Shown here in pieces: positions 1 through 64,000 of a stretch of DNA of 64,000 bases. How positions within the stretch are numbered: position 1 is the stretch's first letter; the number at the start of each line of letters is the position of its first letter. Source of the stretch: Peptococcaceae bacterium BRH_c8a. Lineage in GTDB: Bacteria > Bacillota > Desulfotomaculia > Desulfotomaculales > Desulfallaceae. The stretch lies in NCBI GenBank assembly GCA_000961575.1, contig LADP01000046.1, positions 124,001 through 188,000 of the forward strand. Direction: 5' to 3'. The notes beneath the pieces are model-generated. The model saw only the letters and a program-made list of their open reading frames with translations. It made no database searches and was not told the DNA's origin. The position numbers and the translations under genes were made by a program.

Positions 1-151
1 CCACGTCTTTTTTTAAATGCTTCAATAAGATGTAATCGCCCAGGCCCCGGCCGCCCAGGTAATCCCGGGTGATGTGCTCGGGGCAGGGCTTACGGCTGAT
101 TTCCCCGGTCGACAGGTCAACCAGAACCAAGTCATTGCGAACGTTAGCCAC
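1..151 (-). CDS. Aldehyde:ferredoxin oxidoreductase, N-terminus (partial)
   Basis: Only the first 50 codons are in the window; the gene runs off the left edge. The start is a GTG preceded by an AAAGGAAG ribosome site. The translation contains LVLVDLSTGEISRKPCPEHI followed by DYLGGRGLGDYIL. This is the conserved N-terminus of the tungsten-pterin aldehyde ferredoxin oxidoreductase family, whose first domain binds the pterin. Such enzymes oxidise aldehydes to acids with ferredoxin as acceptor in the cytoplasm of anaerobes. The gene is too short for substrate assignment. It lies in the same direction as the hut genes but is separated from hutU by about 400 bp of repeats, so it is probably its own unit. 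Confidence 0.8.
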   Translation of the reverse strand, partial: MANVRNDLVLVDLSTGEISRKPCPEHITRDYLGGRGLGDYILLKHLKKDV

Positions 152-550
152 CGGCTCACTTCCTTTCTGATCAAGAAGTGTGTCAGGGGGACGGTTCCTT
201 TGACACACTTTTGTTATAAAGTATTTAGGAGTCAGGAGTCAGGAGTCAGAATTCAGAATTTAAAATGCCCTGTTATGTCGCTACGTTTACCGAAACCTTC
301 GCAATATCCCCTGCTATAGAACGATGCCAAAACGTAAAAACAATCCGAATATACCATACTTCGCAAACAACAATGATAGACGATAAACGTCAACCCGAAC
401 AATTGCCTTCTACATGCCAATTTTTATCGGTTTACTCATTCTTAATTCTGAATTCTGACTACTGACTTCTGTGTTTATTTTTGTGTCAAAGGAACCGTCC
501 CTTTGACATATTTTTTGCAACTTGCAACTTGCAACACCTGGCACCAAAGC
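152..550. repeat. Repeat-filled gap between hutU and the oxidoreductase
   Basis: No convincing gene lies here. The gap holds a copy of the GTGTCAAGGGGACGGTTCC-type palindrome at 178-208 and another at 482-511. It also holds stretches of the 'GAGTCAGGAGTCAG / CTGACTACTGACTTC' type near 228-262 and 449-472. A half copy of the TTGCAACACCTGGCACC repeat lies at 518-548, immediately downstream of the hutU stop. Confidence 0.8.
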
Positions 551-2575
551 TTACTTCAGGGCTGTGGTGACTAGCCGATCGACCAGTTCGTCGTCGGCCA
601 GGTAGGGCAGGGTGATGTGTCCGCTGCCTGCGAAATTGCGGTTGAACTCCATGCTGGTGGTGATGGAATTGTCGTTTCTGGCCCAGGAGCGCCTGGCTAC
701 GCCGCCCATCACGTCCCACAGCATCGCCGATTTGATGATGTTATCCACCCGGGCGGTGCCGTCCAGCACCAGGCCGAACCCGCCGTTGATCGCTTTGCCG
801 ATGCCCACGCCGCCGCCGTTGTGCAGCGAAACCAGGCTCATGCCCCGGGCGGCGTTGCCGGCGAAGCACTGGGTGGCCATGTCAGCCATCACATTGCTGC
901 CGTCTTTGATGTTGGCGGTTTCCCGGAAGGGCGAGTCGGTGCCGCCGGTATCGTGGTGATCCCGACCCAGCATCACCGGGCCGATTTCACCGTTCCTGAC
1001 CATCTCGTTGAACTTCAGGGCAATCTTAACCCGCCCCCCGGCGTCCTGGTACAGAATCCGGGCCTGGGAACCCACCACCAGCTTGTTCTGCTGGGCGTCC
1101 CTAATCCAGATGTAGTTGTCCCGATCCTGGTATCGCCCGGCCGGGTCAATGCAGTCCATAGCAGCCCGGTCGGTTTGAGCCAGGTCTTCGGGCTTGCCGC
1201 TCAGGCAAACCCAGCGGAAAGGCCCGTAACCGTAATCAAATAACTCCGGTCCCATAATGTCTTCCACGTAGGAGGGCCAGATAAAGCCGTCCTTATCGTC
1301 TACGCCGTTGGCGGCGATTTCTTGCACCCCGGCATCGTAGACCGCCTTTAAGAAAGCGTTACCATAATCGAAGAAATAAGTGCCCCGCTCCACCATGATT
1401 TTAATCAGCTCGTACTGCCGGCGCAGGCTTTTGTCCACCAGGCGGCGGAACTGTGACTGGTCTTCGGCCAGCAGCCTGGTGCGTTCATCGAAGGTGACCC
1501 CCTGGGGGCAGTAACCACCGGCATAGGCGACGTGGCAAGAAGTCTGGTCGGAAAGCAGTTCCACTTTGATATTGTTCTGCACCACGTATTCCAGCAGATC
1601 CACGATATTGCCGTGATAAGCAATAGACAGCGGCTCTTTTTTAGCCAGGTACTCGGCGGCCGTGCGGAAAATTTCGTCCAGGTCGTCCGACATCATGCCC
1701 ACCCAGCCCTGGTCGTGCCTGGTCTTGATGCGGGAGTAATCCACTTCGGCGATGATCCCCACCCCGCGGGCAATTTCCACTGCCTTGGGTTGGGCACCGC
1801 TCATGCCGCCCAGACCGGAAGAGATAAACATGTGCCCGCTAAGGTCGCCGTCCTCGGGGATGCCCAACTTGGCCCGGCCGGCAATCAAAATGGTGTTATA
1901 GGTGCCGTGCACAATACCCTGGGGGCCGATGTACATCCAGCCACCGGCGGTCATCTGGCCGTAGTTGGACACACCCATCTCCTGGGCGATCTCCCAGTCT
2001 TCCTGGTTGTCGAACATGCCCACCATCAGAGCGTTGGTGATAATCACCCGGGGCGCTTCGGGTTTGGAGGGAAACAGGCCCAGCGGGTGTCCCGATTCCA
2101 TTACCAGGGTCTGGTGGTCGGTCATGACCTCCAGGTACTTTTTAATTAGCCGGTATTGCATCCAGTTTTGGCAGACACTGCCCGTCTCGCCGTATGTAAC
2201 CAGTTCGTAAGGATACAGGGCCACCTCAAAATCCAGGTTGTTGTCGATCATCACCTGGAAAGCCCGGCCCTCGGTGCAGTTGCCCTGGTGTTCAGTGATG
2301 GGTTTGGCGCTAATCCGTCCCTCGGGGCGGAACCGGTATCCGTAAATGCGGCCCCGGGTGAGCAGTTCATTCAAGAATTCCGGGGCCAGCTCGGCGTGGT
2401 ATGCTTCGGGCACGTAGCGCAGGGCGTTTTTCAGGGCCACTTTGGTTTGGGCCGGCGTCAGGCGGAAGCCCCGGTTGGGAGCCCGGCGGATGCCCGGCAC
2501 AAAGGCAGGCGTTTTTTCGGGCACCTGATCAAGCTTTATGGTCATTGCTCCGGTTATTTCCCGGTTGGTCAGCAT
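551..2575 (-). CDS. hutU: Urocanate hydratase
   Basis: This 674-aa protein matches urocanase along its whole length. It should add water to urocanate to give 4-imidazolone-5-propionate, the second step of histidine degradation, using tightly bound NAD+ in the cytoplasm. Recognisable blocks include YGQMTAGGWMYIGPQGIVHGT (the family's nucleotide-binding and active-site region), SGLGGMSGAQPKA, and DQTSCHVAYAGGYCPQG with the conserved Cys region. FAGNAARGMSLVSLHNGGGVG lies near the C-terminus. The start ATG is backed by AGGAAGGGG. Some urocanases are about 550 aa; this length matches the longer Firmicutes form. It is the last hut gene in this direction and lies about 400 bp after the sigma-54 activator. 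Confidence 0.95.
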   Translation of the reverse strand: MLTNREITGAMTIKLDQVPEKTPAFVPGIRRAPNRGFRLTPAQTKVALKNALRYVPEAYHAELAPEFLNELLTRGRIYGYRFRPEGRISAKPITEHQGNCTEGRAFQVMIDNNLDFEVALYPYELVTYGETGSVCQNWMQYRLIKKYLEVMTDHQTLVMESGHPLGLFPSKPEAPRVIITNALMVGMFDNQEDWEIAQEMGVSNYGQMTAGGWMYIGPQGIVHGTYNTILIAGRAKLGIPEDGDLSGHMFISSGLGGMSGAQPKAVEIARGVGIIAEVDYSRIKTRHDQGWVGMMSDDLDEIFRTAAEYLAKKEPLSIAYHGNIVDLLEYVVQNNIKVELLSDQTSCHVAYAGGYCPQGVTFDERTRLLAEDQSQFRRLVDKSLRRQYELIKIMVERGTYFFDYGNAFLKAVYDAGVQEIAANGVDDKDGFIWPSYVEDIMGPELFDYGYGPFRWVCLSGKPEDLAQTDRAAMDCIDPAGRYQDRDNYIWIRDAQQNKLVVGSQARILYQDAGGRVKIALKFNEMVRNGEIGPVMLGRDHHDTGGTDSPFRETANIKDGSNVMADMATQCFAGNAARGMSLVSLHNGGGVGIGKAINGGFGLVLDGTARVDNIIKSAMLWDVMGGVARRSWARNDNSITTSMEFNRNFAGSGHITLPYLADDELVDRLVTTALK

Positions 2576-2677
2576 TTGATTACCCCTTCCTGAAAAGGTT
2601 ATAAACCGCTTTAGTTTTATGGATATTCATTAACAAGCACTACCCCTGAAAATACTTTTATGTTAGTTATAGTGGGC

Positions 2678-2870
2678 GCGGCGCTCCGGTGATATCGCTC
2701 CGCTCTCTCTTGCAATTCTTATTGTTGTGGTTGGAGCGGGTTATTGTTACCGCATGGCACAAATTGCTTAACCGTTTGGCTACGCCCTAAGGAGCCTGAA
2801 TTCGGGGCTATGACGGGCTAATCAACGCATCCAGGTGCACCGTTCGCTCCGGATATCACCGGATCGCCGC
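2678..2870. repeat. MITE-like element with 19-bp terminal inverted repeats
   Basis: The 400-bp gap between hutU and its regulator contains a 193-bp segment bounded by GCGGCGCTCCGGTGATATC (2678-2696) and GATATCACCGGATCGCCGC (2852-2870). These are inverted copies matching at 18 of 19 positions. It has no ORF of note inside. Size and inverted ends resemble a non-autonomous transposable element (MITE). I see no clear target-site duplication, so the assignment is tentative. Confidence 0.5.
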
Positions 2871-2945
2871 GAGAGCTGGTTTTTTATTTTCCGCTAGTGC
2901 CTGTTTAGCGGTATGGTGGTTTACCTAGAGAATAAACTATAGTGC

Positions 2946-3008
2946 TGTCATCCTGAGCGCAGCGAAGGATCTTATCTTTTAAGATTCTTCACTTCGTTCA
3001 GTATGACA
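2946..3008. repeat. Palindromic repeat, TCATCCTGAGCG family
   Basis: An inverted pair: GTCATCCTGAGCGCAGCGAAG and its imperfect reverse CTTCACTTCGTTCAGTATGAC. Copies of this family also lie at about 7985, 19813, 23275-23460, 28433, 43450 and 59746. It supplies the last codons of the neighbouring sigma-54 activator gene. Confidence 0.85.
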
Positions 3009-4436
3009 TATTAGATCCACTGCTTTAATCCCCAGGCGGCGCATCCGGTACTGTAGGTTTTGCCGCAGGATGCCCAGTTCCCTGGCCGAGCGGGTAATGT
3101 TGCCATGGTTATTGAGCAAAACATATTCGATGGCCCGCCGTTCCGCCTGCTCCAGGATGGTGTGCAGCGTGCCTTCGGCAGCGTCGGGGGCCGGCGTGGG
3201 CAGCTTCTTAACCTGCACAAACCGGGGCCGCACGTATGACGGCAGGTGGTCAAAAGTTACGGTGTCTTCACCGGGATCCAACATAGCCAGGCAGCTTTCG
3301 ATGACGTGTTCCAGTTCCCGCACGTTCCCGGGCCACTGGTAACGGATCATGGCAATCCGCAGCTCCGGATCCAGTTGGGCGTTGCCCTGGCCGTAAACGC
3401 CGCTGTACCGATGCATGAAGTAAGTGATTAGTTTTTCTATATCTTCGGGCCTTTCCCGCAGGGGCGGCAGAATAATAGTAAACACCGCGAACCGGTAATA
3501 CAGGTCTTCCCGCAGAGTGCCCTTGTTGATGCACTCCTGGGGATCTATGTTGGTGGAAGTGAAAATGCGGCACTGCACCGGCAGTTCCTTATTCCCGCCC
3601 AGCCGGCGGTAGGTTCTTTCCTGCAGCACCCGCAGCAGTTTGGCCTGCAGTTGGGGGCTCATGGAGTTGATTTCGTCTAAAAACAGGGTGCCTTCCCCGG
3701 CCTGTTCAAAAAGGCCCGGGCTGTTTACCGCCCCGGTGAAAGAACCTTTGACGGTGCCGAAGAGGATACTTTCCAGCAGCGTTTCGGGTATGGCCGCGCA
3801 GTTAATGCCCACAAAGGGCTGGGCCTGCCGGCTACTGGCGTTATGAATGCTCTGCACCAGCACCTCTTTGCCGGTGCCGGTTTCGCCGTATACCAGCACA
3901 GTACCGTCTGCTTTGGCAGCTTTTTGAGCCTGGCGCACAATCCGGTCCATAGCCCGGCTGACGTAAACGAAGTGTTCAAAGGTGTAGCGCGTGCCATTTT
4001 TAAGCGGGTGCTCCCTGCTCTCGGATAGCACCTGCTTTTGCAGCAGAATGTTGCGGCTGAGCAGATCTTTAATGCGCGTCACGTCGCGGCATACGGAAAA
4101 TGCGCCAATAACCCGGCCCTTTTCAACCACCGGATAGGTGCTGGCCATCAGGTTAACCTCACGCCCGTTGGCCGTGAAGTACATTTTAGGCACCTCTTTA
4201 ACCGGTTCTCCGGTTTCCACCACGGCCAAGTGTTCGCTGGTCTCCGGGGTGACCCGATAAACTTCGGTCAGGTACCGGCCGATAACCTCGCTTTCACTGA
4301 GCCCTTCCATTTTCTCCAGGGCATCATTATAATAAAGAATCCTACCCCGGGTATCGGTGACGATAATCCCCTCGGAAACCTCATCCAGTGTATTTTCCAA
4401 CAGGGCCAGCCGCTTTTGAAGATCACCCTGCATCAC
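2979..4436 (-). CDS. PAS/AAA+/Fis sigma-54-dependent activator, probable hut regulator
   Basis: A 485-aa bacterial enhancer-binding protein. An N-terminal PAS sensor (about residues 10-120) leads into a sigma-54 interaction AAA+ domain. Walker A is GETGTGKE at 184-191, the sigma-54 contact loop is GSFTGA at 231-236 (canonical GAFTGA), and Walker B is LFLDEI at 251-256. An HTH_8/Fis DNA-binding helix ends near 470. There is no receiver domain, so it probably senses a small ligand through PAS. Its position between cyclodeaminase and hutU suggests control of histidine or glutamate catabolism, as RocR-type proteins control arginine use; this is inference. The final residues CHTERSEES are read from an intergenic palindromic repeat, so the ancestral protein probably ended soon after the HTH. 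Confidence 0.88.
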   Translation of the reverse strand: MMQGDLQKRLALLENTLDEVSEGIIVTDTRGRILYYNDALEKMEGLSESEVIGRYLTEVYRVTPETSEHLAVVETGEPVKEVPKMYFTANGREVNLMASTYPVVEKGRVIGAFSVCRDVTRIKDLLSRNILLQKQVLSESREHPLKNGTRYTFEHFVYVSRAMDRIVRQAQKAAKADGTVLVYGETGTGKEVLVQSIHNASSRQAQPFVGINCAAIPETLLESILFGTVKGSFTGAVNSPGLFEQAGEGTLFLDEINSMSPQLQAKLLRVLQERTYRRLGGNKELPVQCRIFTSTNIDPQECINKGTLREDLYYRFAVFTIILPPLRERPEDIEKLITYFMHRYSGVYGQGNAQLDPELRIAMIRYQWPGNVRELEHVIESCLAMLDPGEDTVTFDHLPSYVRPRFVQVKKLPTPAPDAAEGTLHTILEQAERRAIEYVLLNNHGNITRSARELGILRQNLQYRMRRLGIKAVDLICHTERSEES

Positions 4437-4547
4437 TCATGCCCCCCACAACGTTAATAATTTATGATGAGTATTGCAGTAGTGTCTTCGACCCGGTATG
4501 ACAAATATCCTATTAGACTGCTGGATAACACAAACATTGCCAGGCCC

Positions 4548-5192
4548 TTACCATTCCACCATGTGCGGCATCTTCTCCAGCATCTGCCAGCGGAACTCTT
4601 CGTACAGGGCGGCGGCTTCGGACATAACCCGATCCCGCTCATCCTCGGCCTGGGCCTTATAGGCAGCGTCTTTTATGGCATCCAGGTTGATGGCCACGTT
4701 GAACATGGCGCCGGTTATCCCGCTGTACGCCATCATTGCGGCCACCCCGGCGTCGCTCAAGGCATTAGGGTTACCAACTGCCATCACTTCCCGGCACAAA
4801 TGCAGCACGCGCAGGCACTCTTTGGCCACCAGCATGGGATGATCGGCAGCTCCCTTGAGGGTCTGCTGGATTACCTCGGAACGATCGGCTTTCTCATCTT
4901 CTGTCACTTTGGGCATCCGGTAAGCCTGCATCACCCGGTTAAAGGCACTGGTATCTTCGTCCACGTGCCGGCCCAGGCTATCTTTCAATGCGGATGCTTC
5001 CCCGAGCACCCGCCCCATGTCGTCGTTCTCCAATTCGCCCCCGGACAGGCGTGCCACCATACAAACCAGGGACGCGGCCAGCGAGCCGGCCAGGGCGGAC
5101 ACACTGCCGCCGCCCGGGGCGGGTGAACCCGAGGCCAGCTCATCCAAAAAATCTTGCACTGTCATATCCATCAACTTTCCAGACTCTAACAT
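4548..5192 (-). CDS. fchA: Formimidoyl-tetrahydrofolate cyclodeaminase
   Basis: The 214-aa protein belongs to the FTCD_C/cyclodeaminase family. It should convert 5-formimino-THF to 5,10-methenyl-THF plus ammonia. The N-terminal DFLDELASGSPAPGGGSVSALAG motif, with its Pro-Gly-Gly-Gly folate-binding turn, is diagnostic. The rest is the expected all-helical fold. The ATG start has a GGAAGGAATG site. It follows the separate formimidoyltransferase gene; the two functions are fused in mammals but are separate proteins in anaerobes such as purine-fermenting clostridia. Together they pass the formimino carbon of histidine into the tetrahydrofolate pool. Confidence 0.93.
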   Translation of the reverse strand: MLESGKLMDMTVQDFLDELASGSPAPGGGSVSALAGSLAASLVCMVARLSGGELENDDMGRVLGEASALKDSLGRHVDEDTSAFNRVMQAYRMPKVTEDEKADRSEVIQQTLKGAADHPMLVAKECLRVLHLCREVMAVGNPNALSDAGVAAMMAYSGITGAMFNVAINLDAIKDAAYKAQAEDERDRVMSEAAALYEEFRWQMLEKMPHMVEW

Positions 5193-5243
5193 GCGCTCAT
5201 TCCTTCCGTTATTGGTAGTTATTCAGCTATTCAGCATTCCTAA

Positions 5244-5364
5244 TGTAGGGGCAAGCCCCCGTGCCTGCCCGGGCAACCACAGGGGGTTGCCCCTACAACA
5301 TCTCTACAATTAACGCTATACCCCGGCATCATTAATTCGGTCACCCGCAAGGGGTGCCCCTACG
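5244..5364. repeat. Palindromic repeat, GTAGGGGCAAGCCCC family
   Basis: Between ftcD and fchA lie GTAGGGGCAAGCCCCC and inverted partners GGGGGTTGCCCCTAC and GGGGTGCCCCTAC. A related GTAGGGAACGCCCCC / GGGGCCGTTCCCTAC pair occurs at about 23565-23645. The arms can form hairpins in either transcript. Confidence 0.75.
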
Positions 5365-5386
5365 AATGGAGGATGACAGTTCCGCT

Positions 5387-6286
5387 TTATTGGTCTAAAA
5401 GCCTGTTTTCCAAAACCTGTTCGGGCTTAAAATTCTCCAGCCGCAGGTAAAAGGCTGCCGCCTCAATCAACGCTTCCATGGGCAGCAACCCCACCACCTC
5501 GCTGCCGATAACATTTACACCATAGCGGGAGGCCTCGCATTTAACCGTTTCAAACACCCGCTGCAGTGATACTTCTTGGAAATTGCACACGTTTATGGTC
5601 ACCTGGGCCACCTGGCGGTCTTCAATCATCACGCCCAGCGCCTTGATGCTGGGGTAACCTCCGCTGCTGCCACGGATGGACTTGGCAATAGCCTTGGCAA
5701 TGGCCACATCTGAAGTGCCCAGGTTGATATTATACGCCACCAGCGGCGGCCGCGCCCCCACAGCGGTGGCGCCGGCGGTGGGATGCAGGCGGGCCGGCCC
5801 GAAGTCGGGTTGTCTTTCGGGCTGACCGATGGCTTCTTTCAGCCCCTCGTATTCCCCCTTGCGCACCTGGGGCAGGTTTTTACGCTCCGGCCGGGTGGCC
5901 GCGGACTCGTAAAGATAAACCGGGATGCCCAGCTTGGCACCCATATCGGCGCCCAGTTCCCGGGCCAGGGTTACGCATTCATCCATAGTGGTATCCCCAA
6001 TGGGAATAAAGGGGATTACGTCGGTGGCCCCGATACGCGGGTGCGCACCCTGGTGCTGCTCCATGTTAATCAACTCGGCAGCCCTGGCCGCCCCCAGGAA
6101 AGCCGCCTCTTTAACCGGCCCGGCCTCCCCGATAAAGGTCACCACCGCGCGGTTATGGCTGGGGTCGGTGGAATAATCCAGCACCCGCACCCCCGCCACC
6201 CCCCTGATGGCATCGACAATCTGCTCCACAACATCGGGACGGCGGCCTTCACTAAAATTAGGCACACACTGAACAAGCTTGGCCAT
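5387..6286 (-). CDS. ftcD: Glutamate formimidoyltransferase
   Basis: The 299-aa protein matches the formiminotransferase N- and C-subdomains of FTCD, but as a stand-alone enzyme of the usual bacterial size. It transfers the formimino group of N-formimino-L-glutamate to tetrahydrofolate, releasing glutamate. Signature segments are the N-terminal CVPNFSEGRRPDVVEQI, DPSHNRAVVTF, and HQGAHPRIGATDVIPFIPI with the catalytic His region. The start has TTGGAGGGTAAATGCAATG. Its presence, with no sign of hutG or hutF, indicates that histidine is degraded by the tetrahydrofolate-dependent route, conserving the carbon as methenyl-THF. Confidence 0.95.
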   Translation of the reverse strand: MAKLVQCVPNFSEGRRPDVVEQIVDAIRGVAGVRVLDYSTDPSHNRAVVTFIGEAGPVKEAAFLGAARAAELINMEQHQGAHPRIGATDVIPFIPIGDTTMDECVTLARELGADMGAKLGIPVYLYESAATRPERKNLPQVRKGEYEGLKEAIGQPERQPDFGPARLHPTAGATAVGARPPLVAYNINLGTSDVAIAKAIAKSIRGSSGGYPSIKALGVMIEDRQVAQVTINVCNFQEVSLQRVFETVKCEASRYGVNVIGSEVVGLLPMEALIEAAAFYLRLENFKPEQVLENRLLDQ

Positions 6287-6389
6287 TGCATTTACCCTCC
6301 AAAGTTATTGCCTTGTTATTGTGTTGATCAAACATTGCACACTTTTGGCAAGAATTTAGTTCATATCTTGTTTAGAAGACAGGGTTAAG

Positions 6390-6424
6390 GAAAGGGGACA
6401 CACCCCTTCGGGGAATGTCCCCAA
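6390..6424. repeat. GGGGACAnnCCCC-type palindrome
   Basis: GGGGACACACCCCTTCGGGGAATGTCCCC lies just downstream of hutI. A related but longer array of GGGGACATT / GTGTCCCC units is embedded in a coding sequence at 11010-11095. Confidence 0.7.
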
Positions 6425-6434
6425 TGGTAAGCGT

Positions 6435-7697
6435 TTACACTACCTTTCCGGATTTGATTACAGTCAATGCAAGATTGGTGCCGAACCGGTACATCAAGTA
6501 CCGGTAATCTAAGGCGTCAAAAATAACCAGGTCGGCCTGTTTGCCCACTTCCAGGCTGCCCACCCGGGCGGCCCGGCCCAGGGCGTGGGCGGAATTGATG
6601 GTTACCGCCGAAACTACCTCGGCCGGCATCATCTTCAGCTGGCGGCAGGCCAAGCCCATCACAATCTGCATCGAATTGACCGGGCTGCTGCCGGGGTTGA
6701 AATCGCTGGCCAGGGCCACCGCCACGCCCTGCTCAATCATTGACCGGGCCGGGGCGTACTGTTTGCCCATCAAGCAAAAGGTGGTGGCCGGCAGAATTAC
6801 CGCCACCGTGACCGACTCCGCCAGCTGCCGGATGCCCTCTGCCGACACCGCCATCAGGTGATCCGCCGAAACCGCCCCCAGTTCCACAGCCAATTCAGCA
6901 CCGCCCAGCGAGACTATCTCGTCAGCGTGCAGCTTGGGCTGCATGCCCAACCGGCGCGCGGCCAGCAATATCTGCCGGGACTGCTCCACGGTAAACACGC
7001 CTTGTTCGCAAAACACGTCACAGAATTCCGCCAACCCCTCCCGAGCCACCGCCGGCAGCATTTCTTCAATCACCAGGCGCACAAATGCATTGGGGTTGGC
7101 TTTATATTCGATGGGGATGGCGTGGGCGCCCAAAAAGGTGGGCACCAGGTCGACGGGATGGCTGTTGTGCAGTTCCCGAACCGCCGCAAGCATTTTTACC
7201 TCATCCTCGGTGGTCAGCCCGTAACCGCTCTTGACCTCGGCAGTGGTAGTGCCTTGGGCTAGCATCTGGTCCAGATACTTGCGCCCGGCAGCGACCAGTT
7301 CTTCCCGGCCGGCAGCCCGGGTGGCCCGCACGGTATCCAAAATGCCGCCCCCCTGGGCCAGTATTTCCAGGTAGCCCATGCCGGCAATCTTCATTTCCAA
7401 CTCATGTTCCCGGGAGCCGGCGAACACCACGTGGGTATGGGGATCCACCAGGCCGGGCAGCACTACCCGGCCGCCCGCGTCAATAACCGTGGCGTCCCCG
7501 GTCAGTTCTACTTGTTCTTGCACTTGCGCCGCCGGCCCCACCGCCACGATGATGCCGTCTTGGGCGGCCAGCACACCATTTTCAACCAGGCCGATGTCGG
7601 CCAACTCGGCGCCGCGCTTGGGAAGCTGGGAGTAACCGGCCACCGTTACCAGTTGGCCGGCGTTATGTACCAGGAAATCAGCTTTTATTTTGCTCAT
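6435..7697 (-). CDS. hutI: Imidazolonepropionase
   Basis: A 420-aa amidohydrolase matching imidazolonepropionase, which hydrolyses 4-imidazolone-5-propionate to N-formimino-L-glutamate in a metal-dependent reaction. The metal-binding LVDPHTHVVFAGSREHE block (HxH) is present. So are AEVKSGYGLTTEDE, the substrate region FLGAHAIPIEYK, HADEIVSLGGAELA and ALASDFNPGSSPV, which carries the catalytic Asp. The ATG start (MSKIKADF) is chosen because AAAGGAAGTG precedes it. An upstream in-frame extension of 35 codons would be read from repeat DNA and lacks a ribosome site. hutP lies upstream in the same direction. Confidence 0.95.
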   Translation of the reverse strand: MSKIKADFLVHNAGQLVTVAGYSQLPKRGAELADIGLVENGVLAAQDGIIVAVGPAAQVQEQVELTGDATVIDAGGRVVLPGLVDPHTHVVFAGSREHELEMKIAGMGYLEILAQGGGILDTVRATRAAGREELVAAGRKYLDQMLAQGTTTAEVKSGYGLTTEDEVKMLAAVRELHNSHPVDLVPTFLGAHAIPIEYKANPNAFVRLVIEEMLPAVAREGLAEFCDVFCEQGVFTVEQSRQILLAARRLGMQPKLHADEIVSLGGAELAVELGAVSADHLMAVSAEGIRQLAESVTVAVILPATTFCLMGKQYAPARSMIEQGVAVALASDFNPGSSPVNSMQIVMGLACRQLKMMPAEVVSAVTINSAHALGRAARVGSLEVGKQADLVIFDALDYRYLMYRFGTNLALTVIKSGKVV

Positions 7698-7747
7698 TAA
7701 ACAGCACTTCCTTTCTACTGAAAGCAAACCATTTGAATGTAAACCTG

Positions 7748-8123
7748 ACCAGACAGGTCCCTGTCCCCTTGTCTGCTTGAAAACAAAAAGGGAATAGAGC
7801 ACGAATCATTAATTCGCCCCTACTCCCTCGCATCTCGCAACTATGAGTAGCCCCAGTCGTTTATTTTTCAAATTTTAACATGTAACCCCGTTAAACGCAA
7901 CCGCGCCCGCTCTGAAAAGGCTTGGTGATGGGCGTTGTGTCATTGCAATGAATACAACGAAACGAAGAACATTGTCATTAAGCCTGTCATTCTGAGCGCA
8001 GCGAAGAATCTTAAAGATTAGATCCTTCGCTGCGCTCAGGATGACAAGCTTAGGGTAAGGTGCCAGGTGTTGCAAGTTGAAAGTTGCGTATTCTGCAGCT
8101 TTCAACTTGCAACACCTGGCACC
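7748..8123. repeat. Repeat-rich gap between hutP and hutI
   Basis: The 460-bp gap has no gene. It holds a GACAGGTCCCTGTCCCCTTGTCTG copy (7748-7776) and a TCATTCTGAGCG inverted pair (7985-8047). It also holds a perfect 25-bp palindrome with arms at 8059-8083 and 8099-8123 (GGTGCCAGGTGTTGCAAGTT type). The last could fold into a strong hairpin in the hut transcript, but no U-run follows it. Confidence 0.8.
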
Positions 8124-8158
8124 AAAGCCCAACCAGAAAGTTGTATTCGTTTACCCGT

Positions 8159-8602
8159 CTAAACCGGGTTGATACCCAGCCCGATGACCTCGTGTTCAAA
8201 CCCCTTGATGGGCGCCCCCATGTATCCGTACAGGGCCACCGCCACCCAGTCGCCGTCCTCATGATCGCCGGGTATCCTGGGGCCCCGGACAATGCTAAAC
8301 ACCAGCCCGGCGCTGCGCAGCACGTTGCCCAGGCCCAGCTGTCCCCGGCAGATGGCATTGTATGCCTCCAGCACTGAATGATAGATGGCATGCTCCTCCC
8401 GGTAAATATCCTTCACCAGGCCTTCCTTCTTGGCGGCTGTTTCCACAGCCGCAAATATTTTGGTGGAATCCATGGAGCCAACTTTACCTTTATACAACCT
8501 GTAACCAAGTTCAGAACCGATTTTTTCCAGCCTCTTTTTATCTTCTTCGGAACCCAACACCAATAAAAGAGCAAGTTTGCCCAGTTTAATCGATTCGTAC
8601 AT
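8159..8602 (-). CDS. hutP: Hut operon mRNA-binding antiterminator HutP
   Basis: The 147-aa protein matches HutP in length (about 148 aa in Bacillus) and sequence. HutP is an L-histidine- and Mg2+-dependent RNA-binding protein that prevents termination in the hut mRNA. Diagnostic segments are KVGSMDSTKIFAAVETAAKK, the metal/histidine-binding REEHAIYHSVLEA, and the C-terminal GAPIKGFEHEVIGLGINPV. The ATG start is preceded by a strong AAAGGAGG; a longer frame upstream is not supported. It is the promoter-proximal gene, with hutI downstream after a gap of about 460 bp, the same order in which Bacillus places its regulated terminator after hutP. A sigma-54 activator lies in the same cluster, so two layers of control are possible. 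Confidence 0.95.
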   Translation of the reverse strand: MYESIKLGKLALLLVLGSEEDKKRLEKIGSELGYRLYKGKVGSMDSTKIFAAVETAAKKEGLVKDIYREEHAIYHSVLEAYNAICRGQLGLGNVLRSAGLVFSIVRGPRIPGDHEDGDWVAVALYGYMGAPIKGFEHEVIGLGINPV

Positions 8603-8756
8603 GGAGAAACCTCCTTTACGTTTGCCACACCGTAAACAAAAAAGCAAACTCACAACTGAGCCTGCCCCCGCGCATCTTCTTCCCTGATTAGGCTTATTCG
8701 ACGTCCGAAAATTGATTTCCTTTTATGTAACGTACTTTCTTGCTGGCAGGTTATGT

Positions 8757-9656
8757 TTACTCAAAAACCCGGTAAACAGACATCAGCCCGGCCATGTCCA
8801 TGCCGCTGAAAATGCCGGAGCTGGTACCCAGAATCAACCCGGTGCCGCCGGTGGCCTCCAGCACCGCATCCCTTAACCCCTCCAGATAGCCAACTTCACC
8901 GGCCCGCAGGGTGTCGGCCACGTCCAGGCTGCCCCACAGGCACAGCCGGTCACCGTACTGACGGCGTATGGCGGCCAAGTCCAGGCCTGAATTGCGGTCC
9001 AGGCAGTGCAGGCCGTCAAAGCCCGCCTCGATGATATCCGGGATAATGGGGCTGTAGTTGCCGTCGGAATGGAAGAAAACCGGCATCCCGGCAGCCGCTG
9101 TTTGGGCAGCCTGTACCTGCGCCGCCAGGGACGGGAGCACATACTTTCTAATCACCGCCGGGGAAGTGAAAAGCCCCCGCTGATAAGCCAGGTCATCGGC
9201 AATGATGATACCGTTAACCCCGGCATCGGTCAGACGTGTAATCAACCCGGTATTGAGCTGCTCCACCCCGGCGGCCAGTTCTGCAAGAGACAGCGGTGAA
9301 GTGATGGACAGGGTAATAAACCGCTCAAAGCCCAGCAGTTTAACACCCCAGCCGAATACGCCGTCCAGCAGCCCGAATATGAACCGGTCCGTATTTTGCA
9401 TCCAGTTGTGCAGATCCGCGAATGCACATTCCCGGGCCGCGGGCAGTGCAACGCCGGCGGGGTACTGCGGGCTGAGGCAATAAGCGTCCAGCCCCATCCG
9501 GCGGACAAACTCCAGGCGTCCGGAGAAGGAGAAACCCGCCACATCATCATCAATGACCAGCTCACCCCGGGGGATGCGGTCGACTTTACGGTGTTTAACA
9601 GCCAGCCGCACCCGTTCCCGGGGCGTGCAGCCGGTTGGTTTGCTTTGGTTTTTCAT
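8757..9656 (-). CDS. URO-D family methyltransferase-like protein
   Basis: A 299-aa member of the uroporphyrinogen decarboxylase superfamily, which also includes the MtaA/MtbA corrinoid methyltransferases. It opens with PRERVRLAVKHRKVDRIPRGE, typical of the family. Family methyltransferases carry a zinc HxC motif at about the position where this one reads FFHSDGN (His-Ser-Asp), with no matching Cys near the C-terminus (GLILGTSSGI). It therefore lacks the usual thiol zinc ligands. GAGGTGGG precedes the ATG. It starts 19 bp after the corrinoid activator gene, so the two are surely co-transcribed. A methyltransferase or corrinoid-related role is likely; the substrate is unknown. Confidence 0.75.
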   Translation of the reverse strand: MKNQSKPTGCTPRERVRLAVKHRKVDRIPRGELVIDDDVAGFSFSGRLEFVRRMGLDAYCLSPQYPAGVALPAARECAFADLHNWMQNTDRFIFGLLDGVFGWGVKLLGFERFITLSITSPLSLAELAAGVEQLNTGLITRLTDAGVNGIIIADDLAYQRGLFTSPAVIRKYVLPSLAAQVQAAQTAAAGMPVFFHSDGNYSPIIPDIIEAGFDGLHCLDRNSGLDLAAIRRQYGDRLCLWGSLDVADTLRAGEVGYLEGLRDAVLEATGGTGLILGTSSGIFSGMDMAGLMSVYRVFE

Positions 9657-9675
9657 GATTGACCCACCTCAAGCA

Positions 9676-11652
9676 TCAGACCACCGCAAAACCCAGCGCT
9701 TCGACAAATAAATCCTGAAAGCCTGGGTCGGTGGACAATTCCACGTGCTCTACGCGGCCGGGTATCCCAACCGCCACCGTAAGTTGCTCTACCGACAACA
9801 GCGCCAGCACCGCCCCGGTGCCCGCCGCGTTACCCACGGGTTTAATGCGATCCAGCTCAATGTCCGGCAGCATGCCGATGGTTTTAACACTTTGTGGTCG
9901 CAGGTTGCTGCCAAAGGCCCCGGCCAACAGTATCCCGTCCAGGTCGGCAGGGGATATCCCCGCTCGTTGCAGCAACAACTCCATACCGGCCCTGATCGCC
10001 CCTTTAGCCAACTGCAATTCGCTGATGTCCTTCTGGGTTATGGCCACTTCCCGCTTACCATCGGAGCCATCGGCCAGGACAAACTTAAACCCCTTACCGG
10101 CAGGTCTGATCCGCTTTTGCACCCGCTCCGGCACTCCCGGCGGGAAATCAGCCGGGTCAATAATTCGGCCGGCTGTAGTTACCAGGCCCAACTCCACCAG
10201 TACCGCTACCGCATCCACCAACCCGGAACCACAGATGCCAACCGGCTGACTGTCGCCAACTACCCGGCACCGGATGTCATCGTCGACGCTGACCTCACAT
10301 ATGGCGCCCGGCTCGGCGCGCATGCCCTGGCTGATGCGGGCCCCCTCAAAAGCCGGCCCCGCAGCCGTGGAACAGGCTAATATATTTGGCGCATCGCTTC
10401 GCTGTTCGGGAGCCAGCACAATTTCCCCGTTGGTGCCCACGTCCACCGCCAGCCAGTTGCCCGGCCGCCGGTACATTTCCGTAGCCAGGATCACCCCCAC
10501 GGTGTCGGAGCCCACATACCCGGCAATATTAGGCAGCAGAGTAAACCTGGTTCGGCCCGGCAGGCTTTCCAGCCCCAGGTCTGCCGCAGTCCCCGCCAAG
10601 CTCCCGGCAAAGGCGGGCGCAAAGGGCGAGGCCGCCATTCCCACTGGCGAAACTCCCAGCAGCAGATGGCTCATCACCGTGTTACCGATTAGCGTCATGG
10701 AGTAAATCCGGTTGGGCGAAACCCCGGCCCGGGCAAGCAACTGACCCACCACCTCGTCAATAGTCCGGGTGGCCAGTTCCCTCATCCGCTCCAGTCCATC
10801 GGCGTTCTCCATAACATAAGTGATGCGAGAGATAACATCGGCACCCTGTGCTCGCTGCCGGTTGGCAGCGGAAACCGAGGCGACTACCCGCCCCCGGCTT
10901 AGATCCGCCAAATACCCGGCCACGCTGGTGGTGCCCATATCAATGGCGATGCCGTAGCAATCCGCCGTGGTATCCCCTTCTTCCAAGGCTAGCAGCTTAA
11001 AGTTGGGGACATTCATACGTTGGGGACATTCATACGTTGGGGACATTCCTCCACAGGAGGTGTGTCCCCTTTCCTTACTCGAGGTGTGTCCCCTATCTAC
11101 ATTATATGTAACCGCAGTTACGCGGTAATTTGCTTCCTGCAGCAAACCCGTCACCCGGCGCACCAGGCTGACACCGGCCCTCACCCCGCCCGGCAGCCCG
11201 CCCAGCACCCTGTCCAGGTCGGCAGTATTATCTTCAATGGTGGGCGGTTCAAGTTCCAGATAAGTTTTAACCACCGGAGGATCCACAGCCGTTACCCGCC
11301 CGTCAAACACTGCTTTATCTCGGGTGAAGCCGCCCGGATCTTGTTCCCCGGGTGCAACTTTTTCATCCAAAATCTCTACAACCGCACCGCCCGTCACCTT
11401 GCGCTGGCACAGCAGAACGATTCCCTGCTCCAGTTCATCCGCCGCCAGGTGCCCCTTTTCAGCCTCCGTGGCGCCGGATATGGCACCCTCCACCACCCTG
11501 GCCCGGCACTTACCGCAGGTTCCTTGCCCCCCGCAAATAGCATTAACCCCGATGCCGGCGGCAGCAGCCGCTTCCATCAGGGTTGCGTTCGTAAGAACCG
11601 GTGTCTTAACACCGGAGGGGAGAAATGTTACAACAACCTGCTCGATTGACAT
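9676..11652 (-). CDS. Corrinoid activation protein (2Fe-2S / ASKHA, RACo-like)
   Basis: This ~658-aa protein is a reductive activase of corrinoid proteins. An N-terminal plant-type 2Fe-2S ferredoxin domain has Cys40, Cys46, Cys49 and Cys82, followed by a linker. The C-terminal ASKHA ATPase domain begins at YGIAIDMGTTSVAGYL and continues with AVDVGTNGEIVLA and GICGSGLVDAVA. The family uses ATP to drive electrons onto accidentally oxidised Co(II) corrinoid. The ATG of MSIEQ is preferred to the upstream in-frame GTG, which lies within the ribosome site. Residues of about 188-219 are encoded by GGGGACA-type repeat units (11010-11095) sitting in frame between linker and ATPase domain. No corrinoid protein gene is adjacent; the partner must be elsewhere. 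Confidence 0.88.
   Translation of the reverse strand: MSIEQVVVTFLPSGVKTPVLTNATLMEAAAAAGIGVNAICGGQGTCGKCRARVVEGAISGATEAEKGHLAADELEQGIVLLCQRKVTGGAVVEILDEKVAPGEQDPGGFTRDKAVFDGRVTAVDPPVVKTYLELEPPTIEDNTADLDRVLGGLPGGVRAGVSLVRRVTGLLQEANYRVTAVTYNVDRGHTSSKERGHTSCGGMSPTYECPQRMNVPNFKLLALEEGDTTADCYGIAIDMGTTSVAGYLADLSRGRVVASVSAANRQRAQGADVISRITYVMENADGLERMRELATRTIDEVVGQLLARAGVSPNRIYSMTLIGNTVMSHLLLGVSPVGMAASPFAPAFAGSLAGTAADLGLESLPGRTRFTLLPNIAGYVGSDTVGVILATEMYRRPGNWLAVDVGTNGEIVLAPEQRSDAPNILACSTAAGPAFEGARISQGMRAEPGAICEVSVDDDIRCRVVGDSQPVGICGSGLVDAVAVLVELGLVTTAGRIIDPADFPPGVPERVQKRIRPAGKGFKFVLADGSDGKREVAITQKDISELQLAKGAIRAGMELLLQRAGISPADLDGILLAGAFGSNLRPQSVKTIGMLPDIELDRIKPVGNAAGTGAVLALLSVEQLTVAVGIPGRVEHVELSTDPGFQDLFVEALGFAVV
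11010..11095. repeat. In-frame GGGGACATT repeat array inside the activator gene
   Basis: Three units of GTTGGGGACATTC(AT) are followed by inverted GGTGTGTCCCC units, together about 86 bp, lying entirely inside the corrinoid activator gene. On the coding strand they read RGHTSSKERGHTSCGG and MSPTYECPQRMNVPN. Equivalent linkers in this protein family are short, so this is a repeat insertion that preserved the frame. Confidence 0.85.
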
Positions 11653-11677
11653 AATCACTACCGCCCCCGACTTGATT

Positions 11678-12785
11678 CTAGCTAATCCTGGCCTGTTTGC
11701 TCAGGTAGGCGTTGATAAAATCGTCGATATCCCCGTCCATGACCGCTTCCACGTTGCCTACCTCGGCTCCGGTACGGTGGTCTTTAACCATCGAATAAGG
11801 GTGAAATACATAAGAACGTATCTGGCTGCCCCAGGCGATGTCCTGCTGTTCGCCGCGCACCTGAGCCATCTCAGACTCCCGCTTGCTCAGTTCCAGGTCG
11901 ACAAGCTTGGACTGCAGCATTTTCATAGCGGTGCTGCGGTTGGATAGCTGGGAGCGCTCGTTCTGGCACTGCACCACTATGCCGGTGGGCAGGTGGGTAA
12001 TGCGTACCGCCGAGTCGGTCTTGTTCACATGCTGGCCCCCGGCACCGCCGGAGCGGTAGGTGTCTATCCTCAAGTCATCAGCATTAATTTCCACGCCGAT
12101 GTCATCTTCCACCTCGGGCAACACGTCCACCGAGGCAAAGGAGGTATGCCGGCGGCCCGCGGTGTCAAAGGGGGAAATACGCACCAGCCGGTGCACCCCT
12201 TTTTCCGATTTCAGGTAGCCGTAAGCGTTTAGGCCCACCACCTCGAAGGTGACACTCTTAACCCCGGCCTCGTCGCCGGGTAACATATCCAAGATGCTAA
12301 CCTTAAACTTGCGATCCTCGGCCCAGCGGGTATACATGCGCAGCAGCATCTCCACCCAATCTTGGGCTTCGGTGCCCCCGGCCCCGGCGTGCATGGCCAC
12401 TATGGCGTTGTTGCCGTCGTAAGGGCCGCTAAGCAGCACCTGCAGTTCCATGCCAGCCACCCGCTTCTTCAGGTCGGCCAACACGTCTGCCGCTTCTTCA
12501 GCCAGCGGCAAGTCATCCTCTTCTTCGCCCAGGTCAAGGAGCACTTCCACGTCCTCTATAATCCTGGCCAGTTCCGCAAAGTCGGCAATGCGCTCTTTCA
12601 GACCGGTGACGGTCTGGGTCACTTCCTGGGCCCTGGCCTGGTCGTTATCCCAAAAGCCGGGCTGGGTCATCTCCTGTTCCAGTTCGCTTATTTTCTGCTC
12701 TTTGCCGGCGATGTCAAAGAGAAACCCTCAAATCTGCCAGGCGTTTCTGCAGGGGTTCAACCTCCCTGCGCAATTCAGCGAACAC
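11678..12785 (-). CDS. prfB: Peptide chain release factor 2, with programmed +1 frameshift
   Basis: RF2 recognises UAA and UGA stops. The main frame, starting at MTQPGFWDN (12670), contains the stop-recognition SPF tripeptide ([15 protein letters not shown]) and the catalytic GGQ ([13 protein letters not shown]). The true gene starts at GTG 12785, after AGGGGGAAGG. It runs 23 codons to the slippery CTT-TGA-C (12719-12713) and shifts +1 onto GAC, reading [16 protein letters not shown] into the main frame. An internal GAGGG lies just before the slip. Total product is 368 aa, normal for RF2. This is the classic autoregulation: low RF2 lets the ribosome shift. The gene lies directly downstream of secA. 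Confidence 0.95.
12713..12724 (-). promoter_or_regulatory. RF2 recoding site (CTT TGA C)
   Basis: The in-frame UGA at 12716-12714 follows CTT, with a Shine-Dalgarno-like GAGGG upstream. Reading is continuous with release factor 2 only after a +1 shift. This arrangement is the standard prfB autoregulatory frameshift. Confidence 0.93.
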
Positions 12786-12807
12786 TGCCCTTCCCCCTCT
12801 AATGTGT

Positions 12808-13035
12808 GTGTCAAGTGTGTCAAGGGGACGGTTCCTTTGACACACTTTGATTGTAACATTCACTTTTTGTGTCAAAGGAACCGTCCCCTTGACACACAGG
12901 AGTCAGTAGTCAGAATATAAATGCCAATAAAGGCATTGCTAAACTATTCCTCGGTGGTTTTCCCTTATTCTGACTACTGAATACTGACTCCTAACTCCTA
13001 TTCAAGTCGGGCACAACCGTCCCCGACTTGAATCT
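12808..13035. repeat. Inverted pair of GTGTCAAGGGGACGGTTCC palindromes plus related units
   Basis: Two opposed ~31-nt copies (12814-12845 and 12868-12898) lie in the gap between secA and prfB. They are followed by TGACTACTGAATACTGACTCC-type sequence (about 12899-13000) and an ATTCAAGTCGGG...CCCCGACTTGAAT unit (13003-13035), which overlaps the secA stop region. Confidence 0.85.
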
Positions 13036-15661
13036 AGCCTGCCGCTTGGCCGCAGCATTTTTTGTACTTTTTGCCGCTGCCGCAGGGGCAGGGGGAGTTG
13101 CGGCCCACCTTTTCTTCCCGGCGTACCGGCTTGGCCGGGCCTTCCTCCTGGTATTTGTTCTCCACAGTCTGGCGCTGTTCGGGCGCCTGAACCACGTTCA
13201 CCCGGAATACGTAGCGCACCACCTCGTCTTGGATGGTGTCCACCATATTCTGAAACATTTGGTAGCTTTCAAATTTATACTCAATTAACGGGTCTTTCTG
13301 GCCGTAGGCCCGCAGGTTAATCCCTTCCCGCAGTTGATCCATAGCGTCCAGGTGATCCATCCACTTCTCATCCACAATGCGCAGCAGTACCACCCGTTCC
13401 AGCTCCCGCATCACTTCGGTGCCCAATTCGGCTTCCCGGGCTTCGTAAATTTCGATGGACTTGTCGGCGAGCAGTTCCCGCAGCGCCTCACGACCCATGT
13501 CATCCAGATCCTCGGGTTCCAGTTCATGGCCGGGCAGGTAAAGCTGCTCGGCATAGCTCAGCAGGCTTTCAAAATCCCACTCCTCGGGGATAACCCCCTC
13601 GGGGCAGTATATTTCTACCGACCGGTCCACCGACTCGCTGATCATCTGCAGCACAACTTCTTTAAGATCCTGTTCCAATAGCACTTTCATCCGCTGCTGG
13701 TAAATCAGCTCCCGCTGCTGGTTCATCACGTCATCGTACTGCAACACATGTTTGCGGATACTGAAGTTGCGTCCTTCCACCCGTTTCTGGGCGCTCTCAA
13801 TGGACTTGGTAATCAGGCTGTGCTCGATGGGCACGTCATCCTCCAAACCCAGTTTATCCATGATCCCGGCGATATTATCAGAACCAAAAAGCCGCATCAG
13901 ATCATCTTCCAGGGAACTGAAAAATTGAGTTGATCCAGGGTCACCCTGACGTCCGGAACGGCCCCGCAGCTGGTTATCAATGCGGCGGCTCTCATGCCGC
14001 TCGGTGCCGATGATATGCAGGCCGCCCAATTCCACCACCCGGCGGTGCTCTTCTTCGCATTCTTTTTCATATTTGGCCAGCGCTTGGCGGTACAGTTCAG
14101 CATTGGCCGGGTCTTCGGGATCGTAATCAGCCCGGCTGCGCAGTTCGGCCTGGGCCAGAAAATCGGGGTTGCCGCCCAAAAGGATGTCGGTGCCCCGGCC
14201 CGCCATGTTGGTGGCAATGGTCACCGCCCCCAGGCGCCCGGCCTGGGCCACAATTTCGGCTTCCTTATCGTGGTATTTGGCGTTCAGCACCTGGTGGGGA
14301 ACGCCATTTTTGCGCAGCATGTGGCTTAAAACCTCGGACTTTTCAATGGATATGGTACCCACCAGCATAGGCTGCCCGGTGGCATTGCGCTCGGCAATTT
14401 CATCCACCACCGCCTTGAACTTGGCCAGCTCGGTTTTGTACACCACGTCCGCCATATCATGCCTGATCATGGGCTTATTGGTGGGAATCACCGCCACGTC
14501 CAGTTTGTAAATGCGGCGGAATTCCTCCTGCTCGGTTTCAGCAGTACCGGTCATACCGGCCAGCTTGTTATACATGCGGAAATAGTTCTGGAAGGTGATA
14601 GTAGCCAGGGTCTGAGACTCGCGCTCAATGCGCACCCCTTCCTTGGCTTCAATAGACTGGTGCAGACCGTCGCTGTACCGGCGGCCGAACATGAGCCGGC
14701 CGGTGAACTCGTCCACGATAATCACCTGACCGTCCTTGACCACGTAATCCCGATCCCTTTTCATCAGGGCGTTGGCCTTTAGCGCCTGGTTCAGGTGGTG
14801 GTTCAGCTGCATGTTGCCATCATCGAAGAGGTTCTCCACGCCCAGCATCTGCTCGACCCGGGCTACGCCATCCTCGGTGAGTACCACGGTGTGGGCTTTT
14901 TCGTCGACGGTATAGTCTTCTTCGGCCCGCAGCCTGGGCACTAGTTTGGCAAAGGTATAGTAATGGTCGGTGGCCTTGTCGGCCTGGCCGGAAATAATCA
15001 GCGGGGTGCGTGCCTCGTCAACCAGGATACTGTCGACCTCGTCCACGATGGCGTAATTAAGCGGCCGTTGCACCAGTTGATTCGGCCGCACCGCCATATT
15101 GTCCCGCAGGTAGTCAAACCCGAACTCGTTATTGGTGCCGTAGGCCACGTCGCAGTTATATGAAGCCTTACGCTCGGTCCAGTCCAACCCGTGGACAACC
15201 AGCCCCACAGACAGGCCCAGAAACTTGTATAGCCGGCCCATCCACTCGCTGTCCCGGCGGGCCAGGTAATCGTTCACCGTCACCACGTGCACCCCGCGCC
15301 CACCCAGGGCGTTAAGGTACACCGGCAGTGTGGCCACCAGGGTTTTGCCCTCACCGGTACGCATCTCGGCAATGCGGCCCTGGTGCAGTACCATGCTGCC
15401 GATTAGCTGCACATCGAAGTGGCGCATGCCCAGCACCCGCTTCGATGCTTCCCGCCCCACCGCAAAAACCTCGGGCAGAATGTCGTCCATAGTGGCTCCC
15501 TTGTCCAGCTTGTCCCTAAAGTAAACCGTTTTGTCCTGCAGCTCGGTGTCCGACAGGGCACTAATCTCGGGTTCCAGCGCGTTAATGCGGTCCACGGTTT
15601 TCTGCATTTTTTTAATATCTCTGGCGTTGTCGTCAAGTAAGTTTTTAATGAATTTCAACAT
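13034..15661 (-). CDS. secA: Preprotein translocase ATPase SecA
   Basis: The 875-aa protein is a full-length SecA, the cytosolic motor that pushes unfolded preproteins through SecYEG. Visible are Walker [28 protein letters not shown], and the DEAD-type [23 protein letters not shown]. The second motor-domain [14 protein letters not shown] and [12 protein letters not shown] are also present. The C-terminus ends with the zinc/SecB-binding SEC-C motif [14 protein letters not shown]. It lies upstream of prfB, a gene order common in Firmicutes. No second SecA is seen in the window. Confidence 0.97.
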
Positions 15662-15781
15662 AGTTAATCAACCTTTCTATATAAGAAAAAGCAGGGAAAC
15701 CCGGGGGTTCCCGCGCATACTGATGCCATTTTCCACTTACTTATTCTAACACTTTGCCCCCGGCACTGCAACCGTGGTAGG

Positions 15782-15903
15782 CTTTGGTGCCAGGTGTTGC
15801 AAGTTGCAAGTTGCAACACCTGGCACCAAAAAGGCACGCCATCTCGGGCGTGCCTTTTGCCTTTTCCAGAAAGTGTGTCAAAGGAACCGTCCCCTTGACA
15901 CAT
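15782..15903. repeat. CCAGGTGTTGCAAGTTGCAA and GTGTCAAAGGAACCGTCCCC palindromes
   Basis: TTTGGTGCCAGGTGTTGCAAG and its inverse occupy 15782-15830. A GTGTCAAAGGAACCG...TTGACAC unit lies at 15872-15903. Together they fill the secA-hpf gap with the terminator listed separately. Confidence 0.85.
15828..15860 (-). terminator. Rho-independent terminator after hpf
   Basis: On the minus strand AAAGGCACGCCC-GAGATG-GGCGTGCCTTTTT forms a GC-rich stem followed by a U-run, about 55 bp after the hpf stop. The plus strand also carries TTTTGCC after the stem, so it may work both ways. Confidence 0.75.
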
Positions 15904-15911
15904 TTTAGGGT

Positions 15912-16439
15912 TTAAAATTCGGGTTCGATTAAGCCGTAGTTGCCGTCTTTGCGCTTGTACACCACGTTAACCAGATCGGTTTCGGCATTGGAGAAGACGA
16001 AAAAGTTGTGTCCCAGCAGGTTCATCTGCAGCACCGCTTCGTCAACGGGCATGGGCTTGATGGCAAAGCGCTTGGTCTTGACCACCCGGGGCCCCTCGTC
16101 TTCCTCCGGGGGCGCATAACCGGTGAAAGCATTCTTCTGGTCGTTCGCATTACGCCGGCGAACCAGTTTACCCTTGTATTTCTCAATTTGTTTCTCTAAC
16201 TTTTCCACTACCAGGTCGATGGATGCATACATGTCTCCAGTAGCTTCCTCACCGCGCAGAATCATCCCATTCACCGGGATGGTGACCTCCACCTTATGAG
16301 AATCACCCTCCACCACCAGCACTACAGTGATGTCATCTACTCCGTCAAGGAATTTGTCCAGCTTACCCACCCGTTTTTCCACGTACTCTTTAAGGGCGTT
16401 TGTTACGTTAACATTTCTGCCTCTTACCAGAACGTTCAT
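15912..16439 (-). CDS. hpf: Ribosome hibernation promoting factor, long form
   Basis: A 175-aa long-type HPF, which dimerises 70S ribosomes into inactive 100S particles in stationary phase. The N-terminal S30AE/YfiA domain (MNVLVRGRNVNVTNALKEYV, DITVVLVVEGDSHKVEVTI) occupies roughly residues 1-100. A charged linker and the C-terminal dimerisation domain (KTKRFAIKPMPVDEAVLQMNLLGHNFFVFSN) follow. The length equals other long HPFs. AAAGGAG precedes the ATG. It is followed by its own terminator and lies next to secA, as in Bacillus. Confidence 0.95.
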   Translation of the reverse strand: MNVLVRGRNVNVTNALKEYVEKRVGKLDKFLDGVDDITVVLVVEGDSHKVEVTIPVNGMILRGEEATGDMYASIDLVVEKLEKQIEKYKGKLVRRRNANDQKNAFTGYAPPEEDEGPRVVKTKRFAIKPMPVDEAVLQMNLLGHNFFVFSNAETDLVNVVYKRKDGNYGLIEPEF

Positions 16440-16518
16440 ACCTTCAACTCCTTTCGAGCGAGTAGTATGTATATTATTCCCTCTAACAGGAATAAATCCT
16501 TCTAATTATAGATAATTA

Positions 16519-16545
16519 AAAACCCCGGCTATTGCCAGGGTTTGT
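16519..16545 (-). terminator. Rho-independent terminator after csp
   Basis: Minus strand AAACCCTGGCAATAGCCGGGGTTTTT gives a short stem with AATA loop and U-run directly after the cold-shock gene stop. Confidence 0.8.
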
Positions 16546-16550
16546 AGTGG

Positions 16551-16748
16551 CTATAGTTTAACTACGTTAGCGGCCTGTGGACCACGGGTACCTTCTACTA
16601 TATCGAACTCCACATCCTGACCTTCGACCAGTGTTTTGAAACCATCTCCTTGGATGGCTGAAAAGTGGACGAATACGTCGCCTCCGTCTTCCTTTTCAAT
16701 GAAGCCGTATCCTTTGTCTTTGTTAAACCACTTAACCTTACCTAACAC
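16551..16748 (-). CDS. Cold-shock protein (CspA family)
   Basis: A 65-aa single cold-shock domain that binds single-stranded nucleic acids and acts as an RNA chaperone. RNP1 (KGYGFIE) and RNP2 (VFVHFSAI) are intact and the length is exactly that of the family. The start is a GTG (MLGKVKWFN) with AGGAGG eight to nine bases upstream. It is a single-gene unit with its own terminator. An upstream region of about 350 bp without genes could include a cold-responsive leader, but I cannot identify one. Confidence 0.95.
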
Positions 16749-16984
16749 TGAACCATACCTCCTAAAACATAATACCGTGGTCTTCCCAACTCACGTGGGG
16801 TTATATTAACATGGGGCTAAAAAGTTGTCAAGCGCACTCATTACTGCCTTTTTGGCCTTTTTTCCCCAATATGACCCGTGCTTTAGAACCAACTTAGGCA
16901 GTCCTTAAAAACCTCTTGGAAGCGATAAATTTGAATTCACCAAATTGTCGAAAAATTTCCTGTTGAACACTGTATTAACCATTA

Positions 16985-17055
16985 ATACCTGTGGACAATG
17001 TGGATAAGTCTGTTAATAACTACAGTTTAAAGGGTTTATGGCTGTGGGTAAATTA
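16985..17055. other. Cluster of DnaA-box-like 9-mers
   Basis: In the 358-bp gap between csp and comF, three 9-mers lie in the same orientation: TGTGGACAA (16990-16998), TGTGGATAA (16999-17007) and TGTGGGTAA (17043-17051). On the opposite strand these read TTGTCCACA, TTATCCACA (perfect DnaA consensus) and TTACCCACA. The first two are directly adjacent in an AT-rich stretch. No dnaA or dnaN is nearby, so an origin is unlikely; a DnaA-titrating or regulatory site is possible. The rest of the gap shows nothing I recognise. Confidence 0.4.
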
Positions 17056-17107
17056 AAAGGAAAGTTGAATCATGTCATATTTACCCATAATTGGTCGTGG
17101 CGGTATG

Positions 17108-17923
17108 TCAACTTCTCCCGGTTTGGCGCGCAATTGCAAAGGTAAGTACCATCACCCCAGTCGCACCAGCCTGTCGCAATTGCTGGGATAATATGGAAAC
17201 TGTACTCCCGGTGGTAAAAACGTCGTCAACAATAGTGATAATCTTACCTGTTATCTGTTCTGATTTCTGCACCCGGAAAGCCTCTTCCAAGTTGCGCAAT
17301 CTTTCGTAGCGGGTCAGGCCGGTTTGGGGAGGTGTTTCCCGAATTCTGGCCACGGCACGTTCCAGCACCGGCACTCCGGTTATTTCACCCAGTGCCCGGG
17401 CCAGCAGCACAGCCTGGTTGAAACCCCGCCACCGCTCCCGAGCCGGATGCAGCGGAACCGGCACCAGCCCCCGGGTACCACTATAAGCAGCCTCGCTGCG
17501 AAAAGTTTCCGCCATCAGAACCGCCATCGGCCGGGCCAACCCCCTGGTCCGGTAATACTTTAGCTGGTGCACCGCGTCACGCAGCGGTTCCTCATAGGGC
17601 CCAACTGCCCGGGCCAGTTCAAAAGGCCGCCCGGACCGGCAGTCGGGACATAAGACCGGGTGACCCGGGTAAATCAAGTTTACACCCGAATTACCCGACC
17701 CGGGGTAACTGCCGCAACAGGGACACGCACGCTCATTAGCATAACCCGCAAGAAGCGCAGCGCATTCACTACACACCGCCCCTTTAGGACTGTCAACCCC
17801 GCACAGAGGACAGACCTGGCGGGGTGGAAAAGCCAAATCCAGCGCGGCATGCAGCAACTCCCTGAACACGGGCATCACCCTCTTTAAAAAAGATAAAGAG
17901 CCTACCTCAGTAAGCCCCATCAA
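17108..17923 (-). CDS. comF: ComF family phosphoribosyltransferase-like competence protein
   Basis: A 271-aa ComF/GntX-type protein. The N-terminal half has a Cys-rich zinc region (CPLCG, CSECA, CPCCG, CPDC). The C-terminal half is a type I phosphoribosyltransferase fold with VPVPLHPARERWRGFNQA and the PRPP loop IITIVDDVFTTGSTV. ComF takes part in uptake or handling of transforming DNA in competent bacteria, but its reaction is not settled. The start is uncertain: TTG-ATG (MMGL) has no good ribosome site. It starts 24 bp after the diguanylate cyclase gene, so the two are likely co-transcribed. Confidence 0.88.
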   Translation of the reverse strand: MMGLTEVGSLSFLKRVMPVFRELLHAALDLAFPPRQVCPLCGVDSPKGAVCSECAALLAGYANERACPCCGSYPGSGNSGVNLIYPGHPVLCPDCRSGRPFELARAVGPYEEPLRDAVHQLKYYRTRGLARPMAVLMAETFRSEAAYSGTRGLVPVPLHPARERWRGFNQAVLLARALGEITGVPVLERAVARIRETPPQTGLTRYERLRNLEEAFRVQKSEQITGKIITIVDDVFTTGSTVSILSQQLRQAGATGVMVLTFAIARQTGRS

Positions 17924-17946
17924 GATGTCATGGTAACAAAATTTAA

Positions 17947-19653
17947 TTAACTATCGGCACCCACCCGATCGGAAAGAATACTCCTGTCCCGCCCCTGTTC
18001 CTTGGCCCGGTACAAGGCAGCGTCAGCAGCGCTCAGAATCTCCTTCAAATCACCAGCGTGCACCGGGTAAGCGGCCACACCGGCGCTGATGCGCACTTGG
18101 AACCGCACCCCGTCAGTCTCAAACAACGCTTCCCGAACCGCCAACCTAATGCGCTCCGCCACATGCATCGCCTCACCAGGCCCCGTCTCAGGCATCATCA
18201 CAGCAAATTCCTCGCCGCCGTAACGCGCCACCAAATCACAACCGCGCACCTCGGCAGCAATAAGCTGAGCCACCTGGGCCAACACCGCATCTCCAGTCAT
18301 ATGCCCATAACGATCATTAATTTTCTTGAAATAATCAATGTCCAGCATCACCAACGCCAGGCCGTACCCGTAACGGGAGACCCGTTCCATCTCCTCCATA
18401 ATGCGATGATAAAAATAACGGTAATTGTACAGCCCGGTGAGACCGTCGGTGATGGCCGTCTGCTCCAGTTTCCGGTACAGTTGCACGTTAGCCACCGCCA
18501 CCGCAGTCTGCCCGCCGATAATGGAGATGGTTTGCAGATGCTTGTCCTCGAAGAAACCATGCCGTTTATCACCCAGTACCAGCAATCCCAGCACCTCGGT
18601 TTCGGCCACCAGCGGCACCACCAGCATTGAACGGTGCACCTGGGTCAGCCCTACATCATCGGCCGTCCGCACATCAATCTTAGTATCGTGCACCAGCTGG
18701 GTTTCGCCGCTTTCCACCGTCAAGCCCAAAAACCCATCCCCGCGCCGTAATGTGGAGCCCTTCAGCAGCCCGGCGTGGGGCCCGGTTGCCGCTCGCACCC
18801 GGTATAGTCCCTCATCGTCCTCAGCCCGAAGATAAATTATGCCGGTGTGGAAATTAATCATCCGGCTGGTTTCCCGCAGCACCAATTCCAAAATCTCATC
18901 CAGTTTCAGACTGCCCCCCAGGCGCCTGGCCACCTCGTACAGTACCCGAAGTTCGCGGTTGGCCATCTCCAGGTGCACATAAACACGCAGCATGAACTGG
19001 GTCACCAGTACCGGCAGGAACAACAGCACCATGCCGTAAATCCCAATTTTAGCGAACAACAAAGCCATCAATAATCCGCAAGGAACCGTTACCAAGTAGG
19101 TCAAGCCGTCCCAGCGCAGCGCGTCGACCCACTGGAACAACGGGTTGCCCTGCCGGGCGGGCAGAGCATATATGTAAACCATAGTTTGATTTAAACTAAA
19201 ATAGGCCAGCACAAAAACAGCCAGCAGCGGAATGTTGGTCAAAGCCAAGCTGCGGTCGGGCAAGCCGCCGGCCAGTTGGTATAACAAATTGGCACCCAGC
19301 AAGGCCAGCACAGACTGGGCAGCGTTGAACAGAGTAGTCCGCAAGGGATTACCCCGGTTCACCACCCCTTGTCCGATAAGTGAAGCCAGACCGCTAACCC
19401 AGACCGCGGCCACCGGCCCGTAAACCAAAAAAGTGGCGAAGATAATAGCAAACCCACCGGAAAGCTGCCCCTGGGGCAACATTACAGCCAGCCACTCGGC
19501 CAGCACCGCCAGGGCAACAAGCAGCAGCAGTTCCCGGCCGTGGTCCAGGTCCAGCAGGGGGAAGGTGTGGGCAAGCAGCCAAAAACCCAGCCCGACAACC
19601 GTCCAGTTATACAGGATATGGGGCAACCTCCGCACGCTGCGCACGTTATTCAC
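17947..19653 (-). CDS. Membrane diguanylate cyclase (7TM-GAF-GGDEF)
   Basis: This 568-aa protein has about seven N-terminal membrane segments (residues ~15-225) and a GAF domain (~240-385) including GIIYLRAEDDEGLYRVRAA. A C-terminal GGDEF domain (~400-560) follows. The cyclase motifs are intact: DGLTGLYNYRYF, DIDYFKKINDRYGH and the active-site YGGEEFAVMMPE. It should make cyclic di-GMP from two GTP in response to a membrane or cytosolic signal. An inhibitory RxxD site is not obvious. It is co-directional with and just upstream of comF. No c-di-GMP effector or phosphodiesterase is recognisable in the window. Confidence 0.9.
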   Translation of the reverse strand: MNNVRSVRRLPHILYNWTVVGLGFWLLAHTFPLLDLDHGRELLLLVALAVLAEWLAVMLPQGQLSGGFAIIFATFLVYGPVAAVWVSGLASLIGQGVVNRGNPLRTTLFNAAQSVLALLGANLLYQLAGGLPDRSLALTNIPLLAVFVLAYFSLNQTMVYIYALPARQGNPLFQWVDALRWDGLTYLVTVPCGLLMALLFAKIGIYGMVLLFLPVLVTQFMLRVYVHLEMANRELRVLYEVARRLGGSLKLDEILELVLRETSRMINFHTGIIYLRAEDDEGLYRVRAATGPHAGLLKGSTLRRGDGFLGLTVESGETQLVHDTKIDVRTADDVGLTQVHRSMLVVPLVAETEVLGLLVLGDKRHGFFEDKHLQTISIIGGQTAVAVANVQLYRKLEQTAITDGLTGLYNYRYFYHRIMEEMERVSRYGYGLALVMLDIDYFKKINDRYGHMTGDAVLAQVAQLIAAEVRGCDLVARYGGEEFAVMMPETGPGEAMHVAERIRLAVREALFETDGVRFQVRISAGVAAYPVHAGDLKEILSAADAALYRAKEQGRDRSILSDRVGADS

Positions 19654-19710
19654 CTCTGAATGAAACTATTCGACAAAAATTGGTATTACCCTTCGTCCCC
19701 AAGAAAAACA

Positions 19711-19865
19711 CATTCAAGTCGGGGACGGTTCTTGACTTGAATGCGGGATCCCGGATCCCGCACAGATAAAAAACGTGGAGCACCTCAGAATTTATCACGC
19801 GTAAATTAAGCTTGTCATCCTGAGCGCAGCGAAGGATCTAATCTTTAAGATTCTTCGCTGCGCTG
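19711..19865. repeat. TTCAAGTCGGGGACGG palindrome and TCATCCTGAGCG pair
   Basis: CATTCAAGTCGGGGACGGTT with its inverse lies at 19711-19743. A GGATCCCGGGATCC-like stretch follows. A TCATCCTGAGCG...CTTCGCTGCGCT unit occupies 19813-19865 and is read as the last codons of the next gene. Confidence 0.8.
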
Positions 19866-20404
19866 GAAGCAGAGCCCTCCCCAGTGAATACAACACACCG
19901 GGTGGTGCGGGAAGAGCCGGCATCGTCATCCCTGCCGGTACTTAACCCGGCAGCCTCAAAACAGGGAGCCGGGCAATCAATTAACGGGTCCATACCACAA
20001 CCAACGCCGCCTGGACTCCCCTGATGACCGACCCTGGCGCACTGCTCGCCCAGATCGTTCAGGCGGCAAAACCCCAGGTTAAACTGCCGGGCCAGCCGCT
20101 CCAGAATCAGCGGCGTTTGATCGGTCGAGCCGCCATCTACCAGCACCACCCGCATTTCCGGTTCCCGTTTCACAGCAGCCGCCGCTACCCTGCCCCGCAC
20201 TATCCACTCGGCCCAGTTGCCCTCGTCCCTAAGTAGCACCGCCAGGCGCTTTGAATCCCCTATATGTCCGGCGTACCCGGTTTTTCCCCTTCCTTCGCCC
20301 ACATCACGGGCAGCCAAAAACTGCCGCCATATCCGGTACAACACCACAAACAGCCAACCCAGAAAAAGCGCACCCAGCAAGTACGCCAAAGCCAAGACCA
20401 TCAC
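19838..20404 (-). CDS. Small membrane-anchored protein with glycosyltransferase-like segment
   Basis: The 188-aa product has one N-terminal membrane segment (about residues 3-25) and then a basic cytosolic part. The stretch MRVVLVDGGSTDQTPLILERL resembles the nucleotide-sugar-binding start of family 2 glycosyltransferases (VDxGSxDxT). However, the rest of a catalytic domain is missing, so activity is doubtful. The C-terminal SASSAAKNLKD is translated from a TCATCCTGAGCG repeat, so the original end has been replaced or extended. I do not recognise a defined family. The ribosome site is weak (GGGGTGATG). Confidence 0.55.
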   Translation of the reverse strand: MMVLALAYLLGALFLGWLFVVLYRIWRQFLAARDVGEGRGKTGYAGHIGDSKRLAVLLRDEGNWAEWIVRGRVAAAAVKREPEMRVVLVDGGSTDQTPLILERLARQFNLGFCRLNDLGEQCARVGHQGSPGGVGCGMDPLIDCPAPCFEAAGLSTGRDDDAGSSRTTRCVVFTGEGSASSAAKNLKD

Positions 20405-20582
20405 CCCGCACCCTTTTACCCCACCATATGCGCGGGCGGCCGGATACGCCTGCGCCGGGCCGCAGGTAAAAAAAGCAAGGCGTTTGAGAACAACTGCTTA
20501 CGTAATTTTTGGGGCAGGGGAACCCGAATTGTTTGAGTTGGGGTTGGGGTTGGGGGTTGGTATTTTGGGATCCCGGGATACC

Positions 20583-20615
20583 TGATTCAAGTCAAGAACC
20601 GTCCCCGACTTGAAT
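20583..20615. repeat. ATTCAAGTCAAGAACCGTCCCC palindrome
   Basis: A single copy (ATTCAAGTCAAGAACCGTCC / CGACTTGAAT) in the divergent gap before the spore-coat genes. The rest of the gap from 20405 holds a GGTTGGGGTTGGGG run and no gene. Confidence 0.85.
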
Positions 20616-20682
20616 TGTGTGTATAGGGAGGGTGGGGGAAGGAACAATATACATGAAGCAAAAGAAAGGAGTGGTTGCTTAA

Positions 20683-20940
20683 ATGTATCAAACCAACCAG
20701 CAGCAGGCGGGGCAGCAAATTATGCCCGAACCGCCCAACGTGGTAAGCACCAAGGATTTTCTCTACCTTACCGACGCCCTGTCCTGGGAACTGGGGGCGA
20801 TGAAGATGATGCACCATGCCGCCCTGAACTGTACCGACCCGGAGATCAGCACCTACCTACATCAAGCGGGACAGATGCACCAGACACACTACCAGCAATT
20901 ATTGACCCACTTAAACCCGGCCAACGCCGCCAACATGTAA
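20683..20940 (+). CDS. Small spore-coat-associated protein (CotF partner)
   Basis: An 85-aa protein beginning MYQTNQQQAGQQ, with a conserved-looking helical core TKDFLYLTDALSWELGAMKMMHHAA and QMHQTHYQQLLTHL. Short Gln/His/Met-rich proteins of this kind sit directly before CotF genes in clostridial spore formers, which supports a spore-coat role; that is family knowledge plus context. AAAGGAG precedes the ATG. It is 14 bp upstream of the CotF gene and on the strand opposite to nearly all its neighbours. Confidence 0.7.
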   Translation: MYQTNQQQAGQQIMPEPPNVVSTKDFLYLTDALSWELGAMKMMHHAALNCTDPEISTYLHQAGQMHQTHYQQLLTHLNPANAANM

Positions 20941-20954
20941 GGAGGGGATAAAAT

Positions 20955-21440
20955 TTGTACGGACAATACCAGCAACAATTCGCCGGTTTGCAAGGCGCTC
21001 AGGGGATGATGGGTAATATGGGCATGCAAGGAATGCAGGGTATGCAGGGTATGCAGGGCGCCCAGGGAATGCAAAACCAGCAGCAAAACCAGCAACAGAA
21101 CCAGCAGAACCAGATTAAAAACCCCCAATCCAACCTGCTGCCCAAGGTAAAGGGACCGAAGATTAACGACCGGGACAACGTGAACCTGGCCCTGGCCCAA
21201 GAGAAATACATTACCGACAGCTTGAATGTGTTTGCCCGGGAAGCCAGTCACCGGCAGCTGCACAACGATGTAATGCGCATGTTCTTCGAGACCCACGCCA
21301 TGACCCGGGAATTGTTCAATCTAATGTTCCGCAAGGGCTGGTATACCTTGGAAGGGGAACAGCAGCAAAAGCTGGCCCAATCCTACCAAAAGTTTCAGGG
21401 CTACAGCACCCAGTTTCCGTATACAACGCAAATGCACTAA
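20955..21440 (+). CDS. CotF-family spore coat protein
   Basis: The 161-aa product has a low-complexity N-terminal tail with tandem Met-Gln-Gly units (MGMQGMQGMQGMQGAQGMQ) and a Gln/Asn-rich stretch. A CotF-type helical domain follows (NDRDNVNLALAQEKYITDSLNVFAREASH and HAMTRELFNLMFRKGWY). CotF proteins are found in the spore coat and are made in the mother cell late in sporulation. The start is a TTG placed seven bases after AAGGAGGGG. The repeat-rich head is encoded by near-identical ATGCAGGGT units, which may vary in copy number among strains. Confidence 0.85.
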   Translation: MYGQYQQQFAGLQGAQGMMGNMGMQGMQGMQGMQGAQGMQNQQQNQQQNQQNQIKNPQSNLLPKVKGPKINDRDNVNLALAQEKYITDSLNVFAREASHRQLHNDVMRMFFETHAMTRELFNLMFRKGWYTLEGEQQQKLAQSYQKFQGYSTQFPYTTQMH

Positions 21441-21449
21441 ACCCAAAAG

Positions 21450-21752
21450 TGTGTCAAGGGGACGGTTCCTTTGACACACTTTGCTTTTCATTATTAAAGA
21501 AACGAAGTGAAATGAAGTCAAGACAACCATCCACAAAACCGGGTTTTTGTATGGTAATGACAATCCCCCGCGACAAAGAAGGATTGACTCCCCCTCTTGA
21601 GGTGCTGATCCTATCCTATTTACCAATGGTTAACACTAGGGCTGTCTAATTTTGTGTCAAAGGAACCGTCCCCCTGACACACTTGCGGGAATTAAGTGGA
21701 CTTTCCCACTCTGTAATTTGATTCAAGTCAAGAACCGTCCCCAACTTGAATC
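21450..21752. repeat. Gap with GTGTCAAGGGGACGG and TTCAAGTCAAGAACCG palindromes
   Basis: This 310-bp convergent gap has no gene. It carries copies at 21450-21480 (immediately after cotF), 21653-21684 and 21720-21752. The last touches the stop codon of the toroid-SLH gene. Confidence 0.85.
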
Positions 21753-23223
21753 AGTCCCCTGTTTGAATGAATTGGTTTAGGCTGTGGGCGCATTGGGCTC
21801 TGGTGGCGGGGCTTAGGGCTGCAAAACCGGGGTAAATGAGCCCTTTTTCTGTTGCCACTTTTACACAGCCAGAGTACCAGGTGTCTGTTTGGGCCTGAGC
21901 AACCTGTTCAGAAAGGCCGGCAGCTTTGGTAATCATGGCCATTACCTCAGCGCCGGTTATATTTTTACCGGTGCCAAACAGATTGCCCGGGTAACCGCTG
22001 ACCAAACCCTGTGAAGCGGCTGCAGACACGTGGCCAGACGCCCAGTGCCCGGCAGGCAGGTCGGCAAAACGTTTTCCCGTCTCTGGAGCAAGCCCCTTGG
22101 CCCGGGCCAGCATGACCACGAATTCTTCGCGGGTCACCGGGTTGTCCGGTCTGAAGGTGCGGTCGGAGTAACCGCCTACTACCTGGCGGGCCAAAAGGTC
22201 GTTTACTGCCTGGTAGGCAAAATGTCCGTCCGGCAGGTCGGTGAACGCCGTTTTACCGGTGGCGCCGAGCCTTTGATATACCGATTCTCCCGCGCGATAG
22301 TCCCCTAGGGCGATCAGCGCCTGGGCCGAGGCCATATCGTTGGGGAGCCGCTCTGAGCCATGACTAAAGGAACCATCGGCCAGGCGATACTGCAACAGCC
22401 CGGTGACCGCATTACCCCCGCCCTTGCTCCACGCTTCAGCCGTCGGGTCGATACCCAAAATAGTCAACGCTTGCACCACCTGGGCGCAGGATTCGGCGGT
22501 AGAGGTGCCCCAGGCGCCGAAAGTACCGTCTTCATTTTGCTGTTCTTGAAGATAAACCAGCGCTTTTTCCACCGCCGGGAAGCTGCTGTCCTGCCCCAGG
22601 CAGGCCATAGCTATAATGGCCATTGCCGTCATGTCCACATCCGATTCATCCAACCGGATATCGATGCTGAACCCGCCGTCGGCGTTCTGGTGTGCCGTCA
22701 GCCACTGCAGAGCCCGGTCGGCTTGGGGAATATCCTGCCCCGCCACATGCAGCGCGATAATGCCCCAAACGTGGGCGTTAACCAACTTTTCGCCGGTGCC
22801 GTTAATCGTATCGGCGAATTTGCCCGACGGAGTTTGGGAGGCAATGACACTCTGCAGCAGGTTTTTACCCCCGTAACCATCGGGGTTTTGCCCGGCCGCC
22901 AACGCACCCAGCACAGTCCGCTGGTAATCGGTGCTCTTGGTTTCGGAAAGCATGATGCCCCGGGTAATCTGCGTCTCCCTTAATTTTGACAAGTGCCCGG
23001 CGTCTTTGCCAATGCCATAGTATCCCAGCATGGCCCATTCCAGCATCCCGCTGTATCCCGGGGACTGCAGCTCTTTTTCCAGGTAATTTACCGCCCCTGT
23101 TATAGCTTTCTGCACTTGGGGGCTGTCAGGTGCAACGGATGCTCCGGTGGCCGGCGCGCAAAAGGCGAACACGAAAACCAGCGCCGCCAGAACTGTAAAA
23201 ACTCTTTTGACCGGGTTAAACAT
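21751..23223 (-). CDS. Secreted alpha/alpha-toroid protein with SLH domains
   Basis: A 490-aa exported protein with a signal peptide (about 1-28, ending PATGASVA). Residues ~35-320 are prenyltransferase/squalene-cyclase-like toroid repeats with recurring GGF/DGTF turns (HQNADGGFSID, QQNEDGTFGAWG, RLADGSFSHG). Three SLH motifs end the protein (TAFTDLPDGHFAYQAV, KRFADLPAGHWASGHV, and a weaker third), anchoring it to cell-wall polymers. Cyclase catalytic motifs are absent, so ligand binding is likelier than catalysis. The toroid is the N-terminal fold of transcobalamin and intrinsic factor. It is related to the toroid of the riboswitch-linked protein upstream but has no DUF4430 domain. It lies downstream of the ECF transporter after a 545-bp repeat-filled gap. 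Ribosome site AAGGAGTG. Confidence 0.8.
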   Translation of the reverse strand: MFNPVKRVFTVLAALVFVFAFCAPATGASVAPDSPQVQKAITGAVNYLEKELQSPGYSGMLEWAMLGYYGIGKDAGHLSKLRETQITRGIMLSETKSTDYQRTVLGALAAGQNPDGYGGKNLLQSVIASQTPSGKFADTINGTGEKLVNAHVWGIIALHVAGQDIPQADRALQWLTAHQNADGGFSIDIRLDESDVDMTAMAIIAMACLGQDSSFPAVEKALVYLQEQQNEDGTFGAWGTSTAESCAQVVQALTILGIDPTAEAWSKGGGNAVTGLLQYRLADGSFSHGSERLPNDMASAQALIALGDYRAGESVYQRLGATGKTAFTDLPDGHFAYQAVNDLLARQVVGGYSDRTFRPDNPVTREEFVVMLARAKGLAPETGKRFADLPAGHWASGHVSAAASQGLVSGYPGNLFGTGKNITGAEVMAMITKAAGLSEQVAQAQTDTWYSGCVKVATEKGLIYPGFAALSPATRAQCAHSLNQFIQTGD

Positions 23224-23274
23224 CTAATTCACTCCTTGTTTCTTTGTAACTGTCCTGAAGATAAACGTTGCGAA

Positions 23275-23768
23275 ATGTCATCCTGAGCGCAGCGAAGGCT
23301 CTTAAAGAAAGATTCTTCACTTCGTTCAGAATGACAGGCTTAAAGAAAGATTCTTCGCTGCGCTCGGAATGACAGGCTTAAAGAAAAATTCTTCACTTTG
23401 TTCAGATTAAGTTTGTCATCCTGAGCGTAGCGAAGGATCTGGGTTTTAAGATTTTTCGCTGCGTTCAGAATTATCACACGTACCCGCACCACGATAAACG
23501 AATATAACTTGCTGGCTGTATTCATAACAATGACTATTTTAGCGTCCCGGGAAAAAGGCCAATTGTAGGGAACGCCCCCTGTGGCGTTCCGTCCACAGGT
23601 CAGCGATGTCGTTTGAACGGAACGGCACAGGGGCCGTTCCCTACGACCCTGCCACGACGGAGATAATACAAGCCTTGGAGACAAACGGATAAAACATCGG
23701 TTACCGGTTATATTCATAACAATGACAATAAAACTGTAGATTTTTCATCAATGACTCCTGACTACTGA
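23275..23768. repeat. Dense repeat tract between toroid-SLH and ECF S genes
   Basis: No gene. Three or four TCATCCTGAGCG/TTCGTTCAGAATGACA units lie at 23275-23475. A GTAGGGAACGCCCCC...GGGGCCGTTCCCTAC inverted pair lies at about 23565-23645. A tandem TGACTACTGACTACTGACTTC tract lies at 23752-23795 and enters the end of the ECF S-component gene. Confidence 0.8.
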
Positions 23769-24494
23769 CTACTGACTTCTGACTACTGACTCCTTGACTT
23801 CAATTGTCTTCACCGTCAGCCGGTTGCCGAACCGCTGTAGAATCTTAATCATCTCCATCCCCATCAGGTACATGAACACTCCGTTACCCACCGCGTGCAG
23901 GGTGTCAAAAGCAAAACCGGCGGCGTAGGTGGCGGCAAAAGTTTGCCAAGACAAAGGGTAGATATAAGTCAACCAGTGCCAGGTGTTCATAATTAAACCG
24001 TACAGATAACCCCAGCCAAGGGCGAAGGCCACCAAAGCCCAACGGGAATGGCTGCTTTTAATCCGGGCCAGTACGCCCGCCGACAGGCCCACCAGCCCCC
24101 AGGCCACCATCTGCCAGGGAGTCCACGGCCCCAGCCCCAAAAAGAAATTGGAGGTTAAAGCCGCCAGCGCCCCTACGGCAAACCCGGCACCGGGGCCCAA
24201 TACATAGCCCGATATAATCACCAAAAAAGTGGTGGGCTGTACGTTGGGAATGGCTGCAAAGGGCAACCGGCCCAGGGCGGCCAAGGCAGACATGGTGGCC
24301 AGCAGCGCCACTTCCCCGGCCGACGGCCCGCTGCTTTCAAACTTAAGGAAAAAACCCAGCAGCCCCAACAGCGCCAAACCCAGGGACAGTACCGACCAGT
24401 TTAAATCCATGTCGGGATTGGCCCTAATGTCCAGTACCAAAAATGCCAAAAATGCGGTTAATGAAACTCCAAAGCATACCTTACCCCACTTCAT
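23769..24494 (-). CDS. ECF transporter S component, probable cobalamin/corrinoid type
   Basis: A 241-aa integral membrane protein with about six to seven hydrophobic segments. The core IPNVQPTTFLVIISGYVLGPGAG followed by AALTSNFFLGLGPWTPWQMVAWGLVG is typical of energy-coupling-factor substrate-binding (S) subunits. The N-terminal extension adds two segments. It overlaps the ATPase gene by 14 bp, so translation is coupled. Substrate is inferred as cobalamin or corrinoid from linkage to the B12-riboswitch gene set and DUF4430 proteins, not from binding residues. The final residues (VVRSQ) come from a TGACTACTGACT repeat tract, so the natural terminus was probably shorter. Confidence 0.82.
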   Translation of the reverse strand: MKWGKVCFGVSLTAFLAFLVLDIRANPDMDLNWSVLSLGLALLGLLGFFLKFESSGPSAGEVALLATMSALAALGRLPFAAIPNVQPTTFLVIISGYVLGPGAGFAVGALAALTSNFFLGLGPWTPWQMVAWGLVGLSAGVLARIKSSHSRWALVAFALGWGYLYGLIMNTWHWLTYIYPLSWQTFAATYAAGFAFDTLHAVGNGVFMYLMGMEMIKILQRFGNRLTVKTIEVKESVVRSQ

Positions 24495-26151
24495 AGCGAC
24501 ACCATTTCAGCGTATCCAGCGCATCCTGGAACGTGATGACCCCTTCGTAAAAACCCCTAAACATTTTATTCAACTGAGGCGCATAATACAGGGAATTATT
24601 CATCACCGCCCGTTTGTCTCCGTCGGCCACTATTTCACCATCAAACATAATCAGCACCCGTCGCGCATATTCAGCCACAAATTCAATATCGTGGGTCACA
24701 ATGATTATCGCGACCCCAGCCGCGGATAAATCCAGCAGGTAATCCCCCATTTCAGTTTTTAAATGGGCGTCCAGTCCCCGGGTGGGTTCATCCAAGAGCA
24801 GTACCCGGGGCTGGCGCACCAGTACCGAGGCCAGCGCCACCCGCTGCCGCTCCCCGCCGCTCAGATCCCGGGGGTTCACATCTTGCACATGGGTTAAACG
24901 CAACTTAGCCAGTATTTCATCCACCGACTGCTCCACCGGCCCGCCATGATCCAGTTTTAGCCCGAAGGCCACCTCCTGGCGCACGGTATCGTTAAATAAA
25001 TAGTCATTGGGGTTCTGCGCCAGGTAACCCACGCTGCCGGCCAGCTCATGAACTTTCTGTGGCTCAATATCCCAGCCTGAAAGTTTAACCCGGCCCCGCT
25101 GTGGACGCAGCAGACCGCATATATTCTTAATCAGGGTGCTCTTACCGCCCCCGTTTTCGCCGATGATGGCCGCCACTTCGCCGGTGCCCAAGGTGAATGA
25201 TATATTTCGCACCGCCGGTTCCGGGGCGTCCGGATAGGTATAAGAAAGGTTTTTTATTTCCAGCAGTTTTTCCGGGCTTGCCGCGGACTTTTTAACCTTT
25301 TCCCACTCCCCCGTTCCCCTGGGGCGGGGGTGACCCGCAATACCCGCAGCACCCGGATCCGGCAGCATGGCACGAATCTGCTTGCGGCCCTCAGCGACGG
25401 TGAGAGGAATTTTAACACTGCCCGCCTGGGCAAAAAAGCGGGGCACCGGCGGTACAAAGGGGCTGCCAGCGTTCAAGCCGTAGATAACCGCATCATCCGG
25501 CCGGCTGTTGTTTAACAGGTGCCCCCCATTCATCACCAACACCCGGTCCGCCAGATGGAAGCACCTTTCCAGCCGTTGCTCCACCATTACCACCGTCAAA
25601 CCCAAATCGTCATTCATCCTTTTTACATTGGTGAGCAACTCTTCGGCCGCTACGGGATCCAATTGGGAAGTGGGTTCATCCAACAGCAACACCCTGGGCT
25701 GCATGGCCATTACCGAGGCCAGCACCACCATTTGCTTTTGCCCGCCCGACAGATCAAAGGTATTAGCCGATTTTAGGGCGGATATGTTCAGATAGTCCAT
25801 TACTTCGGCGATGCGGCGCTTGATTTCCCGGGGCGGCACGCCAATATTCTCCAGGCCGAAAGCTATTTCCCGCTCTACACCGGTCATCACCAGCTGGTTT
25901 TCGGGATCCTGAAAAATAAAGCCTATTTCTTTCGACGCTCCCCGGTAGCGGACTCGACCGCCAATGCGGCCCCCGTAAAAATTGGGCACCAACCCGGAAA
26001 GCGCCCGCAGCAGTGTGGACTTACCGCAGCCCGAACCACCCACCAGCAGCACAAATTCCCCTTCGGTAATTTCCAGGTTAACCCCACCAAGGGCGGGCCT
26101 TTCCGAGCCGCCGTAATAATAGGTTAAAGCCTCCACTTCAAATAAGGCCAA
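24481..26151 (-). CDS. ECF transporter fused ATPase (EcfA-EcfA')
   Basis: A ~556-aa protein with two tandem ABC ATPase domains, equivalent to EcfA1 and EcfA2 joined. Domain 1 has Walker A GGSGCGKST, signature LSGGQKQ and Walker B LLLDEPTSQLD. Domain 2 has GENGGGKST, LSGGERQR and LLLDEPTRGLD. Both sites look competent to hydrolyse ATP, powering uptake through the T and S subunits. I chose the TTG at 26151 because GGGGGTGG precedes it; GTG 26160 is also possible. The start overlaps the EcfT gene by 28 bp. A longer frame reaching 26277 would overlap more and lacks a ribosome site. Confidence 0.9.
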   Translation of the reverse strand: MALFEVEALTYYYGGSERPALGGVNLEITEGEFVLLVGGSGCGKSTLLRALSGLVPNFYGGRIGGRVRYRGASKEIGFIFQDPENQLVMTGVEREIAFGLENIGVPPREIKRRIAEVMDYLNISALKSANTFDLSGGQKQMVVLASVMAMQPRVLLLDEPTSQLDPVAAEELLTNVKRMNDDLGLTVVMVEQRLERCFHLADRVLVMNGGHLLNNSRPDDAVIYGLNAGSPFVPPVPRFFAQAGSVKIPLTVAEGRKQIRAMLPDPGAAGIAGHPRPRGTGEWEKVKKSAASPEKLLEIKNLSYTYPDAPEPAVRNISFTLGTGEVAAIIGENGGGKSTLIKNICGLLRPQRGRVKLSGWDIEPQKVHELAGSVGYLAQNPNDYLFNDTVRQEVAFGLKLDHGGPVEQSVDEILAKLRLTHVQDVNPRDLSGGERQRVALASVLVRQPRVLLLDEPTRGLDAHLKTEMGDYLLDLSAAGVAIIIVTHDIEFVAEYARRVLIMFDGEIVADGDKRAVMNNSLYYAPQLNKMFRGFYEGVITFQDALDTLKWCRYEVG

Positions 26152-27044
26152 TTTTTCCACCCCCAATTTAACAACGCGGGCAGCGCTGCGGCAATTACCA
26201 GACCGGTTAACCCCAGCACCTGCTGGGGCGCTGCGAACAATAAGTCCAACTGCGGATAAAACCGGTATTGGGCCCACCCCAGGGCCAACAGGGTTACGCC
26301 CAGCACCAGGGCCGCAATGCTGGCCGCCAAAACAAGTAGATCCCGCACCTGCATCCTGGCCCCGCCGTAGTAACTGCGGGGGCCGCTGCCGTAACCCCTG
26401 CTGTGGATAGCTTCGGCAATGTTCAGAGCGTTTTCGAGCGCGGATAGCATGATTACCTTTAATAACGGGTAATAGCTGCTGATTTTTTTAATCAACCCGG
26501 GCTGGTCGAAGGCCACGCCCCTGGTTTGTTGTACTTCTTTGATGCTCTTAAGCTGGTTGGCCAGATGGGGAATTAACCTGGTGGTCAGCGCCACCAGCAT
26601 CGCCGTTCGCGGGGCCAGGCGGGCAAACAGGGCAAAAGCCCGGTCGGGATTGATAGCCTGGTTGTACAGGAAAAAGGTTGTCACCACCACCAGCAAACGC
26701 AGGCCCATATTAACACCGTATAATAGGGCTTCCAATGTAAAGGCAATCTGCCCCAGCACCGGCAGATCCGGCAGGCTGAAAAGTATGGTGCTACCCAGCC
26801 GGCTGAATAACGGGTTAATCAATATAATCATGGCCATCATAATCAGCAAAAACGGGGCGAAGGTTTTATATGCCTCAAGGGCGTCTACCAATTTAATGTT
26901 CACTAGTAAAACAGCGTACAACGCCAACAGCAGCAAAGGGTGATTGCAGGCCAAAGCCAAAAAAACCAGCACCCCCGCATAAGCAATTACGGTAAGGGGA
27001 TGGAAGGATTGTAGAAATAATTTTTTATCCCGGTAGCTGTACAT
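26124..27044 (-). CDS. ECF transporter transmembrane T component
   Basis: A 306-aa EcfT/CbiQ-family membrane protein with several N-terminal transmembrane helices and coupling helices carrying the Ala-Arg-Gly type signatures. Here these read QTRGVAFDQ and EAIHSRGYGSG. It transmits ATPase movement to the S component. A C-terminal extension adds about two or three membrane segments. The ATG of MYSYRD has GAGGGTGAT in the right place; an in-frame GTG three codons earlier lies in that ribosome site. Order T-A-S with overlaps indicates one operon. It is separate from the cbiMNQO cobalt set at 33.6-36.4 kb. Confidence 0.88.
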   Translation of the reverse strand: MYSYRDKKLFLQSFHPLTVIAYAGVLVFLALACNHPLLLLALYAVLLVNIKLVDALEAYKTFAPFLLIMMAMIILINPLFSRLGSTILFSLPDLPVLGQIAFTLEALLYGVNMGLRLLVVVTTFFLYNQAINPDRAFALFARLAPRTAMLVALTTRLIPHLANQLKSIKEVQQTRGVAFDQPGLIKKISSYYPLLKVIMLSALENALNIAEAIHSRGYGSGPRSYYGGARMQVRDLLVLAASIAALVLGVTLLALGWAQYRFYPQLDLLFAAPQQVLGLTGLVIAAALPALLNWGWKNWPYLKWRL

Positions 27045-27070
27045 AATAATCACCCTCTTGGTGGTTCTTG

Positions 27071-27140
27071 GGGGTCAGGCCCGGCATAACTGCATAACTT
27101 TATAAATCAAAAGTTATGCAGTTATGCCGGGCCTGACCCC
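27071..27140. repeat. Perfect 30-bp palindrome in the ECF operon
   Basis: Arms GGGGTCAGGCCCGGCATAAC... (27071-27100) and the exact reverse complement (27111-27140) flank a 10-nt loop. The right arm begins at the stop codon of the DUF4430 lipoprotein gene. A truncated relative (AAGTTATGCAGGGCTTGACCC) lies near 54504-54524. No U-run follows, so it is not a typical terminator, but it could stabilise or process the mRNA. Confidence 0.9.
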
Positions 27141-28342
27141 TACTTGGCGGGGACGGGGAGCACTTGGCCGCCGGTGATTACGGCACCAAAATATTGTTTA
27201 AATGAGCCGGGCTTGGTGGTAAAGACACTGACCGCCTCGTCCAGGCCGGCTTGATCCAAACCGGTAACCAGCCATAGCGGGGTGGGGTCGCCCATACCGG
27301 AACCGGTGGCCGTGATAGCGCCAACCTGCTGGTTGTATTTTTCAACAATATCGCCGTTCATGTCCAGGGTGGCAAAGTAATCCGGGGCCAACTCAATAAA
27401 CAAACCTGTTTTTTTGCGCTGTTTCTGCATCCCCTGCCAGAACCGTTCGTCGGCAAATTGTTCCCATAAGCCCACCACCAGTGTAATTTTGTCGCTGCCG
27501 GTGACTATTTTTTCTTCGTAAGGCTGCACGGTTACCTTTTCAGCCCCCAAATTGCGCAACTGATCGGCCAGTTGCCGGCCCTGCTGTTCGCAGCCCGGGG
27601 CGGTTAGCACGACGGTGCCGGGTTTTTGGCCCCGGTAACCGCTAACAAAGGGTTCGGGGAAAGCGCCAATCAAGGCTGGTGTAAACACTGCCCCGCCCCA
27701 GTCATGGTAATCCCACCAGATAACGTCACCCGGTGAGGGCTTGTAATCCAGCGCGCCCACCGAGGTGATGATACCATTGGCATAATAAAACCAGTCCCGG
27801 GTCTTTTTATCGGCGCCGGTGTAACCCGAGCTAAGGCCGTTAATGGATTCTACAAACCCGCCGCCGTACTCGGTGTCTATGTCCAGGTGTTTTTTAAGAA
27901 TGTCCATGACCGAATCGCCGGGGCTAAAGGCAGCCTTGCTACCGTGCAGCTGGCTTTGAGCAAAATCACGGGTAACCCACAAGTTTACTGTGGTTGCCGA
28001 TGAACCTGGGCTTTTGGCCAACCCGTCTGTACCGGATCCGGCGGGAGCGTTTAGCCCACCCCCGGGTTCGGCGCTAGTGCCGGCATTGGCATTGGCGTCG
28101 ACGTCGGAAATCGGTTGATTTGGATCAGCGCCGGGCTCTGCGGCGGCTTGGTTGGCAGCGGCGGCCGGTTCTTTAGACGGCGGGCTGCTGGGATCACCGT
28201 TTGGGGCCTGGGCTTGATCCTGGTTGACGGCTGGTTGGCCGGGCTCAGTACCGGTATTGTTGTCCGGGGTGGAAACGCTGCCGGTACAACCGGCGCATAG
28301 CAACACCACCAATAATATAATCAACATACCCCAACGATTCAT
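27140..28342 (-). CDS. DUF4430 (transcobalamin-like) lipoprotein
   Basis: A 400-aa predicted lipoprotein: signal peptide with lipobox LLCAGC (Cys at ~19), then an Asn/Pro/Gly/Ala-rich linker to about residue 115. A DUF4430 domain follows (~120-230; DWFYYANGIITSVGALDYKPSPGDVIWWDYHDW). DUF4430 resembles the C-terminal beta domain of transcobalamin and intrinsic factor. The remaining ~170 residues (GTVVLTAPGCEQQGRQLADQL onward) form a mixed alpha/beta domain I do not recognise. It is anchored in the membrane next to the ECF transporter genes, a fitting place to hand over a corrinoid. GCAGGAGG precedes the ATG. A ligand role is inference. Confidence 0.82.
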   Translation of the reverse strand: MNRWGMLIILLVVLLCAGCTGSVSTPDNNTGTEPGQPAVNQDQAQAPNGDPSSPPSKEPAAAANQAAAEPGADPNQPISDVDANANAGTSAEPGGGLNAPAGSGTDGLAKSPGSSATTVNLWVTRDFAQSQLHGSKAAFSPGDSVMDILKKHLDIDTEYGGGFVESINGLSSGYTGADKKTRDWFYYANGIITSVGALDYKPSPGDVIWWDYHDWGGAVFTPALIGAFPEPFVSGYRGQKPGTVVLTAPGCEQQGRQLADQLRNLGAEKVTVQPYEEKIVTGSDKITLVVGLWEQFADERFWQGMQKQRKKTGLFIELAPDYFATLDMNGDIVEKYNQQVGAITATGSGMGDPTPLWLVTGLDQAGLDEAVSVFTTKPGSFKQYFGAVITGGQVLPVPAK

Positions 28343-28432
28343 TGTGCAACCTCCTGCGGTAACCGGAATTTAGCCGGCTGCTTTGTTTATACGTTATTGT
28401 TTAGTGCCTACCCAGAAAATAACCTTTAGGGC

Positions 28433-28550
28433 TGTCATCCTGAGCGTAGCGAAGGATCTAAGATTCTTCACTTCGTTCAGAATGACCACGCGTATCCGCA
28501 CCACGATAAACGAATACAACTTTCTGGTTGGGCTTTGGTGCCAGGTGTTT
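28433..28550. repeat. TCATCCTGAGCG pair and partial CCAGGTGTT repeat
   Basis: GTCATCCTGAGCGTAGCGAAG with its inverse (28433-28487) and a partial TTTGGTGCCAGGTGTTTCAT copy (28533-28552) fill the gap between the two DUF4430 genes. Confidence 0.8.
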
Positions 28551-28571
28551 CATAGCAATGACATATCTGAA

Positions 28572-31500
28572 CTACTTTAATGAAAGAATGCGGTAGATTA
28601 ACACGGCGCCTTGGGCTCGGTCGGTGAGCATAGCCGGTTTGAATGAACCGTCCGGGAAGCCTCTAAGCAAGCCACTTTCCTCAACTGCGATTACGCTTTC
28701 CTTAGCCCAGGCGGATACCTGGTCCCGGTCGGCAAATGTCGGTTCCGTCGCTACGGGTTTCAAGTCCAGCGCTCTGGTAACCAGGGCTGCAATTTGCTCT
28801 CTGGTAATTTGCCCGTCGGCGCGCAGGGTGCCGTCTTCGTATCCTCTCACCAGTCCGGCGGCATAAGCACCTTGCAAAATATCGTAACCCTCATTATCCG
28901 GCTGCAGATCGGTAAAGCTTGGTTGGCCACCGCCACCCGTCACCGCCTCGATGCCCATAGCTTTGGCCAGCATGATGACAAATTCGCCTCTGGTTACCGG
29001 GCGTTGTGGTTCAAAATTACCGGCACCGGTATCATAAATAATCCCTTTAAAGGCCAGGTACTGAATTTCTTTCCGGGCCCAATCGTAAGAACCGTTGCCC
29101 ACATCGGCAAAAGAGACCGGCTGTTTTTCCCGGGCCAACACCGCAAACTTGGTGAAGTGAGTAACCAGGCCCGAAATCTCCCCGTTGGCCGGGTCAATTA
29201 CTGACGGCACCGGTACCCAACAGTCATTGGCTGCATCATACCAGGCCAGGATTAGGTTTTCCCAGGCACCGGCAAAGCCGGCTATTTTGATCCTCAGGAT
29301 CACCGAGTTATTGAAGGTAAGCCCGTCAGGCCCAAAGTCATACACCGAAGACACCTGGCGGTGAGTAACCGGTATCGTGACGTCAGTCCCGGTTAATTCG
29401 TAGATTTCTATTGTTGTTTGACTATCCAGAGACCCGGCGGGTAGTCTAAAGCTTATTTCGTTATCGTTACTCTGGGTGTCGGTGATCTCGCTATCGCCCG
29501 CCGGGTCAACCGACCGCGAAACTCTAACCCGGTTTTGCTCCAGCCACTCTTGCCACTTAACCCGGTCATCATCTGTCATGGGCTGATCCGAATCGAGAAC
29601 AACCACGTTATATGCAGCCAGTTCAATTCGATTGAACAGTTCTTCTAATACCGGTGCCAGGCCGGGGAGCAATTCTAACAACTTGCTCAGTTCTTCCGCT
29701 ACCAGTTCCCTGGTCTGCTCATCTGCTTCTAATTCTTGCGGCACCACGGATCCCTGCGCACCCGAGCCGGTATCATCAGCATCCAGGGCCCAGAACCACT
29801 CCACTTCGTCCCCGTCCTCCAGCCGGTAATCCTTGGCCGAAAGCGTTGCTGGCGCTACGCCGTTAACTTTATATTTCCACCCGGCGGTACTGCTGGAATC
29901 CTCGGTAATGCCTTCTATGCTGTACACGTAACGGTCGTTATACCTGGTAACCACGCTAAGTGGGGTTTGTTTTAAGGCATACATAGGGTTTTGGTCTTCG
30001 TTATCGGCAATTTCAACCGCTCCAGAATAAAGCTGTTCCCGGTTTTCGCCCCGAACCAGGACGTCAACGGTTATGGTATCTCCGCCGTTACCGCCAATAC
30101 TACCTTGAGGTGTAACATCCAATGAGACTTCAGCCGGTACAATATTGGGGTAACCCAGTGGGTCGTACTTTTCCGCCCGGATATTCAGGGAGCCTTCTGC
30201 AGCAGTGAAGCTGATGGGTTGGCCTGAGGTTACTATTCGTTCTTGGCCGTTAATAACCAATTTAATGCCACTAACTTGCTGTTCAATAAGGCCCAGGAAC
30301 CAGTCATTTAATTTAGCTGTAACTGTAACTGTCAGGCTTTTCCCAGCCTGTGGTGTTTGGGGCTGCAAATTAACCAGAGTAAGGTAAGTTTTATCGCTAT
30401 AAGTGTTTATATCGTAAGCGCCCAGATAAAATATAGCTTCGTCTCCCGGGGCCACATTATAACTGCCCGCCCCGGTGCCCAGGGAAGAAACGTCGATGTC
30501 ACCGCCCCTTAGGACGTAGTATTTCCAAGACGTAGCAGTGTCCTCAGCAAGGTTAAAGTTGCCGCTTTCATCCAGGACAGAGTTGATAAAACCTCCCGGA
30601 GCGGATACGTTTGCCTCGCCGACCAATGTTTTAAGTGCGTCCAGCGCAGTGCCGCCGACCTCCACGGTACCGGAAGTCAGTTTACCCCCCGCACCTTCCA
30701 CCCGGACCTTGACCTGCTTGTTAACCGCCTGACCAACGGAAATCTGCCTGCTGTTCCGAACCAGCTCCGGATAGCCATCCGGGTGCTGTTTATCAACACT
30801 TAACGTATATGTTCCCGCTGCAGTCAGGGGTATCTGCACCTGTCCATAAAATGTTTCGTATATTTCACCGTCGAAATCTATGGTGACCGGATCCACCGGT
30901 ACAGTGGTAAAATCACCTTCGCCCCAGTCAAAGTACTTGCCGCTTACGTTTATGGCAAGCGTTTGCCCCGCTGTAGGGCTGGAGGGGCTGATGCTTATTT
31001 CGGGTATATAAGTTTTGCTGCTCCAGTCGCCAGTATCGTAGGCCCCGATGTAGAAAACAACCTCATCCCCGGGAGCAACATTGTACCCCCCCGGCCCTGT
31101 GCCCATAGAAGCTGCGTCCACCACACCGCTCCTTACAACATAGTAAAGCCAGGAGGTAGCAGTATCACTATTCAGGTTGGGGTTACTACTTTCAGCAAAG
31201 ATGGTGGCAATCATGCCGTAGGAATCTAAGAGTACGTTTGAGCCGCCAACCAGCGCTTGCAAGGCATCCAGCGCAGTCCCGTCCACTTCCACCTCGCCGG
31301 AGTCCAGGGTGCCCAGTGCCCCCTCAACCCGAACATTTATTGAACTTGCCCCGGGGTCTTCACCGCCGCCGCTTCCACCCTCGCCCACCACAAATGAGCC
31401 ATAGGAACCTCTTAAATCGGCCAGAGCCATTAACGCCTGGCGGGTGGCGAAATCATCGCTGCCGTACCCAGCTAAATGGGCAAAAGAGCCGTCGGCAAGC

Positions 31501-32261
31501 CGGAAATTAAACATAGCGTGAATTATATTGTTATCGCCCTTATTCCAGTTGGTGATATCCTCACCGCAAGCCAATAGGCCCTGAATTACAAAGGCTATGC
31601 TTTCTGTATTCTCGCTGCCGAACGAAGCAAACCCGCCTGAATCCAGCTGCACATCCTGTAAATAATCCAGCGCCCCATACACCGAACCGTACACACTGGC
31701 ATTTACAGTATGGTCGGCTATAGCCATCATGGTCAATCCGGTGGTATCAGGGTCGCCGGAGGCACCGCTGATCGAAAATCCACCATCACTTTTTTGCTGA
31801 TTGACTATATAATCTAACGCCTCGGAAACTCTATAACTCCCACCCGCTCTGTCCAGGGCCAAAACGGCATAAGCAGTGTTATTAATCGAACCGCCAAAAC
31901 CACCGTTAGATTGCTGTTTGGCAGCCAATATCTCCACCAGGTTAATGCTGTTGCCGTCCTGGTCGGTGTAATCCCGCGGGTCTTCCCCGATAGCATCCAG
32001 CGTTAAAATAGTTGAAGCGTAGTTTAAAACAGAGCCATCCAGTTCAACCAGCCATTCCGAAAGATCGAACCGGTCGATAACCCCGGCCCGGCTAAAACCA
32101 ACTATCTCTTCCCAGTGATCCGGCTGTGGTTTACTATTTTCGTAGTATTCAACCAACCTATCAAGGGCTTCATTCAGCGTTTCTGCAGAAGCCGGAGCGG
32201 CAAAAGACCCCATAATGCAAAGTAAGGCAAGCAAGGTAATAAATATTTTTCTTCTGGTCAT
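28572..32261 (-). CDS. Giant transcobalamin-like SLH surface protein
   Basis: A 1229-aa exported protein; signal peptide 1-27 (ASA|ET). Residues ~28-292 form an alpha/alpha toroid with recurring GGF turns (QQSNGGFGGS, QQKSDGGFSIS, QLDSGGFASFG). A Gly-rich linker leads to three DUF4430 domains at about 307-412, 515-617 and 729-827 (SWLYYVVRSG, SWKYYVLRGG, GWKYKVNGVAP). Ig-like segments separate them. A helical, then ZU5-like region (~850-1045) and three SLH motifs (from ~1050) complete it. Toroid plus DUF4430-type beta domain is the architecture of vertebrate transcobalamin/intrinsic factor. The gene follows a cobalamin riboswitch, so a surface corrinoid-binding role is well supported but unproven. 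The ATG (MTRRKIF) follows GGCGGTGA. Confidence 0.88.
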   Translation of the reverse strand: MTRRKIFITLLALLCIMGSFAAPASAETLNEALDRLVEYYENSKPQPDHWEEIVGFSRAGVIDRFDLSEWLVELDGSVLNYASTILTLDAIGEDPRDYTDQDGNSINLVEILAAKQQSNGGFGGSINNTAYAVLALDRAGGSYRVSEALDYIVNQQKSDGGFSISGASGDPDTTGLTMMAIADHTVNASVYGSVYGALDYLQDVQLDSGGFASFGSENTESIAFVIQGLLACGEDITNWNKGDNNIIHAMFNFRLADGSFAHLAGYGSDDFATRQALMALADLRGSYGSFVVGEGGSGGGEDPGASSINVRVEGALGTLDSGEVEVDGTALDALQALVGGSNVLLDSYGMIATIFAESSNPNLNSDTATSWLYYVVRSGVVDAASMGTGPGGYNVAPGDEVVFYIGAYDTGDWSSKTYIPEISISPSSPTAGQTLAINVSGKYFDWGEGDFTTVPVDPVTIDFDGEIYETFYGQVQIPLTAAGTYTLSVDKQHPDGYPELVRNSRQISVGQAVNKQVKVRVEGAGGKLTSGTVEVGGTALDALKTLVGEANVSAPGGFINSVLDESGNFNLAEDTATSWKYYVLRGGDIDVSSLGTGAGSYNVAPGDEAIFYLGAYDINTYSDKTYLTLVNLQPQTPQAGKSLTVTVTAKLNDWFLGLIEQQVSGIKLVINGQERIVTSGQPISFTAAEGSLNIRAEKYDPLGYPNIVPAEVSLDVTPQGSIGGNGGDTITVDVLVRGENREQLYSGAVEIADNEDQNPMYALKQTPLSVVTRYNDRYVYSIEGITEDSSSTAGWKYKVNGVAPATLSAKDYRLEDGDEVEWFWALDADDTGSGAQGSVVPQELEADEQTRELVAEELSKLLELLPGLAPVLEELFNRIELAAYNVVVLDSDQPMTDDDRVKWQEWLEQNRVRVSRSVDPAGDSEITDTQSNDNEISFRLPAGSLDSQTTIEIYELTGTDVTIPVTHRQVSSVYDFGPDGLTFNNSVILRIKIAGFAGAWENLILAWYDAANDCWVPVPSVIDPANGEISGLVTHFTKFAVLAREKQPVSFADVGNGSYDWARKEIQYLAFKGIIYDTGAGNFEPQRPVTRGEFVIMLAKAMGIEAVTGGGGQPSFTDLQPDNEGYDILQGAYAAGLVRGYEDGTLRADGQITREQIAALVTRALDLKPVATEPTFADRDQVSAWAKESVIAVEESGLLRGFPDGSFKPAMLTDRAQGAVLIYRILSLK

Positions 32262-32496
32262 TAAATTCACCGCCTATTTTATAATTGTGAAATTAAAATA
32301 CTCCTGTACTAAAAATATTTTTAAATTTTCTGGCTAAATCAAACCCAAACTTACTGTTTTGTTAATCGCCTATATAAAAAAGTTGCATTATGCCAACCGT
32401 GTTTTAAAAAGAATTAACCCCCGTGAAACACCATGGATGAGCATGGTTAAACATAAAACCCAAGAAAACAGGTAAAGAAATTGATGGGGGTTAAAA

Positions 32497-32528
32497 AAAT
32501 AAAAACCGGCTTATACGAAAAAGCCGGT
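32497..32528 (-). terminator. Riboswitch expression-platform terminator
   Basis: ACCGGCTT-TTTCGTAT-AAGCCGGT followed on the minus strand by TTTTTATTTTTTTA: an 8-bp stem with U-run directly after the cobalamin aptamer. Confidence 0.85.
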
Positions 32529-32725
32529 CATTAGACTACCTGAAAAACAAATAATAGGCAACCTTTCCCTGGAAGGCTTTACCGTATGAAGCATTCGGGT
32601 CTGGTTCCTGACTATCTGGCTAACCGAGGTTAACCAGTCACAGTGGCCGGACCGTCCAGGATTCTCACCTGGTTCCCTAGAAATCCCCGGAATATGTAAT
32701 CCATTAAAGAAACATTCCTAAACCG
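32497..32725 (-). promoter_or_regulatory. Cobalamin riboswitch
   Basis: On the minus strand the segment reads AGGGAACCAGGTGAGAATCC, GGACGGTCCGGCCACTGTGA (the B12 box GCCACTG) and, after a variable stem, GTCAGGAACCAGACC. These are in the order and spacing of the B12-riboswitch core. It ends in a terminator hairpin (32505-32528). The next gene in this direction is the transcobalamin-like SLH gene, with its start about 235 bp beyond the terminator. High cobalamin should therefore reduce expression of that gene and probably of the genes after it. Confidence 0.93.
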
Positions 32726-32862
32726 GAGAAACCCAAATGCACAAAACGATATGTTATTTTATATTGTTATTTTACCTCTTTTTGCAATTAAAATCAAAAT
32801 GTTTTTTTTATAGGGTTAAAGTGGTATTAATACCGGCAGACCGCCGGTTTTAATCAGACAGC

Positions 32863-33072
32863 TCAGGTACCGTTAAACCCAACGGTAACTTTATCTCCTT
32901 CAATAATAACGGGAACCAGCCTGTCGGGCGAATATTTAAGAAAATCTTTGTAAGCAGACTTGCTTGACAATACGTCGTGGTATTCACAGGCACCTTTAGA
33001 CTCGTAATGGTGTTTGGCCGCCACACTAAATGGACAACCCATTTTGCCGTAAATGATAACCTTATCGCTCAA
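32863..33072 (-). CDS. Glutaredoxin-like protein (Uxx-star type), possible C-terminal selenocysteine
   Basis: A 69-aa thioredoxin-fold protein, MSDKVIIYGKMGCPFSVAAK, with a CPFS active site and cis-Pro region RLVPVIIEGDKVTVGFNGT. It resembles the small glutaredoxin-like Uxx-star (seleno)protein families, here with Cys at the usual Sec site. The start is TTG 33072, eight bases after AAGGAGG; an in-frame GTG nearer lies inside that site. The stop is UGA, followed by Ala, Val and a second UGA. A hairpin (ACCGGC-GGTCT-GCCGGT) lies 20 nt beyond. The first UGA could therefore encode selenocysteine (GT-Sec-AV). That is a hypothesis; the plain 69-aa form is the conservative call. It follows the corrinoid adenosyltransferase gene by 20 bp. 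Confidence 0.7.
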   Translation of the reverse strand: MSDKVIIYGKMGCPFSVAAKHHYESKGACEYHDVLSSKSAYKDFLKYSPDRLVPVIIEGDKVTVGFNGT

Positions 33073-33092
33073 TACATCCACCTCCTTCCGGG

Positions 33093-33626
33093 TTAAAATT
33101 CAATCCCTTTTTGGGCTTTAATACCTTGGGCAATGGGGTGTTTAACGTTTATAGCCTCAATTACCCTATCCGCACAATCTTTCACCCCTGGCGGTGCGTC
33201 CCGCCCGGTAAGAAAAAGGTTTGTTCCCCGGGCTTTAACCTTAATTAAATCTATAACCTCCGACTCTTGAATCAAGCCAAACTTGATACAGTACAGTATT
33301 TCATCCAGAATCACCAGTTGGTATTCTCCTGATGCGATGCTGTCCCTGGCTACCTTCATGGCCTCTCTGGCCGCTTCAATATGTTTTTTGATTGTTTCTT
33401 CGGTAGCAAACCGCACAAACCCAAGTCCCAGCTTTTTAATTGTAAATCCGGGTGCCATTTTTTCCGCCGCCAGATATTCCCCGTATACCGTCTGTCCCTT
33501 AATGAACTGCAGAACTAAAACCTTTTTACCTTCGCCCCAAAACTGTAAACTTTCACCCAGGGCCGATGTCGTTTTGCCCTTGCCGTCGCCAGTGAATACC
33601 GTAACCTGACCTGCCTCACCATCCAT
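33093..33626 (-). CDS. cobO: Corrinoid adenosyltransferase, CobO/BtuR type
   Basis: A 177-aa CobA/CobO/BtuR family enzyme that transfers the adenosyl group of ATP to Co(I) corrinoids. The P-loop GQVTVFTGDGKGKTTSALG near the N-terminus is characteristic. So are VLVLQFIKGQ, the Walker-B-like LVILDEILYCIKFGL and VFLTGRDAP-type LFLTGRDAPPGV. The ATG (MDGEAG) is preferred to an upstream in-frame GTG that overlaps the GGGGGTGG ribosome site. It lies between cbiO and the glutaredoxin-like gene. Adenosylation serves both salvage of imported corrinoid and de novo synthesis; no other cobalamin-synthesis gene is in the window. Confidence 0.94.
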   Translation of the reverse strand: MDGEAGQVTVFTGDGKGKTTSALGESLQFWGEGKKVLVLQFIKGQTVYGEYLAAEKMAPGFTIKKLGLGFVRFATEETIKKHIEAAREAMKVARDSIASGEYQLVILDEILYCIKFGLIQESEVIDLIKVKARGTNLFLTGRDAPPGVKDCADRVIEAINVKHPIAQGIKAQKGIEF

Positions 33627-33658
33627 CAAAAGACCCACCCCCTAAAGCAGCATCGATT

Positions 33659-34543
33659 TTAGCCCAAACAATTATGAATGGCCTTAATCCTTTGCGTATT
33701 AAACCTTACCGGAGACTCGTTAATCAGTTTAAGCAATTCGTTTTTATTTGCCGGTACCTGCTGGTTTTGATTGGCCAACCCGGTGTTAATCATAGCCCGG
33801 TATATCTCGATAATCCAGGGACAGTACAGATCGCAGGCGGTCAGCAGATCTTGCCTTAAAAACAACTCCTGAGGCGTCCCCTCCCCGGCTATGCTTCCTT
33901 CCTTGATAAAGTAAACATAGTCCGCCCAACTGTACGCCAAATCAACATCGTGCGTCGATATAATTAATGTTTTCCCTTGTTCGCTTAACTGGTGCAATAA
34001 ATCCATAATTTTTAACGCCATTTTGGGGTCTAAGCCGGCCGTAGGCTCATCAAATATAATTACCTGCGGTTCCATAGCCAACACACCGGCTATAGCAACT
34101 CTTTTTTTCTGGCCGAAACTCAAAAAATGGGTTGGTTTGTTTTCAAGGCTGACAGTTTCGGTTTCCCGCATCGCTTTTCTGGATTTGGCCAGCGCCATTT
34201 CCCTAGTTAAGCCCAAATTAAGTGGCCCAAAGGTGATATCATGAAGAACATTGGCGGTAAAAAGCTGGTTATCGGGTTCCTGGAAAACAATACCCACGTT
34301 TTTGCGCAATGCCAGCAGGGAACGATGGCGGTAATCTACTGCCTGGCCCTGGAACACAATGCTGCCCTTTTTCGGGCGTAGGATCCCGTTTAGATGCAGC
34401 AGCAGTGTAGATTTACCCGCTCCGTTTGCACCAAGCAGGGCAATCCGCTGACCTTTTTTAATTGCTAATGACAGGTTATTAAGAGCACTGGTGCCATTGG
34501 GGTAGATGTAGACAAGACCCCTGGCTTCGATAATATTTGTCAT
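33659..34543 (-). CDS. cbiO: Cobalt transport ATPase CbiO
   Basis: A 294-aa ABC ATPase of the cobalt ECF system. It has Walker A LLGANGAGKST and Q-loop VFQEPDNQLF. The signature LSFGQKKR is present (SFGQ, common in CbiO), with Walker B VIIFDEPTAGLD and switch His THDVD. It should energise CbiMNQ for Co2+ uptake. The start ATG overlaps the cbiQ stop (ATGA type), indicating translational coupling. Unlike the ECF ATPase at 24.5-26.2 kb it has a single nucleotide-binding domain and probably works as a homodimer. Confidence 0.93.
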   Translation of the reverse strand: MTNIIEARGLVYIYPNGTSALNNLSLAIKKGQRIALLGANGAGKSTLLLHLNGILRPKKGSIVFQGQAVDYRHRSLLALRKNVGIVFQEPDNQLFTANVLHDITFGPLNLGLTREMALAKSRKAMRETETVSLENKPTHFLSFGQKKRVAIAGVLAMEPQVIIFDEPTAGLDPKMALKIMDLLHQLSEQGKTLIISTHDVDLAYSWADYVYFIKEGSIAGEGTPQELFLRQDLLTACDLYCPWIIEIYRAMINTGLANQNQQVPANKNELLKLINESPVRFNTQRIKAIHNCLG

Positions 34544-35319
34544 AGTATTCCTCCCGCATACAGGGAACCGGTTGCCAACAGGCCATCAACGGCCAGAATA
34601 AGCAGCACGTTGCGCCTGGAAAAACTGCGGTTATCTTCAACACCCGGCAGGTTTCCGGTGTAACAACGGGCAACTAGAGCATTATATACATTTTGCGAAT
34701 TGACGTACGAATTAAGGAACATAGAAACCACCAGCCGGCCCAAAGAGTTAAATCCGGTGGACAAGTTTTTGTAACCCAGACGGCAGGACTGGGCCACATA
34801 TACTTTACCCGCCACCTCCAGCAGTACAAAGATAAACCGGTAAATAAAGGTGGTTAATTCCACCACCAAGGCAGGCACACGTAGTTTTCTCAACACTGAT
34901 ACTATCTCTGACATTGGTGTTGTCAGAGATAAAAAATACAAACACGAAACCGAACCCAGCGAACGCAGGAACAGATTAACCCCCGCGTCAAGACTATGAC
35001 TGGTAAAACCCAGGGCATACGGCCCCAAACCGGTAAACCAGATCAAACCTTGTTGTTCCCTGGTCAGGGTGAGCATTAAAGTAATTACACCCACTATTAA
35101 AAACGCTCCCGGCAGCAGCATCAGCTTAAGGTAAAACCTCCACGGGACACCGGCCAATAACACTATGGCCCCCGCCATCAGCCCAATAACGGCCAGTGAG
35201 GCAACCACACTGGTAATGGACAGGCACAGGGAGATAGTCAAAGCAAAAAACAGGCATTTTTCCCCGGGATGCACGGACACCAGCTTATTGTTATAAGCGT
35301 AATGGTCAATTAGGAGCAT
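34540..35319 (-). CDS. cbiQ: Cobalt transport transmembrane protein CbiQ
   Basis: A 259-aa EcfT-family protein; the N-terminal DHYAYNNKLVSVHPGEKCLFF is typical of CbiQ. Five or so membrane helices and the cytoplasmic coupling region around VYVAQSCRLGYKNLSTG and ALVARCYTGNL (ARxY-G motif) are visible. It overlaps cbiN by 14 bp and cbiO by 4 bp. It is the scaffold through which CbiO drives the CbiMN substrate unit. Confidence 0.92.
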   Translation of the reverse strand: MLLIDHYAYNNKLVSVHPGEKCLFFALTISLCLSITSVVASLAVIGLMAGAIVLLAGVPWRFYLKLMLLPGAFLIVGVITLMLTLTREQQGLIWFTGLGPYALGFTSHSLDAGVNLFLRSLGSVSCLYFLSLTTPMSEIVSVLRKLRVPALVVELTTFIYRFIFVLLEVAGKVYVAQSCRLGYKNLSTGFNSLGRLVVSMFLNSYVNSQNVYNALVARCYTGNLPGVEDNRSFSRRNVLLILAVDGLLATGSLYAGGIL

Positions 35320-35620
35320 CTGGTTTACACTCCTTTTGACTTTTTTTGCCTCTCAGGTAGCCCAAATAATAACAGACAAAACCCGCCCCCATAGCCCCTT
35401 GCAAGGTAAAAAGTAAACTCTCCACTTCACCGCTGGGAGTCTCCCATATGTTGTTAAACCAAGGCTTATATTCAGGATGCAGTTCAATAATTGCTTCCTG
35501 TGCTTTGCCGTCGGCACCGCCGAAATCAGCTCCTTTAACATAGACAAGCGGAAATACAGTGATTAAAACAACCAGCATAATCAGCAATAAGTTTACATAA
35601 TTAAACTGATTCTTGCTCAT
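35306..35620 (-). CDS. cbiN: Cobalt transport protein CbiN
   Basis: A 104-aa protein with two membrane helices (about 8-28 and 70-90) around an extracytoplasmic loop containing GADFGGADGKAQEAI and YKPWFNNIWE, the CbiN hallmark. CbiN inserts a loop that helps metal reach the CbiM binding site. It overlaps cbiM by 20 bp and cbiQ by 14 bp. Confidence 0.93.
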   Translation of the reverse strand: MSKNQFNYVNLLLIMLVVLITVFPLVYVKGADFGGADGKAQEAIIELHPEYKPWFNNIWETPSGEVESLLFTLQGAMGAGFVCYYLGYLRGKKSQKECKPDAPN

Positions 35621-36377
35621 GCGTACTCACCTCTTGGGGAATCACGGACAGCTGAATTAAATCATCCTTACTATATGTATAGATTAAATTGAAGATCAGC
35701 AAAGTTAACAACCCTTCACTTATGGCCAGGGGCACCTGGGTAAAGGCAAATATAGTGGTAAATTTGGCGAACGATAAGGCTATACCCCCGTTTACATCCG
35801 GAAAGGCAAGGGCCAACTGCAACGATGTAGTAATATAAGTGGTCAAATTGCCTAACATGGCCGCCCCAAAAACAGCCAGCCAGCGCGGCAGATTTAGACG
35901 CATTGCTCCCTTGTATACCCCGTAGGCAATAAACGGGCCGACTACAGCCATAGAAAAAGCGTTAGCCCCGATGGTGGTAATGCCCCCGTGAGCCAGCAAG
36001 AGCGCCTGAAATATAAGCACGATGCTGCCCAGCACCGACATGGCGGCAGGGCCAAAAAGGATCGCTCCCAAGCCCACCCCCGTTGGATGGGAACAACTAC
36101 CGGTGACCGAAGGGATTTTTAGTGCCGACAGAGCAAACGCAAATGCTCCGGCAAAGGCCAACAGCATTTTAAGCCTGGGATTTAGAGTAACGGTTCTCCT
36201 AATCGACCTGAGACCGATAATAAAGAACGGCAGCGTGATTATAATCCACAACAAGCACCACTGGCGGGGAAGAAAACCTTCCATTATATGCATGGCGTAG
36301 GCGGCATCGGGTAGGGCCAATGAGGTCACTAAAAATGCATAGATGCCAAGCATGCGATATTGTTTGCGAGCTGTCAT
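35601..36377 (-). CDS. cbiM: Cobalt transport substrate-binding protein CbiM
   Basis: A 258-aa membrane protein. An N-terminal signal peptide (MLGIYAFLVTSLALPDAAYA) precedes MHIMEGFLPRQWC, the mature N-terminus whose Met-His-Ile-Met residues bind Co2+/Ni2+ in the family. Six or seven membrane segments follow, with SVTGSCSHPTGVGLGA and HGGITTIGANAFSMAVVGPF as CbiM marks. Cobalt rather than nickel is inferred from the linkage to CbiN, the adenosyltransferase and corrinoid methyltransferases. AGGGGGTAA precedes the ATG. It has a structured leader with terminator-like hairpin upstream. Confidence 0.94.
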   Translation of the reverse strand: MTARKQYRMLGIYAFLVTSLALPDAAYAMHIMEGFLPRQWCLLWIIITLPFFIIGLRSIRRTVTLNPRLKMLLAFAGAFAFALSALKIPSVTGSCSHPTGVGLGAILFGPAAMSVLGSIVLIFQALLLAHGGITTIGANAFSMAVVGPFIAYGVYKGAMRLNLPRWLAVFGAAMLGNLTTYITTSLQLALAFPDVNGGIALSFAKFTTIFAFTQVPLAISEGLLTLLIFNLIYTYSKDDLIQLSVIPQEVSTHEQESV

Positions 36378-36389
36378 GGGTTACCCCCT

Positions 36390-36545
36390 AGTTTAAAAAG
36401 GCCGGTAGGTGGGTGGTTTAGTTGAAACCAGCCCACGTACCTGGAAAGGATTTACCCTTTCCATAGATGCTTTATCTTGCGAAGGAGGTTAAAGGCCCTG
36501 CCAAGTAAGCCTTTAACTTTTCATTACCCTGAAAATACTACTAAG
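36390..36545 (-). promoter_or_regulatory. Structured leader with terminator-like hairpin upstream of cbiM
   Basis: In the minus-strand transcript three helices follow in series. The first is GTTAAAGGC...GCCTTTAAC, a perfect 9-bp stem. The second is GGAAAGG-GTAAAT-CCTTTCC. The third is a long hairpin GGTA-C-GTGGG-C-TGGTTT / AAACCA-CCCAC-C-TACC, followed by GGCCTTTTT. The last looks like an expression-platform terminator, ending about 20 bp before the cbiM start. The B12 box GCCACTG is absent, so this is not a standard cobalamin riboswitch, and I cannot match it to another class. A metal- or cofactor-sensing leader is plausible. Confidence 0.55.
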
Positions 36546-36572
36546 AAAATACTTTAAACGTTCAGAATCGAT

Positions 36573-37370
36573 TCAATAACATTGGGCGTTATAGTATTTG
36601 CATTTGGTCTCCCTGCAGCCGTGGGGATGGCGTTGGCTATCCCGGCACAAAATAACACTGCCGACAGAAAGCTCAACCTGCAAGTAATCTTCACACAACT
36701 GCCTGCTTAATCCCAGGGCGGTACGGACAAAATTTTTGCAGCAGCACGGCCCGGTTTCATTGGCAATAGCATTAACTACCCGGGATACCACGTGCATGGT
36801 CACCGCAGTTTCCTCGTCCTTCGGGCACCCGGCCCCTAAAATTACTGAAAAAGCGGCACCGATAGCCGGGGCCACACCACAAACACCGGTCAAACCGCAG
36901 TAAGCGCTAATCGCCTGTTTCCTGGTCCGATTCAATGCTTCGGTAATTTGTTCCCCGGTGATTTTAATCTTACCGGTGCTCTTGATGGCCGCCAGCAGCG
37001 CACCTGATGCTATCCAGGCATGTTCACAGCCCAGCATGGGGATGTCGGTGTCCTGGATAATGCCTTCGGCAATCAGCACCGGATCTGTATTTTGCGCCGT
37101 CAGCAGCATATCGGTAATAACACCAAAGTACCTTTTACCATGGCATTGATCACATACAAAATGTCCCTGGCTGCAAAATACGTATCCCACTTCACTCTTA
37201 CCGCAGTAGATGCAGCTTAATTCCCGGCCGTATTCAGAGTAGTCCAGCTTACCGCCGCATAACAGACAATCTTTTTTGCTTTCTTTGGGATGTTGAACAA
37301 CACCCTTAACGATCAGCCCTCAGCAATTATGGCCATTTTTTTGTCCCACATTTTTTTGCTCATCAGCCAT
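36573..37370 (-). CDS. DUF5714-type Cys-rich protein with probable selenocysteine
   Basis: Read from ATG 37370 (GGGGG seven bases upstream), the frame is continuous to 36573 except for one UGA at codon 17. The context is GHNC-UGA-GLIVKGVVQHP. Beyond it the reading contains zinc-ribbon pairs (DCLLCGG, CIYCGK, CSQGHFVCDQCH) that would lie outside any protein started later. The only usable later start, GTG 37190, would remove them. A hairpin with G-led loop (GGG-TGTT-GTTC-AACA-T-CCC) lies about 21 nt after the UGA, fitting a bacterial SECIS. The 265-aa product matches DUF5714 in its core (GCEHAWIASGALLAA, AYCGLTGVCGVAPA). Function is unknown. It starts 30 bp after DUF1638 and precedes the cbiM leader. 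Confidence 0.78.
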
Positions 37371-37400
37371 TAAACAACCCCCATATTGCAAACCTGTTTT

Positions 37401-38006
37401 TTACGCACCGGGGAATTTGCTTTCAAGAGTAGCTTTCTTTAGTGCCGAAAGTAAAAGGCCCTCCAAATAATCCAACCCGGTTTCGTAACAAACCACCGGC
37501 AACCCGGAATAATCAAATATCTCCAATATGTCCAGTTCAGGCATATCGATTAAGCCAGTATCAATAATCAGCATCTGGTCACAGCAGCCAAAATTCAACC
37601 GGGCTGAAACTCTGTCCCACTGCAGCGTTTTTTTAACTATTTTATCCCAGTTTTCAAACCACCCGGCAGTAAGAAAAAATGATTTTCTATATTGATCCTG
37701 GCCCGAAATCTCTGGACCCAAGACCATTTCCACACAATTTTCGGCTCCGATCAGTACCGCCTGGCTGGCTTCGGCCACCTGCTCAATATCGGTAAAACAT
37801 TTATTGCCGTAAACTATAACCTGACCCGGTTCATTCAGGTGCGCTTTAATTTCCGTGCTTAGCCGGTCAGGGTAAACATGCAGGGCGCAATCAATATACT
37901 TTAAATCAACATCCAAGCCATGCTTACGCACTAAAAAATCAATCTCTCGCTTAACAATCGAGCAACACAACATCTTAATCATTGAGCGTCCAGCGGTTCC
38001 AGTCAT
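37401..38006 (-). CDS. DUF1638 family protein
   Basis: A 201-aa protein whose core (KMLCCSIVKREIDFL, VIVYGNKCF, FLTAGWFENWDKIV, LIIDTGLIDMP) matches DUF1638. This is a soluble family frequently placed beside corrinoid methyltransferases in anaerobes; its reaction is unknown. Several conserved Cys residues (CCS, CFTD, GAENCVEM, FGCCDQ) suggest metal or cofactor binding. I placed the start at the ATG overlapping the TGA of the upstream gene (ATGA), indicating coupled translation. A TTG seven codons earlier is the alternative. Confidence 0.8.
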   Translation of the reverse strand: MTGTAGRSMIKMLCCSIVKREIDFLVRKHGLDVDLKYIDCALHVYPDRLSTEIKAHLNEPGQVIVYGNKCFTDIEQVAEASQAVLIGAENCVEMVLGPEISGQDQYRKSFFLTAGWFENWDKIVKKTLQWDRVSARLNFGCCDQMLIIDTGLIDMPELDILEIFDYSGLPVVCYETGLDYLEGLLLSALKKATLESKFPGA

Positions 38007-38317
38007 GGTTTTATACTTAAGTGGCAATCCTTGGGCAGTGCTAATTCGGTTACCACCTCTATGCTTTTTAAAACCCCGGCCGGTACCAGGCAGGCCGGGT
38101 GTGCCACACCTTCACACAAGGTCTTATACGTCTGAGTTTCGTGCATTTTGCAAAAAAGCTCTTTGTACGGGTCAACAGTGATTAAATTTGTCGTAATTTT
38201 TTTTATATTTGGACAATCTGTTGCAATACTTACCTCTACTTGGCGTTTATTAATTCTGGTTGCTTTTACTTTGGTTGTAAAACCGCATATCCCGGACATA
38301 ATCTCAACATCAGCCAT
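38003..38317 (-). CDS. Small Cys-containing protein, DUF6951-like (copy 2)
   Basis: A 104-aa protein with MSGICGFTTKVKA, DCPNIKK, LCEGVAHPACLVPAGVLKSIEV and ALPKDC. It is a paralogue of the next gene upstream, sharing the G-x-CGF start, the second Cys about 20 residues on, and the C-x-VP-x-G/A-I/V-x-K-x-I motif. The conserved Cys residues suggest metal or thiol chemistry. The family (DUF6951, as I recall it) is found with methyltransferases and DUF1638. AAGGAGG precedes the ATG. It overlaps the DUF1638 gene by 4 bp. Confidence 0.72.
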   Translation of the reverse strand: MADVEIMSGICGFTTKVKATRINKRQVEVSIATDCPNIKKITTNLITVDPYKELFCKMHETQTYKTLCEGVAHPACLVPAGVLKSIEVVTELALPKDCHLSIKP

Positions 38318-38397
38318 CCGCTTGCCTCCTTAGAGTCTTTCGCTCTACTCCCCGACAAGCCAAAGTATAAATAACCACTGAGTAACTCATTCTATAT

Positions 38398-38712
38398 TTA
38401 TTCCGATATATTAATCGTGACGTCTCTGGGTAATGCGCCACCCAATTCAACCTGGATGGCTTTGATAATGGCACAGGGTACCGGACAGTCCGAGTTGTGC
38501 AGCCTTTTACTGGCCGCTTTGTAGATATAAGATTCCACCATGTTGCCGAAAACGCCCTTTGAGCAATCCACCTCCGTCAAATCCTCATTCAACATCCGGA
38601 CGTCCTGGCAGGCACTAATTATCTCAACCTTAACCTTCATTTTAGAAATTTTTTGCACTTTTACTACTACCGTAAAACCACATGCTCCGGCAAAAACTTT
38701 GGCCTTAGCCAT
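38398..38712 (-). CDS. Small Cys-containing protein, DUF6951-like (copy 1)
   Basis: A 104-aa paralogue of the following gene: AGACGFTVVVKVQKISKMKVKV, ACQDVRMLNEDL, NSDCPVPCAIIKAIQVELGGALPRDV. Identical length and aligned Cys positions (CGF, CQ/CP, CPVP) show a tandem duplication that has since diverged. GGGGGAGGAG precedes the ATG. It is the first gene after the terminator closing the methyltransferase locus, so it may begin the DUF6951-DUF1638-DUF5714-cbi transcription unit. Confidence 0.72.
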   Translation of the reverse strand: MAKAKVFAGACGFTVVVKVQKISKMKVKVEIISACQDVRMLNEDLTEVDCSKGVFGNMVESYIYKAASKRLHNSDCPVPCAIIKAIQVELGGALPRDVTINISE

Positions 38713-38824
38713 TTACGGGTTCTCCTCCCCCATCACACCATTAATTAGGATCATCTCTATTATGACATAAAGTGCCAAATAAATAAAAATCTTTTGTTTT
38801 TTTATTATACTACTTAGCCGGATA

Positions 38825-38876
38825 TTAAAAAATGTTGGTTTTGGGGCTTAACCCTGGGGGACAAGCCCCAAAACCG
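38825..38876 (-). terminator. Rho-independent terminator of the methyltransferase locus
   Basis: GGTTTTGGGGCTT...AAGCCCCAAAACC, a perfect 13-bp stem (arms 38837-38849 and 38863-38875), is followed on the minus strand by AACATTTTTT. It lies 25 bp after the stop of the last methyltransferase gene. Confidence 0.9.
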
Positions 38877-38899
38877 CATGTGATAGGGAGGGAAATTTA

Positions 38900-39946
38900 T
38901 TATTTGTTCTTTCTAGCCCACTTCTCAGCTCCATACTGCTTAACGGTATCAACCATCGCCTTTACGTTGGCCACAGGCGCTTCAGGCCAGATATCACAAC
39001 TGGGCAATACCGAGTCCACACTGCCTTCCATAGCTTCAATTGTCGCTTTCTCCACAACTTCCGGGGTACCCAAAACCAAAACGCTATACGCGTCGATGTT
39101 GCCGAACAGTAAAGGCTCATAGCCAATATCTTCACGGCTCTTAGCCAGGTTGTTCTTGATTTCCACGCTCAGGGCGTCTGCACCGCTGGCCTGCATATTT
39201 TTCATCACAATATTAGTGCTGCCGCAGATATGCAGGAAGTTAGGCGAACCGATATTCGCAAAAATACGGCCCAGGTGCGGATCGATTACCTGCTTGAAGT
39301 TCCGGGGGCTCAGAACATCGGTGGTGGCACCCATCTCACGGATACAAATAATATCGGCGCCTGCTTCGCGATATTTGGCCGCCATAGTTATAATCAGGTC
39401 GGTAAGCACGGATAACATGCCGTTTACCAGGTCTGGTTTTTTAAATACCAGCTTAAACAGGTCGTTCAAATCCATTAACTGACCAGCCATTGTGAAGGGT
39501 CCCAAAAGCCAGGCCACTACCGGAACCTCGTTACCCACATCTTTTTTCAATAAACTCAAGGCTTCGGTAACCACCGGGTAGCGACCCCTTTCCCAAATCT
39601 TGTCGGGAATCGCTATGGTAGTCATTTCCTCTTCGTTATGGATAATTTTTTCTTTAATAGTGGGGTACAGCAGCTGGTTTACGTTCTCGTAGGCATTCAT
39701 AACGCAGCCCAGCGCTTCGGCATCCACACACATATCGTAGGGCACAATAACGCTTTCCATACCGGTTGCTTTGTAAGTGAAAGCCGCAGTGTTGGCCATT
39801 TTAACCGCATCCCCGTGCACAGTGGGGAATTTGTATCCGTATTCATCCAGGCTGGCCGTCAATACACTACCCATACCACTAAAACAGGCCATTCGATCAG
39901 CGTCTTTATTGGCAAATATGCTCAGTACTCTCTCTTTTGATGTCAC
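38900..39946 (-). CDS. Corrinoid methyltransferase, MtaA/CmuA-type URO-D family
   Basis: A 348-aa cobalamin-dependent methyltransferase of the URO-D fold. The zinc ligands typical of MtaA/MtbA are present: NFLHICGST (His-x-Cys) and LPSCDIWPEAP (third Cys). Such enzymes move a methyl group between a corrinoid protein and a thiol or other acceptor. MtaA proper uses coenzyme M in methanogens; the bacterial acceptor here is unknown. AAGGAGATGATCCA precedes a GTG start. It is the last gene before a strong terminator in a locus with two corrinoid proteins, so it probably serves one of these. Confidence 0.85.
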   Translation of the reverse strand: MTSKERVLSIFANKDADRMACFSGMGSVLTASLDEYGYKFPTVHGDAVKMANTAAFTYKATGMESVIVPYDMCVDAEALGCVMNAYENVNQLLYPTIKEKIIHNEEEMTTIAIPDKIWERGRYPVVTEALSLLKKDVGNEVPVVAWLLGPFTMAGQLMDLNDLFKLVFKKPDLVNGMLSVLTDLIITMAAKYREAGADIICIREMGATTDVLSPRNFKQVIDPHLGRIFANIGSPNFLHICGSTNIVMKNMQASGADALSVEIKNNLAKSREDIGYEPLLFGNIDAYSVLVLGTPEVVEKATIEAMEGSVDSVLPSCDIWPEAPVANVKAMVDTVKQYGAEKWARKNK

Positions 39947-39961
39947 TGGATCATCTCCTTA

Positions 39962-40357
39962 TTACTCAATTCTGCCGCCGGGGTTTTTAACCGACATATC
40001 ATAAATTTCATCGACCAGAATTTGCACTACCGCAATAGGATTGGGCATGTTCATCCGGTTAAGGCTTTCTACATACAGATCATAAATTGGCCCGCTGGTA
40101 ACCAGCTCTACTTTCCCGAAAAACCTGTAACCGCTGAGCGTTTCCCGATCGGCAACCACAATAGCTGCCCGGGGGTTTTCCAGAATGTTACGATATGTTC
40201 TTCTACCAACGATTTCGGCAAAAGCAATGATATTGTCGCTGATTACCCGGGTAGATCCCTTCGGGGCCACGCTGGGATTGCCAGCCTGATCCGCCGTGGC
40301 GATAAAACACTGATTTTGCTCAACCATTTTTTTCATTTCCGGACTGATTACGGGCAT
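39962..40357 (-). CDS. Pyridoxamine 5'-phosphate oxidase-like flavin protein
   Basis: A 131-aa split-barrel protein (MPVISPEMKKMVEQNQCFIATADQ, GNPSVAPKGSTRV, RRTYRNILENPRAAIVV) of the PNPOx-like family, which binds FMN or similar cofactors. It is much shorter than true PdxH, so vitamin B6 synthesis is unlikely. Between MtrH and a URO-D methyltransferase it could donate electrons or protect a corrinoid; this is inference. AAAGGAGG precedes the ATG. Confidence 0.8.
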   Translation of the reverse strand: MPVISPEMKKMVEQNQCFIATADQAGNPSVAPKGSTRVISDNIIAFAEIVGRRTYRNILENPRAAIVVADRETLSGYRFFGKVELVTSGPIYDLYVESLNRMNMPNPIAVVQILVDEIYDMSVKNPGGRIE

Positions 40358-40376
40358 TTAATAATACCTCCTTTAA

Positions 40377-41315
40377 TTATCCGGATAACTGCTTGGCAAA
40401 GTCGCCAAAGAATTTATAAAGCGGGTGGTTTTCGTTATCCGGTAGTTTACCGGTTTCGTCGTAAACCATAGTCGCCAGCATCATACTGGCAGTGGCCACA
40501 GCCGGAATAATCTTGGTCAGATTAATGATTGGCCCGCTGAATAGTAAATCGGACCAGAAGAAAGCGGCCAGGCCCTGGGTGGTGGCGTTCATCGCGGTAA
40601 AGCCATCGGAACCCCACATTTCCTTGGCTTCTTTCCACATGTAGGTCCCGTTGGAAGAGGCGACCCCACAGGGATACCCGAACTCTTCCTTCACCATTTT
40701 ACTGGCGATGCAGGAGAAGGAAGTGGACGGCAGGTTCATCACCGAAGTGTCGACCAGCACCGTTTCAAACTTGTGCTCGCCAATCTGCTCCAACATCTTT
40801 TGCAGCCCGCTGACCCGCCCTTTGGGTGAGGGGTCTTCCTGATTGTAAGCCTGCAGCACGACGTGCTTAATCCCCAGTTCAGTCAGTGTTTTAACCTGTC
40901 CCGGGATATCTTTGTCCCAGGGAGTAATACTGTTATATAGTAATCTATCCTGCAGCCCTTTTTGGCAGCAGTATTCGGCAGCTTCCAAACGGGCCTTTTC
41001 CACCCACATATCAATACCAAAGGGCCGGTCGCTAATACTGGTATAAAAATCAACGTATTCTTTCATTTCGGCCGCCGAAGTGGCCACCAGCGCCACCAGC
41101 GCGGGCACTCCGGTCTGGTCGGAGAGCTCTTCCATTTTCTTTACATATTCCGTGGCTTTCTGGCGGTCAAACTTTCTCTCTTTCCTGCTTTCCATAATCT
41201 TATCCCCGTTATGAAACATCGAGGCAATTAATAGCGGCGGGTTGTTGCCCGGCTGCCCGCCAATTTTCCAATTACCCAACGAAAAAACTTTTTGTTCACC
41301 GGATAAAGTAAGCAT
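40377..41315 (-). CDS. Methylcorrinoid:tetrahydrofolate methyltransferase, MtrH/MtgA family
   Basis: A 312-aa TIM-barrel protein of the MtrH family: GEQKVFSLGNWKIGGQPGNNPPLLIASMF at the start and VLVDTSVMNLPSTSF, CGVASSNGTYMWKEA downstream. In bacteria, relatives (MtgA, MtqA) transfer the methyl group of a methylated corrinoid protein to tetrahydrofolate. This links demethylation of methoxylated or methylamine-type substrates to the Wood-Ljungdahl pathway. No other Mtr subunits (A-G) are present, which rules out the methanogen sodium-pump complex. GAAAGGAG precedes the ATG. Confidence 0.9.
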   Translation of the reverse strand: MLTLSGEQKVFSLGNWKIGGQPGNNPPLLIASMFHNGDKIMESRKERKFDRQKATEYVKKMEELSDQTGVPALVALVATSAAEMKEYVDFYTSISDRPFGIDMWVEKARLEAAEYCCQKGLQDRLLYNSITPWDKDIPGQVKTLTELGIKHVVLQAYNQEDPSPKGRVSGLQKMLEQIGEHKFETVLVDTSVMNLPSTSFSCIASKMVKEEFGYPCGVASSNGTYMWKEAKEMWGSDGFTAMNATTQGLAAFFWSDLLFSGPIINLTKIIPAVATASMMLATMVYDETGKLPDNENHPLYKFFGDFAKQLSG

Positions 41316-41346
41316 TTTAGTTAACTCCTTTCATCAGTTGGGGACA

Positions 41347-43314
41347 TTACCTCTTGGGTATCTGATCCAAGATGTTTTGAATACTTGGGAACTTATGTTT
41401 AGCATGCGGGAAGGCCATCGCCAACGCAAACCGATCCTGGAAATCCGATTCCACAGCTGTTTCCACGAACTCAACACTTTGCGCAATTTCCTGGGCTTCC
41501 CTGCGCTTGCCCCGATCCAGCAGCGCCAGCTTGGCGCCGTCACCGGCTGCATTACCTACGGCCTGCACTTTCTCCAGGTCGCAGTCCGGGAACATGCCCA
41601 TTACCAGGGCACTTTCCTTGTCAATAAAGCTGCCGAAAGCACCAGCCAGAGTAACGCTGTCCAATGCAGCCACCCCGTACTTCTCCATCAGGTACTCCGC
41701 ACCGCAGTACAACGCCGACTTGGCCAGCTGCACCGCCCGGACGTCACCCTGGGTAACTACAATATCCTTACCGATGGATGTTTCCTGGGCCCAAGCCACC
41801 ACGTATTCCGGTTTACCGTCTTCACCCCGGCGCACCCGGGGGAATTGGCCTTCCAGTTGTTTAATGTTAAACCGGCCCGACTTGTTAATGATGGCCGACT
41901 TGAACAGCTCGGCAATCACATCGATAATAGCCGAACCACAGATCCCTTTAGAGTCTGTTTTTTGCACCTGCGGGTACCATTCTTCCATCCCGATCACCTT
42001 ATAGGTAGGTTCCAGAGTTTCCGGGTCAATGCGAATTCTTTCAATGGCTCCGGGGGCGGCCCGCATGCCAAACTTAATCTGGGCACCTTCCAAAGCCGGT
42101 CCGGTGGCGCAAGAGGTGCACATTAATCTACTGCCGTTACCCACGTCAATTTCCCCATTGGTGCCGATATCGATAATCAGCCGAACCTCTTCGGTTTGTT
42201 TGTAGGGTTCTTCAGCAATTAGTACGCTTACATTGTCCGGCCCGACAAACCCGGCCTCCACCGGCAGGGTATGGACGTAAGCGCTTTTGTTCACTTTAAT
42301 GCCCAAATCCCGTGCCTTCAGGTTCAGCGAGCTTTTTACCCCGGCGGTAAAAGGTGACCGCCCCACAAATTTAGGGTCAATGTTCAGGGCAATATGCTGC
42401 ATCACAGTATTGAAAACAAGGGTCATTTCCATAATATCCGTGGGCTGCTTCTCAATTTGCTTAGTCATCCGATCAGCCAGGGTGTTTAAGCCCTTGATGA
42501 TGGCCTTATGCATCTTTTCCAGCCCGTCGTCGTTCATCATGTGGTAAGTGATGCGTGACAGGACATCTTCACCATACCGAACCTGCGGGTTCATCATGGA
42601 GTCGCGCACCAGGGTCTCACCCGTTCTCAGGTCGCAAAGATAAGCAGCCACCGATGTGGTGCCGATATCCACGGCCAGGCCCAGCACGCTATCCACCAGG
42701 TCGGGCTCAACATGGATAATCTCCTGGTCATCCCAGACGGTGGCAGTGACACACCAGTTACCATCCCTGATAACATTGGGTAACTGCAGCAGGCAGAAGT
42801 AGTCGATGCCCAGATCGGCGGGCAAATCATATTTTTGGTGCAGCGCTTCCCGCAGCCGTTCGTAGTCACCATGATGGTCATCCAGGGTGGCGGGTTCCAA
42901 TTCAATGTAATATTTGCTGACCGCCGGATCCAGGTTAAAGATCCGTCCTTCTTTGCCTATCTCCAAACAAACTTGTTTTGTGCCGCGGCTTTCCTCCGGC
43001 ACGAAAACCAGCACATCGCCCTGAATCTTAGCGATGCAGGCCAGGCGGTAATTGTCCTTGATCATTTCTTCGGTCATAAAAGGCGACTCTTCTTCGGCCT
43101 GGAAGGGAGAAAGGTGTGATGCCTGGGAATCTATATTAAACTTTTCGAAAAAGCCTTCTTCTAATTTAACCATACACTTGCCACACTTTTTGGCTCCGCC
43201 GCAGACGTTTTCAATGTCTACTCCCAACTCCCGGGATGCTTCGAGGATTGTTTTACCCTCTTGAACCCGGCTCCTTCTTCCGGATGGTTGAAAGATTACC
43301 TGGTATTCATTCAT
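41347..43314 (-). CDS. Corrinoid activation protein (2Fe-2S / ASKHA, RACo-like)
   Basis: The 655-aa protein has an N-terminal 2Fe-2S domain with Cys38, Cys44, Cys47 and Cys93. A middle linker domain ends near 205. The ASKHA/DUF4445 ATPase domain starts at VLGLAVDIGTTSVAAYL, with LIIDIGTNGEIDVG and GICGSAIIDVIAELF. It should reduce Co(II) back to Co(I) on the locus corrinoid proteins at the cost of ATP. The linker is not interrupted, unlike in the second copy at 9.7-11.7 kb. GGAGGAG precedes the ATG. It lies between corrinoid protein and MtrH genes, the usual setting. Confidence 0.93.
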   Translation of the reverse strand: MNEYQVIFQPSGRRSRVQEGKTILEASRELGVDIENVCGGAKKCGKCMVKLEEGFFEKFNIDSQASHLSPFQAEEESPFMTEEMIKDNYRLACIAKIQGDVLVFVPEESRGTKQVCLEIGKEGRIFNLDPAVSKYYIELEPATLDDHHGDYERLREALHQKYDLPADLGIDYFCLLQLPNVIRDGNWCVTATVWDDQEIIHVEPDLVDSVLGLAVDIGTTSVAAYLCDLRTGETLVRDSMMNPQVRYGEDVLSRITYHMMNDDGLEKMHKAIIKGLNTLADRMTKQIEKQPTDIMEMTLVFNTVMQHIALNIDPKFVGRSPFTAGVKSSLNLKARDLGIKVNKSAYVHTLPVEAGFVGPDNVSVLIAEEPYKQTEEVRLIIDIGTNGEIDVGNGSRLMCTSCATGPALEGAQIKFGMRAAPGAIERIRIDPETLEPTYKVIGMEEWYPQVQKTDSKGICGSAIIDVIAELFKSAIINKSGRFNIKQLEGQFPRVRRGEDGKPEYVVAWAQETSIGKDIVVTQGDVRAVQLAKSALYCGAEYLMEKYGVAALDSVTLAGAFGSFIDKESALVMGMFPDCDLEKVQAVGNAAGDGAKLALLDRGKRREAQEIAQSVEFVETAVESDFQDRFALAMAFPHAKHKFPSIQNILDQIPKR

Positions 43315-43449
43315 ACTTACGATCCTCTCCTCCGAACGCGTGATTATGTTTCATCCGCTGCAAACTGTCCCTGCCCCATTGCAGGGGCAGGGACGAAAAA
43401 TTATCATACCCGTAAAATAGTTTTTGATTGTCTTAAACTTAACTATCCT

Positions 43450-43506
43450 GTGTCATCCTGAGCGTTAGCGAAGGATCTTAGATTCTTCACTTCGTTCAGA
43501 ATGACA
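43450..43506. repeat. TCATCCTGAGCG inverted pair
   Basis: GTCATCCTGAGCGTTAGCG and its inverse TTCGTTCAGAATGAC lie between the corrinoid protein and activator genes, just after the corrinoid protein stop. This is the only repeat copy inside the methyltransferase locus. Confidence 0.85.
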
Positions 43507-43528
43507 TAATACTGTCAACGGTTTAGGT

Positions 43529-44194
43529 CTAAATATCTTTCAGTGAAGCTACCATGTTAATGGCATCCTGCAAAGCGTTGCTGGCGTTGGGGGCGTAGCC
43601 GTCGGCGCCCCACTTGTTGGCGATTTCCTCGGTCACCGGCGCGCCGCCAATCATGATTTTGGCCTTGGGGTTTTTCTCTTTAATCTGCTTGATGATGTCT
43701 TTCATGCCCACCATTGTGGTGGTCATCATAGCAGACAGGGCCACGATTTCAGACTCGGTTTTGAGTTGTTCTTCCACGAAGTTCTCCAGGGGTACGTCCC
43801 GGCCCAAGTCGTGCACTGTAAATCCAGCGGCGTCAAACATCATCTTGACGATGTTTTTACCAATGTCGTGCACGTCACCCTGCACCACGCCCATAACTAC
43901 CTGACCCTTGACTCTGGATTTGCTTTCGTCACCCTTAAGCAGGGGGCGAAGGATGCCTAATCCGGCATACATGGCATCAGCGCACATTAGCAGTTCAGGC
44001 ACGAAGTATTCCTGCTCTTCGTACAGCCGACCGCATTCTTGCATCCCGACCACCAAACCGTCGAACACGGCTTTATGAGGATCAATCCCTTCTTCCAGGG
44101 CTGTATTGACAGTGGCAACAACGGCTTCCTCCTCAAAGTTAACTACGCCGTCCGCTAACGCTTTCAGTAATTCCTGTTCCCTTTCTGGTGTCAA
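43529..44194 (-). CDS. Corrinoid (cobalamin-binding) methyltransferase protein, MtbC/MtgC type (copy 1)
   Basis: A ~221-aa corrinoid protein. An N-terminal helical cap (about 1-85, with LEEGIDPHKAVFDGLVVGMQECGRLYE and YFVPELLMCADAMYAG) precedes a Rossmann B12-binding domain. The lower cobalt ligand lies in GDVHDIGKNIVKMM (DxHxxG). SAMMTTTM and IGGAPVTEEIANKWGADGYAPNA are also typical. It carries the methyl group between the locus methyltransferases. The TTG at 44194 is favoured, since AAAGGGG sits nine bases before it; the nearby ATG 44203 directly abuts that ribosome site. Confidence 0.93.
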   Translation of the reverse strand: MTPEREQELLKALADGVVNFEEEAVVATVNTALEEGIDPHKAVFDGLVVGMQECGRLYEEQEYFVPELLMCADAMYAGLGILRPLLKGDESKSRVKGQVVMGVVQGDVHDIGKNIVKMMFDAAGFTVHDLGRDVPLENFVEEQLKTESEIVALSAMMTTTMVGMKDIIKQIKEKNPKAKIMIGGAPVTEEIANKWGADGYAPNASNALQDAINMVASLKDI

Positions 44195-44246
44195 ATGAAG
44201 CATCCCCTTTCAGTTGTTTTTTAATATCAAGCCCCATCAGCAGGTT

Positions 44247-45320
44247 TTATTTGTATACCCCATATGTTTTAGCCGCTTCTACAATGGCCATAGCATTAAG
44301 CACCGTACCATTGGGCGGATACTCGCAGCCGGGAGCCAGAATAAAGCCGCCGTTGCAGTCCTTAAATGTTTCAATGCACTTCCTGGCCGCCTCCAGGGTA
44401 TCTTCGTAAGTATAAGCAAGCGCCAGTTCCGAGGGCGTCAGGTAACCAACGGTAACGATCTGGTTGCCCCACTTGGCGGCGTGCTCTTCCCAGTTTTTGC
44501 AGTCGTCGGCCGGGTAAGCGTGGGATATGCCTACGGGATCGAGCCATTTCTGCTGGGCGTCAAAGTAAATACCGTTACCGCAGTTGTGCAGCAGCACCGG
44601 CAAACCGGTGGACCGCATGGTATCCATAACCTTTTTGGCGTACGGTGCTTCAATCTTTTCCCACATTTTCTTTCTCATAATGCTCTGCGAAGCATATAGG
44701 GTGTCCTGCATCAGGGCGTGGGCCCCGGCTTCCGCCATCGCCTTGGCGTAGTCGCATAAAACATCGGCAATCACGTCTTCGGCGTGCATTACGGCTTCGG
44801 GGTGCTTCAAGCAATCCATGAAGACCTGCTCATGACCCCTCAGTTGGGAAAGCACGCCCAGCGGGCCGTAAATAAAGGCGCAGATGGCAACTTCCTTACC
44901 AATTCTCTTGGACAGAATGTCGATAACTTTTAAAACCATGCTCATCCTTGGTGTTTCACGGGGGTTGATTCTCTCTATTTTGTAATAATCGTCTCTACCT
45001 TTAATTACGGGGTTATAAGTCTGGGTGTACGCGGTACTATTGACGGGGTATACCACTTCCTGGCCCCAGTCGGCGCACTCTACGGACAGGTCGATCAGCA
45101 GCGTTAAGCAGTCGTCCCCAATAATTTTTTGCGCCTGGATAAAGGACTCCGCACATTCTTCCGCATCGGTGGACCATTTGGGATAATCAACACCCAATAC
45201 CCGCCGTGATGCACCGTTAAACAGTGTGCACACCGGTACCCGGTCCGGCTTCTGTCTGCTTAGGGCAGCGGCTGTCCTTTCCAGTCCGGTCATTTGTTGG
45301 CCTTGAAATAAAGAAGCCAT
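44247..45320 (-). CDS. Substrate:corrinoid methyltransferase I, URO-D family
   Basis: A 357-aa URO-D-fold methyltransferase with zinc-type motifs LLHNCGNGIYF (His-x-Cys) and LAPGCEYPPNGTVLNA. It lies directly upstream of the corrinoid protein gene, the usual position of the enzyme that takes the methyl group from the substrate. Known bacterial relatives act on phenyl methyl ethers or methylamines. The sequence alone does not tell which substrate applies here. AGGGGAGG precedes the ATG. Confidence 0.85.
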   Translation of the reverse strand: MASLFQGQQMTGLERTAAALSRQKPDRVPVCTLFNGASRRVLGVDYPKWSTDAEECAESFIQAQKIIGDDCLTLLIDLSVECADWGQEVVYPVNSTAYTQTYNPVIKGRDDYYKIERINPRETPRMSMVLKVIDILSKRIGKEVAICAFIYGPLGVLSQLRGHEQVFMDCLKHPEAVMHAEDVIADVLCDYAKAMAEAGAHALMQDTLYASQSIMRKKMWEKIEAPYAKKVMDTMRSTGLPVLLHNCGNGIYFDAQQKWLDPVGISHAYPADDCKNWEEHAAKWGNQIVTVGYLTPSELALAYTYEDTLEAARKCIETFKDCNGGFILAPGCEYPPNGTVLNAMAIVEAAKTYGVYK

Positions 45321-45405
45321 TCTTATACCTCCCCTGCTTAAAATTCAGTCCCCTGCTTAAAATTAAAACCTTGGTAAGTTAACTTTAAACAACCCGCATC
45401 CATCT

Positions 45406-45963
45406 TCAATCCAGTAACAGAATCCCTGTATAAATCACCTCCTTAGGATTATCAAGGCCAAAGGGCAAACCTGCTTCCCCGGCTGTTTTGATGACGTCAA
45501 TCCCCATTGCTTCCGCGCTGGGGCGCGCCTGCGTCGGGTTTCGGCAGGGTAAGCCGGATCGAGCCCCGACACACTCTTCACAAATGCGACAATTGGATGC
45601 CCCAAGACCAGTCGAAAAATAAAATCCCAACCCGAGGGCTTTTTTCTCCAGCTCACCCAGCATCAGCTGCGCTCTTCTTTCGGTCTCGGCCAGTTTTTTT
45701 TCTTCTATCCCGTCAGAGACAACCTGAATCACCAGCGCGCAGGAGTATTTGGCTAAAACGGTTCTAAACTCGGCCACCGTCATGGTATTGGGTGGGCAGC
45801 GCAAATTGTTCCCATAGTTTGGGCAAAAGGGAATTTGGCACTTCAGCCTTACCCGTTCATCAACAACTATCTGATTGGCCGGCATCAACTCCGCCCTGTA
45901 AGCCCCCAATACCAGGGCACATTCTTTAACCTCGGCGTATTTTTCAAACTTGGTCTGTGTCAT
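45406..45963 (-). CDS. DUF2284 Cys-rich metal-binding protein
   Basis: The 185-aa protein has Cys clusters typical of DUF2284: RLKCQIPFCPNYGNNLRCPPNTMT near the N-terminus and NCRICEECVGARSGLPCRNP in the second half. These are arranged as for iron-sulfur or zinc sites. The function is unknown; the family is common beside corrinoid methyltransferases in anaerobes. GAGGAGG precedes the ATG. It sits between the VWA protein and methyltransferase I. Confidence 0.83.
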   Translation of the reverse strand: MTQTKFEKYAEVKECALVLGAYRAELMPANQIVVDERVRLKCQIPFCPNYGNNLRCPPNTMTVAEFRTVLAKYSCALVIQVVSDGIEEKKLAETERRAQLMLGELEKKALGLGFYFSTGLGASNCRICEECVGARSGLPCRNPTQARPSAEAMGIDVIKTAGEAGLPFGLDNPKEVIYTGILLLD

Positions 45964-46009
45964 AGTTACCTCCTCATGAATTCAGTAGATAGTTGGTTAG
46001 TTGGTTCTG

Positions 46010-48961
46010 TTAAACAGTCAGCTTCTTATACAACTCCGGCAGCTTAACCGGAAGCAGTTCAATATTGTCAATAACGATATAACCCACCGACCCCATTATC
46101 TTTTCCAGGTATTCCTTACCCTTACGGTCTACGGTAATACAAAACGGGGTAATCAGCTTCATTTTGGCCTCGCTTATGGCCATCCGGGTGTCTTCCTGGG
46201 CATAAAGCAGTTCGTCCCGCTGCAGCCAGGACTTAAAATCAGTATTTTCTGGCTCAGCACAATAATCAAAATCGTATGGCCTTCCATCACTAAGCAATAT
46301 AAGAAGCCGCACCGAAGCTTCAATGCTCTCCAGTTTACTAATGGCATGCCTTACCGCTGCCCCCAAACGAGTCTGCCCGCTGCTCTTAAACCCGCCAAAT
46401 CGCTGCTTGGTTACATCACCGTGGACTTCATCAAATTCTTTGACCACGTAAAAATTGACTCGGTCTCTGCCCTCACTGTTAAAACCGTAAATCGCGTACT
46501 TATCACCCAATACTTCCAGCGCTTCCGCCATAATAATCACCGATTCTTTTTCCACATCCAGTATCGTCTTGCCGCTGTCCAGCACCTGGTCGGTGGAATT
46601 GCTTAAATCGATTAAGAATGCAACCGCTACATCCCGGATGCGTTTGTCAATCCTGGTATAAAATCCGCCCGTTACCATAACGCCTCTTTTGTTATCCACC
46701 CAGGCTTCCACCATAGCATCCAAATCAACCTGGTCACCGTCCTCCTGGCGTCGAAAACGCATGAAACGATCCGGCCTTAACAGGGCAAAGTATCTTTTTA
46801 ATGACGACACCAGACCGTAGTGATGCTCAAGCGTCTCCCGTACAAAAGCAGCCGAGCTGGGTCGCAATGTAAACTCCCTTACCCTGACCCAGTCCGGTTT
46901 ATATCCCCCCTGGTTGCAATCCCACTCGTCGTAGTCCGCCATAGCCCGGCAAGAATCGTTTTCTTCCTGGACAAAATCCGCTATTAGACCGGTTAAATAT
47001 TCAATATACGGTTCCTTGTCAAGCTCACCGGGAAGGGCCTTAATAACCGCCTGGCCGTAGTACTTACCGCTCCCGTAACCCATCTCAGAACATTTTCGTT
47101 CCACCGACCGAGATACAGCCAGCAGTATGGGGCTCAAACCGCTTCTGGCGGTTAACCGACCAAAATCCCTGATGGCCTTGATATCCTGGCTATGCTCCCC
47201 GATATACAAATACCACCTGGTAGCCAAATGCAGACTGTCGGCCACACAAGCCTCTCCGGCAACAACTGACTGCCAAAAAACCGCAAAGGTTTGTTCAAAA
47301 TATCCCGTACCGGCATCGGTAATTTGACCATCGCCCAAGGTTGCCGCGGCCACTGCTCCGGCCGCGTTGCTTAACAAACTGCCGCCATTTGCTTCTTCAT
47401 CCACAGAATCCCGGGATAATAACTCCCTTTCCAGGCCAGGGTAGGACATAAGCAATAATTTTTTCACCCGGGCATCTTCAATCAACTCGAACAAGTGCAG
47501 GATTAAGCTGTAGTTTTCAAAGAGTGAAAAATAAAGGTGATATTCAGAAATTTCTGCGTATTCTGTCGATAAATTAAATTCACCGGCAGTATCAGCCAAC
47601 ATTTGTGGCTCTATGGCATAAGTACCCCCAATTAAATGAGCTACCTCGTGGATCAACAACGACTTATAAATGCTTAGGTTCTCTCCCGCTGTTGGATAGA
47701 CGCTGATAAACCGCGGCAAGTAAACCCGTTTGCCGTCGCCGGTCGACGAACCAGATCCCCTTCCGATAACCTCCCGGGGCAGCAAGGCCGAAGACTTAAT
47801 AATAATTTCCCGGTTAAAAAAAGCAACCGCATAAAGGGTCAGGCTCTTAACAACATCATCCAGGTCAATGCCCCGCCGAAAGGAAACCAGTTGTTTCCTG
47901 CTTTCCCTGGTCTGCAAGGCAACATTTTCAGCAAGCCGGTCTTCTTGCCCGCAGTGCTCGGCCCAAACCCAGGCAAACCAGTCCTGGAATTCCTCAATGT
48001 TTAATTCGTCAAATATCCGGTCACCGGATGCAGCAAACGCCAAGGCCGCCTTTTTACTTACCCCGGCCAGACGAAGCACCGCACCGGACCATGAGGCAAG
48101 GCCTTTTCCTTTAATCAGCGGCAAAACCCGGCCGCTTGCTCTGGCATATTCCAGCGCCACAGTTGCATCAACCGGATACAGTCCTTCTATCCAGCGACTC
48201 CACTCCGGCAGCAGTCGCTTAGAGATACGGGCACCCAATTTTTGCACCAAGCTGGGTACGGTATTAAAAAATACTATGGCCAATTCAATATCCAGGGCCA
48301 ACAGCCTTTTTCCCCTGGTTATTAAACTGCCGAAAACTTCAAATGAACATTGCGGCCATATGGCACCCGATTTGAAGTAAGCTTCGCCTAACCTGGTATC
48401 TCGGCGGGCAAAATGAAATCCCTCATCATACCAGTCCTTTATAGCACTACCCGGTAAGTACCTGGTGGCCATAGGTATGGCCCCAAAAAACTCCATTGCG
48501 GCCGGCCAGCTTACCAAACTTAGTTCCAGACAACTTTCCAGCAGCATAAGCTGCTTGGTTTCATCAACACCAGCAAAGATGTCTTTACTTTGCTTAATAA
48601 TTAAATTACCAGTATTTTGATTGTACCTGCAGGCTGATATATAAAACTGCGCCCAGCTGAACATGGCCTCCGGTGTTAAAACGCCCTGCACAGTGGGGCT
48701 GTAATTAAGCCAGTTCCACAATGTTTCCCACGGTGCGCCGGTAATCTCCATCGTCAACGGCAGCCAACTAAGCGCAAAACCCCTGTCCCCGGTCCGGGCA
48801 AGCACAGCCACGGACTGCTTAAATGGCTCCAGGCCCTTGGAATTGGTGTTAGCAAGAGTTATAGCACACTCCGCAACCAACTCCCTGAGCCGGTGGTCAA
48901 AAAAACCGGTATGCTCCTGAATTAAGCTATCAATTGTTTCGATTCCATCGCTGTACGGCAC
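46010..48961 (-). CDS. Large NorD/CobT-like VWA protein with HExxH motif
   Basis: A 983-aa protein with a C-terminal von Willebrand A domain (about 778-983), whose MIDAS reads DLSNST (Asp785, Ser787, Ser789) with later LSDGRPYDFDY. Such domains partner MoxR ATPases, as in NorQ-NorD and CobS-CobT. The large N-terminal part is mainly helical and includes LLIHEVAHLIGG (HEVAH, about 438-442), a zinc-protease-like signature. A GTG start follows AAAGGGG. It lies directly after the MoxR gene. Function is unproven; the pair probably remodels or loads metal into a locus enzyme. Confidence 0.82.
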   Translation of the reverse strand: MPYSDGIETIDSLIQEHTGFFDHRLRELVAECAITLANTNSKGLEPFKQSVAVLARTGDRGFALSWLPLTMEITGAPWETLWNWLNYSPTVQGVLTPEAMFSWAQFYISACRYNQNTGNLIIKQSKDIFAGVDETKQLMLLESCLELSLVSWPAAMEFFGAIPMATRYLPGSAIKDWYDEGFHFARRDTRLGEAYFKSGAIWPQCSFEVFGSLITRGKRLLALDIELAIVFFNTVPSLVQKLGARISKRLLPEWSRWIEGLYPVDATVALEYARASGRVLPLIKGKGLASWSGAVLRLAGVSKKAALAFAASGDRIFDELNIEEFQDWFAWVWAEHCGQEDRLAENVALQTRESRKQLVSFRRGIDLDDVVKSLTLYAVAFFNREIIIKSSALLPREVIGRGSGSSTGDGKRVYLPRFISVYPTAGENLSIYKSLLIHEVAHLIGGTYAIEPQMLADTAGEFNLSTEYAEISEYHLYFSLFENYSLILHLFELIEDARVKKLLLMSYPGLERELLSRDSVDEEANGGSLLSNAAGAVAAATLGDGQITDAGTGYFEQTFAVFWQSVVAGEACVADSLHLATRWYLYIGEHSQDIKAIRDFGRLTARSGLSPILLAVSRSVERKCSEMGYGSGKYYGQAVIKALPGELDKEPYIEYLTGLIADFVQEENDSCRAMADYDEWDCNQGGYKPDWVRVREFTLRPSSAAFVRETLEHHYGLVSSLKRYFALLRPDRFMRFRRQEDGDQVDLDAMVEAWVDNKRGVMVTGGFYTRIDKRIRDVAVAFLIDLSNSTDQVLDSGKTILDVEKESVIIMAEALEVLGDKYAIYGFNSEGRDRVNFYVVKEFDEVHGDVTKQRFGGFKSSGQTRLGAAVRHAISKLESIEASVRLLILLSDGRPYDFDYCAEPENTDFKSWLQRDELLYAQEDTRMAISEAKMKLITPFCITVDRKGKEYLEKIMGSVGYIVIDNIELLPVKLPELYKKLTV

Positions 48962-48977
48962 GTTGCAACCCCTTTAA

Positions 48978-49787
48978 TTAAGTAAAAATTGAAACCGTGA
49001 CTTCCTCCAAGCTTCTCTGGATGGAAAAATCATCCGTTAGAGGATTAATCATCGTAACCTTGATGGCATCCCGCAACGGAACACCTTGGTTGATTAAACC
49101 GGCAGCATATATCAACAGCCTGGTGCTTACGCCTTCTTCCAGGCCCCTGTTTTTTAAACCCCTTATCTTGCCTGCCAATTCGACCAGTTTTTCCGCTACC
49201 TGCTGCTCAACACCGGTTTCTTTAATCACAATTTCTACTTCCTGTTCCCGGGCCGGAAAATCGAATTCCAGTGACACAAACCGCTGCTTGGTACTTTGTT
49301 TTAAATCCTTCAAAATAGTCTGGTAGCCCGGATTATAAGAAACCACCAGCAGAAAATCATCCGGCGCTTCAATCATCTCCCCTTTTTTTTCAAGGGGCAG
49401 GATCCTTCTGTCGTCGGTTAATGGATGGATAACCACAATGGTATCCTTGCGGGCCTCAACTACTTCATCCAGGTAAAAAATAGCCCCTCTTTTTACTGCA
49501 ATTGTTAAAGGCCCGTCTACCCATTCAGTCTGCTCGCCCTTGAGCAGATATCTTCCCACCAGGTCAGAAGTGGTTAAATCTTCATGACAGGCAATGGTAA
49601 TCAACGGCCGTTTAAGTCTAAAGGCCATGTACTCCAGAAACCTGGTTTTCCCACAGCCTGTCGGACCTTTCAAAAGAACGGGCAGTTTCTTACCGGCCGC
49701 GGCATTAAATAACTCTATTTCCCTTCCTGTTGGCAGGTAATATGGTTCTTTTTCGCGCTTGAAATCACCAATTTTATATACTGTCAA
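48978..49787 (-). CDS. MoxR/NorQ-family AAA+ ATPase
   Basis: A 269-aa AAA+ protein of the NorQ/CbbQ/GvpN branch: Walker A LLKGPTGCGKTRFLEY, Walker B GAIFYLDEVVEAR, sensor 1 LLVVSYNPGYQ and arginine-finger region STKQRFVSLEF. Its start TTG has GGGGTGTG upstream. The gene ends 16 bp before the VWA gene, so the two act as a pair. NorQ and CbbQ activate metalloenzymes (nitric oxide reductase, Rubisco), and CobS drives cobalt insertion. No such client is encoded here, which leaves the corrinoid or methyltransferase proteins as candidate clients. Confidence 0.88.
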   Translation of the reverse strand: MTVYKIGDFKREKEPYYLPTGREIELFNAAAGKKLPVLLKGPTGCGKTRFLEYMAFRLKRPLITIACHEDLTTSDLVGRYLLKGEQTEWVDGPLTIAVKRGAIFYLDEVVEARKDTIVVIHPLTDDRRILPLEKKGEMIEAPDDFLLVVSYNPGYQTILKDLKQSTKQRFVSLEFDFPAREQEVEIVIKETGVEQQVAEKLVELAGKIRGLKNRGLEEGVSTRLLIYAAGLINQGVPLRDAIKVTMINPLTDDFSIQRSLEEVTVSIFT

Positions 49788-49812
49788 TTTTCACACCCCA
49801 CGCAGCAAAGTA

Positions 49813-50709
49813 TTATTTATGTTGTATTTCAGCCAACCTTTTTTCCAGGTCACTTCTCTTTACGTCCTTACCAATGAAGATAAACTTGTTTTCTTCTCCG
49901 CCCTTCATTTGCCTAAAAGAAACATTCCCCTCGACGAAATCAAAATTTTCATAAACCGAGCCCGTGCTGTATATCCCTTTTGCCCGCAAGATGTTGCCGT
50001 ACTGGCCATCCTTCAATTCATCAAGCAGAGCTCTGACTTCACTTTGTACATAAGCGGCGTCTTTATTGGTAACAGCAAAAGAGTCAAAGGTATGGTCAAA
50101 ATGCAGGTGCAAAAAGTGTTCACCCTGTTTTTTCTCGACTTCCGGTATATTCGCCTCGCAGTTTACCGCATGGATAATAATAGCCGATTCATTATACTTT
50201 CTAATTTCCTGTTCCACTGCATTCAGTGTCGCGGGGGGTACTAGGTCTACCTTGTTAACCATGATAATGTCCGAGTTAGCCAACTGGTCGGTATAAAAAT
50301 CTCCAAAAAGTCCACTATGTATATTGGGTAAAAACCTGTCCGCATCGACAATGCCAATAATGGCCTCAATTTCCAGACCCAACTTTTCCTGAACCGGCTC
50401 CAGCGCCTCTAATATACCCGAGGGCACTGCAAGACCTGACGGCTCAATGATTAATCTTTCGGGGTTGATTTTAGTTCTAATTTCAGTAACCGCCTGCACA
50501 AAATCATTGGCCAGGGTACAGCAAATACACCCGCTGGGCAATTCCACCATATCAATGTTCTCCCCGCGCTGGATTAACTCGGCGTCAATGCCAATATCCC
50601 CAAACTCGTTAACCAGGACTGCGTTAAAAGCGTCTTTTTTCTGCAAAATATTGCAGATACAGGTAGTTTTGCCGGCACCTAAAAACCCGCAGATAATTTT
50701 AATTTTCAT
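49813..50709 (-). CDS. CobW/G3E-family GTPase metallochaperone
   Basis: A 298-aa G3E GTPase: P-loop GFLGAGKTTCICN, the metal-binding ELPSGCICCTL (CxCC), IIEPSGLAVPSG and the guanine-specificity NKVD. The C-terminal CobW_C-like part is short. Members deliver metals such as cobalt, zinc or nickel to enzymes. The position directly before the MoxR-VWA pair and after a corrinoid protein gene suggests a cobalt or corrinoid-related role. AGGGAGG precedes the ATG. Confidence 0.88.
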   Translation of the reverse strand: MKIKIICGFLGAGKTTCICNILQKKDAFNAVLVNEFGDIGIDAELIQRGENIDMVELPSGCICCTLANDFVQAVTEIRTKINPERLIIEPSGLAVPSGILEALEPVQEKLGLEIEAIIGIVDADRFLPNIHSGLFGDFYTDQLANSDIIMVNKVDLVPPATLNAVEQEIRKYNESAIIIHAVNCEANIPEVEKKQGEHFLHLHFDHTFDSFAVTNKDAAYVQSEVRALLDELKDGQYGNILRAKGIYSTGSVYENFDFVEGNVSFRQMKGGEENKFIFIGKDVKRSDLEKRLAEIQHK

Positions 50710-50850
50710 GAAATAGTTACCTCCCTGTGTACTTGTGTAATAAGTTTTTTCTATTACTAAACTAATGAGTAAAAAAAATGAATGTTCTGACTATTTAGCT
50801 ACATTATAGCAAGCCAACCAAAATAAATCAACATATTAGTTGACTAAATA

Positions 50851-51528
50851 CTATCCAAATCCGGTTTCTATCTTAATTTGATTCATAAGGTTAATGGCCA
50901 CTTTTAAAGCATGATTGGCGTCTTCCCCATAACCACTGGCGCCCCATCGGCGAGCAACTTTTTCGGTAACCGGAGCACCCCCGATTAATACTTTAATCCC
51001 CGGGTTTTGTTCCTTGATAATTTTTATAATCTTTCTCATCTCAAACATAGTAGTGGTCATCATAGTTGATAAACAGATGATGTCCGGATTTACTTTTTCT
51101 GCTGTAAGAATAAATTTCTCAAACGGCACATCTCTGCCAAGATCGTATATTTTAAAACCGGATATTTCCAGCATCATTTTAACAATATTTTTCCCTATAT
51201 CATGAATATCGCCGCTGACTACACCAATAATAACCTTGCCCTTAACTGCAACCTCTTTTTTATCAATTTTTACCCGTAACAATTCCAGACCTTTATATAG
51301 CACATCAGCACACAACAGCATTTCCGGGATAAAATACACCTGGTCTTCATAGAGCCGACCTACTTCCTCCATGCCCGGCACAAGCCCGTTAAAAATAGCT
51401 ATGGCAGGTTCATAACCGGTTTCCAGCCATTGTCTGATGGTTTCTTCCATTTGAATTTCATCAAAAAAGATTACCGCTTCTTTAAGTTTGTTTAACATTT
51501 CGTTTTCAATATTCATCGCATTATCCAT
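50851..51528 (-). CDS. Corrinoid (cobalamin-binding) methyltransferase protein (copy 2)
   Basis: A 225-aa paralogue of the corrinoid protein at 43.5-44.2 kb with the same two-domain plan. A helical cap (YEPAIAIFNGLVPGMEEVGRLYE) precedes a B12-binding domain with GDIHDIGKNIVKMM, STMMTTTM and IGGAPVTEKVARRWGASGYG. It is more AT-rich in codon use than copy 1. No methyltransferase gene touches it; it sits between a regulator and the CobW gene, so it may serve a different substrate or be the one matured by the CobW-MoxR-VWA set. GGGGGTTGG precedes the ATG. Confidence 0.92.
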   Translation of the reverse strand: MDNAMNIENEMLNKLKEAVIFFDEIQMEETIRQWLETGYEPAIAIFNGLVPGMEEVGRLYEDQVYFIPEMLLCADVLYKGLELLRVKIDKKEVAVKGKVIIGVVSGDIHDIGKNIVKMMLEISGFKIYDLGRDVPFEKFILTAEKVNPDIICLSTMMTTTMFEMRKIIKIIKEQNPGIKVLIGGAPVTEKVARRWGASGYGEDANHALKVAINLMNQIKIETGFG

Positions 51529-51568
51529 TATGCCAACCCCCTAAAAAATCATGCGAGCACATTTATCG

Positions 51569-52342
51569 TCAAGGTAATAAATAATTCTTATTTTTTTGAA
51601 AAAATTCGATGTAATTAATAATGTACTTGATCTCGTTGTTCTGGAAACCTCTAAGCGTCCTTAATACAGTTTGCACATTTGGATCACCCAGCAGTTCAAT
51701 TACATCGGGGTTTAAAGTGGAAAGTAGATCTTCCACGTCCTTATTTTCCATAAGCAGGTAGGAGGAAGGGATGTACAAATTATTTGCAATGTTTTGCAGA
51801 GTTTCCAACGCCGGGGTGGTTTGGCCGTTTTCAATCTGACTGATCAGACCGGGGGTTACATTAACCTTTTCTGCTAGTTCCGTGACGGTAAAACCCCTGT
51901 CCAAACGGATTTTCTTTATTCTTTTACCTATACTGTTGCTGTTTTCACTCAAATCAAGAAAAAATTTAATCGTTACATTTAAACCTTCTGATATTTTTTT
52001 TACAGCATCAAGATCGGGGGTTTCCAAACCTGCCTCAAATTTAACTAACTGTCCTGCCGGGATATCGCATATTTCCGATAAATCTTCTACGCTCAACCCC
52101 CTGCTTTCCCGCATGTACACAAGCTTTTTACCCGTAAAAACATCATCCTGGGCGCCAACGAGAAAATTAACGGGCAGGTTTAGTTTTTCACTAATCTTTC
52201 TCAACACCTGAATAGAAGGCTTACGCAGGTTTCTCTCCAGGGCACTTAAATAAGAAGTAGAAATTTCTATCTTATCCGCCAGTTCGTTTAAAGTTAAACC
52301 TCTTTCTTTCCTAAAATCTCTAATTATTTGGCCTAAGTTCAA
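51569..52342 (-). CDS. Triple-HTH XRE-family regulator
   Basis: A 257-aa protein made of three consecutive HTH_3 (Cro/C1-type) units at about residues 7-61, 73-127 and 138-192, each about 55 aa. Examples are LRKERGLTLNELADKIEISTSYLSALE-like, ESRGLSVEDLSEICDIP and DRGFTVTELAEKVNVTPGLISQIE. A short helical C-terminus follows. Three DNA-binding units in one chain are unusual. It begins the methyltransferase locus and is 40 bp before corrinoid protein 2, so it probably controls this locus. The start is a TTG after TGGAGTG. Confidence 0.87.
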   Translation of the reverse strand: MNLGQIIRDFRKERGLTLNELADKIEISTSYLSALERNLRKPSIQVLRKISEKLNLPVNFLVGAQDDVFTGKKLVYMRESRGLSVEDLSEICDIPAGQLVKFEAGLETPDLDAVKKISEGLNVTIKFFLDLSENSNSIGKRIKKIRLDRGFTVTELAEKVNVTPGLISQIENGQTTPALETLQNIANNLYIPSSYLLMENKDVEDLLSTLNPDVIELLGDPNVQTVLRTLRGFQNNEIKYIINYIEFFQKNKNYLLP

Positions 52343-52469
52343 AATTGTAACACTCCATTTTTTGCTTAAAACCTTTTTGTCTGAATATTGGTATTATTTA
52401 TCATAACAACTAAATCATTTTTTGTCTATTGTAAGAAATAACTTTGTTTCGACAATTCAGGGTTGCCAC

Positions 52470-52653
52470 GGTTGTCATGGGGACGGTTTCGGTGACAGAC
52501 GCGCTTTTCGTATGTCAACGGAACCGTCCCCGTGACAACCCCCTGCGACAAAAGAACCGGCTCCCTCTTAGTGAGGTGCCGGTCCCTTTAGTCATTGGAT
52601 TAAAAGCCAGGAGCTATCCCAAGTGTGTCAAAGGAACCGTCCCCTTGACACAC
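52470..52653. repeat. Inverted GGTTGTCATGGGGACGG pair and GTGTCAAAGGAACCG palindrome
   Basis: The 320-bp gap holds two opposed units of a variant family (52470-52497 and 52513-52540; GGGGACGGTTnCGnTGACA). A standard GTGTCAAAGGAACCG...GACACAC copy lies at 52623-52653, next to the SLH gene stop. No gene is seen. Confidence 0.85.
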
Positions 52654-52664
52654 ATGATGGAGAA

Positions 52665-54440
52665 TTAACCGGGCAGTCTGGTTATGTTCAGGATAATGTC
52701 AGTTTTATTTCCGGCCAGATCCTTAACCACAAACTTCAAGCTGGTTACTTCTTCACCGGCGGCAAAATCCATTGCCCAATGTAGATCCGCGTAGCTCGTG
52801 CCGATAGTATATTCAATAACCTTGGTGTCGCCCCCGCCGAATAAGCCCATTAAAACGGTTTTTATTGCGCTGCCAGCCTGCTGGTCGCTGTCATTGATAT
52901 AAAGTTCGATATCTCCCTCAACATCTCTCTGAACGGTTTCGTTGAAGGTAAATGTTACTTTCCCTACAGGGCAACCTGCGCAAGTGTTCACTTGTGCAGC
53001 AGTCCAGTTGGAACCGCTGCCGGTAACAGCCAGACTGGAGCCCAACGGGTCAGTTTTGGTTACTGTAACGCTCTGCAACACTGCCGGTGTGCTATCACTC
53101 GGGGTAACACCGCCACCGCCGCCACCGCCGCCGGCGGGAACGTCACCGATTCTATCGCCATCCACGGTAGCCGAGATGTCATCTGCTATCTCAACTTCTT
53201 CAGGATCCTGCTCAATCAGGCAGCCGTCGGCGTTGATTACTGCCGATTCAATAGTCCCTTCACCCTTAACATCAGCTTCGCCATCTAATGTAAGCGTACC
53301 AATGGAGGATTCCTCATTCATCGTGACAAGAGTGCCTTCCGCTTCTACGGAAACCGACAGGCTCTCGACACTGCCGTCAACCGTAACGGTGGCGGGTTCG
53401 GTAATGGTTACATTGCCGAAATCACCAACTAGTTGCACAGTGTAGCCTGCGGGGATAGCAACTTCATTATAAGAACCTTCCAAGATGGTGTTGCCGCGCA
53501 GTTCCGCATTTTCTACCGTAGTGCTGCCGGCAGCCACAATACGCACAGTCTTTGTGGCTTCGTCAATTTCCACTACCAGCCCACCAATTACGCAGTCCGT
53601 AAACACAATGCTGTTTTCGCCGCCGCCACGGACAATAGTCTTGCCGCGCACGGTTACGTTAACTAGGTTAGCATCGCCATCGCCGATGCCCGCGCCCAAG
53701 ATTAAGTTACCGCTAATGGTCGTATTCTGCAGCGTTACACCCGGTACATTAATAGTTACACTGCCGGCGACCACTTCTACGCCCTGCTCGGGACCGTAAG
53801 TGCCGGCGGTTTCATAAACCACCGAGCCGGTAGTTGTAGATGTGCCACCTACAGCCCTGTCCAACGTAACCACGGCCTCGGCCCTGGTTATGGGGCTGCC
53901 CGGCTTGTAGCTTCCGTCGGTGTAACCCGACATTATTTTATTTTGGACCACCGCGCCAACCGCGGCCTTAGCCCAGGGAGCAATTTTATCGCCATCACTA
54001 AACCCGCTCAGCACATCCTGCTCGGGAACGCTCAGGCTCATCAGCCTGGCTATAATGGCGGCTGCTTCCTGCCGAGTGATAGACTTATTCGGTCCGAAAG
54101 TGCCGTCCTGGTACCCGGCCATATAATTGGCCTTGTCCACCTCACCGTAATACCAAGCGGTGGATTTTACATCAGTAAAACCAGCTGCGTTGCCACTGCC
54201 TTGAATACTAAACGACCGGTTAACCAGCGCCACAAATTCCGCGCGGCTAATCTGTTGGCCTGGCTTGTATGTACCATCCTGATAACCGCCAGTTAAACCC
54301 TGATCCACCCATTTGTCAATTTGGGCTTTAGCCCAGTAGTTGTCCGGCACATCGGAAAAACCGGCAGCGGAAGCAAACCCCGCGGCGGAAACAGAAAGTA
54401 CCAGAGCCAAAACAATAACCATCAAATATTTTTTGCGCAA
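52665..54440 (-). CDS. SLH surface protein with beta-helix-like region
   Basis: A 591-aa exported protein, signal peptide about 1-25 (GFASA|AGF). Three N-terminal SLH domains follow (AGFSDVPDNYWAKAQIDKW, AGFTDVKSTAWYYGEVDK, SGFSDGDKIAPWAKAAV), each with a GYxDGxxxP half. Residues ~215-420 are short beta-rich repeats (VTINVPGVTLQNTTISGNL, TVENAELRGNTILEGS) suggesting a right-handed beta-helix. A run of nine Gly and a C-terminal beta domain with CAGC end the protein. It is probably wall-anchored and structural. The TTG start (LRKKYLM) follows AAGGAGG; a longer frame upstream lacks a ribosome site. Confidence 0.82.
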   Translation of the reverse strand: MRKKYLMVIVLALVLSVSAAGFASAAGFSDVPDNYWAKAQIDKWVDQGLTGGYQDGTYKPGQQISRAEFVALVNRSFSIQGSGNAAGFTDVKSTAWYYGEVDKANYMAGYQDGTFGPNKSITRQEAAAIIARLMSLSVPEQDVLSGFSDGDKIAPWAKAAVGAVVQNKIMSGYTDGSYKPGSPITRAEAVVTLDRAVGGTSTTTGSVVYETAGTYGPEQGVEVVAGSVTINVPGVTLQNTTISGNLILGAGIGDGDANLVNVTVRGKTIVRGGGENSIVFTDCVIGGLVVEIDEATKTVRIVAAGSTTVENAELRGNTILEGSYNEVAIPAGYTVQLVGDFGNVTITEPATVTVDGSVESLSVSVEAEGTLVTMNEESSIGTLTLDGEADVKGEGTIESAVINADGCLIEQDPEEVEIADDISATVDGDRIGDVPAGGGGGGGGVTPSDSTPAVLQSVTVTKTDPLGSSLAVTGSGSNWTAAQVNTCAGCPVGKVTFTFNETVQRDVEGDIELYINDSDQQAGSAIKTVLMGLFGGGDTKVIEYTIGTSYADLHWAMDFAAGEEVTSLKFVVKDLAGNKTDIILNITRLPG

Positions 54441-54810
54441 AACACAACCTCCTTCGTAAAATAATAAAACAAACTCTTGCAAAATAAGGACAACCCAAAC
54501 ATCCAAGTTATGCAGGGCTTGACCCAAAATGAGCTACTTCCAAACAGTATTTAAGTTCTTTGCAATTAACTAAACGATTAGGGAATCTGCAAAAAAACTA
54601 TATTATGACCACGAGCCCCCTTTTCGCAGTAATTACAACCACATTTACTGAATTATAACATTTTCCGTATAATTTTGCATTACAAGAATGCTTTGGTTTA
54701 TCAATTTAGGACCAGCATCCATAATTGGGACACTGAAATCATAATTAAACGTTGTAGGACTTGCAACTGCTGGTATAAAATAACAGCAGCGAATATTTAT
54801 GTGAAATGAG
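54441..54810. other. Gene-free divergent gap
   Basis: About 370 bp, AT-rich, between the SLH gene and the VanZ-like gene, which point away from each other. It should contain both promoters, but I cannot place them with confidence. It includes a fragment of the ECF-operon palindrome (AAGTTATGCAGGGCTTGACCC, about 54504-54524). Confidence 0.5.
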
Positions 54811-55293
54811 TTGACCAATAAGCCAATGAAACCCATTACGATAATCGCCGTAACCATTGTTTGGATGTCCCTTATGTTTTTCGGCTCATCCATACCAGCA
54901 ATTTCTACTACCGAAATTACCCACTTAATTTTAAATATCCTTAATAAACTAATCGACCTGTTACCGGATTGGTTAAGAGGAAACAGTCCCATCTCCGCCG
55001 AGTCTTACAGCTGCTTTAACATGGTAATCAGGAAAATTGGCCATTTTGTCGAGTTTCAAATCCTGGCCGTTCTCCTGCTTAAACTATTGCTAAGCATAAA
55101 AAACATCAGGCACCCGTTTATAAAAAGCGGCCTGATAGCCATTGCCTTTGCCTTTTTAGATGAGCTATACCAATCCACAGTACCCGACCGCAGCCCGCTC
55201 CTGCTAGATGTTGTGGTTGATACCGCAGGTGTACTCACAGTCCTAATTATGATCAAACTAGCCCGTTTCGTTCAAGTCGGGGACGGTTCTTGA
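54811..55293 (+). CDS. VanZ-like membrane protein
   Basis: A 160-aa protein with about four membrane segments. The VanZ-like core motifs are IRKIGHFVEFQILAVLLL and AFLDELYQSTVPDRSPLLLDVVVDTAGV (the E-x-x-Q...R-x-x-x-x-x-D-v-x-x-D-x-x-G pattern). VanZ confers low-level teicoplanin resistance by an unknown mechanism; most relatives are unassigned. The start is uncertain (TTG 54811 or ATG 54826). The last residues VQVGDGS come from a TTCAAGTCGGGGACGG repeat. Confidence 0.75.
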   Translation: MTNKPMKPITIIAVTIVWMSLMFFGSSIPAISTTEITHLILNILNKLIDLLPDWLRGNSPISAESYSCFNMVIRKIGHFVEFQILAVLLLKLLLSIKNIRHPFIKSGLIAIAFAFLDELYQSTVPDRSPLLLDVVVDTAGVLTVLIMIKLARFVQVGDGS

Positions 55294-55373
55294 CTTTAAA
55301 GTGTGTCAAGGGGACGGTTCCTCTGACACACTTTAAAAAATGTGTCAGAGGAACCGTCCCCTTGACACACTTT
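55268..55373. repeat. Long perfect palindrome between convergent genes
   Basis: A TTCAAGTCGGGGACGG unit at 55268-55297 is followed by two opposed GTGTGTCAAGGGGACGG copies. Their 33-bp arms (55298-55330 and 55341-55373) are perfect reverse complements around CTTTAAAAAA. U-runs flank on both strands, so it may terminate both the VanZ-like gene and galE. Each gene ends inside the repeats. Confidence 0.9.
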
Positions 55374-56352
55374 TTTCAAAGCGCCAGGCGTCTCGGCACA
55401 TAGCTACCAAATTTCGCTTGGCTGTCCAACCCCAGTCCCTCTCGGCTTTGGAAGCATCGGCATAGCACTCGGCGATATCGCCAGGCCGCCTGGCTGCTAT
55501 TTCATAGGGCAAATCCAGGCCGTTGGCCTCTTTAAAGGCCTGCACCAACTGCAATACACTAACGCCATGACCGGTGCCCAGGTTATAAATATGTACGCCT
55601 GCCGTGAGCTTAGCCAATGCCGTTACATGCCCCTCGGCTAAATCCAGTACATGAATATAATCTCGCACGCCTGTACCGTCCACCGTGGGATAGTCGTTGC
55701 CAAAAACCCGCAGTTTATCCAGCTTGCCTTTAGCCACCTGAGTGATATAAGGCATCAGGTTGTTGGGGATACCGGCAGGCGCTTCACCAATCAAGCCGCT
55801 CTCATGGGCGCCCACCGGGTTGAAATACCGCAGCAATGCCACCGACCAATCTGGATTTGCTTTGGCGATATCAGTGAGAATCCGCTCACTCATCGCTTTC
55901 GATTCACCATAAGGGTTGGTGGATGGCAAAAGCGGCATGTCTTCCACAAAGGGGACTTGATTCTCGCCATAAACCGTAGCCGATGAGCTGAATACAAACC
56001 GTGGCACGCCGTATTTCAAACATGCTTGGGCCAGAACCATCGTGCTGACGATATTGTTATAATAATAAACCAATGGCTTTTCTACCGACTCGCCCACCGC
56101 TTTAAGCCCGGCGAAATGGATGACACCGTCAATCGAGTGATTGGCAAAGATGGTATTGGTGGCTGCTGCATCGGTCACATCGATCTGGTAAAAAGTAATT
56201 TCCCGGCCGGTAATCTGTTTAACTCGCTCCAAAGTCTCGGCGCTGCTGTTGCAAAGATTATCGGCCACGATCACCGTATGTCCCGCTTCAAGCAAAGCAA
56301 CACAAGTATGGGAGCCAATATACCCGGCACCGCCGGTAACTAAAATGTTCAT
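55345..56352 (-). CDS. galE: UDP-glucose 4-epimerase
   Basis: A 335-aa short-chain dehydrogenase-type epimerase interconverting UDP-glucose and UDP-galactose with bound NAD+. The Rossmann motif GGAGYIGSH is at the N-terminus of the chosen ATG, with the catalytic YGESK (Tyr-x-x-x-Lys), FSSSATVYGE and RYFNPVGAHESG. The start MNILVTGG is preceded by AGGAGGCGCTCAGGAG. A longer frame adding nine residues is unlikely. The C-terminal SVSRGRFL is translated from a GTGTCAAGGGGACGG repeat. Confidence 0.95.
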   Translation of the reverse strand: MNILVTGGAGYIGSHTCVALLEAGHTVIVADNLCNSSAETLERVKQITGREITFYQIDVTDAAATNTIFANHSIDGVIHFAGLKAVGESVEKPLVYYYNNIVSTMVLAQACLKYGVPRFVFSSSATVYGENQVPFVEDMPLLPSTNPYGESKAMSERILTDIAKANPDWSVALLRYFNPVGAHESGLIGEAPAGIPNNLMPYITQVAKGKLDKLRVFGNDYPTVDGTGVRDYIHVLDLAEGHVTALAKLTAGVHIYNLGTGHGVSVLQLVQAFKEANGLDLPYEIAARRPGDIAECYADASKAERDWGWTAKRNLVAMCRDAWRFEKSVSRGRFL

Positions 56353-56378
56353 CTCCTGAGCGCCTCCTTTAAAGGGCA

Positions 56379-56408
56379 TTCAAGTCAAGAACCGTCCCCA
56401 ACTTGAAT
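56379..56408. repeat. CATTCAAGTCAAGAACCGTCC palindrome
   Basis: One copy of the TTCAAGTC family just upstream of galE, in the gap after the DsbA-like gene. Confidence 0.85.
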
Positions 56409-56518
56409 GCTTGCTTTGCCTTTACGGCAGGCATACTTTTTACCCTGCGCTTTTTTATTCGGCACCACCTGGGTTTGCGGTTTTCTCTGCCAGGCGGCCC
56501 GGGTCAGTTTTAATTTTC

Positions 56519-57115
56519 TCATACATGCGCATCCAGCAGCCGTTTAAAAGCCTCATAGGGCTTGGCGCCTATAATTTTGTCCTTACCTTCTATAATAAAA
56601 GTCGGCAGCGCCGTAACATCGTGCTCCCGGGCCCGTGCACGGGCCTGCTGCAGCCGGGTGGCATAAGTGCCGTTATCCAGGGCCTCTCCCAGCGCCTGCC
56701 GATCCAGGCCAATTTCGCCCAGCAGTCTGAGCAGGGTTTCCTTCTCGCCGACGTTCTCGCCCTCCTGGAAATAAGCCCGTAACAGGCGTTCGTGGGCCTG
56801 CTCAAAAAGCCCGGCCTCCCGGGCGAACTCGCCGGCCTCCAGCGCCAGTCGGGTGTTGGCCACCACCTCAAGCGGGTTGAACGTGATGCCGTAAGGCGCC
56901 CCGGCCCGGTTCAGGTTAACAATCATCGTCGTCGGGTCATAATTGGGAAACATCTGCCGCAGCAGCTTGCCCTCAGGCGGCGTTTCGGGGTGCAGCTCAT
57001 AGCCCACCCACTCTTCCTCTATCTCATATTCCTGCTTCAGTTTTTCGGCAATACCTTTGCCGATATAGCAAAATGGTCAGGCGTAATCAGAAAAGATGAC
57101 CAGCTTAATACTCAT
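56519..57115 (-). CDS. DsbA/FrnE-like selenoprotein (U-P-F-C active site)
   Basis: Read from ATG 57115 (strong TAGGAGG), codons 1-12 give MSIKLVIFSDYA. Then comes in-frame UGA and PFCYIGKGIAEKLK, continuing without a break to 56519. The site aligns with the thioredoxin-fold CPxC active site of the DsbA/FrnE/HCCA-isomerase family (D-Y/F-x-C-P-W/F-C-Y-I-G), with UGA replacing the first Cys. A perfect 7-bp hairpin TCGGCAA-AGGTA-TTGCCGA begins 13 nt after the UGA. Its loop is 20 nt away with G at position 2, fitting a bacterial SECIS. The 198-aa product retains the cis-Pro region TALPTFIIEGK. A start at 57007 would lose the active site. Redox role; substrate unknown. Confidence 0.85.
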
Positions 57116-57283
57116 TTGTTTGACCTCCTAAGAACAATGTTAGCTAAATAATAACACTATTTCCCACAAAATAAAAACATCGTCCCCTTGACACAACTTG
57201 AACGACCGCGGGTGTTTGTTTTATAATGAACTAACTATTCGACTATTTTTGTACCTGCTGACACCGGAAAGGGGACTATCCTT

Positions 57284-58275
<992 letters not shown>

Positions 58276-58279
<4 letters not shown>

Positions 58280-59619
58280 AAAACACCCGGGTGCTCAGTA
58301 CCACCCCGGCGGCCAGTCTTGCCGTCCGACTGCTGGCCGCCGCGGCCGCGCTGGTGACGGTCTATTACCGCATGCCGCTGCCTTTTTTGCTGCTGATCCT
58401 TTTTCTTTCCTATTTAATGTGGAGCTACTACTGGACGCTGATGAGCTGCCGGTCTACCACCGGCACCAGCCTGGCCGCCCAAGAAAGCATCTTTGCCGGT
58501 GAAACCCTCACCCGGGAGTTCAAATTTGTAAACGGTTGGCTATTCCCCCTGGTGCGCTGCGGCATCAGCTTCCTGCTGCCCGCCGGGCTTACCTGCACCG
58601 GCGACACCCCGCAAACCATGACCAGGGAATCCAAAAGCGGCGACGTCCCGGCCACCACTTTTCAACTGGCCCCGGCCTGGAATTATTACACCGTTCATTA
58701 CGCCTGGCTGCCCGAAAAAAAAGAATTTACCCTGCGCCTGCAGGTACAGGCTCGCTTAAGAGGCATTTACTACCTGCCCCCGCCCCATCTATTTGTGGGC
58801 GACCCCTCGGGCCTGTATCGCGGCCTGAATCAGGTGGGCCGGGAACAATACCTGTACGTTTTCCCGCGCCTGAAAAGCACCGGGGAACTCCATAAAGCGC
58901 TGGACTTTCAAGAAAACAACCGGGAAGACAACTTCGGGTTGGAGGATCGCTACCAGGCCCAGGGGGTAAGAGATTACCAACTGGCCGACTCGCCCAAAAG
59001 CATTAACTGGTACGCCACAGCCCGGGCCAACAGTTTAAAAACCAACATCTACCAGCGCAAAGACTCCCAATTCTGCCTGGTGGCTTTGGATTTGTGTGTG
59101 CCCGTCCAACCCGCCTATGCGCTTGATGCAGCCCGCTTCGAAGACCCCAACCTGGAAGAAGCCATCAGCCTGGCCGCCGGTATAGCCCTTTTCCACCTGG
59201 AACAGGGAGCGATGACTGCATTTTACACCAACGCGCCCCTGCTGCAGTGGAAGAAAAAGAAAGACAACCCGCTGCCGGACGACACCAGCGCCTATATGAA
59301 CAGGGTCAGACCGATTACCGTTTTGGACTTTGCCGGGGGCACCAGCCAGGCCCAAAGCATCCTTAAAATATGTGCCGCCATTGATGAAACCAGCCGGGCC
59401 TACCCTGAAGCCAGGGACAAGCTGTGGGAAAAAATACAGGCCGCCCCGGCCAATACGTTAATCTACCTGCTGCGCTACCATGACCCGCCCGCCAGTTGGG
59501 AGAACGACGAAGAATACAAAACCAAACGAGACAATGCCGCCCCGGCGCAATTTTACAGCCCGCAGCGTCTGGCCGACCTAGCCTCATCCCGAGTGCGGCT
59601 GTTCAACCTGTCCCCCTGA
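58276..59619 (+). CDS. DUF58 membrane protein
   Basis: A 447-aa protein with two N-terminal membrane helices (about 14-55), then a beta-rich region and the DUF58 core with GLEDRYQAQGVRDYQLADSPKSINWYATARANSL. This is the family's D-x-R-x-Y-x-x-G-D-x-x-R...I-x-W-x-x-x-A-R hallmark. A VWA-like fold follows (LVALDLCV). It works with the preceding MoxR ATPase. The ATG overlaps the moxR stop. Confidence 0.9.
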
Positions 59620-59621
59620 GC

Positions 59622-59776
59622 CTTGGTGCCAGGTGTTGCAAGTTGAATTTGTTGCAAGATGAAAATCAAATATTTTTCAACTTGCAACTTACAACTTGCA
59701 ACTTACAACTTGCAACACCTGGCACCTTACCCTGCCCGCTTTAAAAGCAAGATTCTTCACTGCGTTCAGAATGACA
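59622..59776. repeat. TTGGTGCCAGGTGTTGCAAGTTG tract and CTTCACTGCGTTCAGAATGACA unit
   Basis: An expanded copy with several CAACTTGCAACTTACAACTT units (59622-59726), ending CAACACCTGGCACC, followed by a half TCATCCTGAGCG-family unit (59746-59776). It separates DUF58 from the next gene of the set. Confidence 0.85.
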
Positions 59777-59842
59777 TATACCGGCAGTATGACATTAAAC
59801 CGTAGGTTTACATAAACCCGAAGTCCAAAGGAGGGAGACAAA

Positions 59843-61234
59843 ATGAGTTGGGCGGCCTTGCTGCTAAGCGTAACCGGCTATAGCTGGTACCTGGTGTTTG
59901 CATACATGACCTACGCCACCTACCCTGGCCTATGGACCGGCCTGGCCGGCCTGTTTTGTCTGGCCCTGCTGCCTACCGTCCTGGGCTTTACCATAAACCG
60001 GAGCCTGCTTGCATCGGGCCCCACGGTTTTAAAGCTGGTGCTCATCAATCTACTGCTGTACCTGCTTTATACCGGCCTTACCGCGCTGGGCAGCGTAATG
60101 ATTGCCGATTACCTGTTTTGGAATCCCCCGCATTCGTTAACCCGGGCAGCCTATCTTTTCCCGTCCGCCTGGCAGCTGCTGGCCTGGCTAATCGGGACGT
60201 ACTATGTTTTTCAAACCGCTGATATTAAAGCTGCCGCCCAGCCCACCGGCATCAAAACCGTGGAAACAAGCCTGGTGCTGGTGATACCCGCTATTTTTCT
60301 GCTCACCTACATGGGCTTTGCCGGGCCGCTGCTGATCATCCTGGTGGCCGGCTGGTTTTTAGCCCTGGCCCTGACCCTGGCAATAGAGGGAACCGGAGTT
60401 ACAGCAACTTCCGTAATCCGTTACGATATCGTTCTTTTTCATGCTTTAGTGCCGCCCCTGGCCGCCATCATCCTTTGTGCCGCCGCATTTTTGGGCGAAA
60501 TCCGCAGCGTGCTTCAGGCCGCCCGGGGGGCTTTGTTCGCCCTGCTGGCCTATCTGGTCAAATTGCTGGACATGCTGTTTCCGCCACTGCCGGAATCAAA
60601 CGTCGTGCTCCCGGAAATGGCCTCCCCGCCCATGCCTACCGGGGGAGCGGAAAATGTCCAGGAGCCGGCGTCCTGGTTTATCTACATAATCATTGGCCTG
60701 GGGCTGCTGCTGCTAATCCCCATCCTGCGGGGGCTGCTGGGCCTGCTTAGAATCCGCCTGGGTGCTGTTCCGCGGCTGCCCCAAAAGCGGTATTCCCCGT
60801 TCCGAGCACTGCTGCAGGTGTGGCGGTGGTTAATAACACTGGTCTGCAGCCTGCTTAAAATTTTCGCGCCCTTGGTTACCCGCCTAAAAGCACTGGCCGG
60901 TGGGCTGCGGCAAAAAATAAAAACCATCCTTAATAGGTGGTTGCCCGCCAAAACCCCCGGCCAAAAAATCTTTCGCTCATACGAAGCCTTTTTGCGCCTG
61001 GGCCGCCGCGCCGGCTGCCCCAGACAAATCTACGAAACCCCGTTGGAATATGCCCGGCGGCTGCAAACGGCAACCACCAAGCAGCCCTATCCCGGCGCGG
61101 AGATCAGCCGGCTCACCGGCCTGTTTCTAGAGGCCAGCTACAGTAAAAAGCCCCTCAGCTGGCAGCAAGCCGCCGAAAGTGAACGCCTTTTCAAAACCAT
61201 CGCCCATTCAAGTCGGGGACGGTTCTTGACTTGA
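59843..61234 (+). CDS. Multi-pass membrane protein with DUF4129-type C-terminus
   Basis: A 463-aa protein with about eight membrane segments and a C-terminal cytosolic part. That part reads IFRSYEAFLRLGRRAGCPRQIYETPLEYARRLQ, typical of DUF4129 domains found at the end of, or beside, bacterial transglutaminase-like proteins of the MoxR-DUF58 cluster. No transglutaminase core is present in this gene. GGAGGGAG precedes the ATG. The last residues HSSRGRFLT are read from a TTCAAGTCGGGGACGG repeat. Confidence 0.75.
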   Translation: MSWAALLLSVTGYSWYLVFAYMTYATYPGLWTGLAGLFCLALLPTVLGFTINRSLLASGPTVLKLVLINLLLYLLYTGLTALGSVMIADYLFWNPPHSLTRAAYLFPSAWQLLAWLIGTYYVFQTADIKAAAQPTGIKTVETSLVLVIPAIFLLTYMGFAGPLLIILVAGWFLALALTLAIEGTGVTATSVIRYDIVLFHALVPPLAAIILCAAAFLGEIRSVLQAARGALFALLAYLVKLLDMLFPPLPESNVVLPEMASPPMPTGGAENVQEPASWFIYIIIGLGLLLLIPILRGLLGLLRIRLGAVPRLPQKRYSPFRALLQVWRWLITLVCSLLKIFAPLVTRLKALAGGLRQKIKTILNRWLPAKTPGQKIFRSYEAFLRLGRRAGCPRQIYETPLEYARRLQTATTKQPYPGAEISRLTGLFLEASYSKKPLSWQQAAESERLFKTIAHSSRGRFLT

Positions 61235-61237
61235 ATG
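61204..61237. repeat. CATTCAAGTCGGGGACGGTT palindrome
   Basis: A full copy overlapping the final codons and stop of the DUF4129-type gene. Confidence 0.88.
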
Positions 61238-61327
61238 CCAGTAGGAAATTTTAAACAATTGTTTTACTTTCTCGCATAAAGAGGTAATCTATTATTATAA
61301 AGTATAAAACATAAGGTTGGTGCCTAC

Positions 61328-61594
61328 ATGAAAACCGGAAATGTAAGCCATAAAGGACAAATCGTAATACCTGTTGAAATACGCAAAAAATACGGCTTGG
61401 AACCTAATTCAACGATTAGAATTACAGAAATAGATGGATACATAGCAATTATGCCTATGCCCAAAGACCCGATTAAGGCAGCTAGAGGCATGCTTCGTGG
61501 CGATATGACAGCCGCCCGGCATATGTCCGAAATTCGAAAAGAAGAGTGGGAGATGGAAATTCAAGTCAAGAACCGTCCCCGACTTGAATGTTGA
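61328..61594 (+). CDS. AbrB/MazE-type transition-state or antitoxin-like regulator
   Basis: An 88-aa protein with a SpoVT-AbrB swapped-hairpin domain: VSHKGQIVIPVEIRKKYGLEPNSTIRITEIDGYIAIMPM. The short C-terminal part DPIKAARGMLRGDMTAARHM is common in antitoxins of type II systems, but no toxin gene follows. The end IQVKNRPRLEC comes from a TTCAAGTCAAGAACCG repeat. The repeat may have cut off the original end and possibly a toxin gene. Ribosome site AAGGTTGG. Confidence 0.75.
   Translation: MKTGNVSHKGQIVIPVEIRKKYGLEPNSTIRITEIDGYIAIMPMPKDPIKAARGMLRGDMTAARHMSEIRKEEWEMEIQVKNRPRLEC
61559..61590. repeat. ATTCAAGTCAAGAACCGTCC palindrome
   Basis: One copy in which the AbrB-type gene (plus strand) and the VanZ remnant (minus strand) both end. 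Confidence 0.88.
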
Positions 61595-61934
61595 CCAACC
61601 TACTAACTACCCAATACACCCCAATCCCAACACTGGCCCCGGCGCTATCAATGATAACATCCTGCACCTATCCACCTCGGCCGGGGACGAATAACTGATG
61701 GACTTCATCCGATATAGCATAAAGAACACAAACCCCTAAGGCTATAACAACGCTCCGGTAACCGTATACCCCACTTCTCCTCAATGCATATATTACCAAT
61801 ATCCCCAGCATAAGATAGGCAAAAAAATGGGCATTCTTGCGCACGATGTGATTAAAGCCTTCGATATCAAAATCCGCCCCTGGTGCAAATTGCGCCACGA
61901 TTTTTACAATAACCTCTGTTATTCCGGTAAATCA
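61566..61934 (-). pseudogene. Broken VanZ-like gene
   Basis: The frame carries VanZ-core residues: HIVRKNAHFFAYLMLGILVIYAL, YAISDEVHQLFVPGRGG, then an in-frame TAG (61667-61665). After it VQDVIIDSAGASVGIGVYW continues at exactly the family position (GRxGSVxDVxIDxxG). At the 5' side the frame is cut by a stop at the edge of the palindrome at 61932-61997, and no start codon or N-terminal helix remains. It is a truncated, nonsense-carrying remnant, distinct from the intact VanZ-like gene at 54.8 kb. Confidence 0.75.
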
Positions 61935-61997
61935 GACAAGGGGACAGGGACTTGTCTGGTGTTGCTCCACCAGACAAGTCCCTGTCCCCTTGCCTGA
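61932..61997. repeat. GACAAGGGGACAGGGACTTGTCTGG inverted pair
   Basis: Arms of about 29 bp with one mismatch around GTTGCTCC, bordering the truncated VanZ-like frame. A single related unit lies at 7748-7776. Confidence 0.9.
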
Positions 61998-62031
61998 TGT
62001 TGAAAAAAAGCGCTACCCTTGTAATAATTTG

Positions 62032-62060
62032 TTGAATAAAACAAAACGCGATGGTATAAT
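62032..62060 (+). promoter_or_regulatory. Sigma-A type promoter
   Basis: TTGAAT, 17 bp, TATAAT. It lies upstream of the leader and the ABC_sub_bind lipoprotein gene. Confidence 0.7.
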
Positions 62061-62066
62061 TTAACT

Positions 62067-62195
62067 GTCATTATGTTGCCTTAATAAAGGGTGTAAATCC
62101 ATGGACCAAAGGGCTGATTCTGTGTAAATGAAACGCCATATTGACACCATGGAATCTAAAAGCCAGGCATTTTTGTCTGGTGCTTTTCTTTATTA
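62067..62195 (+). promoter_or_regulatory. Possible structured leader with terminator
   Basis: Between the promoter and the lipoprotein gene the transcript can pair TCCATGG (62098-62104) with CCATGGA (62147-62153). It then folds AAAAGCCAGGC...GTCTGGTGCTTTTC, a hairpin followed by U-rich sequence. It does not match a riboswitch class I know. An attenuating leader is possible. Confidence 0.35.
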
Positions 62196-62306
62196 TCTCC
62201 TATTGAATAACGAAATAACTAAATAATAAAATAATTTAAACAAAAAGAGGGTGGTTACGTTTTTTTAAGCAGCAGGGCACTGATATTATTCTGCCTGGTT
62301 GTCGAA

Positions 62307-63353
62307 TTGGCTCTTTGCGGTTGTGCGCCAATAAAGGACACAACTGCCGTTAATCATCCCCCAACAGCTCTCCAGAACCAAACGAACAATAGCGATGAAC
62401 AAATTCCACCCCAGCAATTTAAAATATTACACATTATGAGTTACCATTCGCCTTGGGAGTGGACGGATACACAACTTGAGGGATTTAAGGAAGCTGTGCG
62501 GGATTTGGACATCGAGTATCAAGTTTTTCAGATGGATGCCAAAAACAAAAGTGCAGTAGAATGGAAGGAAGCAGTAGGCCAGGAAGCCAGAGAGCTTATC
62601 GATGCCTGGCATCCGGACCTTGTCTATGCCAGTGATGACGAGGCGCAGCAATACGTTACCGGACATTATCTCAATACCGGTATACCGTTTGTATTTAGCG
62701 GGGTAAACAAGGACCCCGCGGCATACGGCTTTACAGCGAGCAAAAACGTAACTGGAGTTTTAGAAATTGAACATTTTAAGGAAAGCGCGGCATTATTTAA
62801 AAAAACTGTGCCTGATGCCAAAAAAATTGCCGTAGTTTTTGATGATTCTCCCATTTGGGAACCGGTGCGTAAGCGGATGCAATTGCAAGCTGATCATATT
62901 TCCGGACTGGAATTTACGGTTTGGGATACCATTACAACATTTGCCGAATACCAAAGTAAAATTAAAGCCTACGAGGACCAGGTGGATGGAATCTGTCTGG
63001 TGGGTATTTTTAACTTCAAGGATAGCAATGGTAATAATGTACCTTACGCTGATGTATTGAGATGGACAGCGGAAAACAGCCAGCTGCCGGATTTTAGCTT
63101 TTGGATCGATAGAGCCACTTATGGAACTTTATGTGTGATGTCTGTATCGGGGTATGAACAGGGCCTGGCGGCAGGGAAAATTGCCAGGGGCATTTTAGTT
63201 GAAGGAAAGAGCCCGTCCAGCTTTCCCATGGAGCCTACCACCAAAGGCCAGCCCGGGATAAATATGGCCAGGGCCAAAGCATTAGGCTTAAAAATTGATA
63301 GTCATATCCTTTTATGCTCCAAAGTGCTGAATAATTTTCCCTGGGAGAAATAG
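62307..63353 (+). CDS. ABC_sub_bind-family periplasmic-type binding lipoprotein
   Basis: A 348-aa ABC_sub_bind (TrpX-like) binding protein: ILHIMSYHSPWEWTDTQLEGF, DLVYASDDEAQQYVTG and PFVFSGVNKDPAAYG. KIAVVFDDSPIWEPV and a C-terminal ARAKALGLKIDSHIL are also seen. The lipobox region LALCGC lies at the very start of the open frame at TTG 62307. The signal peptide upstream is in another frame. If the T7 run at 62260-62266 had eight T, a GTG at 62251 would read MVTFFLSSRALILFCLVV into it. A frameshift, polymerase slippage or assembly error is therefore likely. It is immediately followed by a sensor gene. Confidence 0.75.
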   Translation: MALCGCAPIKDTTAVNHPPTALQNQTNNSDEQIPPQQFKILHIMSYHSPWEWTDTQLEGFKEAVRDLDIEYQVFQMDAKNKSAVEWKEAVGQEARELIDAWHPDLVYASDDEAQQYVTGHYLNTGIPFVFSGVNKDPAAYGFTASKNVTGVLEIEHFKESAALFKKTVPDAKKIAVVFDDSPIWEPVRKRMQLQADHISGLEFTVWDTITTFAEYQSKIKAYEDQVDGICLVGIFNFKDSNGNNVPYADVLRWTAENSQLPDFSFWIDRATYGTLCVMSVSGYEQGLAAGKIARGILVEGKSPSSFPMEPTTKGQPGINMARAKALGLKIDSHILLCSKVLNNFPWEK

Positions 63354-64000
63354 ATGCTGTATAAAATTCAGAACAAGATACTCCTAATTTTGTTTTTAGT
63401 TTTGTCTATCACCATCGGCATCAATTATTATCTGAGCAACAATATTTTGCGGGCTGAGTTTTCCAGTGCGGTGAAGGGGGAAAGCTTTGCCATCGGCAAG
63501 GGCTTGCAAATACAGGTGGAGAGGCTGCTCTCGTATGGTCTGCCGCTGGAGGACTTAGTCGGTTTTGACCAACTTTGTATTGAAGTGACCAGTAACAATA
63601 ACAGTGTTGATTATGCCGCGGTTGTCGATGTAAATGGAACAGTGTTGTTTCATAGTGACCTTGATCAAAAAAAGGTTAATACAGATGGGCCAGAGGTACT
63701 TGCCGCCCTGAAAGGTAAAAAAGATACCGTTGTTGAGTATACCAGGGGGCAAGACCAGGTTTATGGTTTTGTTTTACCGGTATTCACCAGTGACAACCAA
63801 TATGTCGGGGCAGTGCTGTTAAATGTACCAGTGGCCAGCATTACGCAAAGAGTAGCCATGCTGTCCAAGTTTACGGCATCAATCGCCGTAATCCTGTTTA
63901 TTGTGGCCATGTGCCTGATCGCCTTGGCGCTTTCCCTGTGGATAACCAAACCGATCCTTAAACTGCATCAGGCGACAAGAGAAATTGGGCATCAAGGCAC
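63354..64000 (+). CDS. Membrane sensor protein, N-terminal part
   Basis: The gene starts at an ATG touching the previous stop and runs off the right edge (215 codons seen). It has a membrane helix at about 8-27 and an extracytoplasmic region ~30-170 with AVVDVNGTVLFHSDLDQ and YGFVLPVFTSDNQYVGAVLLNV, typical of Cache-like sensors. A second helix at ~174-196 follows, then WITKPILKLHQATREIG, the beginning of a HAMP domain. The output domain (kinase or GGDEF) is outside the window. Coupling to the binding-protein gene suggests that the lipoprotein presents a ligand to this sensor. Confidence 0.8.
   Translation, partial: MLYKIQNKILLILFLVLSITIGINYYLSNNILRAEFSSAVKGESFAIGKGLQIQVERLLSYGLPLEDLVGFDQLCIEVTSNNNSVDYAAVVDVNGTVLFHSDLDQKKVNTDGPEVLAALKGKKDTVVEYTRGQDQVYGFVLPVFTSDNQYVGAVLLNVPVASITQRVAMLSKFTASIAVILFIVAMCLIALALSLWITKPILKLHQATREIGHQG

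Follow-up and report, generated by a model that had tools for sequence, protein, structure and literature searches.

The window, by which we mean the whole 64,000-nt stretch of DNA analysed, carries on its minus strand a gene (36573..37370, terminal UGA stop included) that corresponds to a stand-alone N-terminal half of the selenoprotein MbdU and that we call the CU-DUF5714 gene. Translated from 37370 to 36573 with TGA as U, it begins at an ATG and yields 265 residues, MADEQKNVGQKNGHNC-U-GLIV..., with a single internal UGA at codon 17 (37322-37320, minus strand) in the context Cys-UGA-Gly, here read as selenocysteine (Cys16-Sec17). The pairs C35xxC38 and C53xxC56 follow in the same frame. A previous sequence-only reading had described this arrangement, with one UGA at codon 17 of an otherwise open frame and Cys pairs behind it that a later start would delete, and the retranslation confirmed each point: the sole table 11 open reading frame listed at this gene is 205 aa long, starts at a later GTG and lacks both CxxC pairs. 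The terminal UGA (36575-36573) was considered as a second selenocysteine (Sec) codon and rejected, since the frames of most homologues close on a UAA or UAG no more than a few codons away; it is therefore taken as an ordinary stop.

Directly upstream on the same strand, after a gap of 30 nt, lies a DUF1638 gene (37401..38027, minus), followed by a corrinoid methyltransferase block (38003..45320, minus) made up of two DUF6951 genes and genes for a URO-D/MtaA-like protein, a PNPOx protein, an MtrH-like protein, a RACo-type activator, a corrinoid protein and a second URO-D protein. Beyond it is a DUF2284 gene without internal UGA (45406..45963, minus), related to the half of MbdU that the CU-DUF5714 gene lacks. 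Directly downstream are cbiM and cbiN of a cobalt ECF transporter (35306..36377, minus), and the same-strand block also holds cbiMNQO, cobO and a UXX-star glutaredoxin-like selenoprotein gene (32857..33081, minus), whose UGA (32865-32863) precedes Ala-Val-UGA stop and is followed downstream by a GGUC-type hairpin (ACCGGC-GGUCU-GCCGGU). The same genes are found in the same order in Desulfotruncus arcticus, where the UXX-star copy ends in U-V-V-stop. The domain matches and this conserved block bear out the earlier placing of a DUF5714 protein in a corrinoid locus beside DUF1638 and cbiM. In addition, a cobalamin riboswitch (RF00174, 50.5 bits, 32582-32750, minus) is located ahead of a large secreted-type gene (28572-32270).

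The hairpin with a G-led loop that had been noticed about 21 nt downstream of the UGA proved to be a bacterial SECIS-type element (37287..37305, minus) of the form GGGUGUU-[GUUC]-AACAUCCC, the apical loop GUUC (37298-37295) starting with G exactly 21 nt past the UGA. No Rfam family matched at the CU-DUF5714 gene itself. Taking the best hairpin of each of 54 homologous genes with the UGA, 35 have the loop GGUC, and in 50 the distance from UGA to loop is 18 or 21 nt. Covariation was assessed over 41 distinct rows, four poorly anchored ones being left out, and for each row the better-pairing of the two distances, 18 or 21 nt, served as anchor, which brings in a mild bias; 89.8% of stem cells were found paired. 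Double changes were seen at all six pairs and amounted to 37 cells, against 11.9 +/- 2.4 after shuffling, a value reached in 0 of 500 shuffles; because the sequences are related, neither these counts nor those of the synonymous test below represent independent events. Sliding the pairing register destroyed the pairing. As the loop encodes a conserved Gly-Gln, a synonymous site could be tested: in 33 of 36 genes the Gln codon ends in the base that fits its pairing partner in the Ala or Val/Ile codon ahead of the loop, with CAA after Val/Ile in 14 of 16 cases and CAG after Ala in 19 of 20 (Fisher p = 4e-7), and the other Gln codons of these 36 genes showed no such CAA/CAG bias. Furthermore, the hairpin is kept in spite of a differing peptide, for example in the loci L025, L085 and L092.

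A scan of GTDB genomes together with searches of related genomes gave more than 60 close homologues. The UGA is present in 54 distinct homologous genes, where the preceding residue is Cys in 52 and Gly in two; their start codons lie 6-35 codons upstream of it, in most cases with a Shine-Dalgarno-like stretch. In a tree of 78 DUF5714 domains the genes with this motif form a clade with maximal support (100/100), hereafter the CU clade, in which 53 of 56 rows have the UGA in a CU or GU context. The exceptions are L065, where TCA replaces TGA and the hairpin is kept, L074 from Syntrophomonas, with its UGA in another position, and L034/L076, in which the upstream frame is disrupted. L074 and L099, both from Syntrophomonas, show Trp-UGA and then DCAGG some seven codons on, the Sec position being displaced with respect to the CU motif. 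Two further tree entries (L055 and L058) had been labelled CU by a loose pattern; this is an artefact, their UGAs lying upstream of the start. No Sec-to-Cys orthologue was found among the 56 rows of the clade, and none of the DUF5714 proteins outside it in this tree has the CU tail. Sec-free DUF5714 domains were also seen behind radical SAM and ArsM-type methyltransferase domains (L112, L118, L122, L113, L110, L111, L114, L121 and L125) in Desulfobulbaceae, Myxococcota, Armatimonadota and other hosts, several with CC or CxC immediately before the zinc ribbon. These tails were considered as Cys counterparts of the Sec, which is suggestive only, their alignment not being a confident one.

An identical UGA in an identical context in more than 50 distinct genes is more than chance would give. 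Alignment of homologues and conservation of the upstream peptide, the two comparisons that the earlier reading had recommended, thus both came out in favour of the Sec codon. They also bear on the possibility that the UGA is a real stop, with translation from the later GTG and an untranslated or decayed stretch before it. The 205-aa frame listed with table 11 would agree with this, as would the DUF5714 relatives outside the CU clade, which begin just ahead of the first CxxC. Against it, the GTG start would delete C35, C38, C53 and C56, invariant in 78 of 78 rows, while more than 50 genes retain the upstream peptide along with the Cys-UGA pair and the hairpin, and we regard a real stop as very improbable. 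That a Trp or Cys codon was broken by sequencing error or recent pseudogene formation, as a lone UGA in an open frame could suggest, can be dismissed, given the same UGA in isolates and metagenome-assembled genomes of many families, within one clade and with a covarying hairpin.

The genome from which the window derives encodes selA, selB, selC and selD, the full set for which a check had been proposed. The selD gene is present twice (G000 C46:21690-22607 and C6:49874-50791), and both copies contain a single in-frame UGA. Two seemingly separate tRNA-Sec genes are probably one, as the two contigs that carry them show 100% identity along 2205 nt, flanks included. Each of the 37 genomes tested has selB, whether the CU gene is there or not; this demonstrates presence and not specific co-occurrence. 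Taking codon, hairpin and machinery together, UGA 17 is almost certainly decoded as Sec; SelB and charged tRNA-Sec would read it with the help of the SECIS hairpin 21 nt downstream.

In the predicted protein a zinc-ribbon-like region (37140..37268, minus; C35xxC38, C53xxC56, C66, H70 and C73xxC76H77) precedes the helical DUF5714 domain (PF18978; 36591..37118, minus), in which C115, C182, C209, H248 and H250 are located. All the zinc-ribbon residues named are invariant in 78 of 78 DUF5714 rows, and fourteen cysteines are common to almost all of them. By contrast, C115 and C182 occur in every row of the CU clade and C209 in 95%, and not one of the three is present in any of the 22 rows outside it; the HxH formed by H248 and H250 is likewise near-private to the clade. 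The structure model has a mean pLDDT of 87, with most positions outside the tail above 90, and shows a disordered tail (residues 7-31) that includes the CU pair, a beta-rich zinc-ribbon part and the helical domain. Foldseek returned nothing at E <= 0.001 (best E 0.77), a PDB sequence search gave only weak zinc-finger matches (best E 0.023), and the best VIA scores were Z 6.0 (PrpD; MmgE/PrpD fold) and 4.6 (L-serine dehydratase alpha fold), in the range of common arrangements, so that neither Foldseek nor VIA identified a convincing relative among solved folds. To judge from the residues, C115, C182, C209 and the HxH suggest a soft-metal or metalloid site, and the clade-private cysteines make this a concrete, testable candidate.

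A possible working of the protein can be sketched from this layout. The Cys16-Sec17 pair would sit on a flexible N-terminal tail ahead of the zinc-ribbon-like module and the helical domain; the thiol-selenol tail might close over C115, C182, C209, H248 and H250 and complete a site that holds a soft metal or metalloid with high affinity; the protein might then bind such an ion or organometal and either deliver or detoxify it for the adjoining corrinoid methyltransferases and cobalt-uptake proteins. We put this function forward, as a whole, tentatively. Corrinoid methyltransferase context was found in only 4 of 47 loci (L063, L064, L069 and L077); apart from D. arcticus, such genes lie near two Anaerosolibacter loci and one Desulfosporosinus locus, and most others are without them. 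The idea of a neighbourhood conserved throughout the clade was rejected, as no family turned up in more than four of 135 adjoining genes in a Pfam tally. With neighbours this heterogeneous, a role independent of corrinoids is possible.

Another reading is a general role in arsenic or metalloid chemistry, the corrinoid and cobalt location being incidental. Most CU genes are not beside corrinoid genes, fusions to radical SAM and arsenite-methyltransferase-type domains occur among the DUF5714 relatives outside the CU clade, and the DUF2284 and AhpD modules recur in the ArsM selenoprotein models NF041536 and NF041537. The corrinoid/cobalt block beside DUF1638 and cbiM, conserved in the window and in D. 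arcticus, speaks against an incidental location, and no arsenic-resistance gene was seen in the annotated part of the window. We consider such a general role a real possibility, if a somewhat doubtful one.

The chief rival to the metal-site function is a redox role, in which the Sec is real and the CU pair works as a couple (a selenenylsulfide/thiol switch, thioredoxin- or peroxidase-like) and not as a soft-metal ligand. Redox activity of adjacent Cys and Sec residues is known from some selenoproteins. In related fusions the partner of DUF5714 is a domain of AhpD type that carries a CEPU motif, and the MbdU fusion L031, alone, gave a weak sub-threshold match to a 'putative redox-active' C_GCAxxG_C_C model (E 3.5e-4). 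The structure model has no thioredoxin-like arrangement, though, the many further conserved Cys and His residues suggest metal binding, and NCBIfam names the family metal-binding. We find a redox couple rather unlikely.

Returning to the identity of the CU-DUF5714 protein, it passes the Pfam DUF5714 model comfortably (165.7 bits, cut-off 26.2) and matches the NCBIfam model NF045648, 'metal-binding double selenoprotein MbdU', with 338.8 bits (E = 5e-101) over positions 29-268 of 468, short of the cut-off of 600 bits. We are confident that it is the Sec-containing stand-alone half of MbdU. A 2026 review (PMC13188914, citing Haft and Tolstoy 2025) describes MbdU with the motif CU and two Sec. The suggestion that the window gene represents a new selenoprotein type finds no support in that form, the CU-DUF5714 half being recorded within MbdU in NF045648 and in that review. 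Neither source appears to cover the stand-alone form with one Sec, how common it is among the loci read, or its private cysteines. Since the cut-off of the sole matching NCBIfam model is passed only by the rare fusion, the stand-alone genes are likely annotated from a later start, and such annotation would likely drop the Sec and zinc-ribbon cysteines.

The DUF5714, DUF2284 and AhpD modules recombine with one another and with arsenite-methyltransferase-type domains, a context that favours the proposed soft-metal or metalloid site. A CU-DUF5714 fusion to AhpD/CMD was observed at L102 (7929-9062), L033 and L036 (genes also found as L078 and L098), with CEPU and a C-terminal CKTU; the single gene contains three in-frame UGAs, the second and third of them each followed by a hairpin, and this fusion is covered by no NCBIfam model. 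Three shorter proteins (L038/L096, L039 and L107) are without AhpD, keep the C-terminal CKTU tail, with a CCUGUUU-stem hairpin after it, and are likely two-Sec proteins. A match in a plasmid collection was also seen in Acetoanaerobium noterae, where the locus is without annotation. One reading that would join these forms, which we offer jointly and with less than even confidence, is that in the single-Sec CU-DUF5714 clade the Sec tail, the three private cysteines and the HxH arose together, that they would form a new selenolate metal or metalloid site serving corrinoid or organometal methyl transfer, and that MbdU and the triple-Sec DUF5714-AhpD protein would derive from this core by later fusion. 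The presence of a pair of selenoproteins in a single corrinoid/cobalt block that a second genus has retained ties Sec to a little-understood part of anaerobic methyl metabolism.

Several known systems can be compared with this locus. The SECIS of E. coli fdhF places an apical GGUC loop 18 nt behind the UGA; most of the homologues studied resemble it in both respects, whereas in the window copy the loop reads GUUC and the distance is 21 nt. UXX-star selenoprotein family 1 (NF041114) shares with the CU-DUF5714 protein the presence of Sec, the block and its conservation in D. arcticus, and differs from it as an unrelated glutaredoxin-like protein with C-terminal Sec. The Sec-free DUF5714 (PF18978) forms have the same domain and the invariant zinc-ribbon cysteines, but are without the CU tail and have P, P and R in place of C115, C182 and C209. 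MbdU has the N-terminal CU motif, the zinc-ribbon cysteines and the DUF5714 domain in common with the window protein, but its C-terminal half is a DUF2284 domain, whereas the window protein ends after DUF5714 and has neither the fused DUF2284 nor the second Sec, its DUF2284 counterpart being encoded about 8 kb upstream by a gene of its own that is free of Sec. In the 78-domain tree the full-length MbdU fusion (L031/L072) nests inside the CU clade; among the loci read, the stand-alone form is the commoner one, and the DUF2284 fusion is rare and nested within the stand-alone forms.
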